From NCBI GenBank assembly GCA_958295695.1, contig OY282363.1:1555403-1619402 (forward strand): a stretch of DNA of 64,000 nt, in the 5' to 3' direction. The notes under the pieces were generated by a model, which did no database searches, was not told the DNA's origin, and was given only the letters and a program-made list of their open reading frames with translations. This document shows positions 1 through 64,000 of the stretch, one piece after another; the first letter of the stretch is position 1, and each line of letters begins with the position of its first letter. This DNA is from an uncultured Alphaproteobacteria bacterium (GTDB taxonomy: Bacteria; Pseudomonadota; Alphaproteobacteria; SP197). A program made the translations under genes and the position numbers.

Positions 1-975
1 GCTGTCATGGGCCGGCCCAGCCTTGGCGTCGACATCAACCCGATTGCGTGGCTTTACACGGCAGTGAAGCTCAGTCCAGACCCAAAACCGGGTCGTGTTG
101 TGAGGCGCCTAGAGGCCATCGGTCGCGCGGCGAGGACAAATGATCGCCGATCCCGAAGCGGGTTCGAGACAATGGCGTGGTCGCCCGATGTGCGGGCTTT
201 CCTCAAGGCGGCGCGGCGGGAACTCGACTGGCGCTTTTCGGTGACGGATCGTACTCTGATGGCTTTTGTAGTGCATCATATGCAAGACAAACGGGGCCAC
301 GGTCTTTCAAACGCTTTGTGGCCCACGATTGCGTGCTCGCCACACTACGCTGTTCGTTGGTGGGCGGGACATGGCTTGACACACCCGCCGGATGTCGACC
401 CAGTCGCTGTTTTGGGAGACAAAATCCGAAGAAGGTATGCTTATGGGACGCCGTCGCAATCCGACGGGAAAGCCGTGCTGGGCGATGCTGCAAGTGTGCT
501 GCAGAGCCACGTTTCTCTGGTAGCAAAACTTCTAATCACGTCCCCTCCATACAAGGGAGTCACAGATTACTGGAACGACCACTGGATCCGTCTCTGGGCA
601 CTGGGGCAATCCTTAAAGAAAGACTGGAAACGTGCAACGAGATACGAGAATCAGAATGTCTACTGCAATCTTCTGAAGCGAGTTTTCACGCAGTCGAAAC
701 GACATCTCACGGACGATGCCTTTATTCTCGTGCGCAGTGATCGCCGACACCGGACAGCGGAGATCTGCAGAGAAATTCTCCAACAAACATGGCCTAAGAA
801 ATGTCTTTTCATTCGGAAGAGTGATGCTCAATTTGAAGGAGTTTCTATGTACCACGGTCGTGGCGGAAGCAAAGCACAAGAACTTGATTTCCTTCTTGTA
901 TCCGATAATATTCCCATATGGATGAAGACTGCAGGATTCGTGGAATGTTATGATCGGCTATCTTATCTTAAATGA
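1..975 (+). CDS. site-specific DNA methyltransferase (5' end cut by window)
   Basis: Amino-type (N6-adenine or N4-cytosine) DNA methyltransferase. The reading frame is open from base 1 and the first visible residues end in GVDINP, the segment that normally follows the SAM-binding FxGxG motif I, so the true start lies upstream of the window. Motif IV is TSPPYKGVTDYW, about 178 residues after the first Met at base 7. The order motif I then IV with about 150 residues between suggests an alpha- or gamma-class enzyme. The second half is visibly richer in A/T than the neighbouring metabolic genes, which hints at transfer. No restriction partner is visible on this side, so orphan or R-M role is undecided. 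Confidence 0.8.
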   Translation, partial: AVMGRPSLGVDINPIAWLYTAVKLSPDPKPGRVVRRLEAIGRAARTNDRRSRSGFETMAWSPDVRAFLKAARRELDWRFSVTDRTLMAFVVHHMQDKRGHGLSNALWPTIACSPHYAVRWWAGHGLTHPPDVDPVAVLGDKIRRRYAYGTPSQSDGKAVLGDAASVLQSHVSLVAKLLITSPPYKGVTDYWNDHWIRLWALGQSLKKDWKRATRYENQNVYCNLLKRVFTQSKRHLTDDAFILVRSDRRHRTAEICREILQQTWPKKCLFIRKSDAQFEGVSMYHGRGGSKAQELDFLLVSDNIPIWMKTAGFVECYDRLSYLK

Positions 976-1369
976 AAAAACAAGAACAGGTACGATATCG
1001 ATATGAACTGAATAGGATGGATACCGAACCCTCTGCACTTGTCATCGCGATCACTGTAGGTGCGCCTACCGGAAGATGAAACATTTTGGACACGGACCTC
1101 GATGGGGGCGATTTTCACATGATAGTTCTCCCGATTCTAATTGCAGCTGAGGAGCGAGCGGTTGAGAACTCTGTTCCTCTGCAACCGGGTATGGGAAGAA
1201 TAGAAACTCTTTGTCAGTCAGTTGGCACCGTTAGGTGCGTCGTTGCGGGTTCTCCCTCTCCCAGACGGGAGAGGCTTGCCCCGGACCTGATCCGGGGGGC
1301 GGGCGAGAGGCGGTCGGGTGCCGCCTCGTCCCGATGATTCCTGCCGGGACCGGAAAGGGAGCCAGGTCG
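976..1369. other. non-coding gap with tandem hairpins
   Basis: About 390 bases without a convincing gene. The left two thirds are AT-rich and hold no ORF with coding character. The right part carries the hairpin pair listed separately and the GGGAG ribosome-binding sequence of the next gene. Confidence 0.5.
1256..1297. repeat. tandem hairpin (REP-like) element
   Basis: Two perfect stem-loops lie side by side: CTCTCCC/GGGAGAG (1256-1262 with 1267-1273, 4-base loop) and CCCCGGA/TCCGGGG (1279-1285 with 1291-1297, 5-base loop). This arrangement is typical of small intergenic palindromic repeats of GC-rich Proteobacteria. It sits about 70 bases upstream of the next start codon. No T-tract follows, so a classical terminator is not supported. 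Confidence 0.5.
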
Positions 1370-2551
1370 ATGGCCGAGAACGATATCTCCGCGGGCGACG
1401 GCGTCTGGCCGCGCGAGGCCGAGGTCGCGCGCTGGACCGACGCCTACTTCAACCGCACGAAGACGACCGTGGGGACTTTCGGCGACTGCCCGGTCACCTA
1501 TGCGGTGTTCATGCGGCGCCCGGTGGTCTGCGCGCCGCGGCTGATGGTCGAATGGCTCGGCGCGATGGCCGCCGCGCGGGGCGTGAAGATCGAGGTCGAG
1601 CTGCCGTTCAGCGAGGGGCAATGGGTCGGCGCCGGCGAACCGGTCGCCTACATCACGGGCCCCTTCGCGTCGCTGGTCGACCTGGAGACGCTGTTCCTGC
1701 AGAAGCTCGGGCCCGCCTGCGTCGCCGCCCACAACGCCTGCACCATGTGCGTCGATTTGCCCCGGACGGCCTTTCTCGCCATGGACGCGCGGCACTGCGC
1801 GGGGACCGAGATGGCGGAGATGATGGCCTACGCCGCCTCCGTCGGCTCCGACCGGGCCCGGCGCAAGGCCGACGCCCGGGGCTTCATCGGCAACGCGACC
1901 GACGCCACGGCCCACTACTTCGGCAACCCGAAGGGCCTGGGCACCATGCCCCACGCGCTGATCGGCTACGCCGGCGGCACGGTGCGCGCCGCCGAGATGT
2001 TCCGCCAGGCCAACCCCGGCATGCCCATGACCGTGCTGGTCGACTACTTCGGCCGGGAGATCACCGACGCGCTGGCCGTCTGCCGCCGCTTCCCCGACCT
2101 CGCCGCGGCGGGCGACCTGTCGGTCCGGCTCGACACCGGCGGCGGGCGTTTCGTCGAGGGCCTCGATCCGCCCGGCAGCTACGCCGTGCTCGAGCGCAAC
2201 GAGCCCGACGCCATCCGCGGCTACCGTTCCGAGACCGAGCTGCGTTACCTGATCGGCGCCGGCGTTTCGGCGGCCGGCGTCTGGCACATGCGCGAGCAGC
2301 TCGACAACGCCGGCTTCGGCACGGTCAAGATCGTCGCCTCCTCGGGCTTCGGGCCGGCCAAGTGCAAGGTCATGGCCGTCGCCAAGGCGCCCATCGACGT
2401 GATCGGCACCGGCAGCTACCTGCCGGACCTGTGGTCCGAGACCTACGCGACCGCCGATATCGTCGCCTACGACGGCCGCCCGCGCGTCAAGGTCGGCCGG
2501 GAGTTCCTGCTGCGTGGCCAGACGGTCCGGCGGGCCGCCGACACGGCGTGA
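1370..2551 (+). CDS. nicotinate phosphoribosyltransferase-like protein
   Basis: 393-residue member of the nicotinate/quinolinate phosphoribosyltransferase fold. Family-like features are the HALIGYAGG segment, the LVDYFG stretch, the RLDTGGG phosphate-binding strand and the C-terminal IVASSGFGPAK and GTGSYLPD motifs. The likely reaction joins nicotinate to PRPP to give NaMN in NAD salvage. The ATG at 1370 was chosen because GGGAG lies just upstream and because homology-like sequence starts only after it; an in-frame Met at 1235 would run through the palindromic repeat. It stands alone, with a convergent neighbour downstream. Substrate (nicotinate versus a relative) is inferred from family only. 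Confidence 0.75.
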   Translation: MAENDISAGDGVWPREAEVARWTDAYFNRTKTTVGTFGDCPVTYAVFMRRPVVCAPRLMVEWLGAMAAARGVKIEVELPFSEGQWVGAGEPVAYITGPFASLVDLETLFLQKLGPACVAAHNACTMCVDLPRTAFLAMDARHCAGTEMAEMMAYAASVGSDRARRKADARGFIGNATDATAHYFGNPKGLGTMPHALIGYAGGTVRAAEMFRQANPGMPMTVLVDYFGREITDALAVCRRFPDLAAAGDLSVRLDTGGGRFVEGLDPPGSYAVLERNEPDAIRGYRSETELRYLIGAGVSAAGVWHMREQLDNAGFGTVKIVASSGFGPAKCKVMAVAKAPIDVIGTGSYLPDLWSETYATADIVAYDGRPRVKVGREFLLRGQTVRRAADTA

Positions 2552-2612
2552 CCGCATCCGGCCCCGGTTCGGGAACCGGACCGGGGCGATGGAATACGCT
2601 CTTGTTTGAGGA

Positions 2613-2702
2613 TTGTATGCCTAAGTATACAAATACAACATTTAGTGTTTAGAAACTTCACTAAAGACACCAAATATCGTGTTTGCATAGTAAAGTATAC
2701 AA
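2613..2702. promoter_or_regulatory. possible GntR-type operator dyads
   Basis: An inverted repeat TTGTAT-N8-ATACAA occupies 2613-2632 and overlaps GTATAC at 2625-2630; GTATACAA recurs at 2695-2702. A further inverted repeat TTTAGTG/CACTAAA lies between them (2641-2647 with 2659-2665). TTGTATACAA-like palindromes are typical operators of FadR/GntR-family regulators. The location between 3' ends argues against simple promoter control, so it could be a relic or serve an unseen transcript. Confidence 0.25.
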
Positions 2703-2709
2703 TTCCTGT

Positions 2710-2865
2710 CGATACGCCCTCCTTCGTAGGGCGCCTCGGGGGGAGGAGATGTTGGCGGGAACAAAGCAACAAATCCCCTCGTCCCGAAGTGGCGTGAAGC
2801 GCCGTATCGAGAGCCTGCCCCGAGCTTGCCGAAGGGGACCGGTCCCGATCCAATCCGACAGGATG
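2710..2865 (+). repeat. dispersed intergenic repeat, copy A
   Basis: Begins near CGATACGCC (2710-2718), contains GGGAGGAG and ends with a well conserved block around GCCGTATCGAGAG and CGAGCTTGCCGAAG, followed by CCGATCCAATCCGACAGGATG. Related copies lie at 31609-31743 (inverted) and 45805-45962. The terminal CGATACGCC and GCCGTATCG are near inverted copies of each other, as in a small non-autonomous element. It separates the 3' ends of two convergent genes. Confidence 0.7.
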
Positions 2866-2918
2866 CGCCATGGCGCCCGAGGTTCCGGCGTCGCGCCGAC
2901 GCCCGCCGGTCGGGCGTG

Positions 2919-4508
2919 CTACGAGACGGCGAAGCCGGCGTAGCCGTCGTCGGCCACGGCGTCGCATGTGTCGCGGTAGACCTTGAGGCCGTTGACGTAG
3001 GGCATGAAGACCCGCGCCTTGCCGGGGATGTTGGCGCCGACATACCAGGAGTCGGCTTCCGGAAAGAGGGTCGCGTCGGCCGCCTCGTTGACGTGGCGGA
3101 CCCACCCGGCCTGGGCCTCGCCGGTCGCCTCGATCCGCGTCGCGCCCCGGTCGCCCATCCAGGCGATGCAGCGGTCGATCCACTCGACGTGCTGCTCGAT
3201 CGGGCTCACCATGGTGCACAGCACCGAGGGGCTGCCCGGCCCGGTCACGGTGAACAGGTTGGGGAAACCCGCGACGGCGAGGCCCAGGTAGTTCACGGGC
3301 CCGCCGGCCCAGACCTCGCGCAGCGGCGCGCCGTCCGCGCCCCGGATGTCGACGGAGGCCAGCGCGCCGGTCATGGCGTTGAAGCCGGTGGCGTAGACGA
3401 TGGCGTCCACGTCGTAATGGCGGTCGGCGGTCGCCACGCCGGTCTCGTCGATGGCGCGGATCGGCGTCGCGCGCAGATCGACCGGGTGGACGTGGTCCTC
3501 GTTGAAGGTCTCGAAATAGTCCGTGTCGGCGCACAGCCGCTTCGTGCCGAAGGGATGGTCCCTGGCGCAGAGCAGCTCGGCGGCGCGGGGGTCGTTCACG
3601 CGGTCGCGGATGCGGCGGCGGGAGTAGGCCGCCACCCGGTCGTTGGCCTCGCGGCTCGTGAAGAGGTCGGTGTAGGGATACTGGGTGTAGAACCCGCCCT
3701 GCGCCCAGGTCCTGTCGAGCTCCGTCTCGAGCTCCCCGTCGGAGAGGTCCATGATGTCGATGTAGAACTCGGGCGCGACATCGCCGGCGAAGGAATGGCG
3801 CGCCTTCTCGCGGTTCTCCGCCCAAGCCGCCTTGTAGGCGCGCTCGGTTCGCGCGTCCATCGGACGGTTTTGGGCCGGCACGCAGTGGTTGGCCGTGCGC
3901 TGGAAGACGAAGAGCTGGTCGGCCTGTTCGGCGATCCTCGGGATGGACTGGATGCCCGTCGACCCGGTGCCGATCGCGGCGACCCGCTTGCCGGTGAAGT
4001 CGACGCCCCCGTGCGGCCACAGGCCCGTGTGGAAGGAGTCGCCCCGGAAGGCGCCGACGCCGTCGATCGCGGGCCAGTTGGGGATCGAGAGGCAGCCCGT
4101 CGCCATGACGAGGAAGCGCGCGGCGACCCGGTCGTCCCGGTCCGTGCCGACGGTCCACAGGCCGGCCGCCCCGTCGAAGGCGGCGGACGTCACCCGCGTG
4201 TCGAACCGGAAATGCCGGCGCAGGTCGAGCGCGGTGGCGACATGGGCGATGTACTTCAGGATCTCGGGCTGTTCCGAATAGCGCTCGGGCCAGCGCCAGG
4301 CCAGGTCGATCTCCGGCAGGAACGAATAGGAGTAGCTCAGGCTCTCGCTGTCGCAGCGCGCGCCGGGGTAGCGGTTCCAGTACCAGGTTCCGCCCACGTC
4401 CCCGCCGGCCTCGAAGCCTTGCGCCGAGAGCCCCCGTTGGCGCAGCAGGTGCGTCATGTAGAGGCCGGAGAACCCCGCGCCGACGACGACCGCGTCCAGT
4501 TCCGCCAT
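2919..4508 (-). CDS. Baeyer-Villiger flavin monooxygenase
   Basis: 529-residue class B flavoprotein monooxygenase that should insert oxygen next to a ketone carbonyl using FAD, NADPH and O2. It has the N-terminal FAD-binding GAGFSG (residues 10-15), the Baeyer-Villiger fingerprint FRGDSFHTGLWP (154-165) and a second dinucleotide site GTGSTG (180-185). Length fits the cyclohexanone/phenylacetone monooxygenase group. The ATG at 4508 is preceded by GGAGGG; longer in-frame extensions overlap the divergent gene and are unlikely. It is divergent from the choline-sulfatase gene over about 120 bases, so the two may share a control region. Substrate unknown. Confidence 0.9.
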   Translation of the reverse strand: MAELDAVVVGAGFSGLYMTHLLRQRGLSAQGFEAGGDVGGTWYWNRYPGARCDSESLSYSYSFLPEIDLAWRWPERYSEQPEILKYIAHVATALDLRRHFRFDTRVTSAAFDGAAGLWTVGTDRDDRVAARFLVMATGCLSIPNWPAIDGVGAFRGDSFHTGLWPHGGVDFTGKRVAAIGTGSTGIQSIPRIAEQADQLFVFQRTANHCVPAQNRPMDARTERAYKAAWAENREKARHSFAGDVAPEFYIDIMDLSDGELETELDRTWAQGGFYTQYPYTDLFTSREANDRVAAYSRRRIRDRVNDPRAAELLCARDHPFGTKRLCADTDYFETFNEDHVHPVDLRATPIRAIDETGVATADRHYDVDAIVYATGFNAMTGALASVDIRGADGAPLREVWAGGPVNYLGLAVAGFPNLFTVTGPGSPSVLCTMVSPIEQHVEWIDRCIAWMGDRGATRIEATGEAQAGWVRHVNEAADATLFPEADSWYVGANIPGKARVFMPYVNGLKVYRDTCDAVADDGYAGFAVS

Positions 4509-4631
4509 GGCCACTCCCTCCGGCGCGAAACGGCCCATCATACACGCGCGCCCGGACGACGTCCGGGAGACGTCGCCATTGAACGGGCGTTCCATGGACG
4601 GTCCAATTCCGTCCGGACGAGGGAGGACGCC

Positions 4632-6160
4632 ATGGCCCGACCGGTGAACATCCTGTTCCCGATGGCCGACCAGCTCGCGCCGCAGTTCCTGCCCGACTAC
4701 GGCCACAAGGTGGTCAGGACGCCCAGGCTCGACGAGATCGCCTCGGACAGCGCGATCTTCGACGCCCACTACACCAATTCGCCGATGTGCGTGCCCGCCC
4801 GCGCCGGGCTGCTGACCGGCCGCCTGCCGTCCGAGGTGGAATGTTTCGACAGCGGCTGCGACTACCCGTTCTCGACGCCGACCTTCGCGCACTACCTGCG
4901 GGCCAACGGCTACGCGACCGCGCTGGCGGGCAAGGCGCACTACATCGGGGCCGACCAGCTCCACGGCCTGGAGAAGCGGCTCACCATGGATATCTGTCCG
5001 GCCGACAACTGCTGGTTCGGCGTCTGGGACGATCCGGACCGCCAGCTCCCCTGGTTCCACAACCTGAAGAATGTCGTGACCGCCGGGGTCGCGGCTCGGT
5101 CCAGCCAGCAGGACCACGACGACGACACCGCGCACGCCGCCGTGCGCTGGATCTACGACCGCGCGCGGAGTTCCGACGAGCGGCCGCGTTCCTGCTGAAG
5201 GTCTCGTTCACGCATCCGCACGACCCCTATGTCACGCCGCGGGACTACTGGGACCGCTACCGGCACGACGACATCGACATGCCGGCGACGCCCTTCATCC
5301 CGCCCGAGGAGCGCGACGGCCACGGGCGCTGGCTCCACGGCCACTACGACCGGGGCGAGTTCGAGGTGACCGACGAGGACATCCGCAAGTCGCGCCACGG
5401 CTATTACGGCTCGATCGCGCTGGTCGACGATCTCGTCGGCAAGGTGCTGGACGCGCTGGAGGCGGCCCGGCTCGACGACCGTACGATCGTCGTCTTCACC
5501 GCCGACCACGGCGACATGCTGGGCGAGCGGGGCTGCTGGTACAAGATGAGCTTCTACGAGCACGCCTGCCGCGTTCCGCTCATGATCTCGATGCCCGGCG
5601 AGACGGGCTCGCGGCGGGTGAGCCGGCGCACCTCGCTCATGGACCTGATGCCGACGCTTCTCGACATGGCGCTCGACGGCGGAACGGACCATCTGGTCGA
5701 GCGGATCGAGGGACGGAGCCTGATGCCGCTGGTCGCCGGCGACGCCTCGGGCTGGGCCGACGAGACGGCCAGCGAGATCTTCTTCGAGGGCGTCCGGGCG
5801 CCGGGCATGCTGATCCGGCGCGGCGCGAGGAAGTACGTCCATTGGGAAGGCGGTCCCTGCACGCTGTTCGACCTCGCCGACGATCCGCACGAGCGTGTCA
5901 ACCTGGTCGACGACCCCGCCCACGGGGACGAGGTCGCCGCCTTCGAGGCGGAGGTCCGCGCCCGCTGGCCGCTGGAGGCGCTGACCCGGCGCATCCTGCT
6001 CAAGCAGCGGCGCAACGCGCTCGTCTTCAAGGCGCTGATGACGGGCGAGGTGACGCCGCTCGACTTTCAGCCGCTCGACGACGCCTCGAAGCGCTACTAT
6101 CGCGGCTACGGCGACTGGCACGCGGCCGAAGGACGCGACTTCCTGCGCTTCGACCGGTGA
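4632..6160 (+). pseudogene. betC: choline-sulfatase with internal frameshift
   Basis: Would hydrolyse choline-O-sulfate to choline and sulfate in the cytoplasm. The N-terminal part has NILFPMADQL, the sulfatase signature C-V-P-A-R (Cys53-Arg57, the formylglycine site) and GKAHYIGADQLHG, all typical of BetC. That frame stops at 5198. The rest continues in another frame from about 5183 with VSFTHPHDPY, the metal-binding ADHGDML and a BetC-like C-terminus ending at 6160. One missing base near 5180-5186, in a GCGGCCGCG run, would restore a full-length protein of about 509 residues. Either a recent mutation or a sequencing/assembly error explains it. Start ATG 4632 has GGGAGG upstream. Confidence 0.8.
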
Positions 6161-6357
6161 CCGACGGCGAAACCGCCTCGGTCGCGATCTGGCGGACGCC
6201 GGGCGCAAGGATTACCGCGGGATAGTCGCGCCGGAACCGCGGACGGCGGAAGAACCTTGAGGCGGTTTCCCGGCCGACATTCGCATTCACTTCCCGATGG
6301 GCATCCGCGCGGCGGCGGTGTTAGGATGGAGACGCGACCGATGGAGGAGGATCGGCC

Positions 6358-7512
6358 ATGAACGTCGATGTCGTGCGCAACGTTCTTTCCGACGAGGTCC
6401 TGTCGCGCTTCGATCCCGAGACCGACGAGGCCACGGGCCTGCCCAACGCGTGCTACACCAGCCCCGAATGGCTCAGGGCCGAGAACGAGCGCCTGTTCGC
6501 GCGCACCTGGATGCTGGCGGGCTTCTGCCGGGACGCGCCCGGCAAGGGCGACGTGTGCCCCGTCGAGATGGCCGGCATGCCGCTCCTGATCCTGCGCGAC
6601 AACGAGGGCGAGATCCGGGTCTTCCACAACGTCTGCCGCCATCGCGGCGCGGTCATCGCCGCCGGGAAGTGCTCCGGCCGGAAGGTCCTGACCTGCCCCT
6701 ACCACGCCTGGACCTACGGCCTCGACGGTTCGTTGCGCTCGCGCCCCCACTTCTTCGGCGGCGACCGGCACGACACCGACCCCGGTCCCGGCGCGCCCGG
6801 TCTGGTCCCGGTGCGCCACGCGGTCTGGCACGACCTGATCTTCGTCAACATCTCCGGCGACGAGACGCCGTTCGAGGAGCATTGGGAGCCGTTCGCCCGG
6901 CGCACGCGGCAGTACGACTTCTCGGCCCTGCGCCATGCGAAAACCCTCGAGTTCGACGTGAAGGGCAACTGGAAGCTCATCTACGAGAACTTCTACGACG
7001 CCTATCACGTGCCCGCCGTGCATCCGCGCCTCAACGAGATGACCCCACTGGCCGAGCGGGTCGGCGCGCGGACCGAGGGACCGTGGTTTCACAACACCAG
7101 CCGGATGATCCAGCCCCAGGAGGGCAGGGGCGTCGGCATGCCGTTCTATCCCGGCCTCGACGAACGCGGCCGGACCACCGAATGGTACTTCCACCTTTTC
7201 CCCACCGCGGGGATCCAGCTCTGGCCCGACCAGCTCGCGGTCTTCCAGCTCCACGCCATCGAACCCGGACGCACCATCGAGCGCATCCACCTCTACTTCA
7301 TCGGCGAAGGGGCGACCGAGCCGCAGTACGCGCGCAACCGGCGGAACGTCTACGACATGTGGCGGGATCTCAACACCGAGGATTTCGAGATCGTCGAGAA
7401 CATGCAGGCCGCCCGCTCGTCGCCCGGCTTCGACGGCGGCGTCCTCTCCCCCTACTGGGACCCGGCCACCCGGCACTTCGCGAAGCTGGTGGCGACGCAC
7501 ATGACGGTCTAG
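6358..7512 (+). CDS. Rieske oxygenase, quaternary-amine demethylase type
   Basis: 384-residue alpha subunit of an aromatic-ring-hydroxylating-type oxygenase. The Rieske [2Fe-2S] ligands are C93-R-H95 and C113-P-Y-H116. The mononuclear iron site is visible as N211-x2-D214-x2-H217-x4-H222. Length and the CPYHAWTY and ENFYDAYHVPAVHP segments resemble glycine betaine (GbcA) and carnitine (CntA) monooxygenases, which demethylate or cleave quaternary amines and release an aldehyde. The reductase partner is not adjacent. Start ATG 6358 has AGGAGG at good spacing. Next to betC and with downstream dimethylglycine and sarcosine enzymes in this window, a glycine betaine role is plausible but inferred. 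Confidence 0.8.
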   Translation: MNVDVVRNVLSDEVLSRFDPETDEATGLPNACYTSPEWLRAENERLFARTWMLAGFCRDAPGKGDVCPVEMAGMPLLILRDNEGEIRVFHNVCRHRGAVIAAGKCSGRKVLTCPYHAWTYGLDGSLRSRPHFFGGDRHDTDPGPGAPGLVPVRHAVWHDLIFVNISGDETPFEEHWEPFARRTRQYDFSALRHAKTLEFDVKGNWKLIYENFYDAYHVPAVHPRLNEMTPLAERVGARTEGPWFHNTSRMIQPQEGRGVGMPFYPGLDERGRTTEWYFHLFPTAGIQLWPDQLAVFQLHAIEPGRTIERIHLYFIGEGATEPQYARNRRNVYDMWRDLNTEDFEIVENMQAARSSPGFDGGVLSPYWDPATRHFAKLVATHMTV

Positions 7513-7705
7513 CCGGGCTCGGGACCTTCACGACCGGAAGGTGACGGTCGCGGCGATGCGGACGGCGCCGGGGTGGCGTGCGCCCATCGGTCGTATCGCG
7601 TGGCGATGCGGCGGAAGCCCTCGATCCCCGCGACCGTGCGCTACCCCCCCAGGAAAGGCGAGGAGCGGCGCGAGGCGGCGAGCGCCGTTCCCGAGTCGGA
7701 TTTGT

Positions 7706-8095
7706 TTAGTTCTCCAAAAACTTCACCACTTGGTCCATGATAGCCTCCATATCTCTAAGGTCGCATTCCCAAACCACAAAAGGTGACCAACCGCTTTCTT
7801 TCAAAATATTTACGTTTTTCACATCTCTTTTCATGTTTCTTTCTATTTTTCTTTTCCAATACTCTGTATTCGACTTCGGTATCCTGTTCCCCCGCTTGCA
7901 GGCATGTCCATGCCAGAAACAGCCGTGAACGAAGACGATCTTGCGCCGGGACGGAAAGACGATGTCCGGAGCGCCCGGAAGGTCGCGTCGGTTCACGCGG
8001 AATCTGAATCCGAGTCGGTGCAGACGCGATCTGAGCAACCTTTCGGGACCGGTGTCGGTCGATTTGACCCGCCGCATGATTTCGGCGCGATTCAT
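7706..8095 (-). CDS. vsr: very short patch repair endonuclease
   Basis: 129-residue Vsr-family nuclease that nicks 5' of T in T:G mismatches created by deamination of 5-methylcytosine. Visible family marks are the catalytic-site GAPDIVFP (Asp44) and the zinc-site segment HGCFWHGHAC (residues 57-66), followed by NTEYWKRKI. The start ATG overlaps the stop of the upstream nuclease gene as ATGA, so a much longer in-frame extension is rejected. Its presence with a C5-cytosine methylase is the classical arrangement. Base composition is clearly lower in GC than surrounding metabolic genes, consistent with acquisition as an R-M island. Confidence 0.92.
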   Translation of the reverse strand: MNRAEIMRRVKSTDTGPERLLRSRLHRLGFRFRVNRRDLPGAPDIVFPSRRKIVFVHGCFWHGHACKRGNRIPKSNTEYWKRKIERNMKRDVKNVNILKESGWSPFVVWECDLRDMEAIMDQVVKFLEN

Positions 8096-8760
8096 GGTTC
8101 TTGGGTGAAATCTCCGCTTCGCCTCTCCGCCAACCACAGCAGGCGCTTGGACTGCGTGACGAGGGCATCCCGAAGACCGGGGCTGACCCGCCTCTCGTTT
8201 ATCGCTTGGGCGAGCTTCGAGATCGTCAAGGCGCGGCGGGCGATCCTGACGTCCGGATGATCCCGGATGGCGGCGAGATCGCGAGAGACGACGGTCGAGC
8301 GATAAGATCGCGGGACATTTACTTCGACGGAAGTATCGTTGGGCTCTTTCTCGTTCAACACCGCGCCGAATTGAGAACCCTCGATCGCGTTCTGGAACAC
8401 CGTGCATTCCAATGCGTCGAGAACTTCCTTGGCGCGTCTGCACTCACCAGGCAATTTATCCTTCGCGGAAACATTCTGGAAACGCGGCAACGGCCATACT
8501 TCTATGTCTTTGACTTCATATGGGTCCAGAACGGACATGGCGACGGCATCGGTTCTCTGGTTTGTAAGGTGTTTTCGGATTCGCGTACCGATCTTCTCGT
8601 TTGTCTGGCCGACATAGATCGGCTCCCCGTCGTAATCGTAAAACGCATAGACGCCGAACTTGTGCGATCCGATTTTTCTGCCCTGAAACTCGGTGTCCAG
8701 AAATTCTTTCAGCCCGTCGCGGAGGCTCTTCGTGTCGAAGGAGAGTCCCGCTCTGACCAT
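8092..8760 (-). CDS. GIY-YIG restriction endonuclease
   Basis: 222-residue protein with a GIY-YIG nuclease core: GVYAF (Gly36-Val37-Tyr38) and IYVGQT (Tyr49-Val50-Gly51) spaced as in the superfamily, followed by an Arg/His-rich helix (TRIRKHL). Eco29kI-type type II restriction enzymes use this fold. It starts two bases after the methylase stop and its own stop overlaps the vsr start, so the three genes form a tight operon. The cognate restriction enzyme role is inferred from this position. Recognition site cannot be read from sequence. Confidence 0.8.
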   Translation of the reverse strand: MVRAGLSFDTKSLRDGLKEFLDTEFQGRKIGSHKFGVYAFYDYDGEPIYVGQTNEKIGTRIRKHLTNQRTDAVAMSVLDPYEVKDIEVWPLPRFQNVSAKDKLPGECRRAKEVLDALECTVFQNAIEGSQFGAVLNEKEPNDTSVEVNVPRSYRSTVVSRDLAAIRDHPDVRIARRALTISKLAQAINERRVSPGLRDALVTQSKRLLWLAERRSGDFTQEP

Positions 8761-8762
8761 CG

Positions 8763-9965
8763 TCACCGTCCCATTCCGCACAGGAACGGTTCGAACAGGT
8801 GGTCGCGGAGAAACCGAACGACCGGCACGACGACGCCATCGCCCGTTAGGTGCAGGGCTTCGTTCAGCCCCTCGGGCAGGATGTAGCTTTCGTCCAATCC
8901 CATGAGACGCGCGGATTCCCTCCCCGACAGGAGCCGCGTCCTTGTCGCGGCGCCGTCGATCTTGACGATCGTTTGCCGGCTCGATCCGCCCGCGGGCGTG
9001 CGCAGGCATCCGGCTATCCCATCGAATCGGGCTTCCGCGCGCTGAATCTTCCCGCCGCCCCGGTCCTTTCGCGTTCTCCTGTAGATTGTTCCATAAACGG
9101 GCTTCATCGCGTTTCTCGCGTTTTCGAGCTTTCCAAGGTTCGTTTCCGACATCATGGCGATGAGGCGCAGGGTCTGGGCGGGGGAATGCCACTCGACGCC
9201 GGTTTCGTCATCGTCGTCGAGGATCGAGGCCAGATCCCGGTTGGAGCCGACGACGGAGGGCAGTCTTGGCCAGAACCATCGGTCCTTCGTCGCCTCGTCC
9301 CATCCCGCGTGAGCCGTTGCAAGAGACTTCGATACCCACTGAGAAATCGGGACGTCTTCGAGAGCGATATCCGAAATGTCCGCTCGATTATCGACGCCTA
9401 CGATGAAGATGCGCGGCCTCGACTGTGGAACAAAATGCACCGCGTCGATCGTCATGGCGCTGGTCTTGTATGAAAGTTCCTGAAGCGAGTTGACTATGTT
9501 CAGAAAGTCCGTGCCGTTTTGTGAGTTTATCGTACCAATCACGTTTTCTATTACTACAATACGTGGTTTTTGTCCAGCATTGTTCATCGCCTGTACAATG
9601 TCATGGAACTTCCAATAGAGACCGCTTCTCCCGCCGGACAAGCCGATCTTCTTTCCTGCATCGGACAGGTCTTGACACGGGAACGACGCCCATGCCAAGT
9701 CGACTCTGCGCAACAGGAGATCGTCAACTTCAAGTGACGAAATGTCACGGCATTCTACGTTGGTCGCTCCCCAGTTCGCCTCATAGACGGCTGTTTTCCT
9801 GGGGTCTATGTCGTTCGCCAAGAGGCATGCCCATTCGTCGCCAAGACCGGCGCGGGCCATCCCTCCACCGCAGAAAAACTCATGGAACGTAAAGCGCTTC
9901 GCCAAACCGGGCGAATCGTTCCGCTTCTGGGCCGTGCCTGCTTCGTATCCGTCGAACCGTAGCAT
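8763..9965 (-). CDS. C5-cytosine DNA methyltransferase
   Basis: 400-residue type II DNA (cytosine-5) methyltransferase. Motif I is FFCGGGMARAG (residues 30-40), motif IV has the catalytic Cys97 in FPCQDLS, and motif VI is IENVIG (140-144). PQSRPRIFIVGV gives motif VIII. It should protect host DNA from the GIY-YIG nuclease encoded immediately downstream, while Vsr repairs its mutagenic by-product. First gene of the R-M-vsr operon. Confidence 0.93.
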   Translation of the reverse strand: MLRFDGYEAGTAQKRNDSPGLAKRFTFHEFFCGGGMARAGLGDEWACLLANDIDPRKTAVYEANWGATNVECRDISSLEVDDLLLRRVDLAWASFPCQDLSDAGKKIGLSGGRSGLYWKFHDIVQAMNNAGQKPRIVVIENVIGTINSQNGTDFLNIVNSLQELSYKTSAMTIDAVHFVPQSRPRIFIVGVDNRADISDIALEDVPISQWVSKSLATAHAGWDEATKDRWFWPRLPSVVGSNRDLASILDDDDETGVEWHSPAQTLRLIAMMSETNLGKLENARNAMKPVYGTIYRRTRKDRGGGKIQRAEARFDGIAGCLRTPAGGSSRQTIVKIDGAATRTRLLSGRESARLMGLDESYILPEGLNEALHLTGDGVVVPVVRFLRDHLFEPFLCGMGR

Positions 9966-10085
9966 CTCGATCGAGACCGATATTTCGCCTCAATGTTCCT
10001 GCGACGTTCCATCGCACGGTTCAAGACTACCAATGATGGGGCAGATCTCTCAAGGGAGAACGCAACATCTTGTGTGTAAGGTAGG

Positions 10086-12110
10086 TTACTCCGCCGCTTC
10101 GCCGTGGCCGCGGCCCTCCCGCCTGCGACGCTTGCGCCTCTCGCCGCCGGCCTCGTTTCCGTCCCGCGCGGGCTTCGGCCCGGGCAGGGCGACCGCCGCG
10201 GCGAGGTGGGGGTAGGGCGCGGTCTTGTGGGGGATGGCCATGGCGTCGACGAAGTGCTCCTGGAACCGGGGCTCCACCGCCGTCTCGATCTTCTCGATCC
10301 GGCGCACCCGATCCTCCAGTTCCCTGCGCAGTCCGCCGTTGAGCAAGGCGATGCGCGCGCCGTCGCCGGCGGCGTTGCCGGCCGAGCCGACCTTCGTCGG
10401 GTCGCAGTCCGGGATCATGCCCAGGACCATGGCGCGCTTCGTGTCGATGTGGCTGCCGAAGGCCCCGGCGAGCGCGATCCGGTCGACCGTCTCGACGCCC
10501 ATGCGGTCCATCAGGAGCCGGGCGCCGGCATAGAGCGCGCCCTTGGCGAGCTGGATCTGGCGCACGTCGTTCTGGGTCACGACGATCCGCGGCGAGCCGT
10601 CGCGCAGCACGTAGGCGAAGGTCCTCTCCTCCCGGACCACGCGCCCGGTCCGCTCCGCCATGCCGCCGTCGATCGCGCCGTCCGCCGTGAGCAGGCCCGT
10701 GAGATACATTTCGGCCAGCGCCTCGATGACGCCGGAGCCGCAGACGCCCGTGGGCTCCGCGTCGAATCCCTCCTCGTTCGACCAGCGGTCGTCGCCGATC
10801 ACCTTGAAGCGGGGCTCCAGCGTGTCGGGGTCGATCCTCACGCGCTCGATCGCGCCGGGCGCGGCGCGCTGGCCCGCGCTGATCTGGGCGCCCTCGAAAG
10901 CCGGACCCGTGGGCGAGGACGCCGCCAGGAGCCGGTCCTTGTTCCCCAGGACGATCTCGGCGTTCGTCCCGACGTCGACGATCAGCGTCATCTCGTCGTT
11001 CCTGTAGGGCATCTCGGACAGGACGACGCCCGCCGCGTCGGCGCCCACGTGGCCCGCGATGCAGGGCAGCACATAGATACGCGCACCCGGATTGAGCTGG
11101 AGGTCGATGTCGGAGGCCAGCATGACGGTCGCGTCGTCGGTCGCCAGCGCGAAGGGCGCGAAGCCGAGCGGCGCGGGATCGAGGCCCAGCACCAGATGAT
11201 GCATCACCGGGTTGCCGACGATCGCGACCTCCATGATGTCGTCGAGCGCGACGCCGGCCTCCCCGGCCGTCTCCCGGGCGAGCGCGTTGAGCGCCTCGCG
11301 CACGGCCCCGGTCATGGCGTCCGCGCCGCCCTCGTTCATCATGGCGTAGCTGACGCGGCTCATCAGGTCTTCGCCGAAACGGATCTGCGGGTTCATCCGC
11401 CCGGCGGACGCCAGCACCTCGCCGGTCGACAGGTCGCAAAGGTGCATGGCGATCGTCGTCGAGCCGACGTCGACCGCCAAGCCGTGGACCTTGTCGTGGA
11501 AACCCGGGCGGATGTCGATCAGCCGCTTGCCCCTGCGCACCATGACGGTGGCCTTGTAGCCCCCGACCTCCAGCGTCTTGTGGAGTTTCCTGAGCACATG
11601 CGCGTCGACGCCCGCCACCGTGACGCCCCACGCTTCCCGGAGCGCCTTTTCCAGGCGGCGCAGATGGGACGCCGGATCGCGCATGTCGGGCTCCGGGATC
11701 TCGACATACATGGGCCTCACGACCGGATCGACCTCCACCGCGCGGGCGTCGGCCCGCTTGCGCACGATCTGGCGATGGACCTGGCTCTCCTCGGGCACGT
11801 CGACGACGAGGTCGCCGCCGATCCGCGCCTGGCACGACAACCGCCGGTTCTCCTTCAGGAGGCCGCCGTCGCGCTGGCGCAGCTCGGCGCCGGTCAACGG
11901 CGTCAGGTGATCGTTCGACGATGCGATCCCGTGCTTGGCGAACGCGCCTTCGCCGATGCGGACCTGGCAGCGCGTGCAGATGCCGCGGCCCCCGCAGACG
12001 GAGTCGAGGTCGACGCCCAGTTCCCGCGCGGCCTGCAAGAGCTGCGCGCCGCGGCCGAACCGGCCTCGCCGGCCCGAAGGGGTGAAGACGACGAGCGGAT
12101 CGTCAGGCAC
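10086..12110 (-). CDS. RACo-type reductive activator of corrinoid proteins
   Basis: 674-residue ASKHA ATPase with an N-terminal [2Fe-2S] ferredoxin domain (Cys39, Cys45, Cys48, Cys93) and a C-terminal actin-like domain beginning at DVGSTT (214-219), the layout of RACo/RamA-like activators (DUF4445 family). Such proteins use ATP to drive reduction of accidentally oxidised Co(II) corrinoid back to Co(I). The last 25 residues form a basic Arg/Lys-rich tail. The start is GTG at 12110, overlapping the end of the upstream methyltransferase gene by 8 bases. Last gene of the corrinoid operon; it presumably services the corrinoid protein at 16486. Confidence 0.88.
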   Translation of the reverse strand: MPDDPLVVFTPSGRRGRFGRGAQLLQAARELGVDLDSVCGGRGICTRCQVRIGEGAFAKHGIASSNDHLTPLTGAELRQRDGGLLKENRRLSCQARIGGDLVVDVPEESQVHRQIVRKRADARAVEVDPVVRPMYVEIPEPDMRDPASHLRRLEKALREAWGVTVAGVDAHVLRKLHKTLEVGGYKATVMVRRGKRLIDIRPGFHDKVHGLAVDVGSTTIAMHLCDLSTGEVLASAGRMNPQIRFGEDLMSRVSYAMMNEGGADAMTGAVREALNALARETAGEAGVALDDIMEVAIVGNPVMHHLVLGLDPAPLGFAPFALATDDATVMLASDIDLQLNPGARIYVLPCIAGHVGADAAGVVLSEMPYRNDEMTLIVDVGTNAEIVLGNKDRLLAASSPTGPAFEGAQISAGQRAAPGAIERVRIDPDTLEPRFKVIGDDRWSNEEGFDAEPTGVCGSGVIEALAEMYLTGLLTADGAIDGGMAERTGRVVREERTFAYVLRDGSPRIVVTQNDVRQIQLAKGALYAGARLLMDRMGVETVDRIALAGAFGSHIDTKRAMVLGMIPDCDPTKVGSAGNAAGDGARIALLNGGLRRELEDRVRRIEKIETAVEPRFQEHFVDAMAIPHKTAPYPHLAAAVALPGPKPARDGNEAGGERRKRRRREGRGHGEAAE

Positions 12111-13014
12111 GGCGCCTCCGCCCCTCGCGGCGCCGGGCGCGCGCCTCGGCGATCGAATCGCCGCCCGAGCCCTGGCCGGAGTTGAGCGCGATCCAGGCCC
12201 GGCAGTTCCTGTCCACGCCCATCATCACGTCCGACGCCCGGATCGCGGTCATGATCTCGGCCTCCAGCGGATTGGTGATGGCCGAGGTCATGCCGCTGGC
12301 CGCCGCCATCGCCAGGAAGGCCGCGTTGAGCGCGGGACGGGCGGGCAGGCCGAAGGAAATGTTCGACGCGCCGCAGGTCGTGTTGACCTTCAGCTCCTCG
12401 CGCAGGCGGCGCACGATCCTGAAGCAGGTGCGGCCGGCCCCGCCGATGGCGCCGATCGGCATGACGAGGGGATCGACCACCACGTCCTCGGTCGGGATGC
12501 CGTGGTCCCGGGCGCGCTCGACGATCTTCCTGGCGACGGCGAAGCGCACGTCGGGGTCCTCGGAGATGCCGGTCTCGTCGTTGGAGATCGCGACCACGGC
12601 GGCGTTGTACCTGGCGACCAGCGGCAGGACGGCCTCCAGACGCTCTTCCTCGCCGGTGACCGAATTCACCAGCGGCTTGCCGACATAGGCCTCGAGCCCC
12701 TTCTCCAGCGCGGCCACGATGGAGCTGTCGATCGACAGCGGCGCGTCGGTCAGCGACTGCACGAGCTTGATGCAGTCGTGAAGCATCTGCGGCTCGTCGG
12801 CGAGTGGCACGCCGGCGTTGACGTCCAGCATGTGGGCGCCGGCCCGGACCTGCGCGAGGGTGTCCGATTCCACGCGGCTGTAGTCGCCCCCCGCCATCTC
12901 GGCGGCGAGCTTCTTGCGGCCCGTGGGGTTGATGCGCTCGCCGATCACGGTGAACGGGCGGTCGAAACCGATGGTGACGGTCTTGGTCGCCGAACTGATG
13001 ACGGTCTCGGTCAT
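12103..13014 (-). CDS. methyltetrahydrofolate:corrinoid methyltransferase (pterin-binding)
   Basis: 303-residue TIM-barrel pterin-binding protein of the dihydropteroate synthase/AcsE/MtvA superfamily. Visible are FTVIGERINPTG at the N-terminus, MLDVNAG, the SIDSS strand and NSVTGEEERLE, which form the folate-binding pocket. It should move a methyl group between a corrinoid protein and tetrahydrofolate. In this operon the likely direction is from methyl-corrinoid to H4folate, delivering C1 units from demethylation. The start ATG overlaps the stop of the MetF-like gene (ATGA). Assignment as methyltransferase rather than DHPS rests on the operon and the GERINPTG signature. Confidence 0.85.
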   Translation of the reverse strand: MTETVISSATKTVTIGFDRPFTVIGERINPTGRKKLAAEMAGGDYSRVESDTLAQVRAGAHMLDVNAGVPLADEPQMLHDCIKLVQSLTDAPLSIDSSIVAALEKGLEAYVGKPLVNSVTGEEERLEAVLPLVARYNAAVVAISNDETGISEDPDVRFAVARKIVERARDHGIPTEDVVVDPLVMPIGAIGGAGRTCFRIVRRLREELKVNTTCGASNISFGLPARPALNAAFLAMAAASGMTSAITNPLEAEIMTAIRASDVMMGVDRNCRAWIALNSGQGSGGDSIAEARARRREGRRRRA

Positions 13015-14111
13015 GCCTGGGCTCTGTACCTCTGTCGCATGTGGTCGGGGATCACGGGGCGGACGGCGTGCGGCGCTCGGCCCTTCAACACGCCGGACCG
13101 TTCGATGATTTCGGCGACGCTCTCCTCCTGACGATACGCCATCAGGTGGATGCCGGAAACGCCCGCGATTTCGCGGAGTTGCTGGATCAGCTCGATGCAG
13201 AGCCTCTTGCCTTCGGTCCTCGGCTTCTCCGCTCCTTCCAGGCGGCGGATCGCGCCATCGGGAATGTGGACGCCGGGGACGTTGGAGCGGATCCACCGCG
13301 CCGAACGCGCCGAGGCCAGCGGACCGACCCCCACCAGGATGAAGCATCTCTCGTGGAGACCCATGTCGCGCACGCGGGCCATGTAGCGCTCCAGCAGCGC
13401 GATGTCGTAGCAATACTGGGTCTGCGCGAACTGGGCGCCCGCCGCGATCTTCTTGGCGAGCCTCAGCGGGCGGAAATCGCGGGGCGGCGCGAACGGATTG
13501 GCCGCCGCGCCGAGGAACAGCTCCGGCGCCTTGTCGAGCTTGCGGCCGGAGGCGAATTCGCTCTTGTCGCGCATGGCGCGGATGATCTGGAGCGAGCCCA
13601 TGCAGTCCAGGTCGAAAACCGGCTTCGCCTCGGGCTGGTCGCCGCACCGTACGCCATCGCCCGTGAGGCACAGGACGTTCGCCACGCCCATGGCGGCCGC
13701 GCCCAGCACGTCGCCCTGGATGGCGATGCGGTTGCGGTCGCGCGCCGAGATCTGCAGCACCGGGGCGTAGCCGACGCGGGTCAGCAGCGCGCAGACGCCG
13801 ACGCTCGACATGTGGCAGTTGGCGCCCGAGCCGTCAGTCGCGTTGATGGCGTCGACCCAGCCGTCGAAGATCGCCGCGCGCTCGAAGACATCCATGGGAT
13901 CGGCGGAATCGGGCGGCGAGAGTTCCGCCGTCACGGCGAACTCGCCGGCGCGCAGGACGCGCTCCAGACGGCCGCGAGAGGTGTGGCCGGGACGCGGCTC
14001 GAGAGGAGACCCCGGGTCGATCGGACCCGGATCGATCATCTCCGGGAACGCCGGACCTTCGTTCAGCGGGCCGGTCGGCTGCTCCACGCCCGCGCGGCCG
14101 TCGCCGGTCAT
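13011..14111 (-). CDS. methylenetetrahydrofolate reductase-like (MetF-like B)
   Basis: 366-residue flavin-dependent MTHFR barrel. Typical elements are AELSPPDSADP, NATDGSGA, ISARDRNRIAIQGDVLGA, LCLTGDG and AGAQFAQTQYCYD. It would interconvert CH2-H4folate and CH3-H4folate. Compared with its paralogue at 14637 it has an N-terminal Pro-rich extension of about 45 residues. The start overlaps the stop of the MetV-like gene (ATGA). In this operon it could oxidise methyl-H4folate formed by the pterin methyltransferase, but physiological direction cannot be read from sequence. Confidence 0.85.
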   Translation of the reverse strand: MTGDGRAGVEQPTGPLNEGPAFPEMIDPGPIDPGSPLEPRPGHTSRGRLERVLRAGEFAVTAELSPPDSADPMDVFERAAIFDGWVDAINATDGSGANCHMSSVGVCALLTRVGYAPVLQISARDRNRIAIQGDVLGAAAMGVANVLCLTGDGVRCGDQPEAKPVFDLDCMGSLQIIRAMRDKSEFASGRKLDKAPELFLGAAANPFAPPRDFRPLRLAKKIAAGAQFAQTQYCYDIALLERYMARVRDMGLHERCFILVGVGPLASARSARWIRSNVPGVHIPDGAIRRLEGAEKPRTEGKRLCIELIQQLREIAGVSGIHLMAYRQEESVAEIIERSGVLKGRAPHAVRPVIPDHMRQRYRAQA

Positions 14112-14608
14112 GCCGCCGGCGTCCCCATGTCGTCGCGCGCGCTCGCGGCGGGCTCGGGGTAGGTTCCGTCCTTCTTCCGGCGCATCAGGCGCAGCCAGGA
14201 GGAGCTTCCCTCCATGCGATGGTCGACCGGGGCCTGCACATCGAGCAGCTTGCCGTTGCCCATGGTCTGTCCGCCCCGCCAGGCCTCCACCCAGACGCAC
14301 GGCATGTCCGGCTCCACTTCGCAGGTTCCGTCCTCGCGCACGCCGCCGCAGGGGCCGTTGCGCAGGTTCTTCGGGCAGTTCATCGGACACGACATGCCGG
14401 TGGACGACAGCGCGCACTGGCCGCACATCCGGCAATCGAACAGGACGGACTTGACGCCCCGCTCGACGGCCGCGACCGGCGCCTCGAGGCGCTCGTAGCC
14501 GATCGTCCTCGCGAGCGGCTCGACCGCCATGATGACGCCCTCGAAGGTGTCGTAGAGCTTCATGAGTCCGCGCGCGTGGCGAACCGACCACACTCTGATC
14601 GCGCGCAT
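14108..14608 (-). CDS. MTHFR C-terminal (MetV-like) cysteine-rich protein
   Basis: 166-residue stand-alone version of the MTHFR C-terminal domain. Eight cysteines (59, 62, 65, 74, 78, 87, 96, 104) lie in a ferredoxin-like pattern, CRMCGQC, TGMSCPMNCPK, NGPCGG. Such MetV-type subunits partner MetF in complexes lacking NAD(P)H-linked MTHFR activity and may carry a metal or Fe-S site. I chose the ATG at 14608 because IRVWSVRHARGL looks family-like; an internal ATG at 14563 is possible. It lies between the two MetF-like genes and is translationally coupled to the one downstream. Confidence 0.8.
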   Translation of the reverse strand: MRAIRVWSVRHARGLMKLYDTFEGVIMAVEPLARTIGYERLEAPVAAVERGVKSVLFDCRMCGQCALSSTGMSCPMNCPKNLRNGPCGGVREDGTCEVEPDMPCVWVEAWRGGQTMGNGKLLDVQAPVDHRMEGSSSWLRLMRRKKDGTYPEPAASARDDMGTPAA

Positions 14609-14636
14609 GGCGCCAGGCTCCGATGCGGACGCGGCC

Positions 14637-15548
14637 TCAGCCGCGCAGGTTGTAGTCCGTCAGGGTCCGGGCGATGGCCTTCTCGCCACGCGGCGCCATC
14701 AGGTGCGCGCCGTTGACCCCTTTGATCTCCTTGAACTGCTCGACCAGCTCGGCGCAGACCCTGCGTCCTTCGGCCTTCTCGTCGTCGGCGCCCTCGACGC
14801 GCTCGATGACGTGTTCGGGCACGTGCACGCCGAACAGGTTCTCGTTCATCCAGCGCGCGGACCGGGCGGACACGATCGGACCGACGCCGACGATGAAGTA
14901 GGCCTTCTCGGTGACGCCGCGGTCGTCGAGCGCGGCCATGTAGCGTTTCAGGACGTCGATGTCGTAGGCGAACTGGGTCTGGAAGAAGTCCGCGCCCGCG
15001 GCGATCTTGCCTTCGAGCGTCGTCGGTCTGAAGCCGGCCTCGGGATCGCGCGGCGCGTCCGCGCCGCCGATCAGGAGGCCGGGCGCGGGGTCGATCCTGC
15101 GTTCCGACGGGGCGGGAAAGGTTCCGGTGTCGCGCATGTGCCGGGCCATCGCCATGAGACCGCGGCTGTCGGTGTCCTCGACCGGCTTGGCGTCGGGCTG
15201 GTCGCCGTTGGCGACGTTGTCTCCGTGCAGGCACAGGATCGAGGGAATGCCGAGGGCCGGCGCGCCGATCATCTCGCCCTGGATGGCGAGCCGGTTGCGG
15301 TCGCGCACCGTGAACTGCAGCACGGGCTCGATGCCGTTGCGGGCCATGATCGCGCCGGTCGCGAGCGCCGACATGTGGGCCCGGGCGCCCGCGCCGTCGG
15401 TCACGTTGACCGCGTCGACGAGGCCCTCGAGGCAGCCGACCCTGTCCATGACCGAGGCTTCGTCGGCACCGTCCGGCGGCGTCGTCTCGGCGGTGATGAC
15501 GAACGCGCCAGCGGCCAGCCTGGCCTCGAGATTGCCTTTCGATTTCAT
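14637..15548 (-). CDS. methylenetetrahydrofolate reductase-like (MetF-like A)
   Basis: 303-residue MTHFR-family barrel, paralogue of the protein at 13011-14111: TAETTPPDGAD, NVTDGAGARAHMS, RDRNRLAIQGEMIGA, LHGDNV and AGADFFQTQFAYD align motif by motif. Two MetF-like proteins in one operon may form a hetero-oligomer with the MetV-like protein or act on different folate derivatives. The start ATG overlaps the stop of the small upstream gene (ATGA). Confidence 0.85.
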   Translation of the reverse strand: MKSKGNLEARLAAGAFVITAETTPPDGADEASVMDRVGCLEGLVDAVNVTDGAGARAHMSALATGAIMARNGIEPVLQFTVRDRNRLAIQGEMIGAPALGIPSILCLHGDNVANGDQPDAKPVEDTDSRGLMAMARHMRDTGTFPAPSERRIDPAPGLLIGGADAPRDPEAGFRPTTLEGKIAAGADFFQTQFAYDIDVLKRYMAALDDRGVTEKAYFIVGVGPIVSARSARWMNENLFGVHVPEHVIERVEGADDEKAEGRRVCAELVEQFKEIKGVNGAHLMAPRGEKAIARTLTDYNLRG

Positions 15549-15868
15549 GGCCCGTTCCCGCTTCGAGCGTCCGGCTTCAGGCCGCCGGCGCGGATGTAGC
15601 CCGCCAGCACCTCGTCGGTGAACTCGGCGTCGAGCCTGGCGGCGAGCGCCTCGGCCTCGGCCTCGAGATCGTCGCCGCACGCGACCGGTTCGCCGCGGCG
15701 CCAGTGCTCCAGGTAGGAGTCGGTGTCGCGCAGCCTGGCGTGCATGGCGGACTGGTCGATCGCCTTCTCGAAGCGCTCGGGCAGGACGCGCTTGGCGGTC
15801 CTGCGTCCGGCCTTGGCGATGACCTGCGCGGGAATGTCGCGCCAGTGGACGATCGTGAGCGAAGCCAT
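15545..15868 (-). CDS. small conserved 'virulence factor'-family protein
   Basis: 107-residue protein resembling a small alphaproteobacterial family that databases label 'virulence factor' without mechanism. It begins MASLTIVHWRDIPAQV and contains GRRTAKRVLPERFEKAID, then a short acidic helix DLEAEAEALAARLDAEF. No cofactor motif, signal peptide or membrane segment is visible. It overlaps genes on both sides (TGATG upstream, ATGA downstream), so it is co-translated with a corrinoid/folate system. The name is probably misleading; a helper role in methyl transfer is inferred from position only. Confidence 0.75.
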   Translation of the reverse strand: MASLTIVHWRDIPAQVIAKAGRRTAKRVLPERFEKAIDQSAMHARLRDTDSYLEHWRRGEPVACGDDLEAEAEALAARLDAEFTDEVLAGYIRAGGLKPDARSGNGP

Positions 15869-16476
15869 CAATGCGCTCCGGCGGCGGCGGATTGGGCCCT
15901 GGCGAGAAGGGGCTCGAGGCCGCCGTAGCCGGTGAAACGGAATTCGAATTCGAGGCCCAGGCGTTCGGCCGCGGCGCGCGCCCTGGCCTCGGTCTCCCCG
16001 TCGCGGGTCTGGGCCAGATAGACAAGCCTCTTGTAGTTGCCGAAGTACATGGGTTCGAGCTCCGGGTGCCTGTCGATCCCCAGCCCCTTCAGGATCAGGG
16101 TCTCGAAGTGCCTGACGAGGTAGTCGGTGAGATAGAACGTGCCGGGTTCCGCGTCGTGGAGCGCGAGGAACTCCCGTTCGCCCGCGAAGAACTGGTAGCA
16201 GTGGTCCCCGTCGATCCGCTCGACGCCTTCCTCGTCCAGGACGGCGTCGAGCGCGCCGCCCGTGCCGCAGTCGCCATAGGCGACGAAGATATGCTCGAAC
16301 GCGCCGCGGGCCGCGCGGATCTTCTCCCGGACGCCCGCGGGAATGCGTCGCGGCGTGTTGTGCCAGTCGGCGGGGAGGCACTGGACCTCGATGGCGTCCC
16401 ACCCGTTGGCGCGGACGAGCGCCACGATCTCCCGGGCCAGCGCTCCGCAGGCGATCACGAGGCTGCGGCCGGCCAC
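15868..16476 (-). CDS. DUF1638 family protein
   Basis: 202-residue protein with the DUF1638 pattern: IACGALAREI (Cys10), VQCLPADWHNTP (Cys33, His39), YGDCGTGGALD (Cys70) and DGDHCYQFFAG (His92, Cys93). The conserved Cys/His set suggests a metal or cofactor site. The start is a GTG 9 bases after the corrinoid-protein stop, and its own stop overlaps the next start. Biochemical function is unknown; being second in this operon suggests work on or with the corrinoid protein. Confidence 0.8.
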   Translation of the reverse strand: MAGRSLVIACGALAREIVALVRANGWDAIEVQCLPADWHNTPRRIPAGVREKIRAARGAFEHIFVAYGDCGTGGALDAVLDEEGVERIDGDHCYQFFAGEREFLALHDAEPGTFYLTDYLVRHFETLILKGLGIDRHPELEPMYFGNYKRLVYLAQTRDGETEARARAAAERLGLEFEFRFTGYGGLEPLLARAQSAAAGAH

Positions 16477-16485
16477 GCCTGTCGC

Positions 16486-17190
<705 letters not shown>

Positions 17191-17455
17191 CGGCCAAACT
17201 CCCGCGCGGTTCCGCCGTCGTGTCCGGGAGGCACACGTAGGCCCGTCATGGCGCCGTGGCTAGAATGTTCACGACACCGCCTGTTGCGATTACGACAAGA
17301 CTGGACCGGTTCCGGCGCGATTCGGACCGGACCGGCGCCCATGCGGCAACGGTGTCCCGGCGCCTCGCGGAAGGACCGTCTCCGTCATGCCGGGAGGTTT
17401 GACTTGGACAGTCCCGATCCCTCACATAGCCACTGGATCTTCGGGAGCGGCGGCC
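17191..17455. promoter_or_regulatory. divergent promoter region, corrinoid operon / mttB homologue
   Basis: 265 bases between the divergent corrinoid-protein and MttB-family genes, which must hold both promoters. I see no convincing cobalamin riboswitch and no clear operator palindrome. An AGCCACTGG at about 17428 resembles a B12-box fragment but lacks the flanking conserved elements. Confidence 0.45.
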
Positions 17456-18985
17456 ATGGCGGCGGCACGGCAGAGGCGGGGCGGGCGCGCGGCGCGGCGC
17501 AAGGAGCGCGTCGGCGCGCCGATCGTCCAGAAGCGCTACATCACCCGCCGGATCCCGCTCTACGAGCTGCTCGACGAGGCCGGCCTCGAGCTGATCCACG
17601 ACACCTCGATGCAGATCCTGGAGGAGATCGGCATCGACTTCCGAGACGAGGCCGCCCTGGCCCACTGGAGGGGAGCGGGCGCCGACGTCCGGGGCGAGCG
17701 GGTCCATATCCCGCGCGGCATGATCGAGGAGAAGCTCGCGCTCGTGCCCGAGCGGTACACCCAAGTCGCGCGCAACCCCGAGCGCAGCGTGGCGATCGGC
17801 GGCGACAACACCGTCTTCGCTCCGACCTTCGGCTCACCCTTCGTGCGCGACCTGGAGGGCCGGCGGCGCTACGCCACCCTCGAGGACCTGCGGAACTTCA
17901 TCAAGCTCGCCTACATGACGCCGGAGCTGCATCACGACGGCGGCGTCATCTGCGAACCCGTGGACGTGCCGGCGCCCAAGCGGCATCTCGACATCGTCTA
18001 CAGCCACATGGCGTATTCCGACAAACCGTTCATGGGCGTGCAGTCCGCGCCCGAGCGCGCGCTCGATTCCTGCAGGATGTGCGCGATCCTGTTCGGCGAG
18101 GACTTCATCGCCCGGAACACGGTGATGACCTCGGTCGTGAACTGCAACTCGCCGCTGGTCTGGGACGCCTCGATGCTGGGCGCGCTGCGCCACTACGCCG
18201 AACACAACCAGGCCGTGCTCATCACGCCGTTCATCATGGCGGGCGCCATGGCGCCGGTCGCGACGGCCGGCGCCATAGCCCAGCTCAACGCCGAGGTGAC
18301 CGCCGGGCTGGCCTATTCCCAACTCGTCAGGCCCGGCGCGCCGATGGTCTACGGCAGCTTCCTCGCCACGGTCTCCATGCAGTCGGGCGCGCCGATGATG
18401 GGAACGCCCGAAACGCTCCAGATGATCTACGCCGTGGGCCAGCTCGCGCGGAAGTACAAGGTGCCGCTGCGGTCCGGCGGCATGCTGAACGGCGCCAAGG
18501 TCGCCGACGCCCAGGCCGCCTTCGAATCCATGCAGACCATGACCGCCACGCTGCTCGCGGGGACCCACTTCGTGCTCCATGCGGCGGGCTGGCTCGAGGC
18601 GGGGCTCAGCGCCGGCTACGGCAAGTTCGTCATGGACGCCGAGCAGATCGCCATGCTGCAGAGCTTCTGCGAGCCGCTCGATTTGTCCGAGAACGGACTG
18701 GGCATGGAGGCGATCCGCGAGGTCGGCCCGGGCAGCCACTTCCTCGGCTGCGCCCATACCCAGCGGAACTACCTCGAGGGCTTCTTCATGCCCGACGTGG
18801 CCGACAACAACAGCTTCGAGCAGTGGGAGGCCGAGGGCGCCAAGACCCATGAGCAGCGCGCCGTCGAGAAGGCCCGGCGCCTGCTGGCGCGGTACGAGCC
18901 GCCGCCCCTCGACGAGGCCAAGGACGAGGAGCTCCGGGCCTTCATGGCCGAACGCAAGGCCGTCCTGCCCGACATCGCGAGCTGA
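17456..18985 (+). CDS. MttB-family quaternary-amine methyltransferase (subfamily a)
   Basis: 509-residue corrinoid-dependent methyltransferase of the trimethylamine methyltransferase (MttB/COG5598) family. It is colinear with known non-pyrrolysine members such as MtgB (glycine betaine), with no in-frame amber codon. Landmarks are the Arg-rich N-terminus, ARNPERSVAIGG, AYSDKPFMG, MQSGAPMMGTPE and REVGPGSHFLGCAHT. It would transfer a methyl from a quaternary amine to the corrinoid protein encoded divergently. Start ATG 17456 has GGGAG upstream; an extension to 17387 is rejected. Closest relative in the window is the gene at 31841. Confidence 0.88.
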   Translation: MAAARQRRGGRAARRKERVGAPIVQKRYITRRIPLYELLDEAGLELIHDTSMQILEEIGIDFRDEAALAHWRGAGADVRGERVHIPRGMIEEKLALVPERYTQVARNPERSVAIGGDNTVFAPTFGSPFVRDLEGRRRYATLEDLRNFIKLAYMTPELHHDGGVICEPVDVPAPKRHLDIVYSHMAYSDKPFMGVQSAPERALDSCRMCAILFGEDFIARNTVMTSVVNCNSPLVWDASMLGALRHYAEHNQAVLITPFIMAGAMAPVATAGAIAQLNAEVTAGLAYSQLVRPGAPMVYGSFLATVSMQSGAPMMGTPETLQMIYAVGQLARKYKVPLRSGGMLNGAKVADAQAAFESMQTMTATLLAGTHFVLHAAGWLEAGLSAGYGKFVMDAEQIAMLQSFCEPLDLSENGLGMEAIREVGPGSHFLGCAHTQRNYLEGFFMPDVADNNSFEQWEAEGAKTHEQRAVEKARRLLARYEPPPLDEAKDEELRAFMAERKAVLPDIAS

Positions 18986-18995
18986 GGAGGGGGCC

Positions 18996-19934
18996 GTGCC
19001 CTTCGCCACGGACACGACCGCGGACGTCGACCGCCCGGATCCCCCGCGCCCGGAGAACTACGCGCGCGGCCTTGTCCTGGTCGCGGCGGCGGGCATGTTC
19101 TGGAGCCTGGGCGGGCTCTTCTTCCGCATGATCGAGGCGGCCGAGGTCTGGCAGATCGTCGCCTGGCGCACCTTCTTTCTGGCGGCCTCCATGGCGGTCC
19201 TGCTCGGCTGGCGCTACGGTGCCGAAACGGTCTCGACCTTCCGCAAGATGGGTTTGTGGGGGCTGGTCGCGGCCGTCGCGATGGCGGCGGCCAACACGCT
19301 CTTCATGTGGTCGCTGGAGCACACCTACGTCGCCAACACGGTGCTGATGCTGGCCGCCGCGCCCGTGCTGTCCGCGGTCCTCGGCCGGATCCTGCTCCGG
19401 GAATCGATCCGCCCGGCCACGGCGGTCGCCATGGCCGGCGTCGCCGTCGGCGTCGCGGTCATGGTGTCCGGCGGCCTCGGCACCGACCGCTGGATCGGCG
19501 ACGTCCTGGCCGTCGTTATGGTCATCGCCTTCGCCGTCATCGTGGTCGCCGTGCGCGCGGGCCGGGACGTGGAGATGCTGCCCTGCATCGTCCTGGGCGG
19601 CTCCATCGCCTGCGTCTTCGCCACCGCCATGGCGCTCGTCGAGGGCCACGGCCTCGGCGTCGCCGGCGACGACCTCTTCTGGTGCGCCATGATGGGCGCG
19701 GTCCAGATGACCTGCGGGATGGCGCTCTTCGTCGCGGGCGCCAAGCACGTGCCCGCGGGCGAGCTCGCGCTGCTCTCGCTCACCGAGGTGATCTTCGGCC
19801 CCGTCTGGGTCTGGGCCCTGCTCGACGAGATTCCCGTCGAGGCGACCTTCTGGGGCGGCGGCATCGTCTTCGCCGCCATCGCGTTCAACGCCGTCACCGG
19901 CATACGCCGGAAACACCCGCCGCCGCGGGTCTGA
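18996..19934 (+). CDS. DMT/EamA-family transporter
   Basis: 312-residue inner-membrane protein with about ten hydrophobic segments in two EamA repeats, as in drug/metabolite exporters. The GTG start at 18996 follows GAGGAGGGGG and lies 10 bases after the MttB-family stop, so it is probably co-transcribed. Repeat 1 spans about residues 25-155 and repeat 2 about 165-305. A role in exporting or importing a methylamine-related metabolite is only suggested by position. Confidence 0.82.
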   Translation: MPFATDTTADVDRPDPPRPENYARGLVLVAAAGMFWSLGGLFFRMIEAAEVWQIVAWRTFFLAASMAVLLGWRYGAETVSTFRKMGLWGLVAAVAMAAANTLFMWSLEHTYVANTVLMLAAAPVLSAVLGRILLRESIRPATAVAMAGVAVGVAVMVSGGLGTDRWIGDVLAVVMVIAFAVIVVAVRAGRDVEMLPCIVLGGSIACVFATAMALVEGHGLGVAGDDLFWCAMMGAVQMTCGMALFVAGAKHVPAGELALLSLTEVIFGPVWVWALLDEIPVEATFWGGGIVFAAIAFNAVTGIRRKHPPPRV

Positions 19935-19980
19935 ACGTCCGGGCCCGCGGGGCGTTGCCGCGAGCGGCGAGCAAGCCATG

Positions 19981-20005
19981 GCGTTTCCGTCTTCGACGGA
20001 AGCGC
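19981..20005 (+). other. strong intergenic hairpin
   Basis: GCGTTTCCGTC and GACGGAAGCGC form an 11-bp stem (one G-T pair) with a TTC loop between the DMT and BASS transporter genes. It is followed by TATAG rather than a T-tract, so an intrinsic terminator is not certain; an RNA-stabilising or attenuating stem is equally possible. Confidence 0.45.
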
Positions 20006-20055
20006 TATAGTCCGACGCGGCGTCGCGTCCGCGCAGTCCGCTTTCGGAGGAAGTC

Positions 20056-20910
20056 ATGGGATTCGTCACCGACGTCGTCCTGCCGCTCGCGCTCGCTTTC
20101 ATCATGTTCGCGCTCGGGCTCGGCCTCACCATCGACGATTTCGCTCGCGTGGCGCGGCGTCCGCGCGATTTCGCCGTGGGCGCCGCGTCCCAGATCGTCC
20201 TGCTGCCGGCGGTCGCCTTCGTTCTCGCCAGCGTTTGGCCGATGGCGCCGGAGCTCGCCCTCGGCCTGATGATCATCGCCGCGGCTCCGGGCGGCGTGAC
20301 CTCCAACATCCTGACGGCGTTCGCGCGCGGCGATGTCGCGTTGTCGATCTCCCTGACTGCGGCGATCAGCCTGGTGAGCGTGATCACCATTCCGCTCGTC
20401 GTCGTGTTCGCCCATGGCCGGTTCGTCGGGGAGCCGGTCGGGCGGGACGTCTCCGTGGCCGGCGCGGCGGTCGGCGTCTTCCTGATCGTCGCCGTCCCGG
20501 TCCTGATCGGCCTTCTGGTCCGCCGCTTCGCCCAGAGCTTCGCGCTCCGGGTCGAACCCGCGGCCCGCGCCGTGTCCGCGGCGCTCTTCGTCCTCGTGCT
20601 CGCCGGCGCGATCTATCAGGAGCGCGACAACATCGTCGCGTACTTCGCCCAAGCCGGGCTGGTCACCCTCGTCCTGAACGTGTCGATGATGGCGATCGCC
20701 TACGTCCTGGCCAGGACGTTCGCCACCGGCCCGCGCCAGCGGACCGCGATCGCGATCGAATGCGGGCTGCAGAACGGGACGCTCGCCATCGCGGTCGCCG
20801 TGCTCTTGTTTGGCGGCGGCCTCGCGATCGTGCCCGCGGCGACCTACAGCCTGATCATGTTCGCCACCGCGCTGGTCTACATCGTGGTGCTGCGGCGCGG
20901 GACGGCGTAG
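20056..20910 (+). CDS. BASS-family (bile acid:sodium symporter-like) transporter
   Basis: 284-residue membrane protein with about nine to ten transmembrane segments and the BASS-family APGGVTSNILTAFARGD motif (about residues 76-93) plus ECGLQNGTLAIAVA near the C-terminus. These proteins usually import organic anions with sodium. The start ATG has GGAGGAAG just upstream. Substrate unknown. Confidence 0.85.
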   Translation: MGFVTDVVLPLALAFIMFALGLGLTIDDFARVARRPRDFAVGAASQIVLLPAVAFVLASVWPMAPELALGLMIIAAAPGGVTSNILTAFARGDVALSISLTAAISLVSVITIPLVVVFAHGRFVGEPVGRDVSVAGAAVGVFLIVAVPVLIGLLVRRFAQSFALRVEPAARAVSAALFVLVLAGAIYQERDNIVAYFAQAGLVTLVLNVSMMAIAYVLARTFATGPRQRTAIAIECGLQNGTLAIAVAVLLFGGGLAIVPAATYSLIMFATALVYIVVLRRGTA

Positions 20911-20993
20911 AGCGGACCGAGGACGACGCCCGGGCTTGCCTCGGGTCCGCCGGGTCCGCGATGCTGGCGCCGGGCCTGGAAGCGGAGGTCGCC

Positions 20994-21341
20994 ATGGTCA
21001 AGGCCGTCGGCGAATACATGAGAGGGGCGAGCGAGATCCCGCATCACCGCACGCTGGTCTTCGTCGGCGCCCAGACGCCCGACGACGCGACGGCGGACGC
21101 CGAAGGCCAGTGCCGATCGGTCTGGGCCAAGGTCGAAGCCGCGCTGTCGGAGAAAAATCTCGGCCTGCGTCACATCGTCGCCATCGAGACCGACATCGCC
21201 GACCGCGCGCGTCTGGCCGCCGCCCTGGCCGAGCAGAAGCGCCATGTGCGCCACCACGTCGCCCAGACGACGCGCGTCGTCGGGCTCGCCGATCCGGACT
21301 GGCTGGTCCAGGTCTCCGTCGTCGCGGCGGTGACCCGTTAG
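20994..21341 (+). CDS. RidA/YjgF-family protein
   Basis: 115-residue RidA-like protein: QCRSVWAKVEAALSEKNLGLRHIVAIETDI followed by LADPDWLVQVSVVAAV matches the core of the YjgF/YER057c/UK114 trimer fold. RidA proteins hydrolyse reactive enamine/imine intermediates released by PLP enzymes; some relatives act in specific catabolic pathways. The key catalytic Arg of true RidA is not obvious here, so enamine deaminase activity is uncertain. ATG 20994 was chosen for the GGAGG 6 bases upstream; an earlier in-frame ATG lacks a good site. Confidence 0.7.
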   Translation: MVKAVGEYMRGASEIPHHRTLVFVGAQTPDDATADAEGQCRSVWAKVEAALSEKNLGLRHIVAIETDIADRARLAAALAEQKRHVRHHVAQTTRVVGLADPDWLVQVSVVAAVTR

Positions 21342-21384
21342 AGCGGGTCGGCGGCCGTCGGCGCGGACCGGGCCGGAACGCCGG

Positions 21385-22047
21385 TCACGGCGCCGGGAAG
21401 CCCGGATAGAGCGCGCCGTGGCCGCCGTCGAAATTCCCCATGCCCGGCCGGGTGAGGCATTCCTCCCGCGGGCTCGCGCCGTCGTCGATGTAGATCGCCT
21501 TCGACGGCTCGCCCTCGTACCAGCGGATGTTGAAGGCCGCGAGCCAGGGGAAGAAGATCGCCTCGGCGTAGTCGGGAAGGTTGTCGCGGATCCACCACGC
21601 CAAGGGGCGCGGATCGCCGGTCTTCTCGTAGCGTGGCAGGAACCAGGGGATCACGAGCGAGACCGTACCGCCGCAATGGCCCCCGTCGTCGCGCCGGTCC
21701 CAGATGTGGCGCGAGGCGCTGTAGACGTTGTCCGAGCAGTAGTAGGCGCCGTCGGTGACGCCCCGGGCCGCGAGCTCGTTGTGCCGGTCGTGGCAGAACC
21801 GGTTGAGCGTGGGCGAACGGTAGGCGCTGCGGATCGTCACGTGGCCGAAAGCCGATCTCAGCGGTTCGAGCAGCCGCCGCGCGATCTGCCTGCCGACATG
21901 AACCGCGAGGTCGGGGTCCTCCGGGATGTTCCGCATGCCGTGGAAGTTCGCCACCTCGCTGTAGAGCATCTCCCGCATGAAGAAGTGCTCGGAAAGCCGC
22001 GTGCGGCCGAATTCCGTGAGATCCGCGACCGACCGGATGGCGCTCAT
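21385..22047 (-). CDS. peptidase M15-like protein
   Basis: 220-residue soluble protein related to M15-type D-Ala-D-Ala peptidases: VTIRSAYRSPTLNRFCH resembles the SxYRs-type start of the fold and a His-containing HIWDRRDDGGHCGG stretch lies downstream. A signal peptide is absent. Some zinc ligands are not obvious, so it may be a non-catalytic relative. GGGAGG lies upstream of the ATG at 22047. It is divergent from the ABC transporter operon and convergent with the RidA-like gene. Confidence 0.55.
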   Translation of the reverse strand: MSAIRSVADLTEFGRTRLSEHFFMREMLYSEVANFHGMRNIPEDPDLAVHVGRQIARRLLEPLRSAFGHVTIRSAYRSPTLNRFCHDRHNELAARGVTDGAYYCSDNVYSASRHIWDRRDDGGHCGGTVSLVIPWFLPRYEKTGDPRPLAWWIRDNLPDYAEAIFFPWLAAFNIRWYEGEPSKAIYIDDGASPREECLTRPGMGNFDGGHGALYPGFPAP

Positions 22048-22260
22048 CGCCGAGCCTCCCTGGGCGAACGGGCGCAGCATATCACCCGGCGTTCCGGCGA
22101 CGACAACCGGCCGTCCGGCGGGAACGGAACATTTTGTTGCCATTACGGCATGGACTCGACCTCGGCCCTTGGCCCAAGGTGACGGCGGGAGAGACCGAGC
22201 GACAGAGCCGCGCAAGCGGCCGGGCGACGGGACACACAGGGCGGGCGGAGAGACGGGGGC
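22048..22260. promoter_or_regulatory. divergent upstream region of ABC transporter operon
   Basis: About 210 bases between divergent genes, with a short AT-rich stretch (ATTTTGTTGCCATTA near 22129) that could hold promoter elements for the permease operon. No operator palindrome recognised. Confidence 0.3.
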
Positions 22261-23274
22261 ATGGTCGTCTTTATCCTCAAGCGTCTGGCGATGATGGCCG
22301 TGACGATGTTCGTCGCGTCGTTCATCGTCTTCGCGCTGATGGAGTTCACGCCGGGGAACGTGGCGAGCAAGACGCTCGGCCCCTACGCGACCAAGGAACA
22401 GAAGGACATTCTCTTCGAGAAGCTGCAACTCGACGATCCGCTGATCACGCGCTACGTCCGCTGGGTCGGGGTGCTCACCGGCGTGACGAAGGACCCGCTG
22501 CAGGATCCCGAACTGGGCCTCGGCTTCGAGGATCCGCGCGGCGACCGGTATTTCGGCAATTTCGGCTGGTCGCTGAAGTACCGAGGTCCCGTGAACGACA
22601 CGCTCTGGCGCAGGCTCGAGAACACGTTGATCCTCGCCGGCATCGCGTTCGCCATCATCGTTCCCCTGTCCCTGGTCTTCGGCGTCCTTTCGGGCATGCG
22701 GGAAGGCAGCATGCTCGACCGGGGCCTGTCCTACACGAGCATCACCCTGACCTCGATCCCCGAGTTCGCGTCGGCCGTGTTCCTGACGGCGGTCTTCGTC
22801 CTCCTGCTGGGCTGGCTGCCGGGAACGGCCAACATGCAGAACTTCGAGGAGTGGTCGTGGGCCTCGCAGATGGTCCTGCCCGTCGCGGTGCTGGTGCTCT
22901 ACGACTTCGGCTATGTCGCCAGGATGGTGCGGGGGTCGATGGTCGAGGTCATGACCCGGCCCTACATCCGGACCGCGATCCTCAAGGGCATTCCCTACCG
23001 GCAGGTGATCCTGAAACACGCGCTGCGCAACGCCCTGATCGCGCCGTTCACGGTCATCCTGCTCCAGATCCCCTTCCTCATCACGGGCGTCGTCGTGACC
23101 GAGATCGCTTTCGGCTACCCCGGTTTCGGCAAGATGCTGCTCGAATCGGCGTTGTTCGGCGACATCACGACCGTGGAAGCGGCGACGCTGATCGCCGTCT
23201 TCATCGCGGTGTCGACCCAGCTCATCGGCGATGTCGGGTACATGTACATCAACCCGCGCATCCGGTTCACCTGA
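22261..23274 (+). CDS. peptide/nickel-type ABC transporter permease (DppB-like)
   Basis: 337-residue inner-membrane permease of the peptide/opine/nickel family. It has an N-terminal membrane anchor, a periplasmic loop of about 90 residues and five further membrane segments; the cytoplasmic EAA-type loop reads YIRTAILKGIPYRQVILKHALRNALI. It pairs with the DppC-like protein encoded 11 bases downstream. No substrate-binding protein is encoded next to it, which is unusual for this family. Confidence 0.9.
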   Translation: MVVFILKRLAMMAVTMFVASFIVFALMEFTPGNVASKTLGPYATKEQKDILFEKLQLDDPLITRYVRWVGVLTGVTKDPLQDPELGLGFEDPRGDRYFGNFGWSLKYRGPVNDTLWRRLENTLILAGIAFAIIVPLSLVFGVLSGMREGSMLDRGLSYTSITLTSIPEFASAVFLTAVFVLLLGWLPGTANMQNFEEWSWASQMVLPVAVLVLYDFGYVARMVRGSMVEVMTRPYIRTAILKGIPYRQVILKHALRNALIAPFTVILLQIPFLITGVVVTEIAFGYPGFGKMLLESALFGDITTVEAATLIAVFIAVSTQLIGDVGYMYINPRIRFT

Positions 23275-23285
23275 GGGGGGCCGGT

Positions 23286-24206
23286 ATGACCGACGAAGCA
23301 CGGGAATCGGCCACCCGGATCGACGCCGACGCGCCCAAGAGCGCCGAACAGCCGGATCGGGCCGGCTTCGCCAAGCTCCTCTACAACCTGGGCCTTCTGA
23401 GAGAGTCCTGGGCCGCCCTGATCGGCGTAGCGATCGTCGGCTTCTGGGTGCTCGTCGCCATCTTCGCCGACGCCGTAACCGTGTTCGGTCCGCTTGAGCA
23501 GGACCAATTCGCTTTCTTCAAGCAACCGTTTCAGGGCGAGCACTGGCTGGGAACCGACCAGCTCGGCCGCGACCTCTGGTCGAGGCTGGCCTACGGCGCG
23601 CGCAACACGCTGATCGTCGCGCCGACGGCCATGGTCTGCGCCTACTTCCTGGGCATCTCGATGGGCATGCTGGCAGGCTACTACGGCGGTTGGATCGATC
23701 AACTTATCAGCCGCATCAGCGACATCATCCTCAGTTTCCCGCTGATCATTCTCTTCATCATCATCATCTCGGTGTTCGGCGCGTCGGCCCTCAACATCAT
23801 CGTCGCGGTGACGCTGGCGGCCTCTCCGGGAATAGGCCGGATCGTCCGGGGCCTGACGCTCGACCTGCGCAACCTGGAGTACGTCTCGGCGGCGCAGATC
23901 CGCGGCGAGAGGAGCCTCTACATCATGGCGGTCGAGCTCCTGCCCAACGCGCGGGGTCCGCTGATCGTCGATGCCTGCCTGCGCATGGGCTACACCGTGA
24001 TCACCATCGGCATCCTCGGGTTCCTCGGCCTCGGCCTGCCGCCGCCCGAGCCGGACTGGGGCGGCATGGTCGCCGAGGCGCGGGTCGGCGTGACCGTGCC
24101 GAACTTGGCTTATCTGGCGATCGTCCCGTCGATCGCGGTGTCCAGCCTCGTGATCGGCTTCAACCTGCTGGCCGACGGCCTGCGCGAAATCTCGACGAGG
24201 GACTGA
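23286..24206 (+). CDS. peptide-type ABC transporter permease (DppC-like)
   Basis: 306-residue partner permease with the DppC hallmark GEHWLGTDQLGRDLWSRL after the first membrane helix, then five helices and the EAA loop ending in LLPNARGPLIV. The hydrophobic run IILSFPLIILFIIIISVFG is typical. It starts 11 bases after the first permease and ends 4 bases before the ATPase gene, forming one operon. Confidence 0.9.
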   Translation: MTDEARESATRIDADAPKSAEQPDRAGFAKLLYNLGLLRESWAALIGVAIVGFWVLVAIFADAVTVFGPLEQDQFAFFKQPFQGEHWLGTDQLGRDLWSRLAYGARNTLIVAPTAMVCAYFLGISMGMLAGYYGGWIDQLISRISDIILSFPLIILFIIIISVFGASALNIIVAVTLAASPGIGRIVRGLTLDLRNLEYVSAAQIRGERSLYIMAVELLPNARGPLIVDACLRMGYTVITIGILGFLGLGLPPPEPDWGGMVAEARVGVTVPNLAYLAIVPSIAVSSLVIGFNLLADGLREISTRD

Positions 24207-24210
24207 CGCG

Positions 24211-26295
24211 ATGACCGACCGGGCGAACGACGACATCGTCCTCGAGATCGAGAATATCGGTATCTCGTATTTCACCCGCATCGGCGAGATCCCGGCGGTG
24301 CCGGACTTCTCGCTCAGGCTGAAACGGGGCGAGAGCTACGGGCTGGTGGGCGAATCCGGCTGCGGCAAGACCACCGTCGCCATGGCGATCATGAACTACC
24401 TGGGGCGCAACGGCGGCGTCGTGAAGGGCTCGATCAGGTTCGAGGGCCGCGACATGGCGGCCATGTCGGGCGAGGAGCTGCGCGACATCCGCGGCTCCAA
24501 GATCGCCATGGTCTATCAGGAGCCGATGAGCGCGCTGAATCCCAGCCTCACCGTCGGCACGCAGCTCAAGGAGGTGCTCGTCGTCCACGAGAGCGTCTCC
24601 GACCGGGAGGCGCGCGACCGCTGCGTCCGGATGCTGCGGGACGTGAACATGCCCGATCCCGACAAGGTCATGGGGCGCTACCCGCACCAGATCTCGGGCG
24701 GCCAGCAGCAGCGCGTCGTGATCGCCATGGCGATGCTCTCGAACCCGTCCCTGCTCCTGCTCGACGAGCCCACCACCGCGCTCGACGTGACGGTGGAGGC
24801 GACCGTGATCGACCTGATCGCCCGGCTCCGCGAGAAGTTCGACACGACCCTGCTCTACATCAGCCACAACCTGGGGCTGATCGTGAAGGTCTGCGACCGG
24901 GTGGGCGTGATGTACTCGGGTTCGATGGTGGAAGAGGGCACGATCGAGGAGCTTTTCAAGAAGACGCGCCACCCTTACACCTTCGGCCTGTTCGACTGCA
25001 TCCCGACCTTGGGCGCGGACAAGCGCGGCCGCACCCTGGAGCCGATCCCCGGCCAGGTCTCCCTGCCGCACGAGCGCCCGCCCGGCTGCGCCTTCGGGCC
25101 GCGCTGCAAGTACTTCAAGCCCGGCGTGTGCGACCGGGGCGAGATCCCGATCGAGCATCTGGACGGCAGCGCGACCCATCGCGCCCGCTGCCTGCGCGTC
25201 GACGAGATCGAGCATGTGGCGTCGTCGGCCGGAAGCGAGGTCGACGCCTCCGACGGCGAGGTGGTGCTCGACATCAACCGGATGAGCAAGTTCTACGAGG
25301 TGAGCGACATCTCGCTCGCCGCGATCCTGAAGGGCGAGAGCACGCTCTATGTGAAGGCCAACGAGCATCTCAACTTCAAGGCCCAGCGAGGCCGCACGGT
25401 GGCGATCGTGGGCGAGTCGGGCTGCGGCAAGTCGACCTTCGCCAAGGTGCTCACGGGCCTTGAGACCGCCACCGAGGGCGAGATCGTGTTCGAGGGCGAG
25501 AACATCGGCGCGATCTCCGTCGAAAAGCGGGACCGGAAGCTGATCCGCGCGCTCCAGATGGTCTTCCAGAACCCGGACGGCACGCTCAACCCGAGCCATT
25601 CGGTCGGCCATTGCATCGGCCGGGTCGTCAGGAAGTTCGGCATCGAGAGCGATCCGAAAAAGGTGCGCGAGCGGGTGGGCGAGATGCTCGACATCGTGCG
25701 CCTGCCCAAGGAGTTCGCCACGCGCAAGCCGCGCCAGCTCTCGGGCGGCCAGAAGCAGCGCATCGCCGTCGCCCGCGCGTTCGCCGGCAATCCCAGCATG
25801 GTGATCGCCGACGAGCCGGTCTCCGCGCTCGACGTGTCGGTGCAGGCCGCCGTGATCAACCTGCTCAACGACGTGCAGAAACAGTACAACACGACCCTGC
25901 TCTTCATCAGCCACGACCTCTCGGTCGTGCGCTTCATCTCCGACGAGATCGTCGTGATGTATCTCGGCCAGATCATGGAGTCGGGCGCGGCCGACACGAT
26001 CTTCGAGCCGCCCTACCACCCCTACACCGAGGCGTTGCTCTCGGCCGTGCCGATCCCCGACCCGGACATCGAGCAGAAGCGCATCCGGCTCGAGGGCGAG
26101 ATGCCGTCGGTGCTCGACCCGCCCAAGGGTTGCCGCTTCTCGACCCGTTGTCCGCGCCACCTGGGCGAGATCTGCGACGAGCGGGAACCGCCCAACCAGG
26201 ACGCCGGCGGCGGACACGTCATCAAGTGCCACATTCCGCTGCGCGAACTGGCCCAAGTGGAGCCCATTTTCCACCAGAAGGACGCGGCGGCGTAG
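24211..26295 (+). CDS. fused dual ABC ATPase (DppD-DppF type)
   Basis: 694-residue protein carrying two complete ABC ATPase domains that energise the two permeases. Domain 1: Walker [10 protein letters not shown] (47-55), signature ISGGQQQR (about 160). Domain 2: Walker [10 protein letters not shown] (about 401), signature LSGGQKQR (about 510). Each half ends with the oligopeptide-transporter C-terminal Cys-rich segment ([20 protein letters not shown]), which in relatives can bind an Fe-S cluster. The fusion of D and F subunits is common in Alphaproteobacteria. The sarcosine oxidase operon follows after 121 bases. Confidence 0.92.
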
Positions 26296-26357
26296 GCGTC
26301 GCGTTCCGAGGCGCCGCGCAGCGGCCGTCCCGGTCGCTCCGGCCGCCGGCTTGCGCC

Positions 26358-26383
26358 GCCCTTTCGGCTGTGGTCGAAAGGGC
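26358..26383 (+). other. perfect hairpin between ABC operon and soxB
   Basis: GCCCTTTCG (26358-26366) pairs perfectly with CGAAAGGGC (26375-26383) across an 8-base loop. It ends about 33 bases before the soxB start and has no T-tract. It may limit read-through from the transporter genes or stabilise the soxB message. Confidence 0.45.
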
Positions 26384-26416
26384 GCGTTCGCGTGAGGCGT
26401 CGCCCCGGTCCGATCC

Positions 26417-27664
26417 ATGAAATATTCGATCTTCAGCCTGCTGCGGCAGGCGCGCGACCATCACCGGAACTGGCCCCAGGCCTGGCGCAGTCCCGAGCCG
26501 AAACCCTCTTACGACGTCGTCATCATCGGCGGCGGCGGCCATGGCCTCGCGACGGCCTACTACCTGGCGAAGGAACACGGGATCGCCAACGTCGCCGTCC
26601 TGGAGAAGGGGTGGCTGGGCGGCGGCAACACGGGCCGCAACACCACGATCGTGCGCTCGAACTACCTCTGGGACGAAAGCGCGCACCTCTACGAGAAGTC
26701 GCTGCAACTCTTCGAGGGACTCTCGGCGGACCTCAACTTCAACGTGATGTTCAGCGCGCGGGGCGTGATCAACCTGGCGCACAACGAGCACGACCTGAAG
26801 GAACTGGCCCGACGCGGCCACGCCTGCCGCCTGAACGGCATCGACTACGAGCTGGTGACGCCCCGGCAGATCAAGAAGATCGCCCCGATCGTCAACATCT
26901 CCAGGAACAGTCGCTACCCCGTCCTGGGCGGGGCCATGCAGCGCCGCGCGGGCAACGCGCGCCACGACGCGGTGGCCTGGGGCTTCGCGCGGCGCGCCGA
27001 CGACCGCGGCGTCGACATCATCCAGAACTGCGAGGTCACCGGGATCGACGTCGCCGACGGCCGCGTGACCGGCGTGCGGACCACGAAGGGGCCGATCAAG
27101 GCCCGGAAGATCGGCGCGGCGCCCGCCGGCCACGCCTCGGTCGTGGGCCAGATGGCGGGGCTGCGCATGCCGGTCGAAAGCCACTGCCTGCAGGCCATGG
27201 TGTCCGAACCGATCAAGCCCGTGCTCGACACCGTCATCATGTCGAACACGGTCCATGTCTACATCGGCCAGTCCGACAAGGGCGAACTGGTGCTGGGCGC
27301 GGGCATCGACGGCTTCAACAGCTACAGCCAGAGGGGCGGCATCGACGTCATCGAGCATCAGCTCGAGGGGCTTTGCGAGCTCTACCCGATCGTCCGGCGC
27401 CTGCGTGTGATGCGCACCTGGGGCGGTATCGTCGACATCTGCCCCGACGCGAGCCCGATCGTCTCGAAGACGCCGGTCGAGGGTTTCTACATGAACTGCG
27501 GCTGGGGCACCGGCGGGTTCAAGGCGACGCCGGGCTCCGGCTGGGTCTTCGCCCACACCATCGCGCAGGACCGGCCGCACAAGCTGAACGAGGCCTTCGA
27601 CCTGAAACGCTTCGAGACCGGTTCCCTGATCGACGAGCACGGCGCCGCGGCCGTGGCGCACTGA
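26417..27664 (+). CDS. soxB: sarcosine oxidase beta subunit
   Basis: 415-residue beta subunit of heterotetrameric sarcosine oxidase, which oxidatively demethylates sarcosine to glycine and feeds the methyl group to H4folate. FAD-binding GGGGHG lies at 38-43. ARHDAVAWG carries His183, equivalent to the histidine that covalently binds FMN in characterised SoxB. Length matches the family. First of the soxBDAG genes, in the classical order. Confidence 0.95.
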
Positions 27665-27680
27665 CGAGGGGGAGCGGACC

Positions 27681-27977
27681 GTGCTGCTGATCGTCTGCCC
27701 CTGGTGCGGCGAACGCGAGCATTCCGAGTTTTCCTGCGGCGGGGAGGGCCACATCGCGCGTCCCGATCCGAGGACCGCGACCGACGAGGAGTGGGCGGAC
27801 TACCTCTTCATGCGCCAGAACCCGAAGGGCGTCCACCACGAGCGCTGGTTCCACGTCCACGGCTGCCGCCAGTGGTTCCACATGGCGCGCGACACGGTGA
27901 CCCACGAGATCCTGGCGGTCTACGGCATCGCGGAGAAGCCGCCGGCGCTCGACGGGAGCGGGGAGGGCGGCCGGTGA
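27681..27977 (+). CDS. soxD: sarcosine oxidase delta subunit
   Basis: 98-residue zinc-binding delta subunit. It has the N-terminal CPWCGERE (Cys6, Cys9) and HVHGCRQWF (His60, Cys62) elements and the DEEWADYLFMRQNPKG block typical of SoxD. It stabilises the alpha-beta complex. The stop overlaps the GTG start of soxA. Confidence 0.95.
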   Translation: MLLIVCPWCGEREHSEFSCGGEGHIARPDPRTATDEEWADYLFMRQNPKGVHHERWFHVHGCRQWFHMARDTVTHEILAVYGIAEKPPALDGSGEGGR

Positions 27978-30976
27978 GCCAGCCCTTCCGCAACGCGGAC
28001 GGCGGCCTCATCGACCGCGGCCGGAGCGTGGGCTTCACCTTCGACGGCCGGCGCTACACGGGCCACGGGGGCGACACGCTCGCCTCGGCGCTGCTGGCGA
28101 ACGGCGTGCGCCTCGTGGGCCGCAGCTTCAAGTATCACCGCCCGCGCGGCGTCGTCGCGGCCGGCGCCGAGGAGCCGAACGCGCTGGTGCAGCTCGGCGA
28201 GGGCGCGCGGACCGAGCCGAACACCCGCGCGACGCAGGTCGAGCTCTATGACGGACTGGTCGCCTGGAGCCAGAACCGCTGGCCCAGTGTCGGTTTCGAC
28301 ATCGGTGCCGCGAACGATCTGCTCTCGCGCGTCTTTCCGGCGGGCTTCTACTACAAGACGTTCATGTGGCCGCCCAGGGCCTGGATGTTCTACGAGCGCT
28401 TCATCCGCCGCGCGGCGGGCCTCGGCAGGGCCCCGGCGGAGCCCGACCCCGACACCTACGAAAAGCGCAGGGCGCACTGCGACGTGTTGGTGGTCGGCGG
28501 CGGCCCGGCCGGGCTCGCGGCGGCGCGCGCCGCCGGGGCCTCCGGCGCCCGAGTCATCCTCGCCGACGAGCAGGCCGCCTTCGGCGGAAGCCTGCTGGCC
28601 AGCCGCGCGACGGTCGACGGCGGTCCGGCGGCCGAATGGGTCGGCGCGGTTCTCGATGAGCTCCGGGCGATGCCGGAAGTCCGGCTGCTGCCGCGCACGA
28701 CCGTGGCCGGCTACTACGATCACAACTTCCTCGTCGCCGCCGAGCGGCTGACCGACCATCTGCCCCTCGCCGCGCGCGCCGGTCCGCGCCAGCGGGTCTG
28801 GAAGATCCGGGCCCGGCGGGTCGTGCTGGCCACGGGCGCTATCGAACGGCCGCTGGTCTTCGGCCAGAACGACAGGCCCGGCGTCATGCTGGCCGACGCC
28901 GCGCGCACCTATGTCAACCGCTATGGCGTCAGGCCCGGCAACCGCGCGGTGGTTTTCACCAATAACGACGGCGCCTATCGCGCGGCGACCGAGGCGGCCG
29001 ACGGCGGCGTCCACGTCGTCGCGATCGTGGATGTCCGCGCCACGCCGGAGGAAAGGCTGGCGCGCGAGGCGCGCGACCGGGGCGTCGAGGTGATGACGCG
29101 CAGCGTCGTCGCGGCGGCGAAGGGCGTGAAACAGGTGGCCGGCGTCGAGATCCGGGCGCTGTCCGACGACGGCGATTCCGCGGCCGGCGCGACGCGGCTC
29201 CTCGACTGCGACCTCGTCATGATGTCGGGCGGCTGGAACCCCACCGTCCACCTCGCTTCCCAGTCGGGCGCCGGGATGCGCTGGGACGAGACGATCGCCG
29301 CGTTCGCGCCCGGCGAACCGGCGCGGGCGCAGCGCGGCGCCGGCGCCTGCGTCGGCGCGTTCGCGCTGAACGCCTGTCTGGCGGATGGCGTTCGCGCGGG
29401 CGCGGAGGCGGCCACGGCCGCCGGATTCCCGGTCGAGCCTCCGGCCCCGCCGGTGGCCGCGGACGGGGACGACGGCGAGCTCCGTCTGGAGCCGATCTGG
29501 GCCGTGCCGGCCGCCCGCAAGGGCGTCAAGCGCTTCCACGACTTCCAGAACGACGTCACCGCCGCCGACGTGGCGCTCGCGCACCGCGAGAACTACGCCT
29601 CGGTCGAGCACTTCAAGCGCTACACGACAACGGGCATGGGCACCGACCAGGGCAAGACCTCGAACGTCAACGGCCTGGCTATCCTCGCCGGGTTGCGCGG
29701 CGAACCGGTTCCGCAAGTCGGCCACACCACGTTCCGGCCGTTCTACACGCCCGTGACCATCGGCGCGTTGGCGGGCATCGACACCGGGCCCGAACTGCTC
29801 GATCCCGTGCGCAAGACGCCGATGCACGCCTGGCACGAGACCCATGGCGCCCATTTCGAGGACGTCGGCGCCTGGAAACGGCCCTACTGCTACCGACGCG
29901 ATGGCGAGACGGTGGAGCAGGCGGTCGAGCGCGAGACGGCGGCGGTCCGGGCCTCGGTCGGCATTCTCGATGCGTCGACCCTCGGCAAGATCGACATCCA
30001 GGGGCCGGACGCCGCGGCGTTCCTCGACCGCGTCTACACCAACACCTTCTCCACCCTGAAGGTGGGCGCGTGCCGCTACGGCCTGATGTGCGGGGACGAC
30101 GGCATGGTCTTCGACGACGGCGTCACCGCGCGCATCGGCGAGAGCCGGTTCCTGATGAGCACGACGACGGGAGGCGCGGCCAACGTGCTGAACTGGCTCG
30201 AGGAATGGCTCCAGACCGAGTGGACCGACCTCGAGGTCTACTGCGTGTCGGTCACCACCCAGTGGGCGGCCATCGCCGTCGCCGGACCCAACAGCCGGCG
30301 GCTGCTTTCCGAGCTCACCGATGTCGATCTCTCCAGGGAAGCCTTCCCGTTCATGTCCTGGCGGGACGGCGAGGTCGCCGGCGTCGAGAGCCGCATCTTC
30401 CGCGTCAGCTTCTCCGGCGAGACGGGCTACGAGGTGCAGGCGCCGTCGAGCTATGCGCTGGCCATGTGGAACGCGATCGTCACGGCGGGCGAAAAGTACG
30501 GCATCACGCCCTACGGCACGGAGGCCATGCACGTTCTTCGCGCCGAAAAGGGGTTCGTCATTGTCGGCCAGGACACGGACGGCACCACCACGCCGCACGA
30601 TCTCGGCATGAGCTGGATCGTCTCCAAGAAAAAGGACGACTTCCTCGGCATGCGCGGCCTCCGCCGGCCCGACACCCTGCGCGAGGACCGCAAGCAACTC
30701 GTCGGCCTCCTGACCGAGGACCCCGGGGAAGTGATTCCCGAAGGCGCCCACATCTCGCCCGAACCGGCCGCTCCGCCGCCGACGCCGATGGAGGGCTGGG
30801 TGTCGTCGAGTTACTGGAGCCCGAACTGCGGCCATTCGATCGCGCTGGCGCTGCTCGAGCGGGGCCGCGAGCGGATGGGCGAGCGGGTCGCCATTCCGCT
30901 GGAGAACGGGATCGTGCGGGCGAGGGTGGTGAAGCCGGTCTTCTTCGATGAGGACGGGAAGCGTCTCCGTGGCTGA
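27974..30976 (+). CDS. soxA: sarcosine oxidase alpha subunit
   Basis: 1000-residue alpha subunit. An N-terminal ferredoxin-like segment (GHGGDTLASALLANG, about residues 30-44) is followed by a dinucleotide-binding domain with GGGPAG at about 175-180 and a C-terminal GcvT-like folate domain from about residue 600, which captures formaldehyde as CH2-H4folate. The GTG start overlaps the soxD stop (GTGA), which rules out longer in-frame extensions through soxD. Size fits the family. Confidence 0.95.
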   Translation: MSQPFRNADGGLIDRGRSVGFTFDGRRYTGHGGDTLASALLANGVRLVGRSFKYHRPRGVVAAGAEEPNALVQLGEGARTEPNTRATQVELYDGLVAWSQNRWPSVGFDIGAANDLLSRVFPAGFYYKTFMWPPRAWMFYERFIRRAAGLGRAPAEPDPDTYEKRRAHCDVLVVGGGPAGLAAARAAGASGARVILADEQAAFGGSLLASRATVDGGPAAEWVGAVLDELRAMPEVRLLPRTTVAGYYDHNFLVAAERLTDHLPLAARAGPRQRVWKIRARRVVLATGAIERPLVFGQNDRPGVMLADAARTYVNRYGVRPGNRAVVFTNNDGAYRAATEAADGGVHVVAIVDVRATPEERLAREARDRGVEVMTRSVVAAAKGVKQVAGVEIRALSDDGDSAAGATRLLDCDLVMMSGGWNPTVHLASQSGAGMRWDETIAAFAPGEPARAQRGAGACVGAFALNACLADGVRAGAEAATAAGFPVEPPAPPVAADGDDGELRLEPIWAVPAARKGVKRFHDFQNDVTAADVALAHRENYASVEHFKRYTTTGMGTDQGKTSNVNGLAILAGLRGEPVPQVGHTTFRPFYTPVTIGALAGIDTGPELLDPVRKTPMHAWHETHGAHFEDVGAWKRPYCYRRDGETVEQAVERETAAVRASVGILDASTLGKIDIQGPDAAAFLDRVYTNTFSTLKVGACRYGLMCGDDGMVFDDGVTARIGESRFLMSTTTGGAANVLNWLEEWLQTEWTDLEVYCVSVTTQWAAIAVAGPNSRRLLSELTDVDLSREAFPFMSWRDGEVAGVESRIFRVSFSGETGYEVQAPSSYALAMWNAIVTAGEKYGITPYGTEAMHVLRAEKGFVIVGQDTDGTTTPHDLGMSWIVSKKKDDFLGMRGLRRPDTLREDRKQLVGLLTEDPGEVIPEGAHISPEPAAPPPTPMEGWVSSSYWSPNCGHSIALALLERGRERMGERVAIPLENGIVRARVVKPVFFDEDGKRLRG

Positions 30977-31604
30977 GTCCTATCTCAGGCAGAGCCCTCT
31001 GGCGCACCGCGGGCTCGAGTCGCGGGCCGACGGCGACGCGGACGCCGCGGCCCTGGTGCTGACCGAGCGGCGCTTCCTCGCCAAGGTCAATGTCCGCGGC
31101 AAGACCGACCCCGCCGCCGTGAAACGGGCGACTGGCGTGGCGTTGCCGGCAGAACCCAACACGGCGGACGGCGGCAACAACCTCCACGCCCTCTGGCTCG
31201 GTCCCGCCGAATGGCTGATCGTCGGTCCGCCCGGCGCGGAGAAGGCGGTCGAGGCCTGCCTCGTCGAGGCGCTGTCGGGCGCCAGCGCCGCCGTCGTCGA
31301 CGTGACCGAAGGCCGTTCGACCATCCGTGTTTCGGGCCCGATGGCGCGCGACGCGATCGCGATGGGTTGTCCGCTCGATCTTCATCCGCGCGTCTTCGGC
31401 GCCGGGCGATGCGCCCAGAGCTTCATCGGTCGCGGCCCGGTCGTCCTTCACCAGGTCGACGACGGCGGCGTGTTCGATATCCATGTCGAACGCAGCCAGG
31501 CCGATTACCTCTGGGCGTGGTTCGAGACCGCCGGCGCGCCCTACGGCGTCGCCGTCGTGCTGGAACCCGCGACTCCAAACTGGCGCCGGCCGCGCAGGCG
31601 CTGA
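30969..31604 (+). CDS. soxG: sarcosine oxidase gamma subunit
   Basis: 211-residue gamma subunit, GcvT/folate-domain-like, completing soxBDAG. YLRQSPLAHRGLESR and LGPAEWLIVGPPG are family features. I prefer the GTG at 30969 inside the soxA 3' end because family proteins start shortly before the SPLAH motif; an ATG at 30948 would add seven residues. Confidence 0.9.
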   Translation: MAESYLRQSPLAHRGLESRADGDADAAALVLTERRFLAKVNVRGKTDPAAVKRATGVALPAEPNTADGGNNLHALWLGPAEWLIVGPPGAEKAVEACLVEALSGASAAVVDVTEGRSTIRVSGPMARDAIAMGCPLDLHPRVFGAGRCAQSFIGRGPVVLHQVDDGGVFDIHVERSQADYLWAWFETAGAPYGVAVVLEPATPNWRRPRRR

Positions 31605-31608
31605 GCGG

Positions 31609-31743
31609 TCCCGTCCTCCCCTTCGGCAAGCTCGGGACAGACTCTCGATACGGCGCTTCGCGCCGCCTCGGTACGAGGGATTTCCTGTTCTCCCGTCCTA
31701 CCCCTCCCTCACCCCGGGTAGCCCACCGAAAGCGGGCGTATCG
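31609..31743 (-). repeat. dispersed intergenic repeat, copy B (inverted)
   Basis: Reverse-oriented relative of the 2710 and 45805 copies. The conserved block containing CTTCGGCAAGCTCGGGACAG and CTCGATACGGCGC starts near 31621, and the outer GGGCGTATCG lies at 31734-31743. It fills the gap between the convergent soxG and MttB-family genes. Confidence 0.7.
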
Positions 31744-31840
31744 AAGGGGGCCGGCTCCAACGATCCTGGCGGGCAGGATATCCAGGCCCGGAGCGGCTCC
31801 GGCCGCGCCCAATACGACGGGGCGCGCGGGAGCCTCGCGT

Positions 31841-33409
31841 TCAAGTAAAGGCGTCGGGCGTCGAATCCTTTTTCCTGGCGATGAACTCGAGGAGCGCCTC
31901 GTCCGCGCCGGGGTCGATGGCGGGCGCCTCGTACTCGGCCAGCATCTCCTTCCAGAGCTTGTTCGCGCGCTTGGCGGCGTCGAGCGAGCCTTCGGCCTCC
32001 CATTGCTCGAAGCTGTTGTTGTCGGCGATGGTCGAGCGGTAGAAGGCGGCCTCGAAGTTGGCCTGGGTGTGGGCGCAGCCCAGGAAATGGGAGCCGGGGC
32101 CGACCTCGCGGATGGCGTCCATCGCCTGGCCGTTCTCGGAGAGGTCGACGCCCCCCGCGAGCACCTGCATCATGCCGATCTGGTCGGCGTCCATGACGAA
32201 CTTCTCGTAGCCCGAGGCGAGCCCGCCCTCGAGCCAGCCCGCGGCGTGCAGCACGAAGTTCACGCCGCCCAGGAGCGTCGGCAGAATTGTCTGCGCGCTT
32301 TCGAAGGCCGCCTGGGCGTCGGGGACCTTGGAGCCGCAGAGCGAGCCGCCCGACCGGAACGGCACGCCGACCCGGCGCGCGAGCTGGGCCGAGGCGAACA
32401 GCACCAGCGCCGGCTCGGGCGTGCCGAAGGTCGGCGCGCCCGACTGCATCGAGATCGAGCTCCCGAAGGTGCCGAAGACCACGGGCGCGCCCTTGCGGAC
32501 GAGCTGGGTCGTCGCCATGCCGACCAGCGCCTCGGCGAAGAGCTGGGCCACGGTGCCGGCGACCGTCACGGGGCTCATCGCGCCCGCCAGGATGAAGGGC
32601 GAGACGACGCAGGCCTGGCCCGCCGCCGCATAGACCTTCATGGCGCCGAGCATGGTGCCGTCGAAGGCCATGGGCGAGTTGGCGTTGATCAGGTTGACGA
32701 TGCAGCAGTTGTTCTCGACCGTCTCCGCGCCGAGCGCGATCTTCGCCATGTCGACCGTGTCCCGGGCCCGCTCCGCCGCGGTGACCGAGCCCATGAACGG
32801 CTTGTCGCTGTAGCGCAGGTGGGCATAGACCATGTCGAGGTGGCGCTTGTTGACCGGCACGTCGACAGGCTCGCACACCGTGCCGCCCGAGTGGTGCATC
32901 GCGGGCGTCATGTAGGCCAGCTTCACGAAGTTGCGGAAATCCTCGATCGTCGCGTAGCGGCGGCCTTCGTCGAGGTTGCGGATGAAGGGCGGCCCGTAGA
33001 CCGGCGCGAAGACCGTCGCGCCGTCGCCGATCTTCACGGCGCGCTCGGGATTGCGGGCCACCTGCATGAAGTGGCCGGGGGCCGTCTTCAGGAGCGCGCG
33101 GGCCAGTCCGCGCGGCACGTGCAGCGTCTCGCCGTCCTTGCCGATATCGGCGCCGGCGTCCTTCCACATCGCCAGGACCTCGGGGTCGTCCTTGATGGCG
33201 ACGCCGACCTCTTCCATGATGGTCTCGGCGTTGTCCTCGATGATCTCCAAGCCTTCCTCGGACAGCACCTCGAAGACCGGGACCTTGCGCTGGATGTAGG
33301 GCAGGGGCGTCGTGTCGAAACGCTGGCCGCGCTGGGCCCTGCGCGCCCCGCTGCCGCCCCGCTCGCCCCGTCCGCGCCGGCCCCTGCGACCGTCCCGATC
33401 GTTGCTCAT
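31841..33409 (-). CDS. MttB-family quaternary-amine methyltransferase (subfamily a)
   Basis: 522-residue non-pyrrolysine MttB homologue, close to the one at 17456: RNPERAVKIG, AYMTPAMHHSGGTVCEPVDVP, RYSDKPFMG, SMQSGAPTFGTPE and IREVGPGSHFLGCAHTQ. The N-terminus is a Gly/Arg-rich low-complexity tail. It should methylate the corrinoid protein from a quaternary amine. It has no private corrinoid gene and would have to share the carrier at 16486. It is convergent with the sarcosine oxidase operon. Confidence 0.88.
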   Translation of the reverse strand: MSNDRDGRRGRRGRGERGGSGARRAQRGQRFDTTPLPYIQRKVPVFEVLSEEGLEIIEDNAETIMEEVGVAIKDDPEVLAMWKDAGADIGKDGETLHVPRGLARALLKTAPGHFMQVARNPERAVKIGDGATVFAPVYGPPFIRNLDEGRRYATIEDFRNFVKLAYMTPAMHHSGGTVCEPVDVPVNKRHLDMVYAHLRYSDKPFMGSVTAAERARDTVDMAKIALGAETVENNCCIVNLINANSPMAFDGTMLGAMKVYAAAGQACVVSPFILAGAMSPVTVAGTVAQLFAEALVGMATTQLVRKGAPVVFGTFGSSISMQSGAPTFGTPEPALVLFASAQLARRVGVPFRSGGSLCGSKVPDAQAAFESAQTILPTLLGGVNFVLHAAGWLEGGLASGYEKFVMDADQIGMMQVLAGGVDLSENGQAMDAIREVGPGSHFLGCAHTQANFEAAFYRSTIADNNSFEQWEAEGSLDAAKRANKLWKEMLAEYEAPAIDPGADEALLEFIARKKDSTPDAFT

Positions 33410-33629
33410 CGAAAACTCCCGCCTTTCCGGGCTGGGTGGCCGCTTATGGCACGCGGGCGGGAGCCGCATCGGCCAGATTGCGTCGCGGGCGCCGGGCCGC
33501 CCGTCGCCTCCGGTCGAATCCACCGGCGCGCCATGGGTCGGCCTCGCTGCGACGGAGGCTCCGGGAAACTCCACGCCGGGGGTGGAAAGGCCGCGCCCCG
33601 CCAATGGGGGAGTCGCGCCGCGTTCCGCT

Positions 33630-34691
33630 CTATCCCAAGAGCTCCTCGTCCTGCCGGCGGCGCAGCTCTTCCATCTCCGTGAAATGCCGCGGCCCGATCT
33701 CCAGGGTCCGGATGGCGCGCTCGATGTCGCTCGCCGCCTCGCGCAGGGCCGCGGTCGCCGTCTCCCGGTCGGCGTCCAGGGTCAGATCCGCCAGCAGCCG
33801 GCTCAGCTTCTCGCGGCCGAGCCAGGCCGTGTGGCGCGCGAACTCCGCATAGGCGTGCCGCGTCTCGGGATGGTCCTCGATCCATCCGTAGGGGCCTTCC
33901 GGCGTGACGAAGAAGGTGCGCGTCGGATCGGGCCTGGTCACGTCGAGCGAGACATAGGCGTTGACCAGGCTGACCCGCTCGGCCCGCCGGCGCAGCGGCG
34001 TCGCGCGGTGATAGACTGCGCTCCCCTGCATGAAGCAGGCATGACCGGCCCCCGGGAAACGCGGCGTCGCGATGCGGTCGTCGGGGATCGCCTCGCCCCG
34101 AGAGACGATGGCGTGGCCCTCCTCGCGGGTTCCCAGGAAGTACTGGAAATCGCCGCCGTCGCAGTCCGCCGGGTCGTGGCACATCAGCACGTAGTCGAAG
34201 CCGACGAAGTCGTGGTGCCATGCATCGACGGGTTTGGCGAGGTCCTCGGGCGCGAAGTTCATGTGGCCCTGCTGGTAGACCATCGTGTGCGGCGCCAGGG
34301 GCGTGCCGAACAGGTCGCTCGCGAAGTCGGTCACCTCGTCGCAACGGCAGAGGTCGCGGACGAACTTCGAGAGGAACACGGTGCCGCGCAGGAAGCCCGT
34401 GGCCCGGTGGCCGTCCGGCGCTTGGCGGACATGGGGCCGCAGCAGGCCGATGGTGTCCCGGAGCGCCGCGACGCCCTCGTCCGAGAGGACGCGGGCCGGC
34501 GAAAACATGGCGATTTCGGAAGCTTGCCCGTCGATGAAACGGTCGTCGTAGCCGAGGTCGGCCAAGGTCCGGCTTCGCTCGGGCCGTTCGAGTTGGAGAT
34601 GGCGCACGGGATCGAATTCGGGTTCGCCCTCGATCCAGCGATAGGGTTCGGGCTGGTCGGGAAAGACATCGGCAACAGACGGGTGCGGCAT
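33630..34691 (-). CDS. phytanoyl-CoA dioxygenase (PhyH)-like Fe(II)/2-oxoglutarate oxygenase
   Basis: 353-residue double-stranded beta-helix oxygenase. The iron triad is visible as His159-x-Asp161 in WHHDF and His228 in AVYHRATPL; Arg239 in RAERV is the likely 2-oxoglutarate anchor. It should hydroxylate a small organic substrate with O2 and 2-oxoglutarate. Substrate is unknown. It is divergent from a glutathione S-transferase gene over about 75 bases. Confidence 0.75.
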   Translation of the reverse strand: MPHPSVADVFPDQPEPYRWIEGEPEFDPVRHLQLERPERSRTLADLGYDDRFIDGQASEIAMFSPARVLSDEGVAALRDTIGLLRPHVRQAPDGHRATGFLRGTVFLSKFVRDLCRCDEVTDFASDLFGTPLAPHTMVYQQGHMNFAPEDLAKPVDAWHHDFVGFDYVLMCHDPADCDGGDFQYFLGTREEGHAIVSRGEAIPDDRIATPRFPGAGHACFMQGSAVYHRATPLRRRAERVSLVNAYVSLDVTRPDPTRTFFVTPEGPYGWIEDHPETRHAYAEFARHTAWLGREKLSRLLADLTLDADRETATAALREAASDIERAIRTLEIGPRHFTEMEELRRRQDEELLG

Positions 34692-34765
34692 GGTTCGCTC
34701 CTTGTCGCCGTGGGCCACGTGTCCATACTGGGCGGGGCCCGCCATGGGAGCAAGGAGGGAACGCC

Positions 34766-35383
34766 ATGTACCGTCTTTTCTACGCCGAGCGCTCGGCCGC
34801 CTACAGCACACGCATCATCCTGGAGGAGATCGGCGCCGCCTACGACACGGTCGAGACGGGCATCGCGCCCGGCGGGCCGCGCCATCCCGAGCTGATGCGG
34901 CTCAACCCCAACGGCTGGGTGCCCGTGCTGATCGACGGCGACGTCGCCTTGAACGAAGCGTCGGCGATTTCGATCTACCTCGCCGACAAGCATCCGGAAT
35001 GCGGTCTGGCGCCGGCGGCCGGCGACCCCGCCCGCGGGCCGTTCCTGTCGTGGATGGTCTACCTTTCGAACACGCTCCAGATCGCTTACCAGCTCACCTA
35101 CTACCCCTACCGCTATTGCGACGGCGAGGACCATTACGAGAGCCTCAGGCGTCGGTCCTGCGAGCGGTTGCGGGAGATCTGGGGCCTGATCGACGCGGCG
35201 CTCGAAGGCAGGACATGGTTCGTGGGCGAACGGTTCGGCGCCGCCGACATCCATCTTCACATGCTGACGACCTGGCTGAGCCCGGAGCGGGGCCATCCCA
35301 CGATGGACGAGTTTCCCAACGCCCGGCGCATCGCCTCCGCCGTCGCCGAACGGCCGACCGTGAGGATGGTGCACGGCCTTTAG
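34766..35383 (+). CDS. glutathione S-transferase
   Basis: 205-residue soluble GST. The N-terminal thioredoxin-like domain contains NPNGWVPVLIDGD with the cis-Pro and ALNEASAISIYL with the glutathione-contacting Glu-Ala/Ser pair. The C-terminal helical domain ends FGAADIHLHM, the conserved N-capping region. Presumably detoxification or a glutathione-dependent catabolic step. The 3' end overlaps the convergent molybdenum hydroxylase gene by four bases. Confidence 0.88.
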   Translation: MYRLFYAERSAAYSTRIILEEIGAAYDTVETGIAPGGPRHPELMRLNPNGWVPVLIDGDVALNEASAISIYLADKHPECGLAPAAGDPARGPFLSWMVYLSNTLQIAYQLTYYPYRYCDGEDHYESLRRRSCERLREIWGLIDAALEGRTWFVGERFGAADIHLHMLTTWLSPERGHPTMDEFPNARRIASAVAERPTVRMVHGL

Positions 35384-37710
35384 GCGGCGTTCCCGATCGC
35401 GCGCCACACCGTCTGGGGAGTCGCGGGCATGTCGAGGTCCGTCACGCCGGCGGGCCGCAAGGCGTTGAGCAGGGCGTGCACGATGACAGGCGGGGCGCCG
35501 GTGGTGGGGAGTTCGCCCGCGCCCTTCACGCCGAGCCGGTTGGTGACGCAGAGGTCGGGCCGGTCGACGGTCTCGAAGGCGGGGAGGTCGTCGGCGCGCG
35601 GCATGGCGTAGTCCATGAAGCTGCCGCTCAGCAACTGGCCGGAGGCGGGATCGTAGACGACGCGCTCCATCATCGCCTGGCCGACGCCTTGGGCCAGGGC
35701 GCCGTGGACCTGGCCCGCGAGCAGCAGCGGGTTGACGACCCGGCCGAAATCGTTGACCGCCGTGTAGCGCTCCAGCGTCCAGCGTCCGGTCTCCGGGTCG
35801 ACCTCGACCTCGGCGACATGGCAGCCGTTGGGAAAGGTTCCGGTCTCGGGCGTGTGGAAAGCCTGGTCTTCCAGCCCCGGCTCGAGGTCGGAGCCAGCGA
35901 AGTTCGGCGCGACATAGGCCGCGCGCGCGACCGCGTCCCAATCCATGCGGCGGTCCGTGCCCGCGATGGCGAAGACGCCGTCGGCGAACTCCACGTCGCC
36001 GACCGAGGCTTCCATGAGGTGCGCGGCGATCTTCCGCGCCTTGCCGACGACCTTGTCCGCGGCCATGACGATCGCGACCCCGGCCATCGCCGTGGAGCGC
36101 GAGCCGTAGGTGCCGCGGCCGCAGGGAACCCGGTCGGTGTCGCCGAAGACGATCTCGACCCGGTCGGCGGGCAGGCCCAGCCTGTCGCCGGCGATCTGCG
36201 CGAAGACCGTGGCGTGGCCCTGGCCGTGGCTGTGGACGCCGACCGAGACCACCGCGGAGCCGCCGGGGTGGAACCTGACGTGGGCGGCCTCGAAGTCGCC
36301 CGGCCCGGGCATGGCCGCGCTCTCGGTGAAGGCGGCGAAGCCCAGCCCGCGCATCGCCCCGCGGGCCTCGGAGGCTTTCCTCCGGTCCGCGAAACCCGCC
36401 CGGTCCGCGGCCTCCAGCGCGGCCTCCATGACGCCCGCGAAATCGCCGCTGTCGTACGTCAGGCCGGTCGGGGTGGCGTACGGCATGGCGTGGCGCGGAG
36501 GCATGTTGCGGCGTCGCAGCTCCTCGGGCGCCACGCCGGTCCGGCGGGCGGCGGCGTCCATCAGGCGCTCCATCAGATAGACCGCCTCGGGCCGTCCCGC
36601 TCCCCGGTACGGCGCCGTGGGCGACGTGTTCGTCAGTACGCCATGGATCTCCACGTCCAGGCAGGGCAGGCGATAGACGTTGGGAATCGACGGAGCGTAA
36701 AGCACGACCGGCAGGGCTGGACCGAAACCCGTGGTGTAGGCGCCGAGGTCGGCGCGGGTGAGGACCTTGAGGCCCAGAAGCCTGCCCTCGGCGTCGAGCG
36801 CGAGGGTGGCCTCGGTGTCCTGGCCGCGACCGTGGGTGTCGCCGGCCATGGCTTCGTGCCGCATGGCGGTCCACCGGACGGGTCTGCCCAACCGGCGCGC
36901 GGCCAGGCACAGCGCGACCTCCTCGCCATAGGGCGAGGTGCGCATGCCGAAGCCGCCGCCCATGTCCTCCGAGACGACCGCGATGCTCCGCTCCGGCAGT
37001 CCGGTCAGCTCCGCCAGCGCGCTGCGGAGCAGGTGGGGCGCCTGGTTGCCCATCACGAGGCGCAGCCTGCCGTCCGGCTCCGGGATGGCCAGCGCGCAGC
37101 GCGGCTCCATGGCGTTCGCCATGATCCGGTTGTTGACGAGCCTCAGGGCGATCCGGTGGGCGGCCCCGGCCAGCGCCCGCGCGACGGCCTCGCCGTCGCC
37201 GTCGCGCCAGCGGTAGGCGATGTTGTCCGGGCAGGCGGCCCAGAGCGGCGTGGCGCCCGGCGCCAGCGCCGCGCTCATCGTTCCCGCGGCGGGAAGCGGG
37301 TCGATCTCGACGACGATCCTCTCGGCGGCGTCGCGCGCCTGGGGTTCGGTCCGCGCCACGACCAGCGCCAGGAGGTCCCCCACCATGCGGACCTTGTCAC
37401 GGCAGAGCGCTGGGCGGGCCAGATCGGGGACCGGCTTGCCGTCCCGGTCGCTCAGGCCGACCTCCGAACCGATGGCGGGCGCGCCGCGGTCGCGGATGTT
37501 GTCCGCGGTGAAGACGGCCAGGACGCCCGGCATGGCTTCGGCCGCCGCGGTGTCGAGAGACCGGATGACGCCGTGGGCGACATCGCTCCGCCGGAAGACG
37601 CCGGCCAGCTCCCCGCTCGCCGGAACGTCGCCGCTGTAGCGGCCGCGCCCCGTCAGGAGCCGCCTGTCCTCCTTGCGCCTGAGCGGCGCGCCGATGCCGT
37701 CGGATCTCAT
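35380..37710 (-). CDS. molybdenum hydroxylase large subunit (xanthine dehydrogenase family)
   Basis: 776-residue molybdopterin-binding subunit. It shows the family start GAPLRRKEDRRLLTGRGRY, the Moco loop EDMGGGFGMR, the active-site loop PYRGAGRPEA and the C-terminal GAGELPTTGAPP containing the catalytic Glu. PYRGAGRPE is the form II pattern, not the CO dehydrogenase VAYRCSFR. These enzymes hydroxylate aldehydes or N-heterocycles. No FAD or 2Fe-2S subunit genes are adjacent, so the partners must be elsewhere or absent. Confidence 0.88.
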   Translation of the reverse strand: MRSDGIGAPLRRKEDRRLLTGRGRYSGDVPASGELAGVFRRSDVAHGVIRSLDTAAAEAMPGVLAVFTADNIRDRGAPAIGSEVGLSDRDGKPVPDLARPALCRDKVRMVGDLLALVVARTEPQARDAAERIVVEIDPLPAAGTMSAALAPGATPLWAACPDNIAYRWRDGDGEAVARALAGAAHRIALRLVNNRIMANAMEPRCALAIPEPDGRLRLVMGNQAPHLLRSALAELTGLPERSIAVVSEDMGGGFGMRTSPYGEEVALCLAARRLGRPVRWTAMRHEAMAGDTHGRGQDTEATLALDAEGRLLGLKVLTRADLGAYTTGFGPALPVVLYAPSIPNVYRLPCLDVEIHGVLTNTSPTAPYRGAGRPEAVYLMERLMDAAARRTGVAPEELRRRNMPPRHAMPYATPTGLTYDSGDFAGVMEAALEAADRAGFADRRKASEARGAMRGLGFAAFTESAAMPGPGDFEAAHVRFHPGGSAVVSVGVHSHGQGHATVFAQIAGDRLGLPADRVEIVFGDTDRVPCGRGTYGSRSTAMAGVAIVMAADKVVGKARKIAAHLMEASVGDVEFADGVFAIAGTDRRMDWDAVARAAYVAPNFAGSDLEPGLEDQAFHTPETGTFPNGCHVAEVEVDPETGRWTLERYTAVNDFGRVVNPLLLAGQVHGALAQGVGQAMMERVVYDPASGQLLSGSFMDYAMPRADDLPAFETVDRPDLCVTNRLGVKGAGELPTTGAPPVIVHALLNALRPAGVTDLDMPATPQTVWRAIGNAA

Positions 37711-37834
37711 CCGGCCACCTTACGGCGTCGCGCCGCGGTCCGGTAGCGCCATCCCCCACGCTTGTTCTAGGCGCCGGAATGACCATGTGCAAGGAGGCCC
37801 CGCGCCGTCACTCCCCGAGGACGAGGACACCGCG

Positions 37835-38284
37835 ATGACAGACAAGGCGAAGCCCGTCGGCATCAACCACGTCGCGCTCGAGGTGGGCGACATCCAGGAG
37901 GCCATGGATTTCTACCGGGGCTTCCTCGATTTCGAGATCGCCTCGCAAAGCGAGACGGCCGCCTTCGTGTACTTCGGCGACCAGTTCATCAACTTCATGA
38001 AGGGCCGCGGGCAGGCCCCCGACGATGGCCGTCACTTCGGCGTCGCCGTCGACGACAAGCCGCTCGCCGTCGAGCGTCTCGAGGAGATGGGCGTCGTCCT
38101 GCTGGACGGTCCCTTCACCGACTTCCTCGACCCCTGGGGCAACAGGGTCGAGCTCACGACCTACACCGACATCCAGTACACCAAGGCCGACCACATCCTG
38201 AAGGGCATGGGCCTCGGCCACCTCGAGAAGACGCCGAAGGCGCTCGAGGAGCTGGCCGCCAAGGGCATGGCGCCGGAAGGGTAA
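37835..38284 (+). CDS. glyoxalase/dioxygenase-fold (VOC) protein
   Basis: 149-residue vicinal-oxygen-chelate domain protein: INHVALEVGDIQEAMDFYRGFLDFE gives the first beta-alpha-beta unit with a metal His, and DFLDPWGNRVEL the second with the metal Glu. A C-terminal helix of about 35 residues follows the domain. Substrate cannot be told. The ATG at 37835 was preferred over an earlier in-frame Met because the fold begins shortly after it. Confidence 0.8.
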   Translation: MTDKAKPVGINHVALEVGDIQEAMDFYRGFLDFEIASQSETAAFVYFGDQFINFMKGRGQAPDDGRHFGVAVDDKPLAVERLEEMGVVLLDGPFTDFLDPWGNRVELTTYTDIQYTKADHILKGMGLGHLEKTPKALEELAAKGMAPEG

Positions 38285-38417
38285 CCGATCGCTTCGTGGC
38301 GAACGGTTCGGGTGTCGTCTGTGTGAAACTCCGCTTTCCGGCCCCGCTAGTGGAGCGCCCGGCCATTCGTTACGCTCGGCGCGACCGGCCCCGGTTCCGG
38401 CGTGAGGGAGAGCCACC

Positions 38418-40853
38418 ATGAAGACCCATGCTCGTGTTGTCGTGATCGGCGGCGGCGTCGTCGGCGTCGGCACGCTCTATCACCTCGCCCGGAAGGGCTG
38501 GACCGACGCGGTCCTCGTCGAGAGGAAGGAGCTGACCTCGGGCTCCACATGGCACGCCGCGGGCCTCCTGCCGCTCTTCAACATGAGCTACTCGGTCGGC
38601 CAGGTGCACAAGTATTCGGTGCGCTTCTACCGGGAGCTCCAGGACGAGACCGGCATGGACGTCGGCTTCAGGAAGGTCTCCAACATCCGGCTGGCGATGA
38701 CCCGGGACCGCATGGACGAGTACCGCCAGTACGCCGGCGTGGCCGAGACGATCGGCGTGGAGGTGAAGTTCCTGACGCCCGGCCAGGTGAAGGAAGCCTG
38801 GCCGCTCTGCAACACCGAGGGCCTGGTCGGCGCGATCCAGCACCCCGAGGACGGCTACATCCAGCCGGCCGACCTGACCCAGGCCTTCGCCGCCGCCGCG
38901 CGCAACCGCGGCGCGGAAATCCACCGCAACACCCGCGTGACGGGCCTCGGGCGCACGCCGTCGGGCGAATGGCTGGTGGCGACCGACAGGGGCGACATCG
39001 CCTGCGAGCACGTCGTGACCGCCTCGGGCAGCTTCGCCCGCGGGGTCGGCGCGATGGCGGGCCTCGACGTGCCGGTGATCCCCGTCGAGCACCAGTACAT
39101 CGTCACCGAGCCCCACCCGGAGATCGTCGCTCGCAGGGAACGGGGGCTGCCCGAGATGGGTGTGCTGCGCGAATCCGACGGCTCCTGGTACATGCGCGAG
39201 GAGCGCGGCGGCCTGGTCCTCGGCCCCTACGAGACCGGCGCGCCGGCCTGCTATGTCGACGGCCCCGCCGACGACATGGAATACGAGCTCTTCCAGGAGG
39301 ATCTGGAGCGTCTGACGCCCCACATCGAGGCGGCGATCGACCGCGTGCCCGCCTTCGGCGAGGTCGGCGTCAAGCAGGTCTACAACGGCGCCATCTGCTA
39401 CACGCCCGACGGCTCGCCCATCGTCGGTCCCGCATGGGACATTCCCAACTTCTGGCTCAACGAGGGCCACAGCTTCGGCATCACGGCGGCCGGAGGCGCG
39501 GGCTGGCAGCTCGCCGAGTGGATCGTCGCCGGCGCGCCCACGATCGACATGCTGGGCGTCGATCCGCGTCGTTTCGGCGATTACGCCACGAAATCCTATC
39601 TCGTCGCCAAGAACGAGGAGGCCTACGCCAACGTCTTCACCATCCACTATCCGGACGAGGAGCGTCCCGCCGCGCGTCCGCTGCGCCAGGCGCCGTGCCA
39701 CGACCGACTGAAGGACCTGGGCGCGGTGTTCGGCCAGAAGTTCGGCTGGGAGCGGGCGAACTGGTTCGCGCCCGACGGCGCCGCGCGGGAGGACCACTGG
39801 TCGTTCCGCCGCTCCAGATGGTTCCCGCATGTCGGCAACGAGGTGACGAACGTTCACGAGAACGTCGGCGTCCTCGACATGACGGCCTTCGCCAAGTGCA
39901 GGATCTCGGGTCCCGGCGCGGAAGCCTTCCTCGACGGCCTGGTCGCCAACCGGTTGCCGAAGGCTGTCGGCCGCGTCGGCCTGGTTCATTCGCTCACCGA
40001 CTTGGGCGGCGTGCATTCGGAGTTCACCGTCCTGCGCGAGGCCGCCGACAGCTTTTATGTCGTCTCGGCCGGCGCCCTGCAGCGGCTGGACCACGACTGG
40101 CTCAAGAAGCACATGCCGGCCGACGGCTCGGTGCGGTTCCAGAACATCACCAACCAGATGGGCGTGCTCGTCATCGCCGGGCCGAGATCGCGCGAGCTGC
40201 TCCAGGCCATCAGCCGCGACGACCTTTCCGACGAGGGTTTCAAGTGGCTTTCGGGCCGCTGGATCGATGTCGGTCTCGCTCCGGCGCTGGCGATCCGCAT
40301 GAACTTCGTGGGCGAGCTCGGCTGGGAGCTCCACCATCCGATCGAATACCAGAACCACATCTTCGATACGGTCATGGCCGCGGGCGCCGACCTCGGCGTC
40401 AGGCCCTTCGGCATCCGCGCCATGGAGGCCATGCGCATCGAGAAGTCCTACCGCATGGTGGGCCAGGAGCTGTCGATCGAGTACGCGGCCCTGGAAAGCG
40501 GCCTGCACCGCTTCGTCCACCTCAACAAGGGCGAGTTCAAGGGCCGCCGGGGTCTGACCGAATGGCGGGAGCGGGGCTTCGCCAACACCTTCGTCACCAT
40601 GGAGGTCCACGGCGTGACCGACGCCGACGCGCTGGGCAACAACCCGATCCGCCGGGACGGTCGGCTCGTCGGTCGCGCCACCTCCGGCGGCTACGGTTTC
40701 CGGTTCGGCAAGTCGCTCGCGCTCGCCATGGTGAGACCCGATGTCTCGGAGACCGGCTCCGAACTCGATATCGACATCCTGGGCCGGACCCACAAGGCCA
40801 CGGTCCGCGAGGAGTCGCCGTTCGATCCCCGGAACGAGCGGCTCAGGGCGTAA
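38418..40853 (+). CDS. dimethylglycine/sarcosine dehydrogenase-like flavoprotein
   Basis: 811-residue protein of the DMGDH/SARDH type. The N-terminal DAO domain has GGGVVG (11-16) and STWHAAG with His46, the position of the histidine that covalently binds FAD in dimethylglycine dehydrogenase. From about residue 420 it has the folate-binding GcvT-like domain (WERANWF, GPRSRELLQ, FVGELGWELH). It would oxidatively demethylate a tertiary or secondary N-methyl amine and pass formaldehyde to H4folate. With the Rieske or MttB enzymes above it and SoxBDAG below, it would fill the dimethylglycine step. Substrate is inferred. Confidence 0.85.
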   Translation: MKTHARVVVIGGGVVGVGTLYHLARKGWTDAVLVERKELTSGSTWHAAGLLPLFNMSYSVGQVHKYSVRFYRELQDETGMDVGFRKVSNIRLAMTRDRMDEYRQYAGVAETIGVEVKFLTPGQVKEAWPLCNTEGLVGAIQHPEDGYIQPADLTQAFAAAARNRGAEIHRNTRVTGLGRTPSGEWLVATDRGDIACEHVVTASGSFARGVGAMAGLDVPVIPVEHQYIVTEPHPEIVARRERGLPEMGVLRESDGSWYMREERGGLVLGPYETGAPACYVDGPADDMEYELFQEDLERLTPHIEAAIDRVPAFGEVGVKQVYNGAICYTPDGSPIVGPAWDIPNFWLNEGHSFGITAAGGAGWQLAEWIVAGAPTIDMLGVDPRRFGDYATKSYLVAKNEEAYANVFTIHYPDEERPAARPLRQAPCHDRLKDLGAVFGQKFGWERANWFAPDGAAREDHWSFRRSRWFPHVGNEVTNVHENVGVLDMTAFAKCRISGPGAEAFLDGLVANRLPKAVGRVGLVHSLTDLGGVHSEFTVLREAADSFYVVSAGALQRLDHDWLKKHMPADGSVRFQNITNQMGVLVIAGPRSRELLQAISRDDLSDEGFKWLSGRWIDVGLAPALAIRMNFVGELGWELHHPIEYQNHIFDTVMAAGADLGVRPFGIRAMEAMRIEKSYRMVGQELSIEYAALESGLHRFVHLNKGEFKGRRGLTEWRERGFANTFVTMEVHGVTDADALGNNPIRRDGRLVGRATSGGYGFRFGKSLALAMVRPDVSETGSELDIDILGRTHKATVREESPFDPRNERLRA

Positions 40854-40934
40854 GCCGGAGGCCGGAGCGCGGATCCCGCGCCCGGTCCGGCGCGCGCGGC
40901 GGCGTCCGACCGTCGTCTTGCGTCGTTTCGCTCC

Positions 40935-40952
40935 GTAATGTTATATCATTAC
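40935..40952. promoter_or_regulatory. Zur box
   Basis: The 18-base dyad GTAATGTTATATCATTAC (two mismatching centre-flanking positions) matches the AT-rich palindrome recognised by Zur in Alphaproteobacteria. It lies 27 bases upstream of the zur start codon, so zur and the zinc transporter genes behind it are probably autoregulated and repressed when zinc is plentiful. Confidence 0.8.
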
Positions 40953-40978
40953 ATCCTCGGCGATGACGGTGGCCGCCC

Positions 40979-41392
40979 GTGACCGAAGCACGCTCCCTGC
41001 CCAGGAACGCCGCCCTCGTGCACGCCTTCCTGCGGCGGCACGAAGGCCCGGCGACGGCCTACCGGATTCTCGACGGGTTGCGTTCGGAGGGCGTCAGCGC
41101 GCCGCCCACCGTCTACCGCGCCCTCGACAGGCTGATCGCCCTCGGCCTCGCGCACAGGGTCGAATCGATCAACGCCTTCGTGGCCTGCGTCCGCCCGGAG
41201 CACGACGACGGCAACGGTTTCGCGATCTGTCGCGACTGCGGGCATGTCGCCGAGTTCGCCGGCGGGGCCATGCGCCGGACGCTGGGCGAGATCGCCGAGG
41301 CCCAGAACTTCGAACTGGACCACGCCACCGTCGAACTCTCCGGCCGATGCTCGTCCTGCCGGCAAGCGGACGGGGAGGCGGACCGTGGCTGA
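40979..41392 (+). CDS. zur: Fur-family zinc uptake regulator
   Basis: 137-residue Fur-family repressor. A winged-helix DNA-binding half (PPTVYRALDRLIALGLAHRVES) is followed by a metal-binding dimerisation half with the structural zinc cysteines C84-x2-C87 and C124-x2-C127. The start is GTG. Zur rather than Fur is assigned from the adjacent Zur box and the znuC/znuB genes downstream. Confidence 0.9.
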   Translation: MTEARSLPRNAALVHAFLRRHEGPATAYRILDGLRSEGVSAPPTVYRALDRLIALGLAHRVESINAFVACVRPEHDDGNGFAICRDCGHVAEFAGGAMRRTLGEIAEAQNFELDHATVELSGRCSSCRQADGEADRG

Positions 41393-41498
41393 ACCGGCGC
41401 GCCTTTCCGCCGTCGCCATGAGCGGCGGCCGGCGCCTCGCGCTGGCCCTCGGCGCGCTCGTCCCGCTCTGGCTCCTGGTGTGGTGGGCGCTCGCATGA
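41385..41498 (+). CDS. small membrane peptide in zur-znu operon
   Basis: Possible 37-residue peptide starting at a GTG that overlaps the zur stop and ending in an ATGA overlap with znuC. It is basic at the N-terminus and ends in one hydrophobic helix (LALALGALVPLWLLVWWALA). Double overlap with both neighbours and the membrane-like sequence argue that it is translated. An internal ATG at 41418 would give 26 residues. No family recognised; it might be a small accessory subunit of the zinc transporter or merely a coupling leader. Confidence 0.45.
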   Translation: MAEPARLSAVAMSGGRRLALALGALVPLWLLVWWALA

Positions 41499-42244
41499 CC
41501 GCCGCGCTGAGCTTCGACGACGTGACCCTGGGCTACGAACGCCATCCGGCGGTCCACCACCTGAGCGGCGAGGTCGCCCGGGGCGACCTGCTCGCGGTGA
41601 CCGGCCCCAACGGCGCGGGCAAGTCGACGCTTCTCAAGGGCGTCGCCGGCGTGTTGCGGCCGATGTCCGGGCGCATCGACCTTCACGGCCTTGAGCGCCG
41701 CCGGATCGCGTATCTGCCGCAGCAGGCGAGCCTCGACCTTTCGTTCCCGCTGTCGGTCTTCGATCTCGTCGCGATGGGGCGCTGGCGCCTGTTCGGCGCC
41801 TTCGGCGCCCTCGACGCCGCCAGCCGCGAACGGGTCGGCCGGTCCCTGGAGCGGGTCGGCCTCGCGGGATTCGAGGACCGGCCGGTCGGGACGTTGTCGC
41901 GCGGCCAGTTCCAGCGCATCCTCTTCGCCCGGCTGATGCTCCAGGACGCGCCCGTGATCCTGCTGGACGAGCCGTTCACCGCCATCGACCAGAAGACCGA
42001 GGCCGATCTGATCGGGATCGTGCGCCATTGGCATGGCGAGGGCCGGACGATCGTGGCCGTGCTGCACAATCTCGACCATGTCCGGTCCGTGTTCCCCAGG
42101 ACGCTGCTGCTGGCCCGCGATCCGGTGGCCTGGGGCGCGACCCGGGATGCGGTCGCCCGCGACAAGCTGATGGCCGCGCGCGCCCTGAGCGAGGCGTGGG
42201 ACGACGACGCGGCGCGCTGTGCGCCGGCCGGCATGGCGGCATGA
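41495..42244 (+). CDS. znuC: zinc ABC transporter ATPase
   Basis: 249-residue ABC ATPase: Walker A GPNGAGKST (37-45), signature LSRGQFQRILFAR, Walker B VILLDEPF. Together with ZnuB it powers zinc import. The ATG at 41495 overlaps the stop of the small upstream ORF, and the stop overlaps the znuB start. A ZnuA binding protein is not encoded in the window. Confidence 0.92.
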   Translation: MTAALSFDDVTLGYERHPAVHHLSGEVARGDLLAVTGPNGAGKSTLLKGVAGVLRPMSGRIDLHGLERRRIAYLPQQASLDLSFPLSVFDLVAMGRWRLFGAFGALDAASRERVGRSLERVGLAGFEDRPVGTLSRGQFQRILFARLMLQDAPVILLDEPFTAIDQKTEADLIGIVRHWHGEGRTIVAVLHNLDHVRSVFPRTLLLARDPVAWGATRDAVARDKLMAARALSEAWDDDAARCAPAGMAA

Positions 42245-43113
42245 TCTGGGAGGGTCTCCTCGCGCCGTTCGTCGAGCTCGTCTTCATGCGCAGGGCCCTG
42301 GTCGGCACGCTCGCGGTGGCGCTCGCCGCCGCGCCGGTCGGCGTCTTCCTGATGCTGCGGCGGATGAGCCTCGCGGGCGACGCCATCGCCCACGGCATCC
42401 TCCCGGGGGTCGCCGTGGCCTATCTGCTGGCCGGCCTGTCGCTCTACGTCCTGACGCTGGGCGGCCTCGTCGCCGGCCTCCTGATCGCCGGCCTCGCCGG
42501 TCTGGTGTCCCGCGTCACGGTCCTGCGCGAGGACGCCAGCCTGGCGTCGTTCCACCTCGTCGCGCTCGCCGCCGGCGTCCTGCTCGTCTCGGCCGGCGGC
42601 AGCCGGGTCGATCTGCTCCACGTCCTGTTCGGCAGCGTCCTGGCGCTCGACGACGGCGCGGTGCTGATGCTGGCCGGGGTCGCCACGGCGGCGGTCGCCA
42701 TCCTGGCCGTGATCTACAGGGTCCTGGTGCTGGAGTGCGCCGATCCGTCCTTCCTGCGGACGGTCGGCGGGCCGGCCGGCGCGTGGGCGCACCACGTCTT
42801 CCTCGCCCTGGTGGTGCTGTGTCTCGTGGCGGGGTTCCACGCCATGGGAACGCTGATGGCCGTGGGGATCATGATCCTGCCCGCCACCGTGGCGCGCTTC
42901 TGGGCCCGCACGATCGACCGGACCATAGCGGTCGCCGTCGCCGCCGCGGCGGTCGCTGTCGTCGCCGGCTTGCTGCTGTCCTACCACGCCGACCTGCCGC
43001 CGGGACCGGCCATCGTCCTGGTGGCCGGCGTCCTCTATCTCGCGTCCCTGGCGTTCGGGCCGTGCGGCGGCCTGCGCGCGCTCGCGACGCCCAACTGGCA
43101 CTACCGGGCCTGA
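42241..43113 (+). CDS. znuB: zinc ABC transporter permease
   Basis: 290-residue inner-membrane permease of the ABC-3 (manganese/zinc) family with about eight hydrophobic segments; RRMSLAGDAIAHGILPGVAVAYL is a family hallmark. Starts at ATG 42241 overlapping the znuC stop (ATGA). Last gene of the Zur-controlled operon. Confidence 0.92.
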   Translation: MIWEGLLAPFVELVFMRRALVGTLAVALAAAPVGVFLMLRRMSLAGDAIAHGILPGVAVAYLLAGLSLYVLTLGGLVAGLLIAGLAGLVSRVTVLREDASLASFHLVALAAGVLLVSAGGSRVDLLHVLFGSVLALDDGAVLMLAGVATAAVAILAVIYRVLVLECADPSFLRTVGGPAGAWAHHVFLALVVLCLVAGFHAMGTLMAVGIMILPATVARFWARTIDRTIAVAVAAAAVAVVAGLLLSYHADLPPGPAIVLVAGVLYLASLAFGPCGGLRALATPNWHYRA

Positions 43114-43240
43114 AGCGGTCGCCGGTCGTCCGCCGCCCTGTCGCGTTGTCCCGGAACTCCCGCGCCGCGCGGACGATCCGCATTGACAGCCGGGGCGGCG
43201 ATCCGTTCCATACGCCCCGCTCCGACGCGGCAGGCCGCCG

Positions 43241-44491
43241 ATGACCGACATCCCTCCCGAGAGCGTCCGCATGGCGCGGAACACCCGCGGGATCGCCCAG
43301 CACGACGCCGAACCTCAGATCGACATCGTGCGCATGCGCGGCTACCGGCTGGGCCGGGTGCAGCGGATGCTGCGGGAGAGGGATCTGGCGGGCGTCCTGC
43401 TCTACGACCCGATCAACGTGCGCTACGCCAACGGCTCGTCGAACATGCAGGTCTGGATCCTGCACAACCAGCACCGCTATTGCTGGACCCCGGCCGCCGG
43501 CAAGTGCGTGCTGTTCGACTATCCGCCGGCGGTGCATCTCGCCGAGCACCTGGAGACCGTCGGCGAGATCAGGCCGGCGAGGCCCTGGACCTACTTCGGC
43601 GCCGGGGACGACTACGACGAGAAGGTCGGGCTCTGGGCGGACGAGCTGGCCGACGCGATCCGCGAGACCTCGGACGGCGAGACGCGCGTCGCGGCCGACC
43701 ATCTCGACCCCCTGGGCGCCAGGGCGCTGGAGGCGCGCGGCTTCTCGATCCACAACGGCCAGGAGGTCATGGAGCGCGCCCGCTCGATCAAGAGCGACGA
43801 CGAGATCCAGGCCATGCTCATCTCGATTTCCGTGTGCGAGGCGGGTATGGCCAGGATGCACGAGGAGCTGCGCGCGGGCGTCACCGAGAACCAGCTCTGG
43901 TCCCATCTCCACCAGGTCAACATCGCCATGGGCGGCGAGTGGATCGAAACCCGTCTCCTGTCGTCGGGCGGGCGGACGAACCCGTGGTTCCGCGAGTGCA
44001 GCGACCGCATCGTCCGCGCGGGCGAGCTGGTCGCCTTCGACACCGACCTGATCGGCCCGTTCGGCTACTGTTCGGACATCTCGCGCACATGGTTCTGCGG
44101 GCCGGGGCGGCCCACCGCCGAGCAGAAGCGGCTTTACGCCTACGCCCACGAGCAGGTGCAGGCCAACATCGGCGAGATGCGCGCGGGCCGCGCGTTCCGC
44201 GAGGTCGCCGAGACCTCCTGGCGCGTGCCGAACGAGTTCGTCGCCCGTCGCTACGGCTCGATGGCCCATGGCGTCGGACTCGCCGACGAGTGGCCGCACC
44301 TGACCTTCTCCGACAGGGCCGACATGTCGATGCCGGGCATGCTGGAGCCCGGCATGACGGTCTGCGTCGAAAGCTACATCGGCGCCGAGGACGGCAACGA
44401 GGGCGTGAAGCTCGAGGAGCAGATCCTGGTGACAGAGGACGGCCCCCAGAGGCTGTCGACCTACCCCTACGAGCACGACCTGCTGGCTTGA
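43241..44491 (+). CDS. DddP-like M24-fold protein, copy 1
   Basis: 416-residue M24 peptidase-fold protein closer to the DMSP lyase DddP than to aminopeptidases. Relative to RlDddP numbering, all six metal ligands are present with an almost constant offset: Asp267, Asp269, Asp279, His343, Glu377, Glu392. The catalytic base (RlDddP Asp377) is Asp349 and the active-site Tyr (366) is Tyr338. GGEWIETRLL and GRTNPWFREC are DddP-like. DddP cleaves DMSP to DMS and acrylate. The protein may instead act on another onium substrate. A close paralogue follows after 7 bases. Confidence 0.75.
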   Translation: MTDIPPESVRMARNTRGIAQHDAEPQIDIVRMRGYRLGRVQRMLRERDLAGVLLYDPINVRYANGSSNMQVWILHNQHRYCWTPAAGKCVLFDYPPAVHLAEHLETVGEIRPARPWTYFGAGDDYDEKVGLWADELADAIRETSDGETRVAADHLDPLGARALEARGFSIHNGQEVMERARSIKSDDEIQAMLISISVCEAGMARMHEELRAGVTENQLWSHLHQVNIAMGGEWIETRLLSSGGRTNPWFRECSDRIVRAGELVAFDTDLIGPFGYCSDISRTWFCGPGRPTAEQKRLYAYAHEQVQANIGEMRAGRAFREVAETSWRVPNEFVARRYGSMAHGVGLADEWPHLTFSDRADMSMPGMLEPGMTVCVESYIGAEDGNEGVKLEEQILVTEDGPQRLSTYPYEHDLLA

Positions 44492-44498
44492 GCCCGCC

Positions 44499-45746
44499 AT
44501 GCCCGGCCGCAGTCCCGAGAGCATCCGTCTGGCCCGGAACACGCCCGGCGCGGCCCAGCACGACGCCGAACCCCAGATCGACATCGCGCGCATGCGGGCC
44601 TACCGGCTGGGCCGCCTCCAGGAGCAGCTCCGCCGTCTCGATCTCGGCGGCGTCATCCTCTACGACCCGCTCAACATCCGCTATGCGACGGGCTCGTCGA
44701 ACATGCAGGTGTGGTTCACCCACAACCCGATCCGCTACTGCTGGGTCCCGGCCGAAGGGACGCCCGTGCTGTTCGACTACGCGAAGTCGATGCACCTCTA
44801 CGGCCATCTCGAAACGATCCGCGAGGTGAGGCCCGCCATCGGCTACATCTACATGACCGCCTCCGAGCGGCTGGAACAGCGGGTCCAGCTCTGGGCGAGC
44901 GACATCGACGAGGCGATGCGGAGCGACGGCGCGGGCAAGCGCATCGCCGCCGACCGGCTCGACTTCGAGGGCGCCAACGCGCTCCAGGCCATGGGCTACG
45001 AACTCCACAGCGGGACGCGCGTCACGGAGCTCGCGCGGTCCGTCAAGTCCGCCGACGAGATCGCCGCCATGTGCGTCGCCATCTCCGCCTGCGAGGCCGG
45101 CATGGCCCGCATGTACCGGGAGTTGCGGCCGGGACTCACGGAGATCGAGCTGTGGTCGCACCTCCACCGGGTCAACATCGAGCTCGGCGGGGAATGGATC
45201 GAGACCCGCCTGCTGGCGTCGGGCGGCCGCACCAACCCCTGGTTTCGCGAGGCCTCCAGCCGCGTCATCCGCGCGGGCGAGCTCGTGGCCTTCGACACGG
45301 ATCTGGTGGGTCCGCTGGGCTACTGCGCGGATATCTCGCGCACCTGGTTCTGCGGGCCGGGTCGCCCGAGCGACGAACAGAAGCGGCTCTACGCTTACGC
45401 CTTCGAGCAGATCGAGCACAATGTAGCGATGCTGCGGCCCGGCATGACATTCGTCGAGGCCGCGCGGAAGTCCTGGCGCGTCCCCAACGAGTTCCACGCC
45501 CGCCGCTACGGCATCGCCGCCCACGGCGTGGGGCTGGTCGACGAATACCCGTCGATCGCCTTCACCGACAACGCCGAGATGTCGTCCACCGGTTCGCTGG
45601 AGGCCGGCATGACGCTGTGCGTCGAAAGCTACATCGGCGCCGAGGACGGCGCCGAGGGCGTGAAGCTGGAGGAGCAGGTGCTGATCACTGAGACGGGCGC
45701 CGCCCGCCTCTCGACCTTCCCCTACGAGGATGCGTTGCTGAACTGA
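44499..45746 (+). CDS. DddP-like M24-fold protein, copy 2
   Basis: 415-residue tandem paralogue of the preceding protein. Metal ligands correspond to Asp266, Asp268, Asp278, His342, Glu376, Glu391, catalytic Asp348 and Tyr337. The N-terminal 30 residues, including NTPGAAQHDAEPQIDI, are almost identical between the copies, while the middle has diverged. The residue after the catalytic Asp-Glu is Tyr instead of Trp (GLVDEYP versus GLADEWP). Tandem duplication suggests two related substrates or a hetero-oligomer. Confidence 0.75.
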   Translation: MPGRSPESIRLARNTPGAAQHDAEPQIDIARMRAYRLGRLQEQLRRLDLGGVILYDPLNIRYATGSSNMQVWFTHNPIRYCWVPAEGTPVLFDYAKSMHLYGHLETIREVRPAIGYIYMTASERLEQRVQLWASDIDEAMRSDGAGKRIAADRLDFEGANALQAMGYELHSGTRVTELARSVKSADEIAAMCVAISACEAGMARMYRELRPGLTEIELWSHLHRVNIELGGEWIETRLLASGGRTNPWFREASSRVIRAGELVAFDTDLVGPLGYCADISRTWFCGPGRPSDEQKRLYAYAFEQIEHNVAMLRPGMTFVEAARKSWRVPNEFHARRYGIAAHGVGLVDEYPSIAFTDNAEMSSTGSLEAGMTLCVESYIGAEDGAEGVKLEEQVLITETGAARLSTFPYEDALLN

Positions 45747-45804
45747 ACCTGGATGCGAACCCGGGGCCTGGAATCTTGTCCCGGCGTCTTGAGCCGGGAG
45801 CGGC

Positions 45805-45962
45805 AGGCCCGCCTCCGGCGGGCTACCTAGGGCGAGGAGGATCTTTCGGATGGGGACAAAACACAAAATCTCCTCATCCCGAGGTGGGCGCGTCAGCGCC
45901 GTATCGAGAGTCTGTCCCGAGCTTGCCGAAGAGGACCGGCCCCGATCCAATCCGACAGGATG
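45805..45962 (+). repeat. dispersed intergenic repeat, copy C
   Basis: Shares with copy A the run GAGGAG...ACAAA...ATC, then GCGCCGTATCGAGAG, CGAGCTTGCCGAAG and CCGATCCAATCCGACAGGATG. The conserved block starts near 45831 and the upstream part is a GC-rich hairpin (CCCGCC TCC GGCGGG around 45810). It lies between the convergent DddP-like and MT-A70 genes. Confidence 0.7.
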
Positions 45963-45967
45963 ACGTC

Positions 45968-46618
45968 CTAAAGCGCGGCGACGCCATCGGGATGGCGTCC
46001 GAGGTCGCTGGACCAGCGGCGGGTTTCGACGGGGCCGTCGTCGAACAGCCCGGCCTGGTCGCCCCAGACATCCCAGCCCGGCTTGCTCGAGCGGGCGAAC
46101 ATCTCCAGGTAGGGGCCGTCCATCAGCCGCTCGATGCGGTCGTACACCGCGTCGGGCTTGCGGGAATGCTCCCGCCTGGGCGAGACGACGAGACGGCGCA
46201 CGTCCTTGCCCTTGCGCCGCGGATGGCCGCGGGTGGCGAGCAGGCACTGTTCCGGGTTGGCCCGCGTCCAGTAGCCCATGCCGGTGAAGAAGTCGGTCTC
46301 GGTGTAACCGTTCTCCGGGCGGGCCGAGGCGTTGAGCTTGGCCCAGGTGAACCCGACGGTCTTGTAGGCGAACCCCCAGGCCTCGATCAGCTCCAGCGCC
46401 CGGGGGAGGTGGGTGTCGGTGGTCCAGGTCAGCAGCACCGAATCCGGCGCCGCCCAGTCCGCGACGGGAAGCGCCTTCATGTCCTCCTGCGACATGCAGT
46501 CGTAGTGGGCCGCGGCGCTGCGGCCCCGGCCCTTCCCGCTCCAGGTGGAGAAGTTCCACGGCGGGTCGGCGTAGACGACCGCGTAACGGCCCGGCCGGCG
46601 CGGCGCTTCGATGCTCAT
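45968..46618 (-). CDS. MT-A70-family DNA adenine methyltransferase
   Basis: 216-residue MT-A70-type N6-adenine methylase with the catalytic DPPW (18-21) in VVYADPPWNFSTWS and the family segment GYWTRANPEQCLLATRG. No restriction gene is next to it, so it is an orphan methylase or a mobile-element remnant. The upstream 130 bases are AT-rich and contain a perfect DnaA-box sequence. The stop lies six bases beyond repeat copy C. Confidence 0.88.
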   Translation of the reverse strand: MSIEAPRRPGRYAVVYADPPWNFSTWSGKGRGRSAAAHYDCMSQEDMKALPVADWAAPDSVLLTWTTDTHLPRALELIEAWGFAYKTVGFTWAKLNASARPENGYTETDFFTGMGYWTRANPEQCLLATRGHPRRKGKDVRRLVVSPRREHSRKPDAVYDRIERLMDGPYLEMFARSSKPGWDVWGDQAGLFDDGPVETRRWSSDLGRHPDGVAAL

Positions 46619-46754
46619 GGTCGCGGGTTGTCCCCTGACTTATGCAATCAAGGAAAACTCGTAACTTATTGAGATTCAATAGATTTTTGATTTATCCACA
46701 TTTTCTGCAAGATGTTGATTCCCGCATCGGCGCCATCCCAAGATGTTGTGGGCG
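46619..46754 (-). promoter_or_regulatory. AT-rich promoter region of MT-A70 gene with DnaA box
   Basis: Strongly AT-rich stretch upstream of the adenine methylase. TTATCCACA (46692-46700) equals the consensus DnaA box. The direct repeat CAAGATGTTG occurs at 46708-46717 and 46739-46748, start-to-start 31 bases, about three helical turns, as for paired protein-binding sites. Confidence 0.4.
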
Positions 46755-47567
46755 TCACGCCAGCTCCGGGTAGCCCAGCTCGGCGGCCTGTCGCTCCATG
46801 GCGTCGATCCGCCTGTAGACCTCCCGCGGCAGCAGGGTGAAGCCGACCAGCCGGAGCCGCGCGCGGGCGGTCGCGGCCCGCGGGTCCTCCGCCGCCTCGA
46901 GAAGCGCCATCCGCATGGCGCGGACCTCCGCGTCGCTCCGGGCGGCGTGGGTGACATAGGGCTGGTTCGGCGCGCGGGCCGTGACGGTCAGGACGCGCGT
47001 GCCGGCGAGCGCATCCGGCATCGTGTCCGACAGGAGGGCGTGGGTCACGCAGTCGACCGCGCAGACGTCGGCCGCGCCGTCGGCCACCATGCGCATCGAG
47101 CGGACGTGCCGGCCGGTCTCGACGATCTCGCCGAAGAACCGGCCGTCCCTGGCGAGCGGAGCCACGGCCGCCCGGAGGGCGTTGAACCCCGATTGCGAGT
47201 CGAAGCCGTTGACGGCCGCCCGTCCGCCCCGCAGATCCTCCAGCGAGCGGGCGGAACCGCCCTCCTTCACGACCGCCAGGCTGCGGTAATCGGCGCCTTC
47301 GCAGTGGGGAGCGGCGTAGAACGGGATGGCGACGAGCCGCACCTTGCCGGCGAAGTCATGGGTCAGCGGATAGCCGCAGATCTGGGAGAGCAGGAGCCGC
47401 GGCGACGCCCAATGGTCGAAGCGGTCGCCGGCCTCGCCCCGGTCGAGCGCGTCCGGCGCGTCCTCGAAGCCGTGCCGCCGCAACGCCGCGGCGACCGCGC
47501 GCCACCACGTATCGGTCGCCTCGCGCAGCGGTTCCAGATCGTACATGGGGAGGCTCGCGATCGTCAC
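46755..47567 (-). CDS. PhnD-like substrate-binding-fold protein without signal peptide
   Basis: 270-residue protein of the phosphate/phosphonate (PhnD) binding-protein superfamily: ASLPMYDLEPLREATDTWW at the start and NGFDSQSGFNALR in the middle. It has no signal peptide or lipobox, so it should be cytoplasmic, unlike transport PhnD. Start GTG 47567 overlaps the stop of the upstream GFA gene (GTGA). Ligand unknown. Confidence 0.7.
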   Translation of the reverse strand: MTIASLPMYDLEPLREATDTWWRAVAAALRRHGFEDAPDALDRGEAGDRFDHWASPRLLLSQICGYPLTHDFAGKVRLVAIPFYAAPHCEGADYRSLAVVKEGGSARSLEDLRGGRAAVNGFDSQSGFNALRAAVAPLARDGRFFGEIVETGRHVRSMRMVADGAADVCAVDCVTHALLSDTMPDALAGTRVLTVTARAPNQPYVTHAARSDAEVRAMRMALLEAAEDPRAATARARLRLVGFTLLPREVYRRIDAMERQAAELGYPELA

Positions 47568-47980
47568 GGGGCGTCTCCGTACATGCTCCGGCCCACCCGC
47601 TCGAGACCGTCCGCGATCTCGTACCAGTCCGGCGCGTCGTCGGTGTAGACGTGCTTGACGAGCCTGAGGCCCGTCGGCCGGTCGAGGGCGCCGGCGGCGA
47701 TCGAGACATGGTCGGCGAACTCCGGCTCCCAGAAGAGACTGGCGCCGCATTCCCGGCAGAAGCCGCGCCTCGCCCTGTCGGACGAGGCGTACCAGGCGAG
47801 CCCCCCGGTCTCGTCGAAGGCGAGCCGGTCCTTGCCGCAGGCGCTGTAGGCCGCGAAGTTGCCGTGGATGCGCCGGCACTGCCCGCAGTGGCACGCAACA
47901 ATGTCGCGCATCGCTCCGGCGACGCGGAAGCGCACCGCGCCGCACAGGCAGCCGCCCGTATGAACCGTCCCGTCCGTCAT
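47564..47980 (-). CDS. GFA-family (CENP-V/formaldehyde-activating fold) protein
   Basis: 138-residue zinc protein of the GFA family with the full cysteine set: Cys11, Cys13, Cys30, Cys32, Cys35, Cys75, Cys78 (GCLCGAVRF, CHCGQCRR, FCRECGASLF). Founding members were described as glutathione-dependent formaldehyde-activating enzymes, though most have unknown substrates. Translationally coupled to the PhnD-like gene. Confidence 0.85.
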   Translation of the reverse strand: MTDGTVHTGGCLCGAVRFRVAGAMRDIVACHCGQCRRIHGNFAAYSACGKDRLAFDETGGLAWYASSDRARRGFCRECGASLFWEPEFADHVSIAAGALDRPTGLRLVKHVYTDDAPDWYEIADGLERVGRSMYGDAP

Positions 47981-48147
47981 GCTCCGGCCCCCGGTCGCGC
48001 GACCGCCGACAGTATCAGGGAATCGGGGCGTCCCGTGAGAAACCGGATACGGCCGGCGCCGCCGGGAACGGCGCGGGCCACCCCGTTCTGGCGGGAACGG
48101 GCCGGTCGCGATACGGTCGCGTCGGCCTTTCGCGGTTCTCGCCGTTC

Positions 48148-49053
48148 ATGCCCAAAGATCGTTCCGAACGCGCCTTCGGCGTGTCCGCGGCCGTCCCCGC
48201 CCTCTTTGTCGTGCTCTGGAGCACCGGTTTCGTCGCCGCGAAGACCGGCCTGGAGGACAGCGGACCGCTGACCTTCCTGACGCTGCGCTTCGCGCTCGTG
48301 ACGCTGCTCATGCTCGGCGTCGTCCTCGTCATGCGTCCGCCATGGCCGACGACCTGGCGCGAGGTGGCCCACCTGGCCGCGCTCGGGCTCCTGATGCAGG
48401 CGGTCTACTTCGGGGGGGCTTGGATCTCCATGGCAAGCGGGGTGGGCGCCGGAACCACGGCCCTGATCGTCTCCATGCAGCCGATCCTCACCGCCGTCGT
48501 CGCCGGACCGCTCCTGGGCGAACGGATCGGCCGGCGCCAATGGCTGGGCCTCGCCATCGGGTTCGCCGGCGTGGCGCTCGTCGTCGAGCGCAAGCTCGAC
48601 GCGGGCCTCGGCACGCCGGCGGGCATGGCGTGGTCGTTCGTGGCGCTGTTCGGAATCACCGCGAGCGCGCTCTACCAGAAGCGTTTCTGTCCCGGGATGG
48701 ACCCGAGGACGGGGGGACTGGTGCAGTTCGTCGCCGCGACGGCGATCCTGACGCCGCTCGCCCTCCTGTTCGAGGACGGTCCTCCGGCCTGGACCCTGTC
48801 GTTCGTCGCGTCGCTCCTCTATGTCGCGGTGTTTCTTTCGCTGATCTCGACCGCGCTGCTGACCGTCATGATCCAGCGGGGACAGGCCTCGCGCACGACA
48901 AGCCTGTTCTTCCTCGTGCCGCCGCTGGCGGCCGTCTTCGCCTGGATCGTCCTGGGCGAGACCATGAGCTGGATGGCCGTCGGCGGGCTCGCCTGCGCCG
49001 TCGCCGGCGTCGCGCTGGTCGTCATGCCCGTCCGGACGGGGGCGCGGACGTGA
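48148..49053 (+). CDS. DMT/EamA-family transporter
   Basis: 301-residue inner-membrane protein with about ten transmembrane segments in two EamA repeats; the second repeat shows FFLVPPLAAVFAWIVLGETM. Probably an exporter of small metabolites. Its stop overlaps the GTG start of the following transporter gene, indicating an operon. Confidence 0.85.
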   Translation: MPKDRSERAFGVSAAVPALFVVLWSTGFVAAKTGLEDSGPLTFLTLRFALVTLLMLGVVLVMRPPWPTTWREVAHLAALGLLMQAVYFGGAWISMASGVGAGTTALIVSMQPILTAVVAGPLLGERIGRRQWLGLAIGFAGVALVVERKLDAGLGTPAGMAWSFVALFGITASALYQKRFCPGMDPRTGGLVQFVAATAILTPLALLFEDGPPAWTLSFVASLLYVAVFLSLISTALLTVMIQRGQASRTTSLFFLVPPLAAVFAWIVLGETMSWMAVGGLACAVAGVALVVMPVRTGART

Positions 49054-50117
49054 GGGCCATCCCGACCGGACCGTTTCCGCGCAAACTGGGATGGGCGGCG
49101 GCCACGCTCGCCATCGGGAGCGTGGGCGGCGTCGCTTTCGACCTCATCGGCATGCCAGCGGCCTATCTGGCGGGCTCCATGATCGCGGTCGCGCTCGCCG
49201 CGCTCGCCAAGGCGCCGGTCGACCTGCCCCTGCCGCTGCGCGGCGTCGCCTTCGTCGTGCTCGGCGCCATCCTGGGCGCGACCATGGACAAGCGGACCCT
49301 CGAAGCCCTGCCCGAGTGGCCGGTGTCGATCGCCGGCCTCCTCGTCGGGCTGGCCGCGCTGATGGTCGCCGTACCGCTCTACCTGGAGCGCGCGCACCGC
49401 ATCGACCGCGGGACGGCGCGCCTGTGCGCCATCCCCGGCGCCCTGGGCCATGTCGTCGTCCTGTCGCTCGAGCTCGACGTCGACGCCCGCCGCGTCGCGA
49501 TCCTCCACACCCTGCGGCTCGCCGTTCTGCTGACCCTCATCCCCGCCGCGGTCGCCTTGTCCGGCGACATGAAGGACGCCGCGGCGGCCGGAGACAAGCC
49601 GACGCTCGACTGGCCGACGGCCATGGCGCTGGTGGCGGCGTCGTTCGCCATCGTGCCGCTGGCCCGGAGACTGCGCGTTCCGGCGCCGACGTTCATCGCG
49701 CCGATGCTCTTCGTCGGAACGCTGTCGATGACGGGCGCGATCCACGGCCTCATGCCCATCGAACTGCTCTGGCCGACGCTCATCGCCAGCGGCTCGGTCG
49801 TCGGCGCGCGCTTCGCCGGGACGACGCCGCCCTACATGTGGCAGAGCCTGAAGGCCGGCCTCGGCGGCATCCTCCTGGCCATCGGCCTCATGGGGATCCT
49901 GTCCTGGCAGGTCTCCGCGATCGCGGGGCTGCCCTTCATCCAGGTCTGGCTCGCCTATGCGCCGGGCGGCTTCGACGCCATGCCGGCGCTCGCCTTCTCG
50001 CTCGGCCTCGATCCGGCCTTCGTGGCGGGCCACCAGCTCGTCCGCTTCCTCGCCATCAGCGCGGCGATCCCGTTCCTCTTCCGTCCGTTGAAGGCCGGCG
50101 GCGCGGGCGAGCCCTGA
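49050..50117 (+). CDS. AbrB-family membrane protein
   Basis: 355-residue polytopic membrane protein of the AbrB/ammonia-monooxygenase-like family (two repeats of about five helices), with VLGAILGATMD, RLCAIPGALGHVVVLS and LAYAPGGFDAMPALA as repeat signatures. Function of the family is not settled; a transport role is likely. The GTG start at 49050 overlaps the stop of the preceding transporter (GTGA). Confidence 0.82.
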   Translation: MRAIPTGPFPRKLGWAAATLAIGSVGGVAFDLIGMPAAYLAGSMIAVALAALAKAPVDLPLPLRGVAFVVLGAILGATMDKRTLEALPEWPVSIAGLLVGLAALMVAVPLYLERAHRIDRGTARLCAIPGALGHVVVLSLELDVDARRVAILHTLRLAVLLTLIPAAVALSGDMKDAAAAGDKPTLDWPTAMALVAASFAIVPLARRLRVPAPTFIAPMLFVGTLSMTGAIHGLMPIELLWPTLIASGSVVGARFAGTTPPYMWQSLKAGLGGILLAIGLMGILSWQVSAIAGLPFIQVWLAYAPGGFDAMPALAFSLGLDPAFVAGHQLVRFLAISAAIPFLFRPLKAGGAGEP

Positions 50118-50126
50118 CGCGCCTCG

Positions 50127-51662
50127 TCAGTTGTCGCTGACGCCGCCTTCGGCCTTGCGTCTGGCGACGAACGCCTCGAGCTCCTCGCGAATCGCCGGAT
50201 CGAGCGGGGGCTCCTCGAACTCGTCCAGGAGCCGCTTCCAGATCGCATTGGCGCGCGTCGCGGCGTCGGGACCGCCGGCCTCGACCCAGGTCTCCCAGTT
50301 GCGCCAGTCCGACAGCATCGGCGCGTAGAAGGCGGTCTCGTAGCGGTCGAGCGTGTGCTGGACGCCGAAGAAGTGGCCGCCGGGCCCGACCTCGGCCATG
50401 GCCTCGACGCCGATTTCGGCGTCGTTCACCGCGATCGGCGCCATGGTCTCGAACATGCCCTGCAGCATCTCGGCGTCCACGATCATCTTCTCGAAGCTGG
50501 CCACGAGGCCGCCCTCGAGCCAGCCCGCGCCGTGGTGGATGAAGTTCCCGTGGGCCATGAACGCGGCCCAGAGCGACATGCCGCTTTCGTAGGCGGCCTG
50601 GGCGTCCACGGCGTTCGAGGCGTTCACGTTGCTGGTCCGGAAGGGAAGGCCGTAACGCCGGGCGAGCTGGCCGCCCGCGAGCGTCGCCTTGACGTATTCG
50701 GGGGTGCCGAAGGCGGGCGCGCCCGACTTCATGTCGACGTTGCTGGTGAAGCCGCCGTAGACGGACGGATTGCCCGGGCGCGCGAGCTGGACCAGCGCGA
50801 CGCCCGCCAGCGCCTCGGCGTTCTGCTGGGCGAGAGCGCCGGCCAGCGTCGTGGGCGCCATCGCGCCCAGCAGGGTGAAGGGCGTGATGGCGACGGGCTG
50901 CCCGGCGCGCGCCATCTCGATCAGCCCCTGGCTCATGGGATCGTCGAGCCGCAACGGCGAATTGGTGTTGACGAGCGTGATGATGCCCGGCTTCTCCCGC
51001 ATCTCGTCCTCGTCGATGCCGCGGGCGATGCGGTTCATGGCGATGCCGTCGCGGCTGCGCTCCGCGCCCAGGGCGTAGGTCCGCCAGGCCCGGTCGGTCT
51101 GGGTGATGAAGGTCATGTAGCAGTCGAGGTGGCGGGTCGGCACCGGAAGGTCGATGGGTTCGACCGGATAGCCGGCGAACAGGTGGACGCAGTTGAGGCT
51201 CGCCGCCACCCGCACCAGGTTCCGGAAATCCTCGAAACAGCCCGGCCGGCGTCCGCCGTCGAGATCGGACGTGTTGGGTGGGCTGGAGACGGCGGACACC
51301 ACGATCCGGTTGCCGCCCAGGGTGACGTTGCGCTCCGGGTTGCGGCTGTGGAGCGTGACCTCCGCCGGCGCCTTGGCCACCTGTTCCATGACGAGACCGC
51401 GGTCGAGCCTGACGCGCATCGCGCTGTCGTCCACATCGGCCCCGGCCTCGCGGTAGAGCCGGCGGGCGTCGCCCCCCATCACTTCCATGCCGAGCTCTTC
51501 CAGGATGGTGAGCGACGCCTCGTGAATGTGCTCCAGCTCGTCGGCCGACAGGACCTCGAGCGGCGGGAAGGGGTTCCTCACCTCGCGCCAGGGCAGCTGC
51601 GCGAAACCGGAGGCTCGCTCCCGGCCGGACACGCGGCGGCGGGAACCGGAACGACGGGCCAT
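50127..51662 (-). CDS. MttB-family methyltransferase (subfamily b)
   Basis: 511-residue non-pyrrolysine MttB homologue. It belongs with the gene at 52485 in a second subfamily: LPWREVRNPFPPL near the N-terminus, RHLDCYMTF, VYGGFTSNVDMKSGAPAFG and VGPGGHFFGVQHTLDRYETAFY. A basic N-terminal tail precedes the domain. It would demethylate a quaternary amine or related substrate and pass the methyl to a corrinoid protein, for which only the gene at 16486 is available nearby. Confidence 0.87.
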   Translation of the reverse strand: MARRSGSRRRVSGRERASGFAQLPWREVRNPFPPLEVLSADELEHIHEASLTILEELGMEVMGGDARRLYREAGADVDDSAMRVRLDRGLVMEQVAKAPAEVTLHSRNPERNVTLGGNRIVVSAVSSPPNTSDLDGGRRPGCFEDFRNLVRVAASLNCVHLFAGYPVEPIDLPVPTRHLDCYMTFITQTDRAWRTYALGAERSRDGIAMNRIARGIDEDEMREKPGIITLVNTNSPLRLDDPMSQGLIEMARAGQPVAITPFTLLGAMAPTTLAGALAQQNAEALAGVALVQLARPGNPSVYGGFTSNVDMKSGAPAFGTPEYVKATLAGGQLARRYGLPFRTSNVNASNAVDAQAAYESGMSLWAAFMAHGNFIHHGAGWLEGGLVASFEKMIVDAEMLQGMFETMAPIAVNDAEIGVEAMAEVGPGGHFFGVQHTLDRYETAFYAPMLSDWRNWETWVEAGGPDAATRANAIWKRLLDEFEEPPLDPAIREELEAFVARRKAEGGVSDN

Positions 51663-51847
51663 GGGACACTCCGGGAAGCCGCGAAAGGTTAGAGCGGATC
51701 GCGGCCGGGTGGAACCGTTGATGGCGTCTCTTCCGTGGGGAACGGAAACGTGCTAAAAGGGCGAATGCTCTATGCCGGACGATTGGAAGAAGAGCTTACC
51801 ATCCGCGACCTGTCGCAGAATGCGTAAGACTTGAGGAATTCTGAGCG

Positions 51848-52306
51848 ATGATGGTTCATGTAATCGACCAAAGTCGAAGCCGACGTTTGTCAAACAGAAA
51901 GTTCAATGGAACTCTACTCAAAGCCCTTATGAGCAATATGCTCATATTTCTGGTCGCTTGCAGTGGAACGATGAATGGTGTGATCAGAGGTGAAGGCTTG
52001 CGTGTAACGTTTCAATATGAGCAGGGTATGGATCGGGACTTTTATGAAACGACCGTTGATGGTGAGAACTTCAAAGGACAAGCAGTCTATGCTGACACCG
52101 TCAACGGAGTTGGTATTGGTTTTTCTGGTGGAACAACGATTCCGGTTTTCACATCGTCAACCAGCAACAATATCGTGGCAGTCATGTTTGGAGACAGAGG
52201 ATCTACGATGCGCTGCGACATGAACTACGTGGATATCTTTACTTCGCTGGGCGGTGTCGGTGTTTGTCAGCACAGCGACGGTCGTGTAATCGATGTAATG
52301 TGGTGA
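51848..52306 (+). CDS. small low-GC putative lipoprotein
   Basis: 152-residue protein of unknown family. A hydrophobic stretch MLIFLVACSG contains a lipobox-like L-V-A-C (Cys38), so the mature protein may be an outer-membrane lipoprotein of about 115 residues rich in Gly, Ser and Thr. The ATG at 51848 has GAGGA 10 bases upstream; a start at 51929 would give a conventional short signal peptide. Base composition is far more AT-rich than the flanking mttB-like genes, which suggests transfer. Confidence 0.6.
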   Translation: MMVHVIDQSRSRRLSNRKFNGTLLKALMSNMLIFLVACSGTMNGVIRGEGLRVTFQYEQGMDRDFYETTVDGENFKGQAVYADTVNGVGIGFSGGTTIPVFTSSTSNNIVAVMFGDRGSTMRCDMNYVDIFTSLGGVGVCQHSDGRVIDVMW

Positions 52307-52484
52307 GGTCAGTCCGCACGATGGCGGGGACCGAAAACCATAATGCACCCGGTTTTGGATCGCCCGTACGTGGGTGACGTGGCCGGTGGTGCCTCTGGCC
52401 TCAAGCGCGTCATCGAACTCCCGCCTGGTCTGTTGCGTAGGACAAGTACCCACGTGATCGATCGGGCCGAAACGGGTTTCGATT

Positions 52485-54014
52485 CTACACCGTTCGCCGG
52501 CCGATCTCGGCCTTGCGGCGGGTCGCGAAGGCGTCGAGTTCTTCCGCGATGGCGGGGTCGAGGGCGGGGGGCTCGTAGGCGTCCAGAATCTTTTTGTAGA
52601 GCGTGTTCGCGCGGGCCGCGGCGTCGGGGCCGCCGGCCTCCCGCCAGCTCTCGAAGTTGCGCCAGTCGGAGACCATCGGTTCGTAGAAGGCGGTTTCGTA
52701 GCGCTCCAGCGTGTGCCGGGTTCCGAAGAAATGGCCGCCCGGCCCGACATCGCGCATGGCCTCGATACCGATCTCGTCGTCGGTGACCTCGACCGGCGTC
52801 ATCGTCTCGGCGATCATCTGGATGGTGTCGGCGTCGATCACCATCTTCTCGAAGCTCGCGACCAGTCCGCCCTCCAGCCAGCCCGCGCCGTGCAGCACGA
52901 TGTTGGCGTGCCCCATGACCGCGCCCCAGAGCGACATCTGGCTTTCGTAGGCCGCCTGGGCGTCGACCGACGTGGAGGCGTTGGCGTTGCTGGAGCGGTA
53001 GGGCAGGCCGTTGAGCCTTGCGAGCTGGCCGCCGATCATGGCCGCCTTGGCGTATTCGGGCGTGCCGAAGGCGGGGGCCCCGGTCTTCATGTCGACGTTG
53101 CTGGTGAAACCGCCGTAGACCATCGGCGCGCCGGGGTTGGCGAGCTGCACGAGGGCGAGGCCGGCCAGCGCCTCGGCGTTTTGCTGGGTCAGCGCGCCAG
53201 CGACCGTCGCGGGCGCCATGGCGCCGCAGAGCGTGAAGGGGGTGACGATCACCGGCTGGTTGTGCTCGGCCATCGTCATCATCCCGTCGAGCATGGGGGT
53301 GTCGAACCTGAGCGGCGAGTTGGCGTTGACGACCGTGACGATGCTGGGCTCGGCCTTGATCTCCTCGCGGGTCCTGCCGCGGGCGATGCAGATGATCGAG
53401 ATCGCGTCGTCGATGCGCTCGGCCCCCAGCGAATAGGCGTGCCAGGCGCGGTCGGTCAGGGTCGCGAAGGCCGAGAGGCAATCGAGATGGCGGCTCGCGG
53501 CCGGCAGGTCGGTCGGCTCCACCGGATAGCCGCCGAAGAAGTGGAGCGCGTTGAGGCTCTGGCCCAGACGCAGGAAGTCGCAATAGTCCTTGAAGTTGCC
53601 TTCGCGCCGTCCGCCGTCGAGATCGTGGGCGAAAGGCGGGCTCGCCACGGGACAGAACGCGATCCGGTTGCCGCCGATGGCGATCGTGCGGTCGGGGTTG
53701 CGGGCGTGAAGCCGGAATTCCGGCGGCGCGGCGGCGATCGCCTGGGCGACGAGCCCGCGGTCGAGCCTGACCCGCCTCGTGTCCCGGTCCACGTCGGCGC
53801 CGGCGGCCTGGAGGATGTCGAGCGCGCGGTCGTGGAGGAACTCGATCCCCACCTCCTCCAGCACCCTGAGCGACCGGTCCTGGATGAACCGCACTTCGTC
53901 CTCGGACAGAGGCGCCACCGGGGGGAAACGGTTCACCACCTCGCGCCACGGCGCCTGGCGTACCGCCGAACCCGCGGCCCGCGTCCGCCGCCCGCGCCGT
54001 CTCTCCCGCGCCAT
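52485..54014 (-). CDS. MttB-family methyltransferase (subfamily b)
   Basis: 509-residue paralogue of the protein at 50127: APWREVVNRFPPV, RNPDRTIAIGGNRIAF, SRHLDCLSAF, VYGGFTSNVDMKTGAPAFGT and VGPGGHFFGTRHTLERYETAFY. No in-frame amber codon. The pair is likely an ancient tandem duplication now separated by a low-GC lipoprotein gene. Substrate unknown; expected to be a quaternary or tertiary amine. Divergent from a YHS-domain gene over about 150 bases. Confidence 0.87.
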   Translation of the reverse strand: MARERRRGRRTRAAGSAVRQAPWREVVNRFPPVAPLSEDEVRFIQDRSLRVLEEVGIEFLHDRALDILQAAGADVDRDTRRVRLDRGLVAQAIAAAPPEFRLHARNPDRTIAIGGNRIAFCPVASPPFAHDLDGGRREGNFKDYCDFLRLGQSLNALHFFGGYPVEPTDLPAASRHLDCLSAFATLTDRAWHAYSLGAERIDDAISIICIARGRTREEIKAEPSIVTVVNANSPLRFDTPMLDGMMTMAEHNQPVIVTPFTLCGAMAPATVAGALTQQNAEALAGLALVQLANPGAPMVYGGFTSNVDMKTGAPAFGTPEYAKAAMIGGQLARLNGLPYRSSNANASTSVDAQAAYESQMSLWGAVMGHANIVLHGAGWLEGGLVASFEKMVIDADTIQMIAETMTPVEVTDDEIGIEAMRDVGPGGHFFGTRHTLERYETAFYEPMVSDWRNFESWREAGGPDAAARANTLYKKILDAYEPPALDPAIAEELDAFATRRKAEIGRRTV

Positions 54015-54167
54015 GAAGGCCTCTTGTCCCCGACCGTTCTTTCGACCGCTCTTAGGGCGGGGCCGGAACGGTGTAAACACGGCGACCGCAATCCGTTGCA
54101 TCGGGCGGCCGGAAATGATGAGATCGACGCCGGTTCCGCGCGCCGGACACGGGAAGGGACACCTGCG

Positions 54168-54695
54168 ATGAAGAGACTTCTAACCGCGGCCTGGATCGTC
54201 GCCGGATTGTCGCTGGCCGCGGCGGGCGACGCCGCCCAGGCCGGCATGCAGACCGCGGTCAACGTCACGCCCGGCGGCGTCGCCATCGGCGGCTGGGACA
54301 CGGTGGCCTACTTCACCGGGGACCGCGCGGTCGAGGGCTTGCCGGAGTTCTCGCACGAATGGGACGGCGCCACCTGGCTGTTCTCGTCGGCCGGGAACCG
54401 CGACCTCTTCGCCGCTAACCCGGAAGCCTACGCCCCGGCGTTCGGCGGCTGGTGCGCCTTCGCGCTCTCGAAGGGCCAGTACGCCGCCGAGGTCGACCCG
54501 GCCAACGCCTGGACCGTGCGCGACGGCATGCTCTATCTCAACTGGGACGAGGGCGTGCGCGACCGCTGGCTGAGCGGCAATGTCGACAACGGCGTCGAGG
54601 TCGGTGGGCGCAACTGGGAGATCGTCAGGGAGGGCATCCTCGAAGGCGACGTGCGCTACAGCCGCAAGCCGGACTCGCCGTGGAACAGCCTTTAG
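54168..54695 (+). CDS. exported YHS-domain protein
   Basis: 175-residue secreted protein. A signal peptide (MKRLLTAAWIVAGLSLAAAGDAAQA) is followed by a YHS-like segment GGWDTVAYFTGDRAVEGLPEF and HEWDGATWLFSSAGNRDLF, then FGGWCAFALSKGQ. YHS domains are thought to bind metal or small ligands; exported ones often occur with redox or copper proteins. Overlaps the convergent ATPase gene by four bases. Confidence 0.8.
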   Translation: MKRLLTAAWIVAGLSLAAAGDAAQAGMQTAVNVTPGGVAIGGWDTVAYFTGDRAVEGLPEFSHEWDGATWLFSSAGNRDLFAANPEAYAPAFGGWCAFALSKGQYAAEVDPANAWTVRDGMLYLNWDEGVRDRWLSGNVDNGVEVGGRNWEIVREGILEGDVRYSRKPDSPWNSL

Positions 54696-56500
54696 AGCTG
54701 ATCGGAATCGTCGAATTGTTCCGTTTGATTCCGATCTGTCCAGGATTCGATCGAAGCGTTCCGTACCGACTCAAAAACAGATGAGATGCCGTCAAGGATC
54801 TGCGACACCTCGTCATCGATCAGCTCGACTGGAACATAGCGAACCAAGACATGGTATCTTGTCTTCAACATGATGTTCGGCATACCCAGCCTTGAAAAGT
54901 ACTTCTCGAAAACAGGTTTGAGAAATTCGTCACTGACTCTCAAATCTCCTTCCCAAGGGCTCTTTCTATCCAAGGTGGCGAGAGCCTCTTCGACGTCCTT
55001 GATCGACTCCCGCATGGCCGCCACGCGCCTTTCCGTTTCGGCTTGGGAGAAGAGCGGCCCGGGAACGGAAATATCGCCTTCGATGGATTGCGCGGCGTAG
55101 GCTTCCAGCGTTTCTCTATGGCAAAGATAATTTTCAATTTCATACTTGGACCAAAATCGAAGTATCAATCTTCCCGTGTTTTCCCCATCGCGTCGCGGTA
55201 GCCGGTCGAACAGGGCGAATCCCCGCGTGTCGGGATACGCTTCGCAAATTCCGTAGAAGTGGTCGGATGCCCTCGAAGGTTGATTTGTCACGTACTTGAC
55301 GAAGGGGCGAGCCAATGCCCGGATGGCTGAATGATGGTGGAGTCTCTCGGAGAACTCTCGCAGAATCGCCAAGTCCGTCGATCCTTCAAGATACAGTATC
55401 CAGCCGCTTGCCTCCGTGAGGTAGTAATCGTCGAAGCCGATGTCTTGCAGGCTTTTCCGCAGTTGACTGCCACGATCGTCGATTCTATGCGGTCGAGCGC
55501 CAACGAACGCGACCACCACATCGCGTTCCGCCGCCTCGTTCAGCAGGACTTCCGAGTGGCTGGCCGCGACGATCTGGCTGCCGCTGTCGCGCGCCGCGTC
55601 CGTGAGGACACGATAGACTTCGCGCTGCCGGAGGATTTCGAGGTGAGCGTCGGGCTCGTCGAGCAGCAGAACCGAACGGGGGTTGGCGTACATGTAGGAA
55701 AGAAGAAGGAGTATTTGCTGGAGGCCCCGTCCCGACGACGACAAGTCGAGTGTCGTACCGCGCTCGGCGTAGCTCATCGCGATCTCGCCCCGCTCGGGAA
55801 TATAGGTCGGTGGGGCCAAATCCACACGAAACAGATCCTTGACTGTCGTGGCTATCTTTGTCCAGCTTGTGCGATCTCTCTCATGGATCGTGTGACAGAG
55901 ATTGCGGAGCACTTCGGCGGTGCGGCCTTCTCCCACCCGAACCTTGATGGCGCCGGGATCCAATCGGCTTTCATTCGCGACAAGGCCGGACATGGGGGGA
56001 AGGAAAGCGACGTTGATGACCGACGCCACCTCGGGAACCGCCATTCTCTCGGGCGTTTTGCCGCCATCGAGACGAAGCGGACGGCAATAGAAGGACTCGT
56101 CGTTCGCGTAGTCGAATTCCAACCCGCACGTCCATTCCGCTTCGGCATGGATACCCGATACGAGAAGGTCGATTCGTATATTCCTCGTTGTCTGTCTACC
56201 ATCGGCTCTCGAGACATTTCGGACATGCAGGTTGCGCCACAGAAGATTCGCGTCGGGAACCGGAACCGAAATGAGATCGCGCCGGTTGATGGTGACGCCC
56301 GGCCGCTTCTCCGGCGTCTCCCTGCCCGTCCGTTTTCGGCGTTCCGTCCAGCGCTTCAGGCCGATCTCCCAAAGAGCCAGGGCTTGGAGCGCGGAGGTCT
56401 TTCCCGAATTGTTCGGGCCGATGAAGACGACGGGGTCGCCCAACTCGACATCGACGCAATCGAACCGCTTGAAGTTTCGTGCAACCAATCGCGTCAGCAT
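54692..56500 (-). CDS. OLD-like ATPase with TOPRIM domain
   Basis: 602-residue AAA/ABC-type ATPase: Walker A GPNNSGKT (28-35), signature LSSSGRGLQQ (253-262), Walker B LLLDEP (278-283) and the switch segment AASHSE (about 313). A TOPRIM nuclease-like motif YLEGSTD with Glu372 and Asp376 follows. This is the layout of OLD-family nucleases, many of which act in phage defence. No GajB, AriB or toxin partner is adjacent, so it would be a stand-alone class. Codon use is less GC-rich than in the flanking metabolic genes. Confidence 0.75.
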   Translation of the reverse strand: MLTRLVARNFKRFDCVDVELGDPVVFIGPNNSGKTSALQALALWEIGLKRWTERRKRTGRETPEKRPGVTINRRDLISVPVPDANLLWRNLHVRNVSRADGRQTTRNIRIDLLVSGIHAEAEWTCGLEFDYANDESFYCRPLRLDGGKTPERMAVPEVASVINVAFLPPMSGLVANESRLDPGAIKVRVGEGRTAEVLRNLCHTIHERDRTSWTKIATTVKDLFRVDLAPPTYIPERGEIAMSYAERGTTLDLSSSGRGLQQILLLLSYMYANPRSVLLLDEPDAHLEILRQREVYRVLTDAARDSGSQIVAASHSEVLLNEAAERDVVVAFVGARPHRIDDRGSQLRKSLQDIGFDDYYLTEASGWILYLEGSTDLAILREFSERLHHHSAIRALARPFVKYVTNQPSRASDHFYGICEAYPDTRGFALFDRLPRRDGENTGRLILRFWSKYEIENYLCHRETLEAYAAQSIEGDISVPGPLFSQAETERRVAAMRESIKDVEEALATLDRKSPWEGDLRVSDEFLKPVFEKYFSRLGMPNIMLKTRYHVLVRYVPVELIDDEVSQILDGISSVFESVRNASIESWTDRNQTEQFDDSDQL

Positions 56501-56573
56501 TTGCTCATCCGGTGTCTCGCGATGCCGCCATGGGTCAGTGTAACCCGAACCGCGCCGATAGAGCTGAACGATC

Positions 56574-58250
56574 TCAACCCCGCCCGAGCATGGGCAGGTT
56601 CAGGCCGTGCTCCCGGGCGCAGTCGACGGCCTCCGGGTAGCCGGCGTCGGCGTGGCGCATGACGCCGGTCGCGGGATCGTTCGTCAGCACGTTCCGCAGA
56701 CGCCGGTCGGCGTCCTCGCTGCCGTCGCAGACCACGACCATGCCGGCGTGCTGGCTGTAGCCGACGCCGACGCCGCCGCCGTTGTGGATCGAGACCCAGG
56801 TCGCGCCCGAGGCGACGTTGAGCATGGCGTTGAGGAGCGGCCAGTCGGCCACGGCGTCCGAGCCGTCGCGCATGCCCTCGGTCTCGCGGTTCGGGCTCGC
56901 GACCGATCCGGAATCGAGATGGTCGCGGCCGATGACGATGGGCGCCTTCAGCACGCCGTCGCGCACCATCCGGTTGAAGGCCAGCCCCGCGCGGGCGCGC
57001 TCGCCGAGGCCGATCCAGCAGATGCGGGCGGGCAGGCCCTGGAAGGCGATGCGCTCCCCGGCCATGTCGAGCCAGCGGTGGAGCGAGGGGTTGTCGGGCG
57101 CGACCTCCTTCATCGCCTCGTCGGTCCGGCGGATGTCCTCGGGGTCGCCCGAGAGCGCCGCCCAGCGGAACGGCCCGACGCCGCGGCAGAACAGCGGACG
57201 GATGTAGGCGGGCACGAAGCCGGGGATGTCGAAGGCGTCCTCGACGCCCCGTTCCAGGGCCATCTGCCGGATGTTGTTGCCGTAGTCGAAGGTCGGCACG
57301 CCCCGGTCGCGGAACGCGAGCATGGCGCGCACGTGGGCCGCCATGGAATCGCGCGCGGCCCGTGCGACGCCCTCGGGGTCGGCCTCGCGGCGCTCCTCCC
57401 ACCGCTCCAGGGTCCAGCCCGCCGGCAGGTAGCCGTTGACCGGGTCGTGCGCGCTGGTCTGGTCGGTCAGCAGGTCGGGCCTCGCACCCATTTCCAGCAG
57501 CCGGGGCAGCATCTCGGCGGCGTTGCCGGCGACGCCGACGGAGACCGTCTCGCCCGACGCCGTCGCCCGGTCGACGATCGCCAGCGCCTCCTCGAGCGAC
57601 GCGGCCTTGCGGTCGAGGTAGCGCGTCTCCAGCCGCCGTTCGATCCGGCTGGGCCGGCACTCGATCGCGAGCAGGGACGCGCCGGCCATGGTGGCGGCCA
57701 GCGGCTGGGCGCCGCCCATGCCGCCGAGCCCGGCGGTCAGGATCCACCGGCCGGCCAGGTCGCCGCCGTAGTGCCGGCGGCCCGCCTCCGCGAAGGTCTC
57801 GTAGGTGCCCTGCACGATCCCCTGGCTGCCGATGTAGATCCAGGAGCCCGCCGTCATCTGGCCGTACATCGCGAGCCCCTTGCGATCGAGCTCGTGGAAA
57901 TGGTCCCAGTCGTTCCAGTGGCCCACGAGGTTCGCGTTCGCGATCAGCACGCGCGGCGCGTCCCCGTGGGTGCGGAAGACCCCGACCGGCTTGCCCGACT
58001 GGACCAGGAGGGTTTCGTCGTCCTCCAGGACGCGCAGCGCCGCGCGGATGCGGTCGAAGCAGTCCCAGTCGCGCGCCGCCCGGCCGATGCCGCCGTAGAC
58101 CACGAGCTCCTCGGGCCTCTCGGCGACGTCGGGATCGAGGTTGTTCATCATCATCCGCAGGGGCGCTTCGGTGAGCCAGCTTTTGGCCGTGATCGCGGTC
58201 CCCGTGGGCGCGCGCACCTCGCGGGCGTTGGCGAAGCGGTCGTCGGGCAT
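56574..58250 (-). CDS. hutU: urocanate hydratase
   Basis: 558-residue urocanase, which converts urocanate to imidazolone propionate in histidine degradation. NAD-binding [12 protein letters not shown] (about residues 174-185), [15 protein letters not shown] and the active-site Cys region [18 protein letters not shown] are intact. Full family length. Other hut genes are not in the window; the gene 19 bases upstream is an uncharacterised protein on the same strand. Confidence 0.96.
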
Positions 58251-58269
58251 GGGGCTTCCTCCGGGGGAC

Positions 58270-59028
58270 TCAGGCGAGCAGGGCGCGCAGCCCGGCGATC
58301 TGCTCCTCGACCGAGACGGCGCTCCAGGAGGCGACCTCCAGGCCCTTGTCCTCGTAGACGTCGCCCGGATGGGAGCGGCGCCGGGCCTCGACGGCGAGGT
58401 CGCGCTCCCGGATCAGGTCCTTCACGAGGGGGCGGAACAGCCGGACCGCGCTGGTGATCCAGCGGTTGACGGGCCACGACGGGCGGGCGTGGCCGATCTC
58501 GAACCGGTCGACCATGTCGCAGACGTCCGCCGCCGCGTACCAGGCCTCGCCCGTGACCCAGCGGTTCACCGTGAACAGGCCGATCGGGTGGCCCCTGGCG
58601 TCCATCGAGATCGCGATCAGGTGGCTCAGGGCGTTGTCGCCCGTGGGCCACGCCGCCTCGCCGTCGTAGGGTGCCGGCTCGACGCCGGGCTTCATGCCCG
58701 AGGCGCGCAGGAAGGTGTGGAAATGGCCGTGCTCGCCGGGCCGCCGGTCCTTCGGGTGAGCGTGGTAGTAGTACTGGCTGTGGCTGTCGCGGTCGAGGAC
58801 GTCGCCCTTGGGATAGTGCCGCCACTGGTAGAAGGTTCCCGCGTCGCGCAGCAGCTCGCCCACGATGTTGTCGTTCGTCTTGCCGAGGACGCGATGGCAC
58901 TCCAGCACGTCCTCGCCCGCCTCCAGCATGGCCCGGAGCTCGCTCCGTTCGAAGTCCTCGATCCGGGTGCGCGGCGGCGGGTCGGGCAGGGCCCGGGGTT
59001 GCGCCAGCGTGGGGGATGCGCTCGCCAT
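58270..59028 (-). CDS. conserved uncharacterised protein upstream of hutU
   Basis: 252-residue soluble protein I cannot name with certainty (it resembles DUF6969-type proteins). Notable is a His/Tyr-rich core [20 protein letters not shown] then YYYHAH and EHGHFHTF, suggesting metal binding, and [18 protein letters not shown] near the C-terminus. It precedes hutU by 19 bases on the same strand, so co-transcription is likely. No signal peptide. Confidence 0.7.
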
Positions 59029-59096
59029 GGGCGGAGAATGGTCCCTCGGCCCGCGCCTTTCAACCGGTCGGACCGTGGCGCCGGGCCGGCGTCGGC

Positions 59097-59993
59097 TCAG
59101 GGCTCCAGCACCAGCCGGAAGCCGATCAGGATGTGGCGCAGATCCTCCGGTCGGCCGTGGCGGTCGGCCGGCCGGCACACGCCGCAGCCGCGGTCGTCCC
59201 ACGACCCGCCCTTGACCCAGTAGCGGCCCGGCCGCTGTTCGTCGGCTGTCCATTCGAAGACCTGCCCCGCCGCGTCCATCATGCCGAAGGGGCTGGCGCC
59301 CGCCGGGAACGAGCCGACGGGCGCGGTCGCGAACGGGCCGGCGTCGTGGCTGTTGAGCTTCGAGGCGTCCCATGCGTCGCCCCAGGGGAACATGCGCCCG
59401 TCCGTTCCGCGCGCGGCCTTCTCCCACTCCAGCGCCGTGGGCAGCCGCCATGTCCGCCCCGTCGCCGCCGACATCCACGCGGCGAACGCCCCGGCGTCGG
59501 CGCGGTCGACCAGCACGACGGGGTGGTCGAGCTTGTCGGCCGGCGGCTCGCCCCCGGTCCAAGCGTAGGGCCGGGTCCGTTCGTAGGGGTGGACGAGACC
59601 GTAAGCGTCCCATGTCGCCCTGTCCACGCCGGGCGGCTCGCGCCCCGTGGCCCGGACGAAGAGCGCGTAGTCGGCCTGGGTGACGAGGTTCCGGGCGATG
59701 AAGTAGGCCGGCAGTTCGACCGTCCGGCGATCTTCGTCGTCGTCGTACCAGCCCCACCGCCGGGTCCTGTCGTGCCCGTAGGCGGCCTCGTCGAGCCGGT
59801 AGGCCGCCTCGCGCTCGTCGCCGTCGGAGCCGGCGACGAAGGGGCCCGCCGGGATCCCGATGACGTCCAGCTTCGGGACCGCCGGCTCCGCGCCGGCCCA
59901 CACGTTCGGGAGGACGGCGAGGAAGACCGCCGCGCACGCCGCGACGACCGGGGCGCCCCGGGGTCCGGGCCTCACACGAACGTGAAAGCGCAT
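59097..59993 (-). CDS. exported SUMF1/FGE-like protein
   Basis: 298-residue protein with a signal peptide (ends near VWAGAEP) and the formylglycine-generating-enzyme (SUMF1) fold: GIPAGPFVAGSDGDE, YFIARNLVTQADYALF, RLPTALEWEKAARG and VKGGSWDDRGCGVC. The canonical FGE Cys-x4-Cys pair is not present; the first Cys position is Asp and the cysteines form CGVC instead. It is therefore probably not a sulfatase activator but a SUMF1-like protein of other function. Divergent from the cysteine-rich secreted protein over 128 bases. Confidence 0.8.
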   Translation of the reverse strand: MRFHVRVRPGPRGAPVVAACAAVFLAVLPNVWAGAEPAVPKLDVIGIPAGPFVAGSDGDEREAAYRLDEAAYGHDRTRRWGWYDDDEDRRTVELPAYFIARNLVTQADYALFVRATGREPPGVDRATWDAYGLVHPYERTRPYAWTGGEPPADKLDHPVVLVDRADAGAFAAWMSAATGRTWRLPTALEWEKAARGTDGRMFPWGDAWDASKLNSHDAGPFATAPVGSFPAGASPFGMMDAAGQVFEWTADEQRPGRYWVKGGSWDDRGCGVCRPADRHGRPEDLRHILIGFRLVLEP

Positions 59994-60121
59994 CGATGGC
60001 CCGCCTCTCCCCGGAGCGTCTATCATCCGCCACGAGAGCCGCGGGCGTTTAAGGGCGCGCGGCTCGTTCGGCAAGAGCGTCGGGACATCCGTCCCCCACC
60101 AACCTGGAGGCTTCTTTCTCG

Positions 60122-60568
60122 ATGAGTCAACTCAAGCGCAATCTGCTGTCGACCGCGGTTCTTCCGGCGGTCGTGGGCGCGGGCGCGGTGCTGGCGGTCG
60201 GCGCGGCGACCGTTCCTTGCGGCCGCGCCTCGCAGACCGGGACCTACGCGTCGTCCGGCCCGGCCAACCCCGAAGCCGTACCGGCGCCGACCGGGCTCGC
60301 CGCGGGCTGCGACGCCTGTGGGGCTTGCGGAGCCTGTGGAGGCTGCAATCCGTGCGCGGCCTGCAATCTAGCTACTACGGACGCTATTCCGCCGACAGTC
60401 GAGGACCCGTGCAATCCGTGCGCGGCCTGCAATCCCTGCGAGCTCCTGGAGGAGTGCAATCCGTGCGCGGCGGCCTGCGGCGCGTGTGGCGGATGCAATC
60501 CGTGCGCGGCGTGCAATCCGTGCGGGACTTGCGGCGCCTGTGGCGGATGCGGAGCCTGCGGCGGTTGA
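60122..60568 (+). CDS. secreted cysteine-rich (CxxC)n repeat protein
   Basis: 148-residue protein with a hydrophobic N-terminus of about 30 residues (likely signal peptide) and a tail of tandem CxxC units. There are 24 cysteines: one at 33, then a period-three ladder at 63-81, 97-106, 112/115/119 and 122-146. The repeat words are CNPCAAC and CGACGG. A Cys-free spacer LATTDAIPPTVEDP interrupts it. Such a ladder could bind soft metals (copper, zinc) or be post-translationally modified. No known family is certain. Its partner may be the divergent SUMF1-like gene. Confidence 0.7.
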   Translation: MSQLKRNLLSTAVLPAVVGAGAVLAVGAATVPCGRASQTGTYASSGPANPEAVPAPTGLAAGCDACGACGACGGCNPCAACNLATTDAIPPTVEDPCNPCAACNPCELLEECNPCAAACGACGGCNPCAACNPCGTCGACGGCGACGG

Positions 60569-61134
60569 GGCGAGGGCGGCCCACGGAACGTCCGCCGGCA
60601 GGGCCGGCGGGCTGTTGGGTCGCCGCGGGACGTGGAACCCGGGCGTCGGGCCGGTCGCGGTGACGATGGACGTCATGGCGACCGCCCCGCCGGGCTCCAC
60701 CGCGCCGTAGAAGAAGTTCGGGCCGTCGCGCGGCTCCTCGTAGACCGCGTTTCCGGACGAAACGGTCGGACGGGAAGGGGCGGCCTGCCCCCGACATCCG
60801 CCCGAAGGAAAGCCCGTCGTATAGGTCGCTGGGGGGCCGGGGACCTTCCGGAGTCCGATGTCGTGGCGGGTCCAGGCGCGTCCGGCGGCGTCGGTCGCGA
60901 TCTTCCCGATGGCGAAGCCGGCCGAATGCGGGATGACGCCCCGGTTGTCCGCGATCTCCTCGATCGCCGCGATCGGGTCGGCGAGCGAGCCCGGGCCGAA
61001 GACGGCCGGGATCGTGTAAGCTGCCCGGTTCCTCGCTGAACGTCGGGCCGCGGACCGTCCACGGCCCGGCTTGGGCCGTCGCCGCCGCGTCGGGCGGCGG
61101 TTGACCGCCTTCCCGGCCGTTCTATGGTGGACCC
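60569..61134. other. intergenic region with possible decayed gene
   Basis: About 565 bases without an intact gene. The minus strand between about 60830 and 61030 keeps protein-like codon use (listed separately); the plus-strand frames are low-complexity shadows. Confidence 0.4.
60830..61030 (-). pseudogene. gene remnant of unknown family
   Basis: The minus frame reads about 65 residues of protein-like sequence with strong G/C third positions, including YTIPAVFGPGSLADPIAAIE and GVIPHSAGFAIGKIATDA, but no ATG/GTG/TTG start is available in frame before it and the frame loses coding character beyond about 60830. It looks like an internal fragment of a decayed or frameshifted gene. The family was not recognised. 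Confidence 0.35.
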
Positions 61135-62274
61135 ATGGACCCTTCGTCTCTCCTGACGGGCGCGCGGTTCGCGATGGGCCACGCCGCCGCCGACACGTGG
61201 CAGAAGGCCGCGCGCTCGGTGGCCGAGCAGCTCGGCGACCGCGACGAGGACGACGTCGGGTTCGTCTACGTAACGGACCGCCTCGCCGACCGCCTGGGCG
61301 ATATCGCCTCGTTCCTCGCCGCGGCGACCGGGACGCTCCACTGGTGCGGCACGGTGGGGATCGGCGTCTGCGCCACGGGCCGGGAATACTTCGACCGGCC
61401 CGCCGTGGCCGCCATGAGCTGCCGCCTGCCGCGCTCGAGGCTCGCCTCCTTCGGGTCCGTCGACGAGGCCATCGCGGCCCGCGGCGAGCTGGGCGCCGGC
61501 CCGGGCGGGGCCTTCTGCATCGTCCACGGCGACCCCCGGCGCCGGGAGCTGCCGGGCGACATCCCCAGGCTCGCCCGCGACACCGACGGGTTCCTCGTCG
61601 GCGGCCTGACGTCGTCGCGCGGCGCCTTCTCCGCCTTGGCCGGCCATCCGGTCGACGGCGCCCTTTCGGGCCTCCTGATCGCCGACGCCCACGTCGCGGT
61701 CGGGCTCACGCAGGGTTGCGCGCCGCTGGGCGGATACCACGAGGTGACCGGGGCCGACGACAACATCGTCGTCGCGCTCGACGGCCGTCCGGCCATGGAC
61801 GTGTTCGTCGAGACGCTCGCCGGGGCCGGCGTGACCGATCCGCGCGCCCTGTCGGGCGCGCTCCATGTGGCGCTGCCGGTGACGGGGTCCGACACGGGCG
61901 ACTATCTCGTGCGCAACCTGCTCGGGCTCGATCCGGAGGCGCGCACGATCGCCATCGGCGACCGCGTCGAGCCGGGCGACGCCCTGATGTTCTGCCGCCG
62001 CGACGCCGAGGCCGCCGAGGCCGACCTGCGGCGCATGCTGCGCGACCTGAAGGCGAGGGCCCCGCGTCCGTGCGGCGGGCTCTACTTCAGTTGCCTCGCC
62101 CGCGGTCCCGGCATGTTCGGCGAGGAGGGCCGGGAATTGGGAATCGTCGCGGAGGCGCTGGGCGACCTTCCCCTCGTCGGCTTCTTCGGCAACGGCGAGA
62201 TCTCCTTCGACCGTCTCTACGCCTACACCGGCGTGCTCGCGCTGTTCCTGGAGCCCGACGGCGACCGTCGCTGA
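61135..62274 (+). CDS. FIST-domain sensory protein
   Basis: 379-residue protein with an N-terminal FIST domain (about residues 30-215; CGTVGIGV, GFLVGGLTSSRG, QGCAPLGG) and a C-terminal FIST_C domain (about 225-360; CGGLYFSCLARGPGMFGEEG, GFFGNGEISF). FIST proteins are predicted small-ligand (amino acid or similar) sensors. No output domain is fused. It stands alone. Confidence 0.88.
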   Translation: MDPSSLLTGARFAMGHAAADTWQKAARSVAEQLGDRDEDDVGFVYVTDRLADRLGDIASFLAAATGTLHWCGTVGIGVCATGREYFDRPAVAAMSCRLPRSRLASFGSVDEAIAARGELGAGPGGAFCIVHGDPRRRELPGDIPRLARDTDGFLVGGLTSSRGAFSALAGHPVDGALSGLLIADAHVAVGLTQGCAPLGGYHEVTGADDNIVVALDGRPAMDVFVETLAGAGVTDPRALSGALHVALPVTGSDTGDYLVRNLLGLDPEARTIAIGDRVEPGDALMFCRRDAEAAEADLRRMLRDLKARAPRPCGGLYFSCLARGPGMFGEEGRELGIVAEALGDLPLVGFFGNGEISFDRLYAYTGVLALFLEPDGDRR

Positions 62275-62324
62275 GCGGCTTCGGTCCGGCGCGGGCGGAG
62301 CCGCGGCCGGCGGCTTTCCGGCCC

Positions 62325-63968
62325 TTATCCGCCGTCGCCGGACGGCGCGGGCGTCGCGGTCAGCGTCCCGGCCACGGCGTCCGCGGCTCTCAGCGCGAGC
62401 GCCGCGATGGTGAGCGTCGGATTGGCCGTCGAGGAGGTGGGGAAGGCTCCGGCGCCCACGAGGAACAGGTTGGGATGGTCGTGGCCGCGCAGGTCGCGGT
62501 CCACCACGGACCGGCGTGGGTCGTCGCCCATGCGGGTCGTGCCGATGACGTGCCCCGCGCCCCGGAAGTCGTCGCCGTGGTGGATGTCCGTCGCGTTCAG
62601 GCGCGCGAAGATCTCGTCGTGGATTTCCCGCGCCGCCGCGAGCCCGGCGCGCGAATAGTCGCCCACCCGGTAGTGCATCCGGGGCAGCGGGACGCCGTGG
62701 AGGTCCCGGTCCCGCGCGTCCAGCGTCACCCGGTTCTCCGGCTCCGGCAGTTGCTCGGTCATCGCCGCGAGCTGCACGTGGCGGGACGCGCGATCGGCCA
62801 CCGCCCGCCGCAGCGCCGCGCCGCGCAGACCTTCGCGCGACAGTGTGTCCGCGAGCGCGGTCGCTCCGCCCGTCGGCCAGTTCCAGCCGTCGTTGCTGAC
62901 CTGGATGCGCAGGCTCGACCTGTCCCGCCGGAAGGCCCCGTCCCGGACGTTCTCGACGCCCGAGGTCGAGATCGGGCCGCGATAGGGCCAGACGGGCTCG
63001 CCGGCGACCGCCCAGCTCAGCTGGATCGGATGGTCCATCAGGTGGCGGCCCACCTGGTCGGATGCGTTGGCGACGCCGGCCGGGTGGCGCTCCGAACGGG
63101 AATGGAGCAGGAGGCGCGGGGTCTCGACCGCGTGGGCCGCCAGGATGTAGACCCGTCCTCGCGCGACGCCGACGGCGCCGTCCGGCCGGCGGAAACGGAT
63201 GGCCGAGACCCGGCCGTCGCCGTCGGTCTCGATGAACGTGGCCGTGGCGCGGTCGTGCAGGGCGGCGCCTTTCGCCTCCGCCCGGTCGAGATGGACGGTG
63301 GCGTCGTATTTGGCGGCCACCGGGCAGATCGGGATGCAGGTGGCGCTGCCGCAACAGGCGGGCCGCCCCTCCCGGTCCACGGAGTTGCGCGCCTGGGGCG
63401 TCGCCCGCACCCGGTAGGGCGTCCCGGCCAGCGCGCGCTCGTAGACCCGGTCGAGATAGGTCCGGGGGACCGGTGGCATCGGGAACGGCCCCGAGCGCGG
63501 CGAACCCAGGTCCTCGGCGGAGTCCCCGGCGACGCCGAGCTCCCGCTCGGCTTCCGTGTAGAACGGCTCCAGTTCGTCGTAGCCGATGGGCCAGTCCACG
63601 GCGCGGCCGTAGAGGGCCCGCATCCGGAAGTCGCTCGGCAGGTAGCGCACGCAGGTGCCGAGCCAGTGCCAGGAGGTGCCGCCGACCGCCTTCAGGTACG
63701 TGCTCTTGAACGGGTCCGGGCCGGCCTGCCGGTACCAGTGGTCGTTGTCGTGGCTGAGCGGGAAATCGGCGTCGGGCGACCGGTCGTAGGGGCTTTCGGG
63801 CGTCTTGATCGCCGCGTCCAGGAAGGTCTGGAAGGCGGCGGCGCGGTCCACCCGGGGGCCGGCCTCGAGGATGGCGACGCGCACGCCCATGCCGGCGAGG
63901 CGGTCGGCCAGCAGGGCGCCGGCGAAGCCCGAGCCGACGACGATCGCGTCCGCCTCGATCGCGGTCAT
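62325..63968 (-). CDS. GMC oxidoreductase
   Basis: 547-residue FAD-dependent GMC-family dehydrogenase. FAD-binding VVGSGFAG (Gly12, Gly14, Gly17) and the C-terminal GAGAFPTSSTANPTLTIAAL are intact. The middle carries GSATCIPICPVAAKYD with a cysteine cluster, as in large subunits of gluconate 2-dehydrogenase/fructose dehydrogenase, where it binds an Fe-S cluster. Substrate likely a sugar or alcohol. The start overlaps the end of an upstream gene running off the window (ATGA). Confidence 0.87.
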   Translation of the reverse strand: MTAIEADAIVVGSGFAGALLADRLAGMGVRVAILEAGPRVDRAAAFQTFLDAAIKTPESPYDRSPDADFPLSHDNDHWYRQAGPDPFKSTYLKAVGGTSWHWLGTCVRYLPSDFRMRALYGRAVDWPIGYDELEPFYTEAERELGVAGDSAEDLGSPRSGPFPMPPVPRTYLDRVYERALAGTPYRVRATPQARNSVDREGRPACCGSATCIPICPVAAKYDATVHLDRAEAKGAALHDRATATFIETDGDGRVSAIRFRRPDGAVGVARGRVYILAAHAVETPRLLLHSRSERHPAGVANASDQVGRHLMDHPIQLSWAVAGEPVWPYRGPISTSGVENVRDGAFRRDRSSLRIQVSNDGWNWPTGGATALADTLSREGLRGAALRRAVADRASRHVQLAAMTEQLPEPENRVTLDARDRDLHGVPLPRMHYRVGDYSRAGLAAAREIHDEIFARLNATDIHHGDDFRGAGHVIGTTRMGDDPRRSVVDRDLRGHDHPNLFLVGAGAFPTSSTANPTLTIAALALRAADAVAGTLTATPAPSGDGG

Positions 63969-64000
63969 GGCGCCGTTCCCGCGCCGCCCGGCGGTTCGCT
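63965..64000 (-). CDS. C-terminal end of gene upstream of GMC oxidoreductase (partial)
   Basis: The last 11 codons, reading SEPPGGAGTAP then TGA, overlap the GMC start as ATGA. In gluconate 2-dehydrogenase operons the small subunit (subunit 3) precedes the large one, so this may be its C-terminus. Too short to identify. Confidence 0.35.
   Translation of the reverse strand, partial: SEPPGGAGTAP

Follow-up and report, generated by a model that had tools for sequence, protein, structure and literature searches.

Proteins with long cysteine ladders and members of the DUF6969 family (PF22308), as read from the genomes compared here, co-occur almost without exception, usually as neighbours, and together they apparently form the core of an undescribed gene cassette of Alphaproteobacteria and some Gammaproteobacteria. 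The window, the whole stretch of 64,000 nucleotides that was analysed from an uncultured alphaproteobacterium, contains a ladder-only member of this family, showing the shared N-terminus and the CxxC/CNPC ladder, and its genome carries a DUF6969 gene. Since DUF6969 accompanies the ladder almost invariably, dedicated machinery that makes or loads the cysteine chains is suggested. No paper mentioning DUF6969, PF22308 or the repeat words of the ladder was found in a search that mostly lay outside subscription journals.

The ladder gene of the window and its relatives

The ladder gene lies where the first-pass annotation put it, from an ATG at position 60122 to a TGA at 60568 (+ strand), and encodes 148 amino acids with the 24 cysteines that it counted; the words CNPCAAC and CGACGG that it quoted are both present. 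A ribosome-binding site, GGAGG (60106..60110, + strand), is read from the sequence 11 nt upstream of the ATG. The protein begins with a signal-like N-terminus, MSQLKRNLLSTAVLPAVVGAGAVLAVGAATV (60122..60214, + strand), assigned by comparison with the N-termini of P460-type relatives: a basic start is followed by a hydrophobic stretch of about 24 residues (read by eye), and many distant relatives of the P460 type show the motif [KR]xxLLS[ST]TVLPxxxGxG, in loose form, in their signal regions. Cysteine positions define ladder arm 1, amino acids 63-81 (CDACGACGACGGCNPCAAC; 60308..60364, + strand), and ladder arm 2, amino acids 97-146 (60410..60559, + strand), which are split by a cysteine-free linker of 15 residues, amino acids 82-96 (60365..60409, + strand), without the C-VPR motif found here in many relatives; Cys33 stands apart. 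A cysteine at every third residue over about 85 residues had been described: the spacing is exactly three in 19 of the 23 successive Cys-Cys gaps, but the ladder is not unbroken. Shuffling the tail (amino acids 61-148) 20,000 times gave a mean of 3.2 such gaps and a maximum of 10.

The N-terminal 62 codons give a dN of 0.11 and a dS of 0.41 against L003 (ratio about 0.28), and a dN of 0.17 and a dS of 0.78 against L001 (ratio about 0.21), which indicates a maintained protein whose N-terminus is under purifying selection; cysteine, alanine and glycine codons are mixed within the repeats. These ratios and the mixed repeat codons rule out slippage in a non-coding region, the artefact that the first-pass annotation had allowed for. 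The ladder protein shows no Pfam or NCBIfam family match at E values up to 1, neither to a bufferin domain such as DUF2282 nor to metallothionein or copper storage family models, and no Pfam match to a P460 domain. The window genome carries one ladder. Searching it with the L001 protein found no P460 elsewhere, PF16694 had no match in it, but gave none in the control genomes either, and a decayed haem domain downstream of the ladder gene was rejected because tblastn with the domains of three relatives had no match there. Between the ladder gene and a FIST gene, positions 60600-61080 (- strand) hold a protein-like, frame-broken reading, GPGSLADPIAAIEEIADNRGVIPHSAGFAIGKIATDAAGRAW..., with no Pfam match, which is probably a decayed gene. 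The FIST gene encodes a FIST_N/FIST_C sensor-type protein (61135-62274, + strand) that is kept near the ladder in L001 with 76% identity, and a trimethylamine methyltransferase (MTTB) family protein is encoded at 52485-54101 (- strand).

Homologues from five loci (L001-L004 and L010) align with the ladder protein across the N-terminus and the ladder. The ladder is present in nine of the 16 genomes of the same family as the window genome, and more distant relatives were found across Alphaproteobacteria and in Granulosicoccaceae. The absence of homologues, which the first-pass annotation named together with absent expression as counting against its idea, does not apply, because homologues and conserved neighbours exist. 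The relatives, most of them longer than the window copy and with up to 111 cysteines (L006), show three architectures. The first has two ladder arms with C-VPR between them, followed by a P460-type haem domain ending in CxxCH, and this C-terminal domain matches Cytochrome_P460 (PF16694) in 16 of 16 sequences; it includes the close relatives L001, L002 and L004. The second, in Granulosicoccaceae and others, joins the ladder to a SoxA/TsdA-type cytochrome c domain (PF21342 matched in L008 and L087). The third is the ladder only and includes the window copy, which differs from the longer relatives in having no P460 domain; ladder-only proteins adjoin DUF6969 in unrelated genomes (L114, L117, L118, L120, L122, L126 and L128). 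Intermediates occur in the genus of the window: L010, L026 and L027 show a P460-like tail without CxxCH (by eye; no Pfam match). Other P460 proteins are not known to carry a cysteine ladder. Lipobox-like N-termini in L008, L141, L094 and L167 (VSGC, TSGC, TSAC and LAGC) suggest that some ladder proteins may be lipoproteins.

Association of the ladder with DUF6969

The DUF6969 gene of the window (58270..59028, - strand, start codon inferred; E 6.2e-83) lies directly behind a SUMF1-like gene. An alignment of 88 DUF6969 sequences shows the (near-)invariant motifs HYP..D..D, Q..YHxH, EHGHFHxF, a further histidine, NRWVT, N.W and RD, with seven (near-)invariant histidines. These motifs are typical of a metal site, and we infer that DUF6969 is a histidine-rich metalloprotein; by eye it has no signal peptide, and it is predicted to be cytosolic. 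Against the PDB, DUF6969 had no sequence match, and an AF2 model built from nine sequences (pLDDT 81, pTM 0.85) had no fold match by Foldseek (best E 0.42, probability 0.08). The urocanase gene at 56574-58250 of the window has also kept its place near DUF6969 in L002 and L004.

DUF6969 adjoins, or shares a genome with, every ladder locus tested. When bacterial genomes were scanned with only the ladder as query, 12 loci came up, all in genomes with DUF6969, and the ladder-DUF6969 neighbourhood occurs in both Alpha- and Gammaproteobacteria. DUF6969 is near the ladder in L001, L002, L003, L004, L006, L007, L008 and L009; for L005, L011 and L012 it is not beside the ladder match but elsewhere in the genome, in a full cassette with a further ladder, which bears P460 in two of these cases, and a SUMF1-like gene. 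Among the 16 genomes of the window's family, intact DUF6969 is present in nine of the nine ladder genomes and five genomes have neither gene (Fisher p 9e-4, a value that ignores shared ancestry). The remaining two are G004, whose contig ends inside SUMF1, and G008, which shows a deletion scar (L100, 7864-8301): DUF6969 is left with its 3' half, now fused to the 3' end of a P460 gene, and the deletion removed SUMF1 and the ladder.

DUF6969 was found in 62 of 289 sampled Alphaproteobacteria and in 20 of the 398 genomes of a phylum sample. When a DNA pattern of NPC[AG]x..NPC was searched in the same 289 Alphaproteobacteria, at least three NPC-ladder matches were found in 26 of the 62 genomes with DUF6969 vs none of the 227 without it (p 3e-20, inflated by shared ancestry, the positive genomes spanning many families), and at least two in 31 of 62 vs one of 227; a backwards control pattern matched almost nowhere. 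Four genomes (G482, G497, G592 and G596) have no ladder adjoining the DUF6969 locus and contain NPC repeats elsewhere. Fewer than two matches were found in 31 of the 62 DUF6969 genomes. At least three genomes without a match (G467, G571 and G574) nevertheless carry CGAC-type or mixed ladders (L113, L106 and L127) that are invisible to the pattern, and other DUF6969 genomes without NPC matches may have no ladder at all. With fewer than two matches in half of the genomes that carry it, DUF6969 may have substrates besides the ladder. The DUF6969 loci L115 (6592-7728 and 9268-10488) and L119 (likewise) contain a cysteine-free protein with a weak P460 match that adjoins DUF6969, a possible second type of substrate, and have a PqqE-like radical SAM/SPASM gene nearby.

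The SUMF1-like gene and other neighbours

The exported-looking, divergent SUMF1-like gene reported by the first-pass annotation is borne out: it lies at 59097..59993 (- strand, start codon inferred), 128 bp from the ladder gene, and matches PF03781 (FGE-sulfatase) with an E value of 8.8e-38. The protein has a full FGE-type domain with the GGSW...GFR core motifs, but belongs to a subfamily of its own. An alignment of 27 subfamily sequences shows a nearly invariant KGGSWDDxGCG[VI]CRxAxRHxR...HIL[IV]GFR, in which CGxC is invariant. FGE has the cysteine spacing GGSxxCxxxxC, in place of which the subfamily has an invariant GGSWDDxGCGxC; the CGxC is near the place of the Cu(I)-binding FGE cysteine pair, with a different spacing, and the alignments to FGE structures in the PDB end short of it. 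Identity as EgtB, SenA or PvdO was rejected on scores far below the cut-offs, and the AF2 model of the protein (pLDDT 58) is too poor to use. The CxPxR substrate motif is absent from the ladder, where the residue after CNPC is A, E or G and R never stands two residues past P. SUMF1-like orthologues adjoin the ladder in L001, L003, L006, L008, L009, L026 and L027, and 25 of 87 DUF6969 loci contain the gene; it shares the strand of DUF6969 in every one of them and is at most 120 bp away in 20. No SUMF1 match was found in L002 and L004, though ladder and DUF6969 are present there. Judged by this distribution, the SUMF1-like gene does belong to the cassette as a third member, but an optional one. 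A small protein with one transmembrane segment and no Pfam match (L001 4552-5004, L003 1341-1706 and L031 6411-6764) is encoded divergently between DUF6969 and SUMF1; it is conserved in the window's family and absent from the window.

Among other neighbours, a c-550-type cytochrome recurs in 17-18 loci, DUF2336 proteins are recurrent and TRAP transporters occur in a smaller group of loci. Rhodanese genes lie beside ladders in L001, L002, L026, L027, L106, L113 and L116, and in L097, L098, L099 and L153 an SseA-like rhodanese directly adjoins DUF6969 with a YeeE-type Sulf_transp gene near; in all, Sulf_transp YeeE is found in eight loci and SseA-like rhodanese in four. The 25 most frequent neighbour families (singletons not listed) include no copper or metal-resistance family, and the same 25 include no Fe-S assembly genes. 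P460 proteins are known from hydroxylamine and NO chemistry and not for sulfur chemistry, and rhodanese and YeeE, present in a minority of loci, may be lineage-specific. YeeE-like SoxT proteins are described as sulfur importers of sulfur oxidisers (PMC11582611). As cargo of the ladder, sulfane sulfur or oxidised thiol species are weakly favoured and Cu(I) or another soft metal appears nearly as likely; the rhodanese and YeeE neighbours and the lack of a frequent copper family put sulfane sulfur slightly ahead of copper, by a thin margin.

Proposed maturation of the ladder and alternative readings

We give about even chances to a reading in which the window gene is the ladder-only form of an exported poly-cysteine protein family whose cassette matures or loads the ladder, DUF6969 acting before the SUMF1-like protein. 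DUF6969 would work on the ladder precursor in the cytosol, modifying ladder cysteines or loading a cofactor, and might recognise the conserved signal region of the ladder, as the signal region is proposed to be recognised in Buf1 (PMC12452194). The chain would then be exported via Sec, the SUMF1-like protein would work on it in the periplasm, and the mature poly-cysteine chain would carry its cargo beside c-type haem centres and swap electrons with c-550. That relatives are fused to haem domains of the P460 or SoxA/TsdA type suggests redox work over a passive sponge. The window copy itself, which has no haem domain, counts against this reading of the cassette. The first-pass annotation had proposed a metal sponge or modified peptide beside a SUMF1-like gene: the homologues, the neighbours and the SUMF1 link (25 of 87 loci) agree with it, whereas SUMF1 proved optional and the haem fusions point to redox work. 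It had neither DUF6969 as constant partner nor the haem domains of the relatives.

The closest known parallel is that of bufferins and other MNIO-modified precursors (PMC12452194), which share with the ladder the small cysteine-rich protein, the adjoining dedicated metalloenzyme-like gene and a conserved signal region, and whose Sec signal may have its counterpart in the signal-like start of the ladder protein; some bufferin fusions also hold FGE and cytochrome c domains. However, MNIO (PF05114) has no match in the whole window genome in a search that was positive in control genomes, and this absence rules out that the ladder is a bufferin. The partner of the ladder is instead DUF6969, with no PDB fold match, and the ladders are very long CxxC/CNPC ladders that in relatives carry a fused haem domain of the P460 or SoxA/TsdA type. 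A very high cysteine content and, in the ladder arms, the lack of aromatic residues are shared with metallothioneins and copper storage proteins, but the ladder is exported-looking and has dedicated partner genes.

On balance we find it unlikely that the ladder is an unmodified, metallothionein-like periplasmic buffer for soft metals (Cu(I), Ag, Zn, Hg), for which DUF6969 would serve as cytosolic chaperone and keep the ladder reduced and metal-free until export. The 24 cysteines in CxxC steps are classic for soft-metal binding, relatives of FGE are copper enzymes, a Buf1-cytochrome c-FGE fusion is on record, and bufferins show that copper can be buffered by Sec-exported cysteine-rich proteins (PMC12452194); against this, no copper family is among the frequent neighbours noted above, haem-domain fusion and c-550 linkage are atypical of sponges, and the (near-)invariant histidine cluster of DUF6969 looks enzymatic. 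It is improbable that the window copy is a degenerating remnant, the N-terminal part left of a ladder-P460 protein whose function went with its haem domain, despite the haem domains of L001, L002 and L004, the P460-like tails without CxxCH in the same genus, the loss of the cassette by deletion in G008 and the lack of any haem domain within the window copy or behind it: purifying selection acts on its N-terminus, both SUMF1 and DUF6969 have stayed intact, and ladder-only proteins adjoin DUF6969 in many unrelated genomes. That ladder-only members are common also makes quite improbable a poly-cysteine redox or electron relay between haem domains, perhaps bridged by metal or Fe-S, for which DUF6969 and SUMF1 would be the metallation or disulfide factors; the haem fusions and the link to cytochrome c-550 would fit such a relay, but the most frequent neighbour families hold no Fe-S assembly genes.

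A further and more tentative proposal, to which we give somewhat less than even odds, extends the maturation reading: DUF6969 may found a new class of metalloenzymes, new also in fold, that modify cysteines or load a cofactor, and the ladders may be a new class of modified proteins, Sec-exported and bearing signal peptides, that bring long modified or sulfur-loaded cysteine chains to periplasmic haem enzymes. A demonstration that DUF6969 modifies cysteines would establish such a new class. The family, which has no assigned function and was found in roughly one in five Alphaproteobacteria of the sample (62/289), gains a probable substrate and a role that can be tested, and the poly-cysteine proteins, with as many as 111 cysteines, offer sulfur or metal chemistry a natural material. 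The bufferin principle of a dedicated metalloenzyme and a Sec-exported cysteine-rich precursor would thereby reach an unrelated family without a known fold and proteins fused to haem domains.
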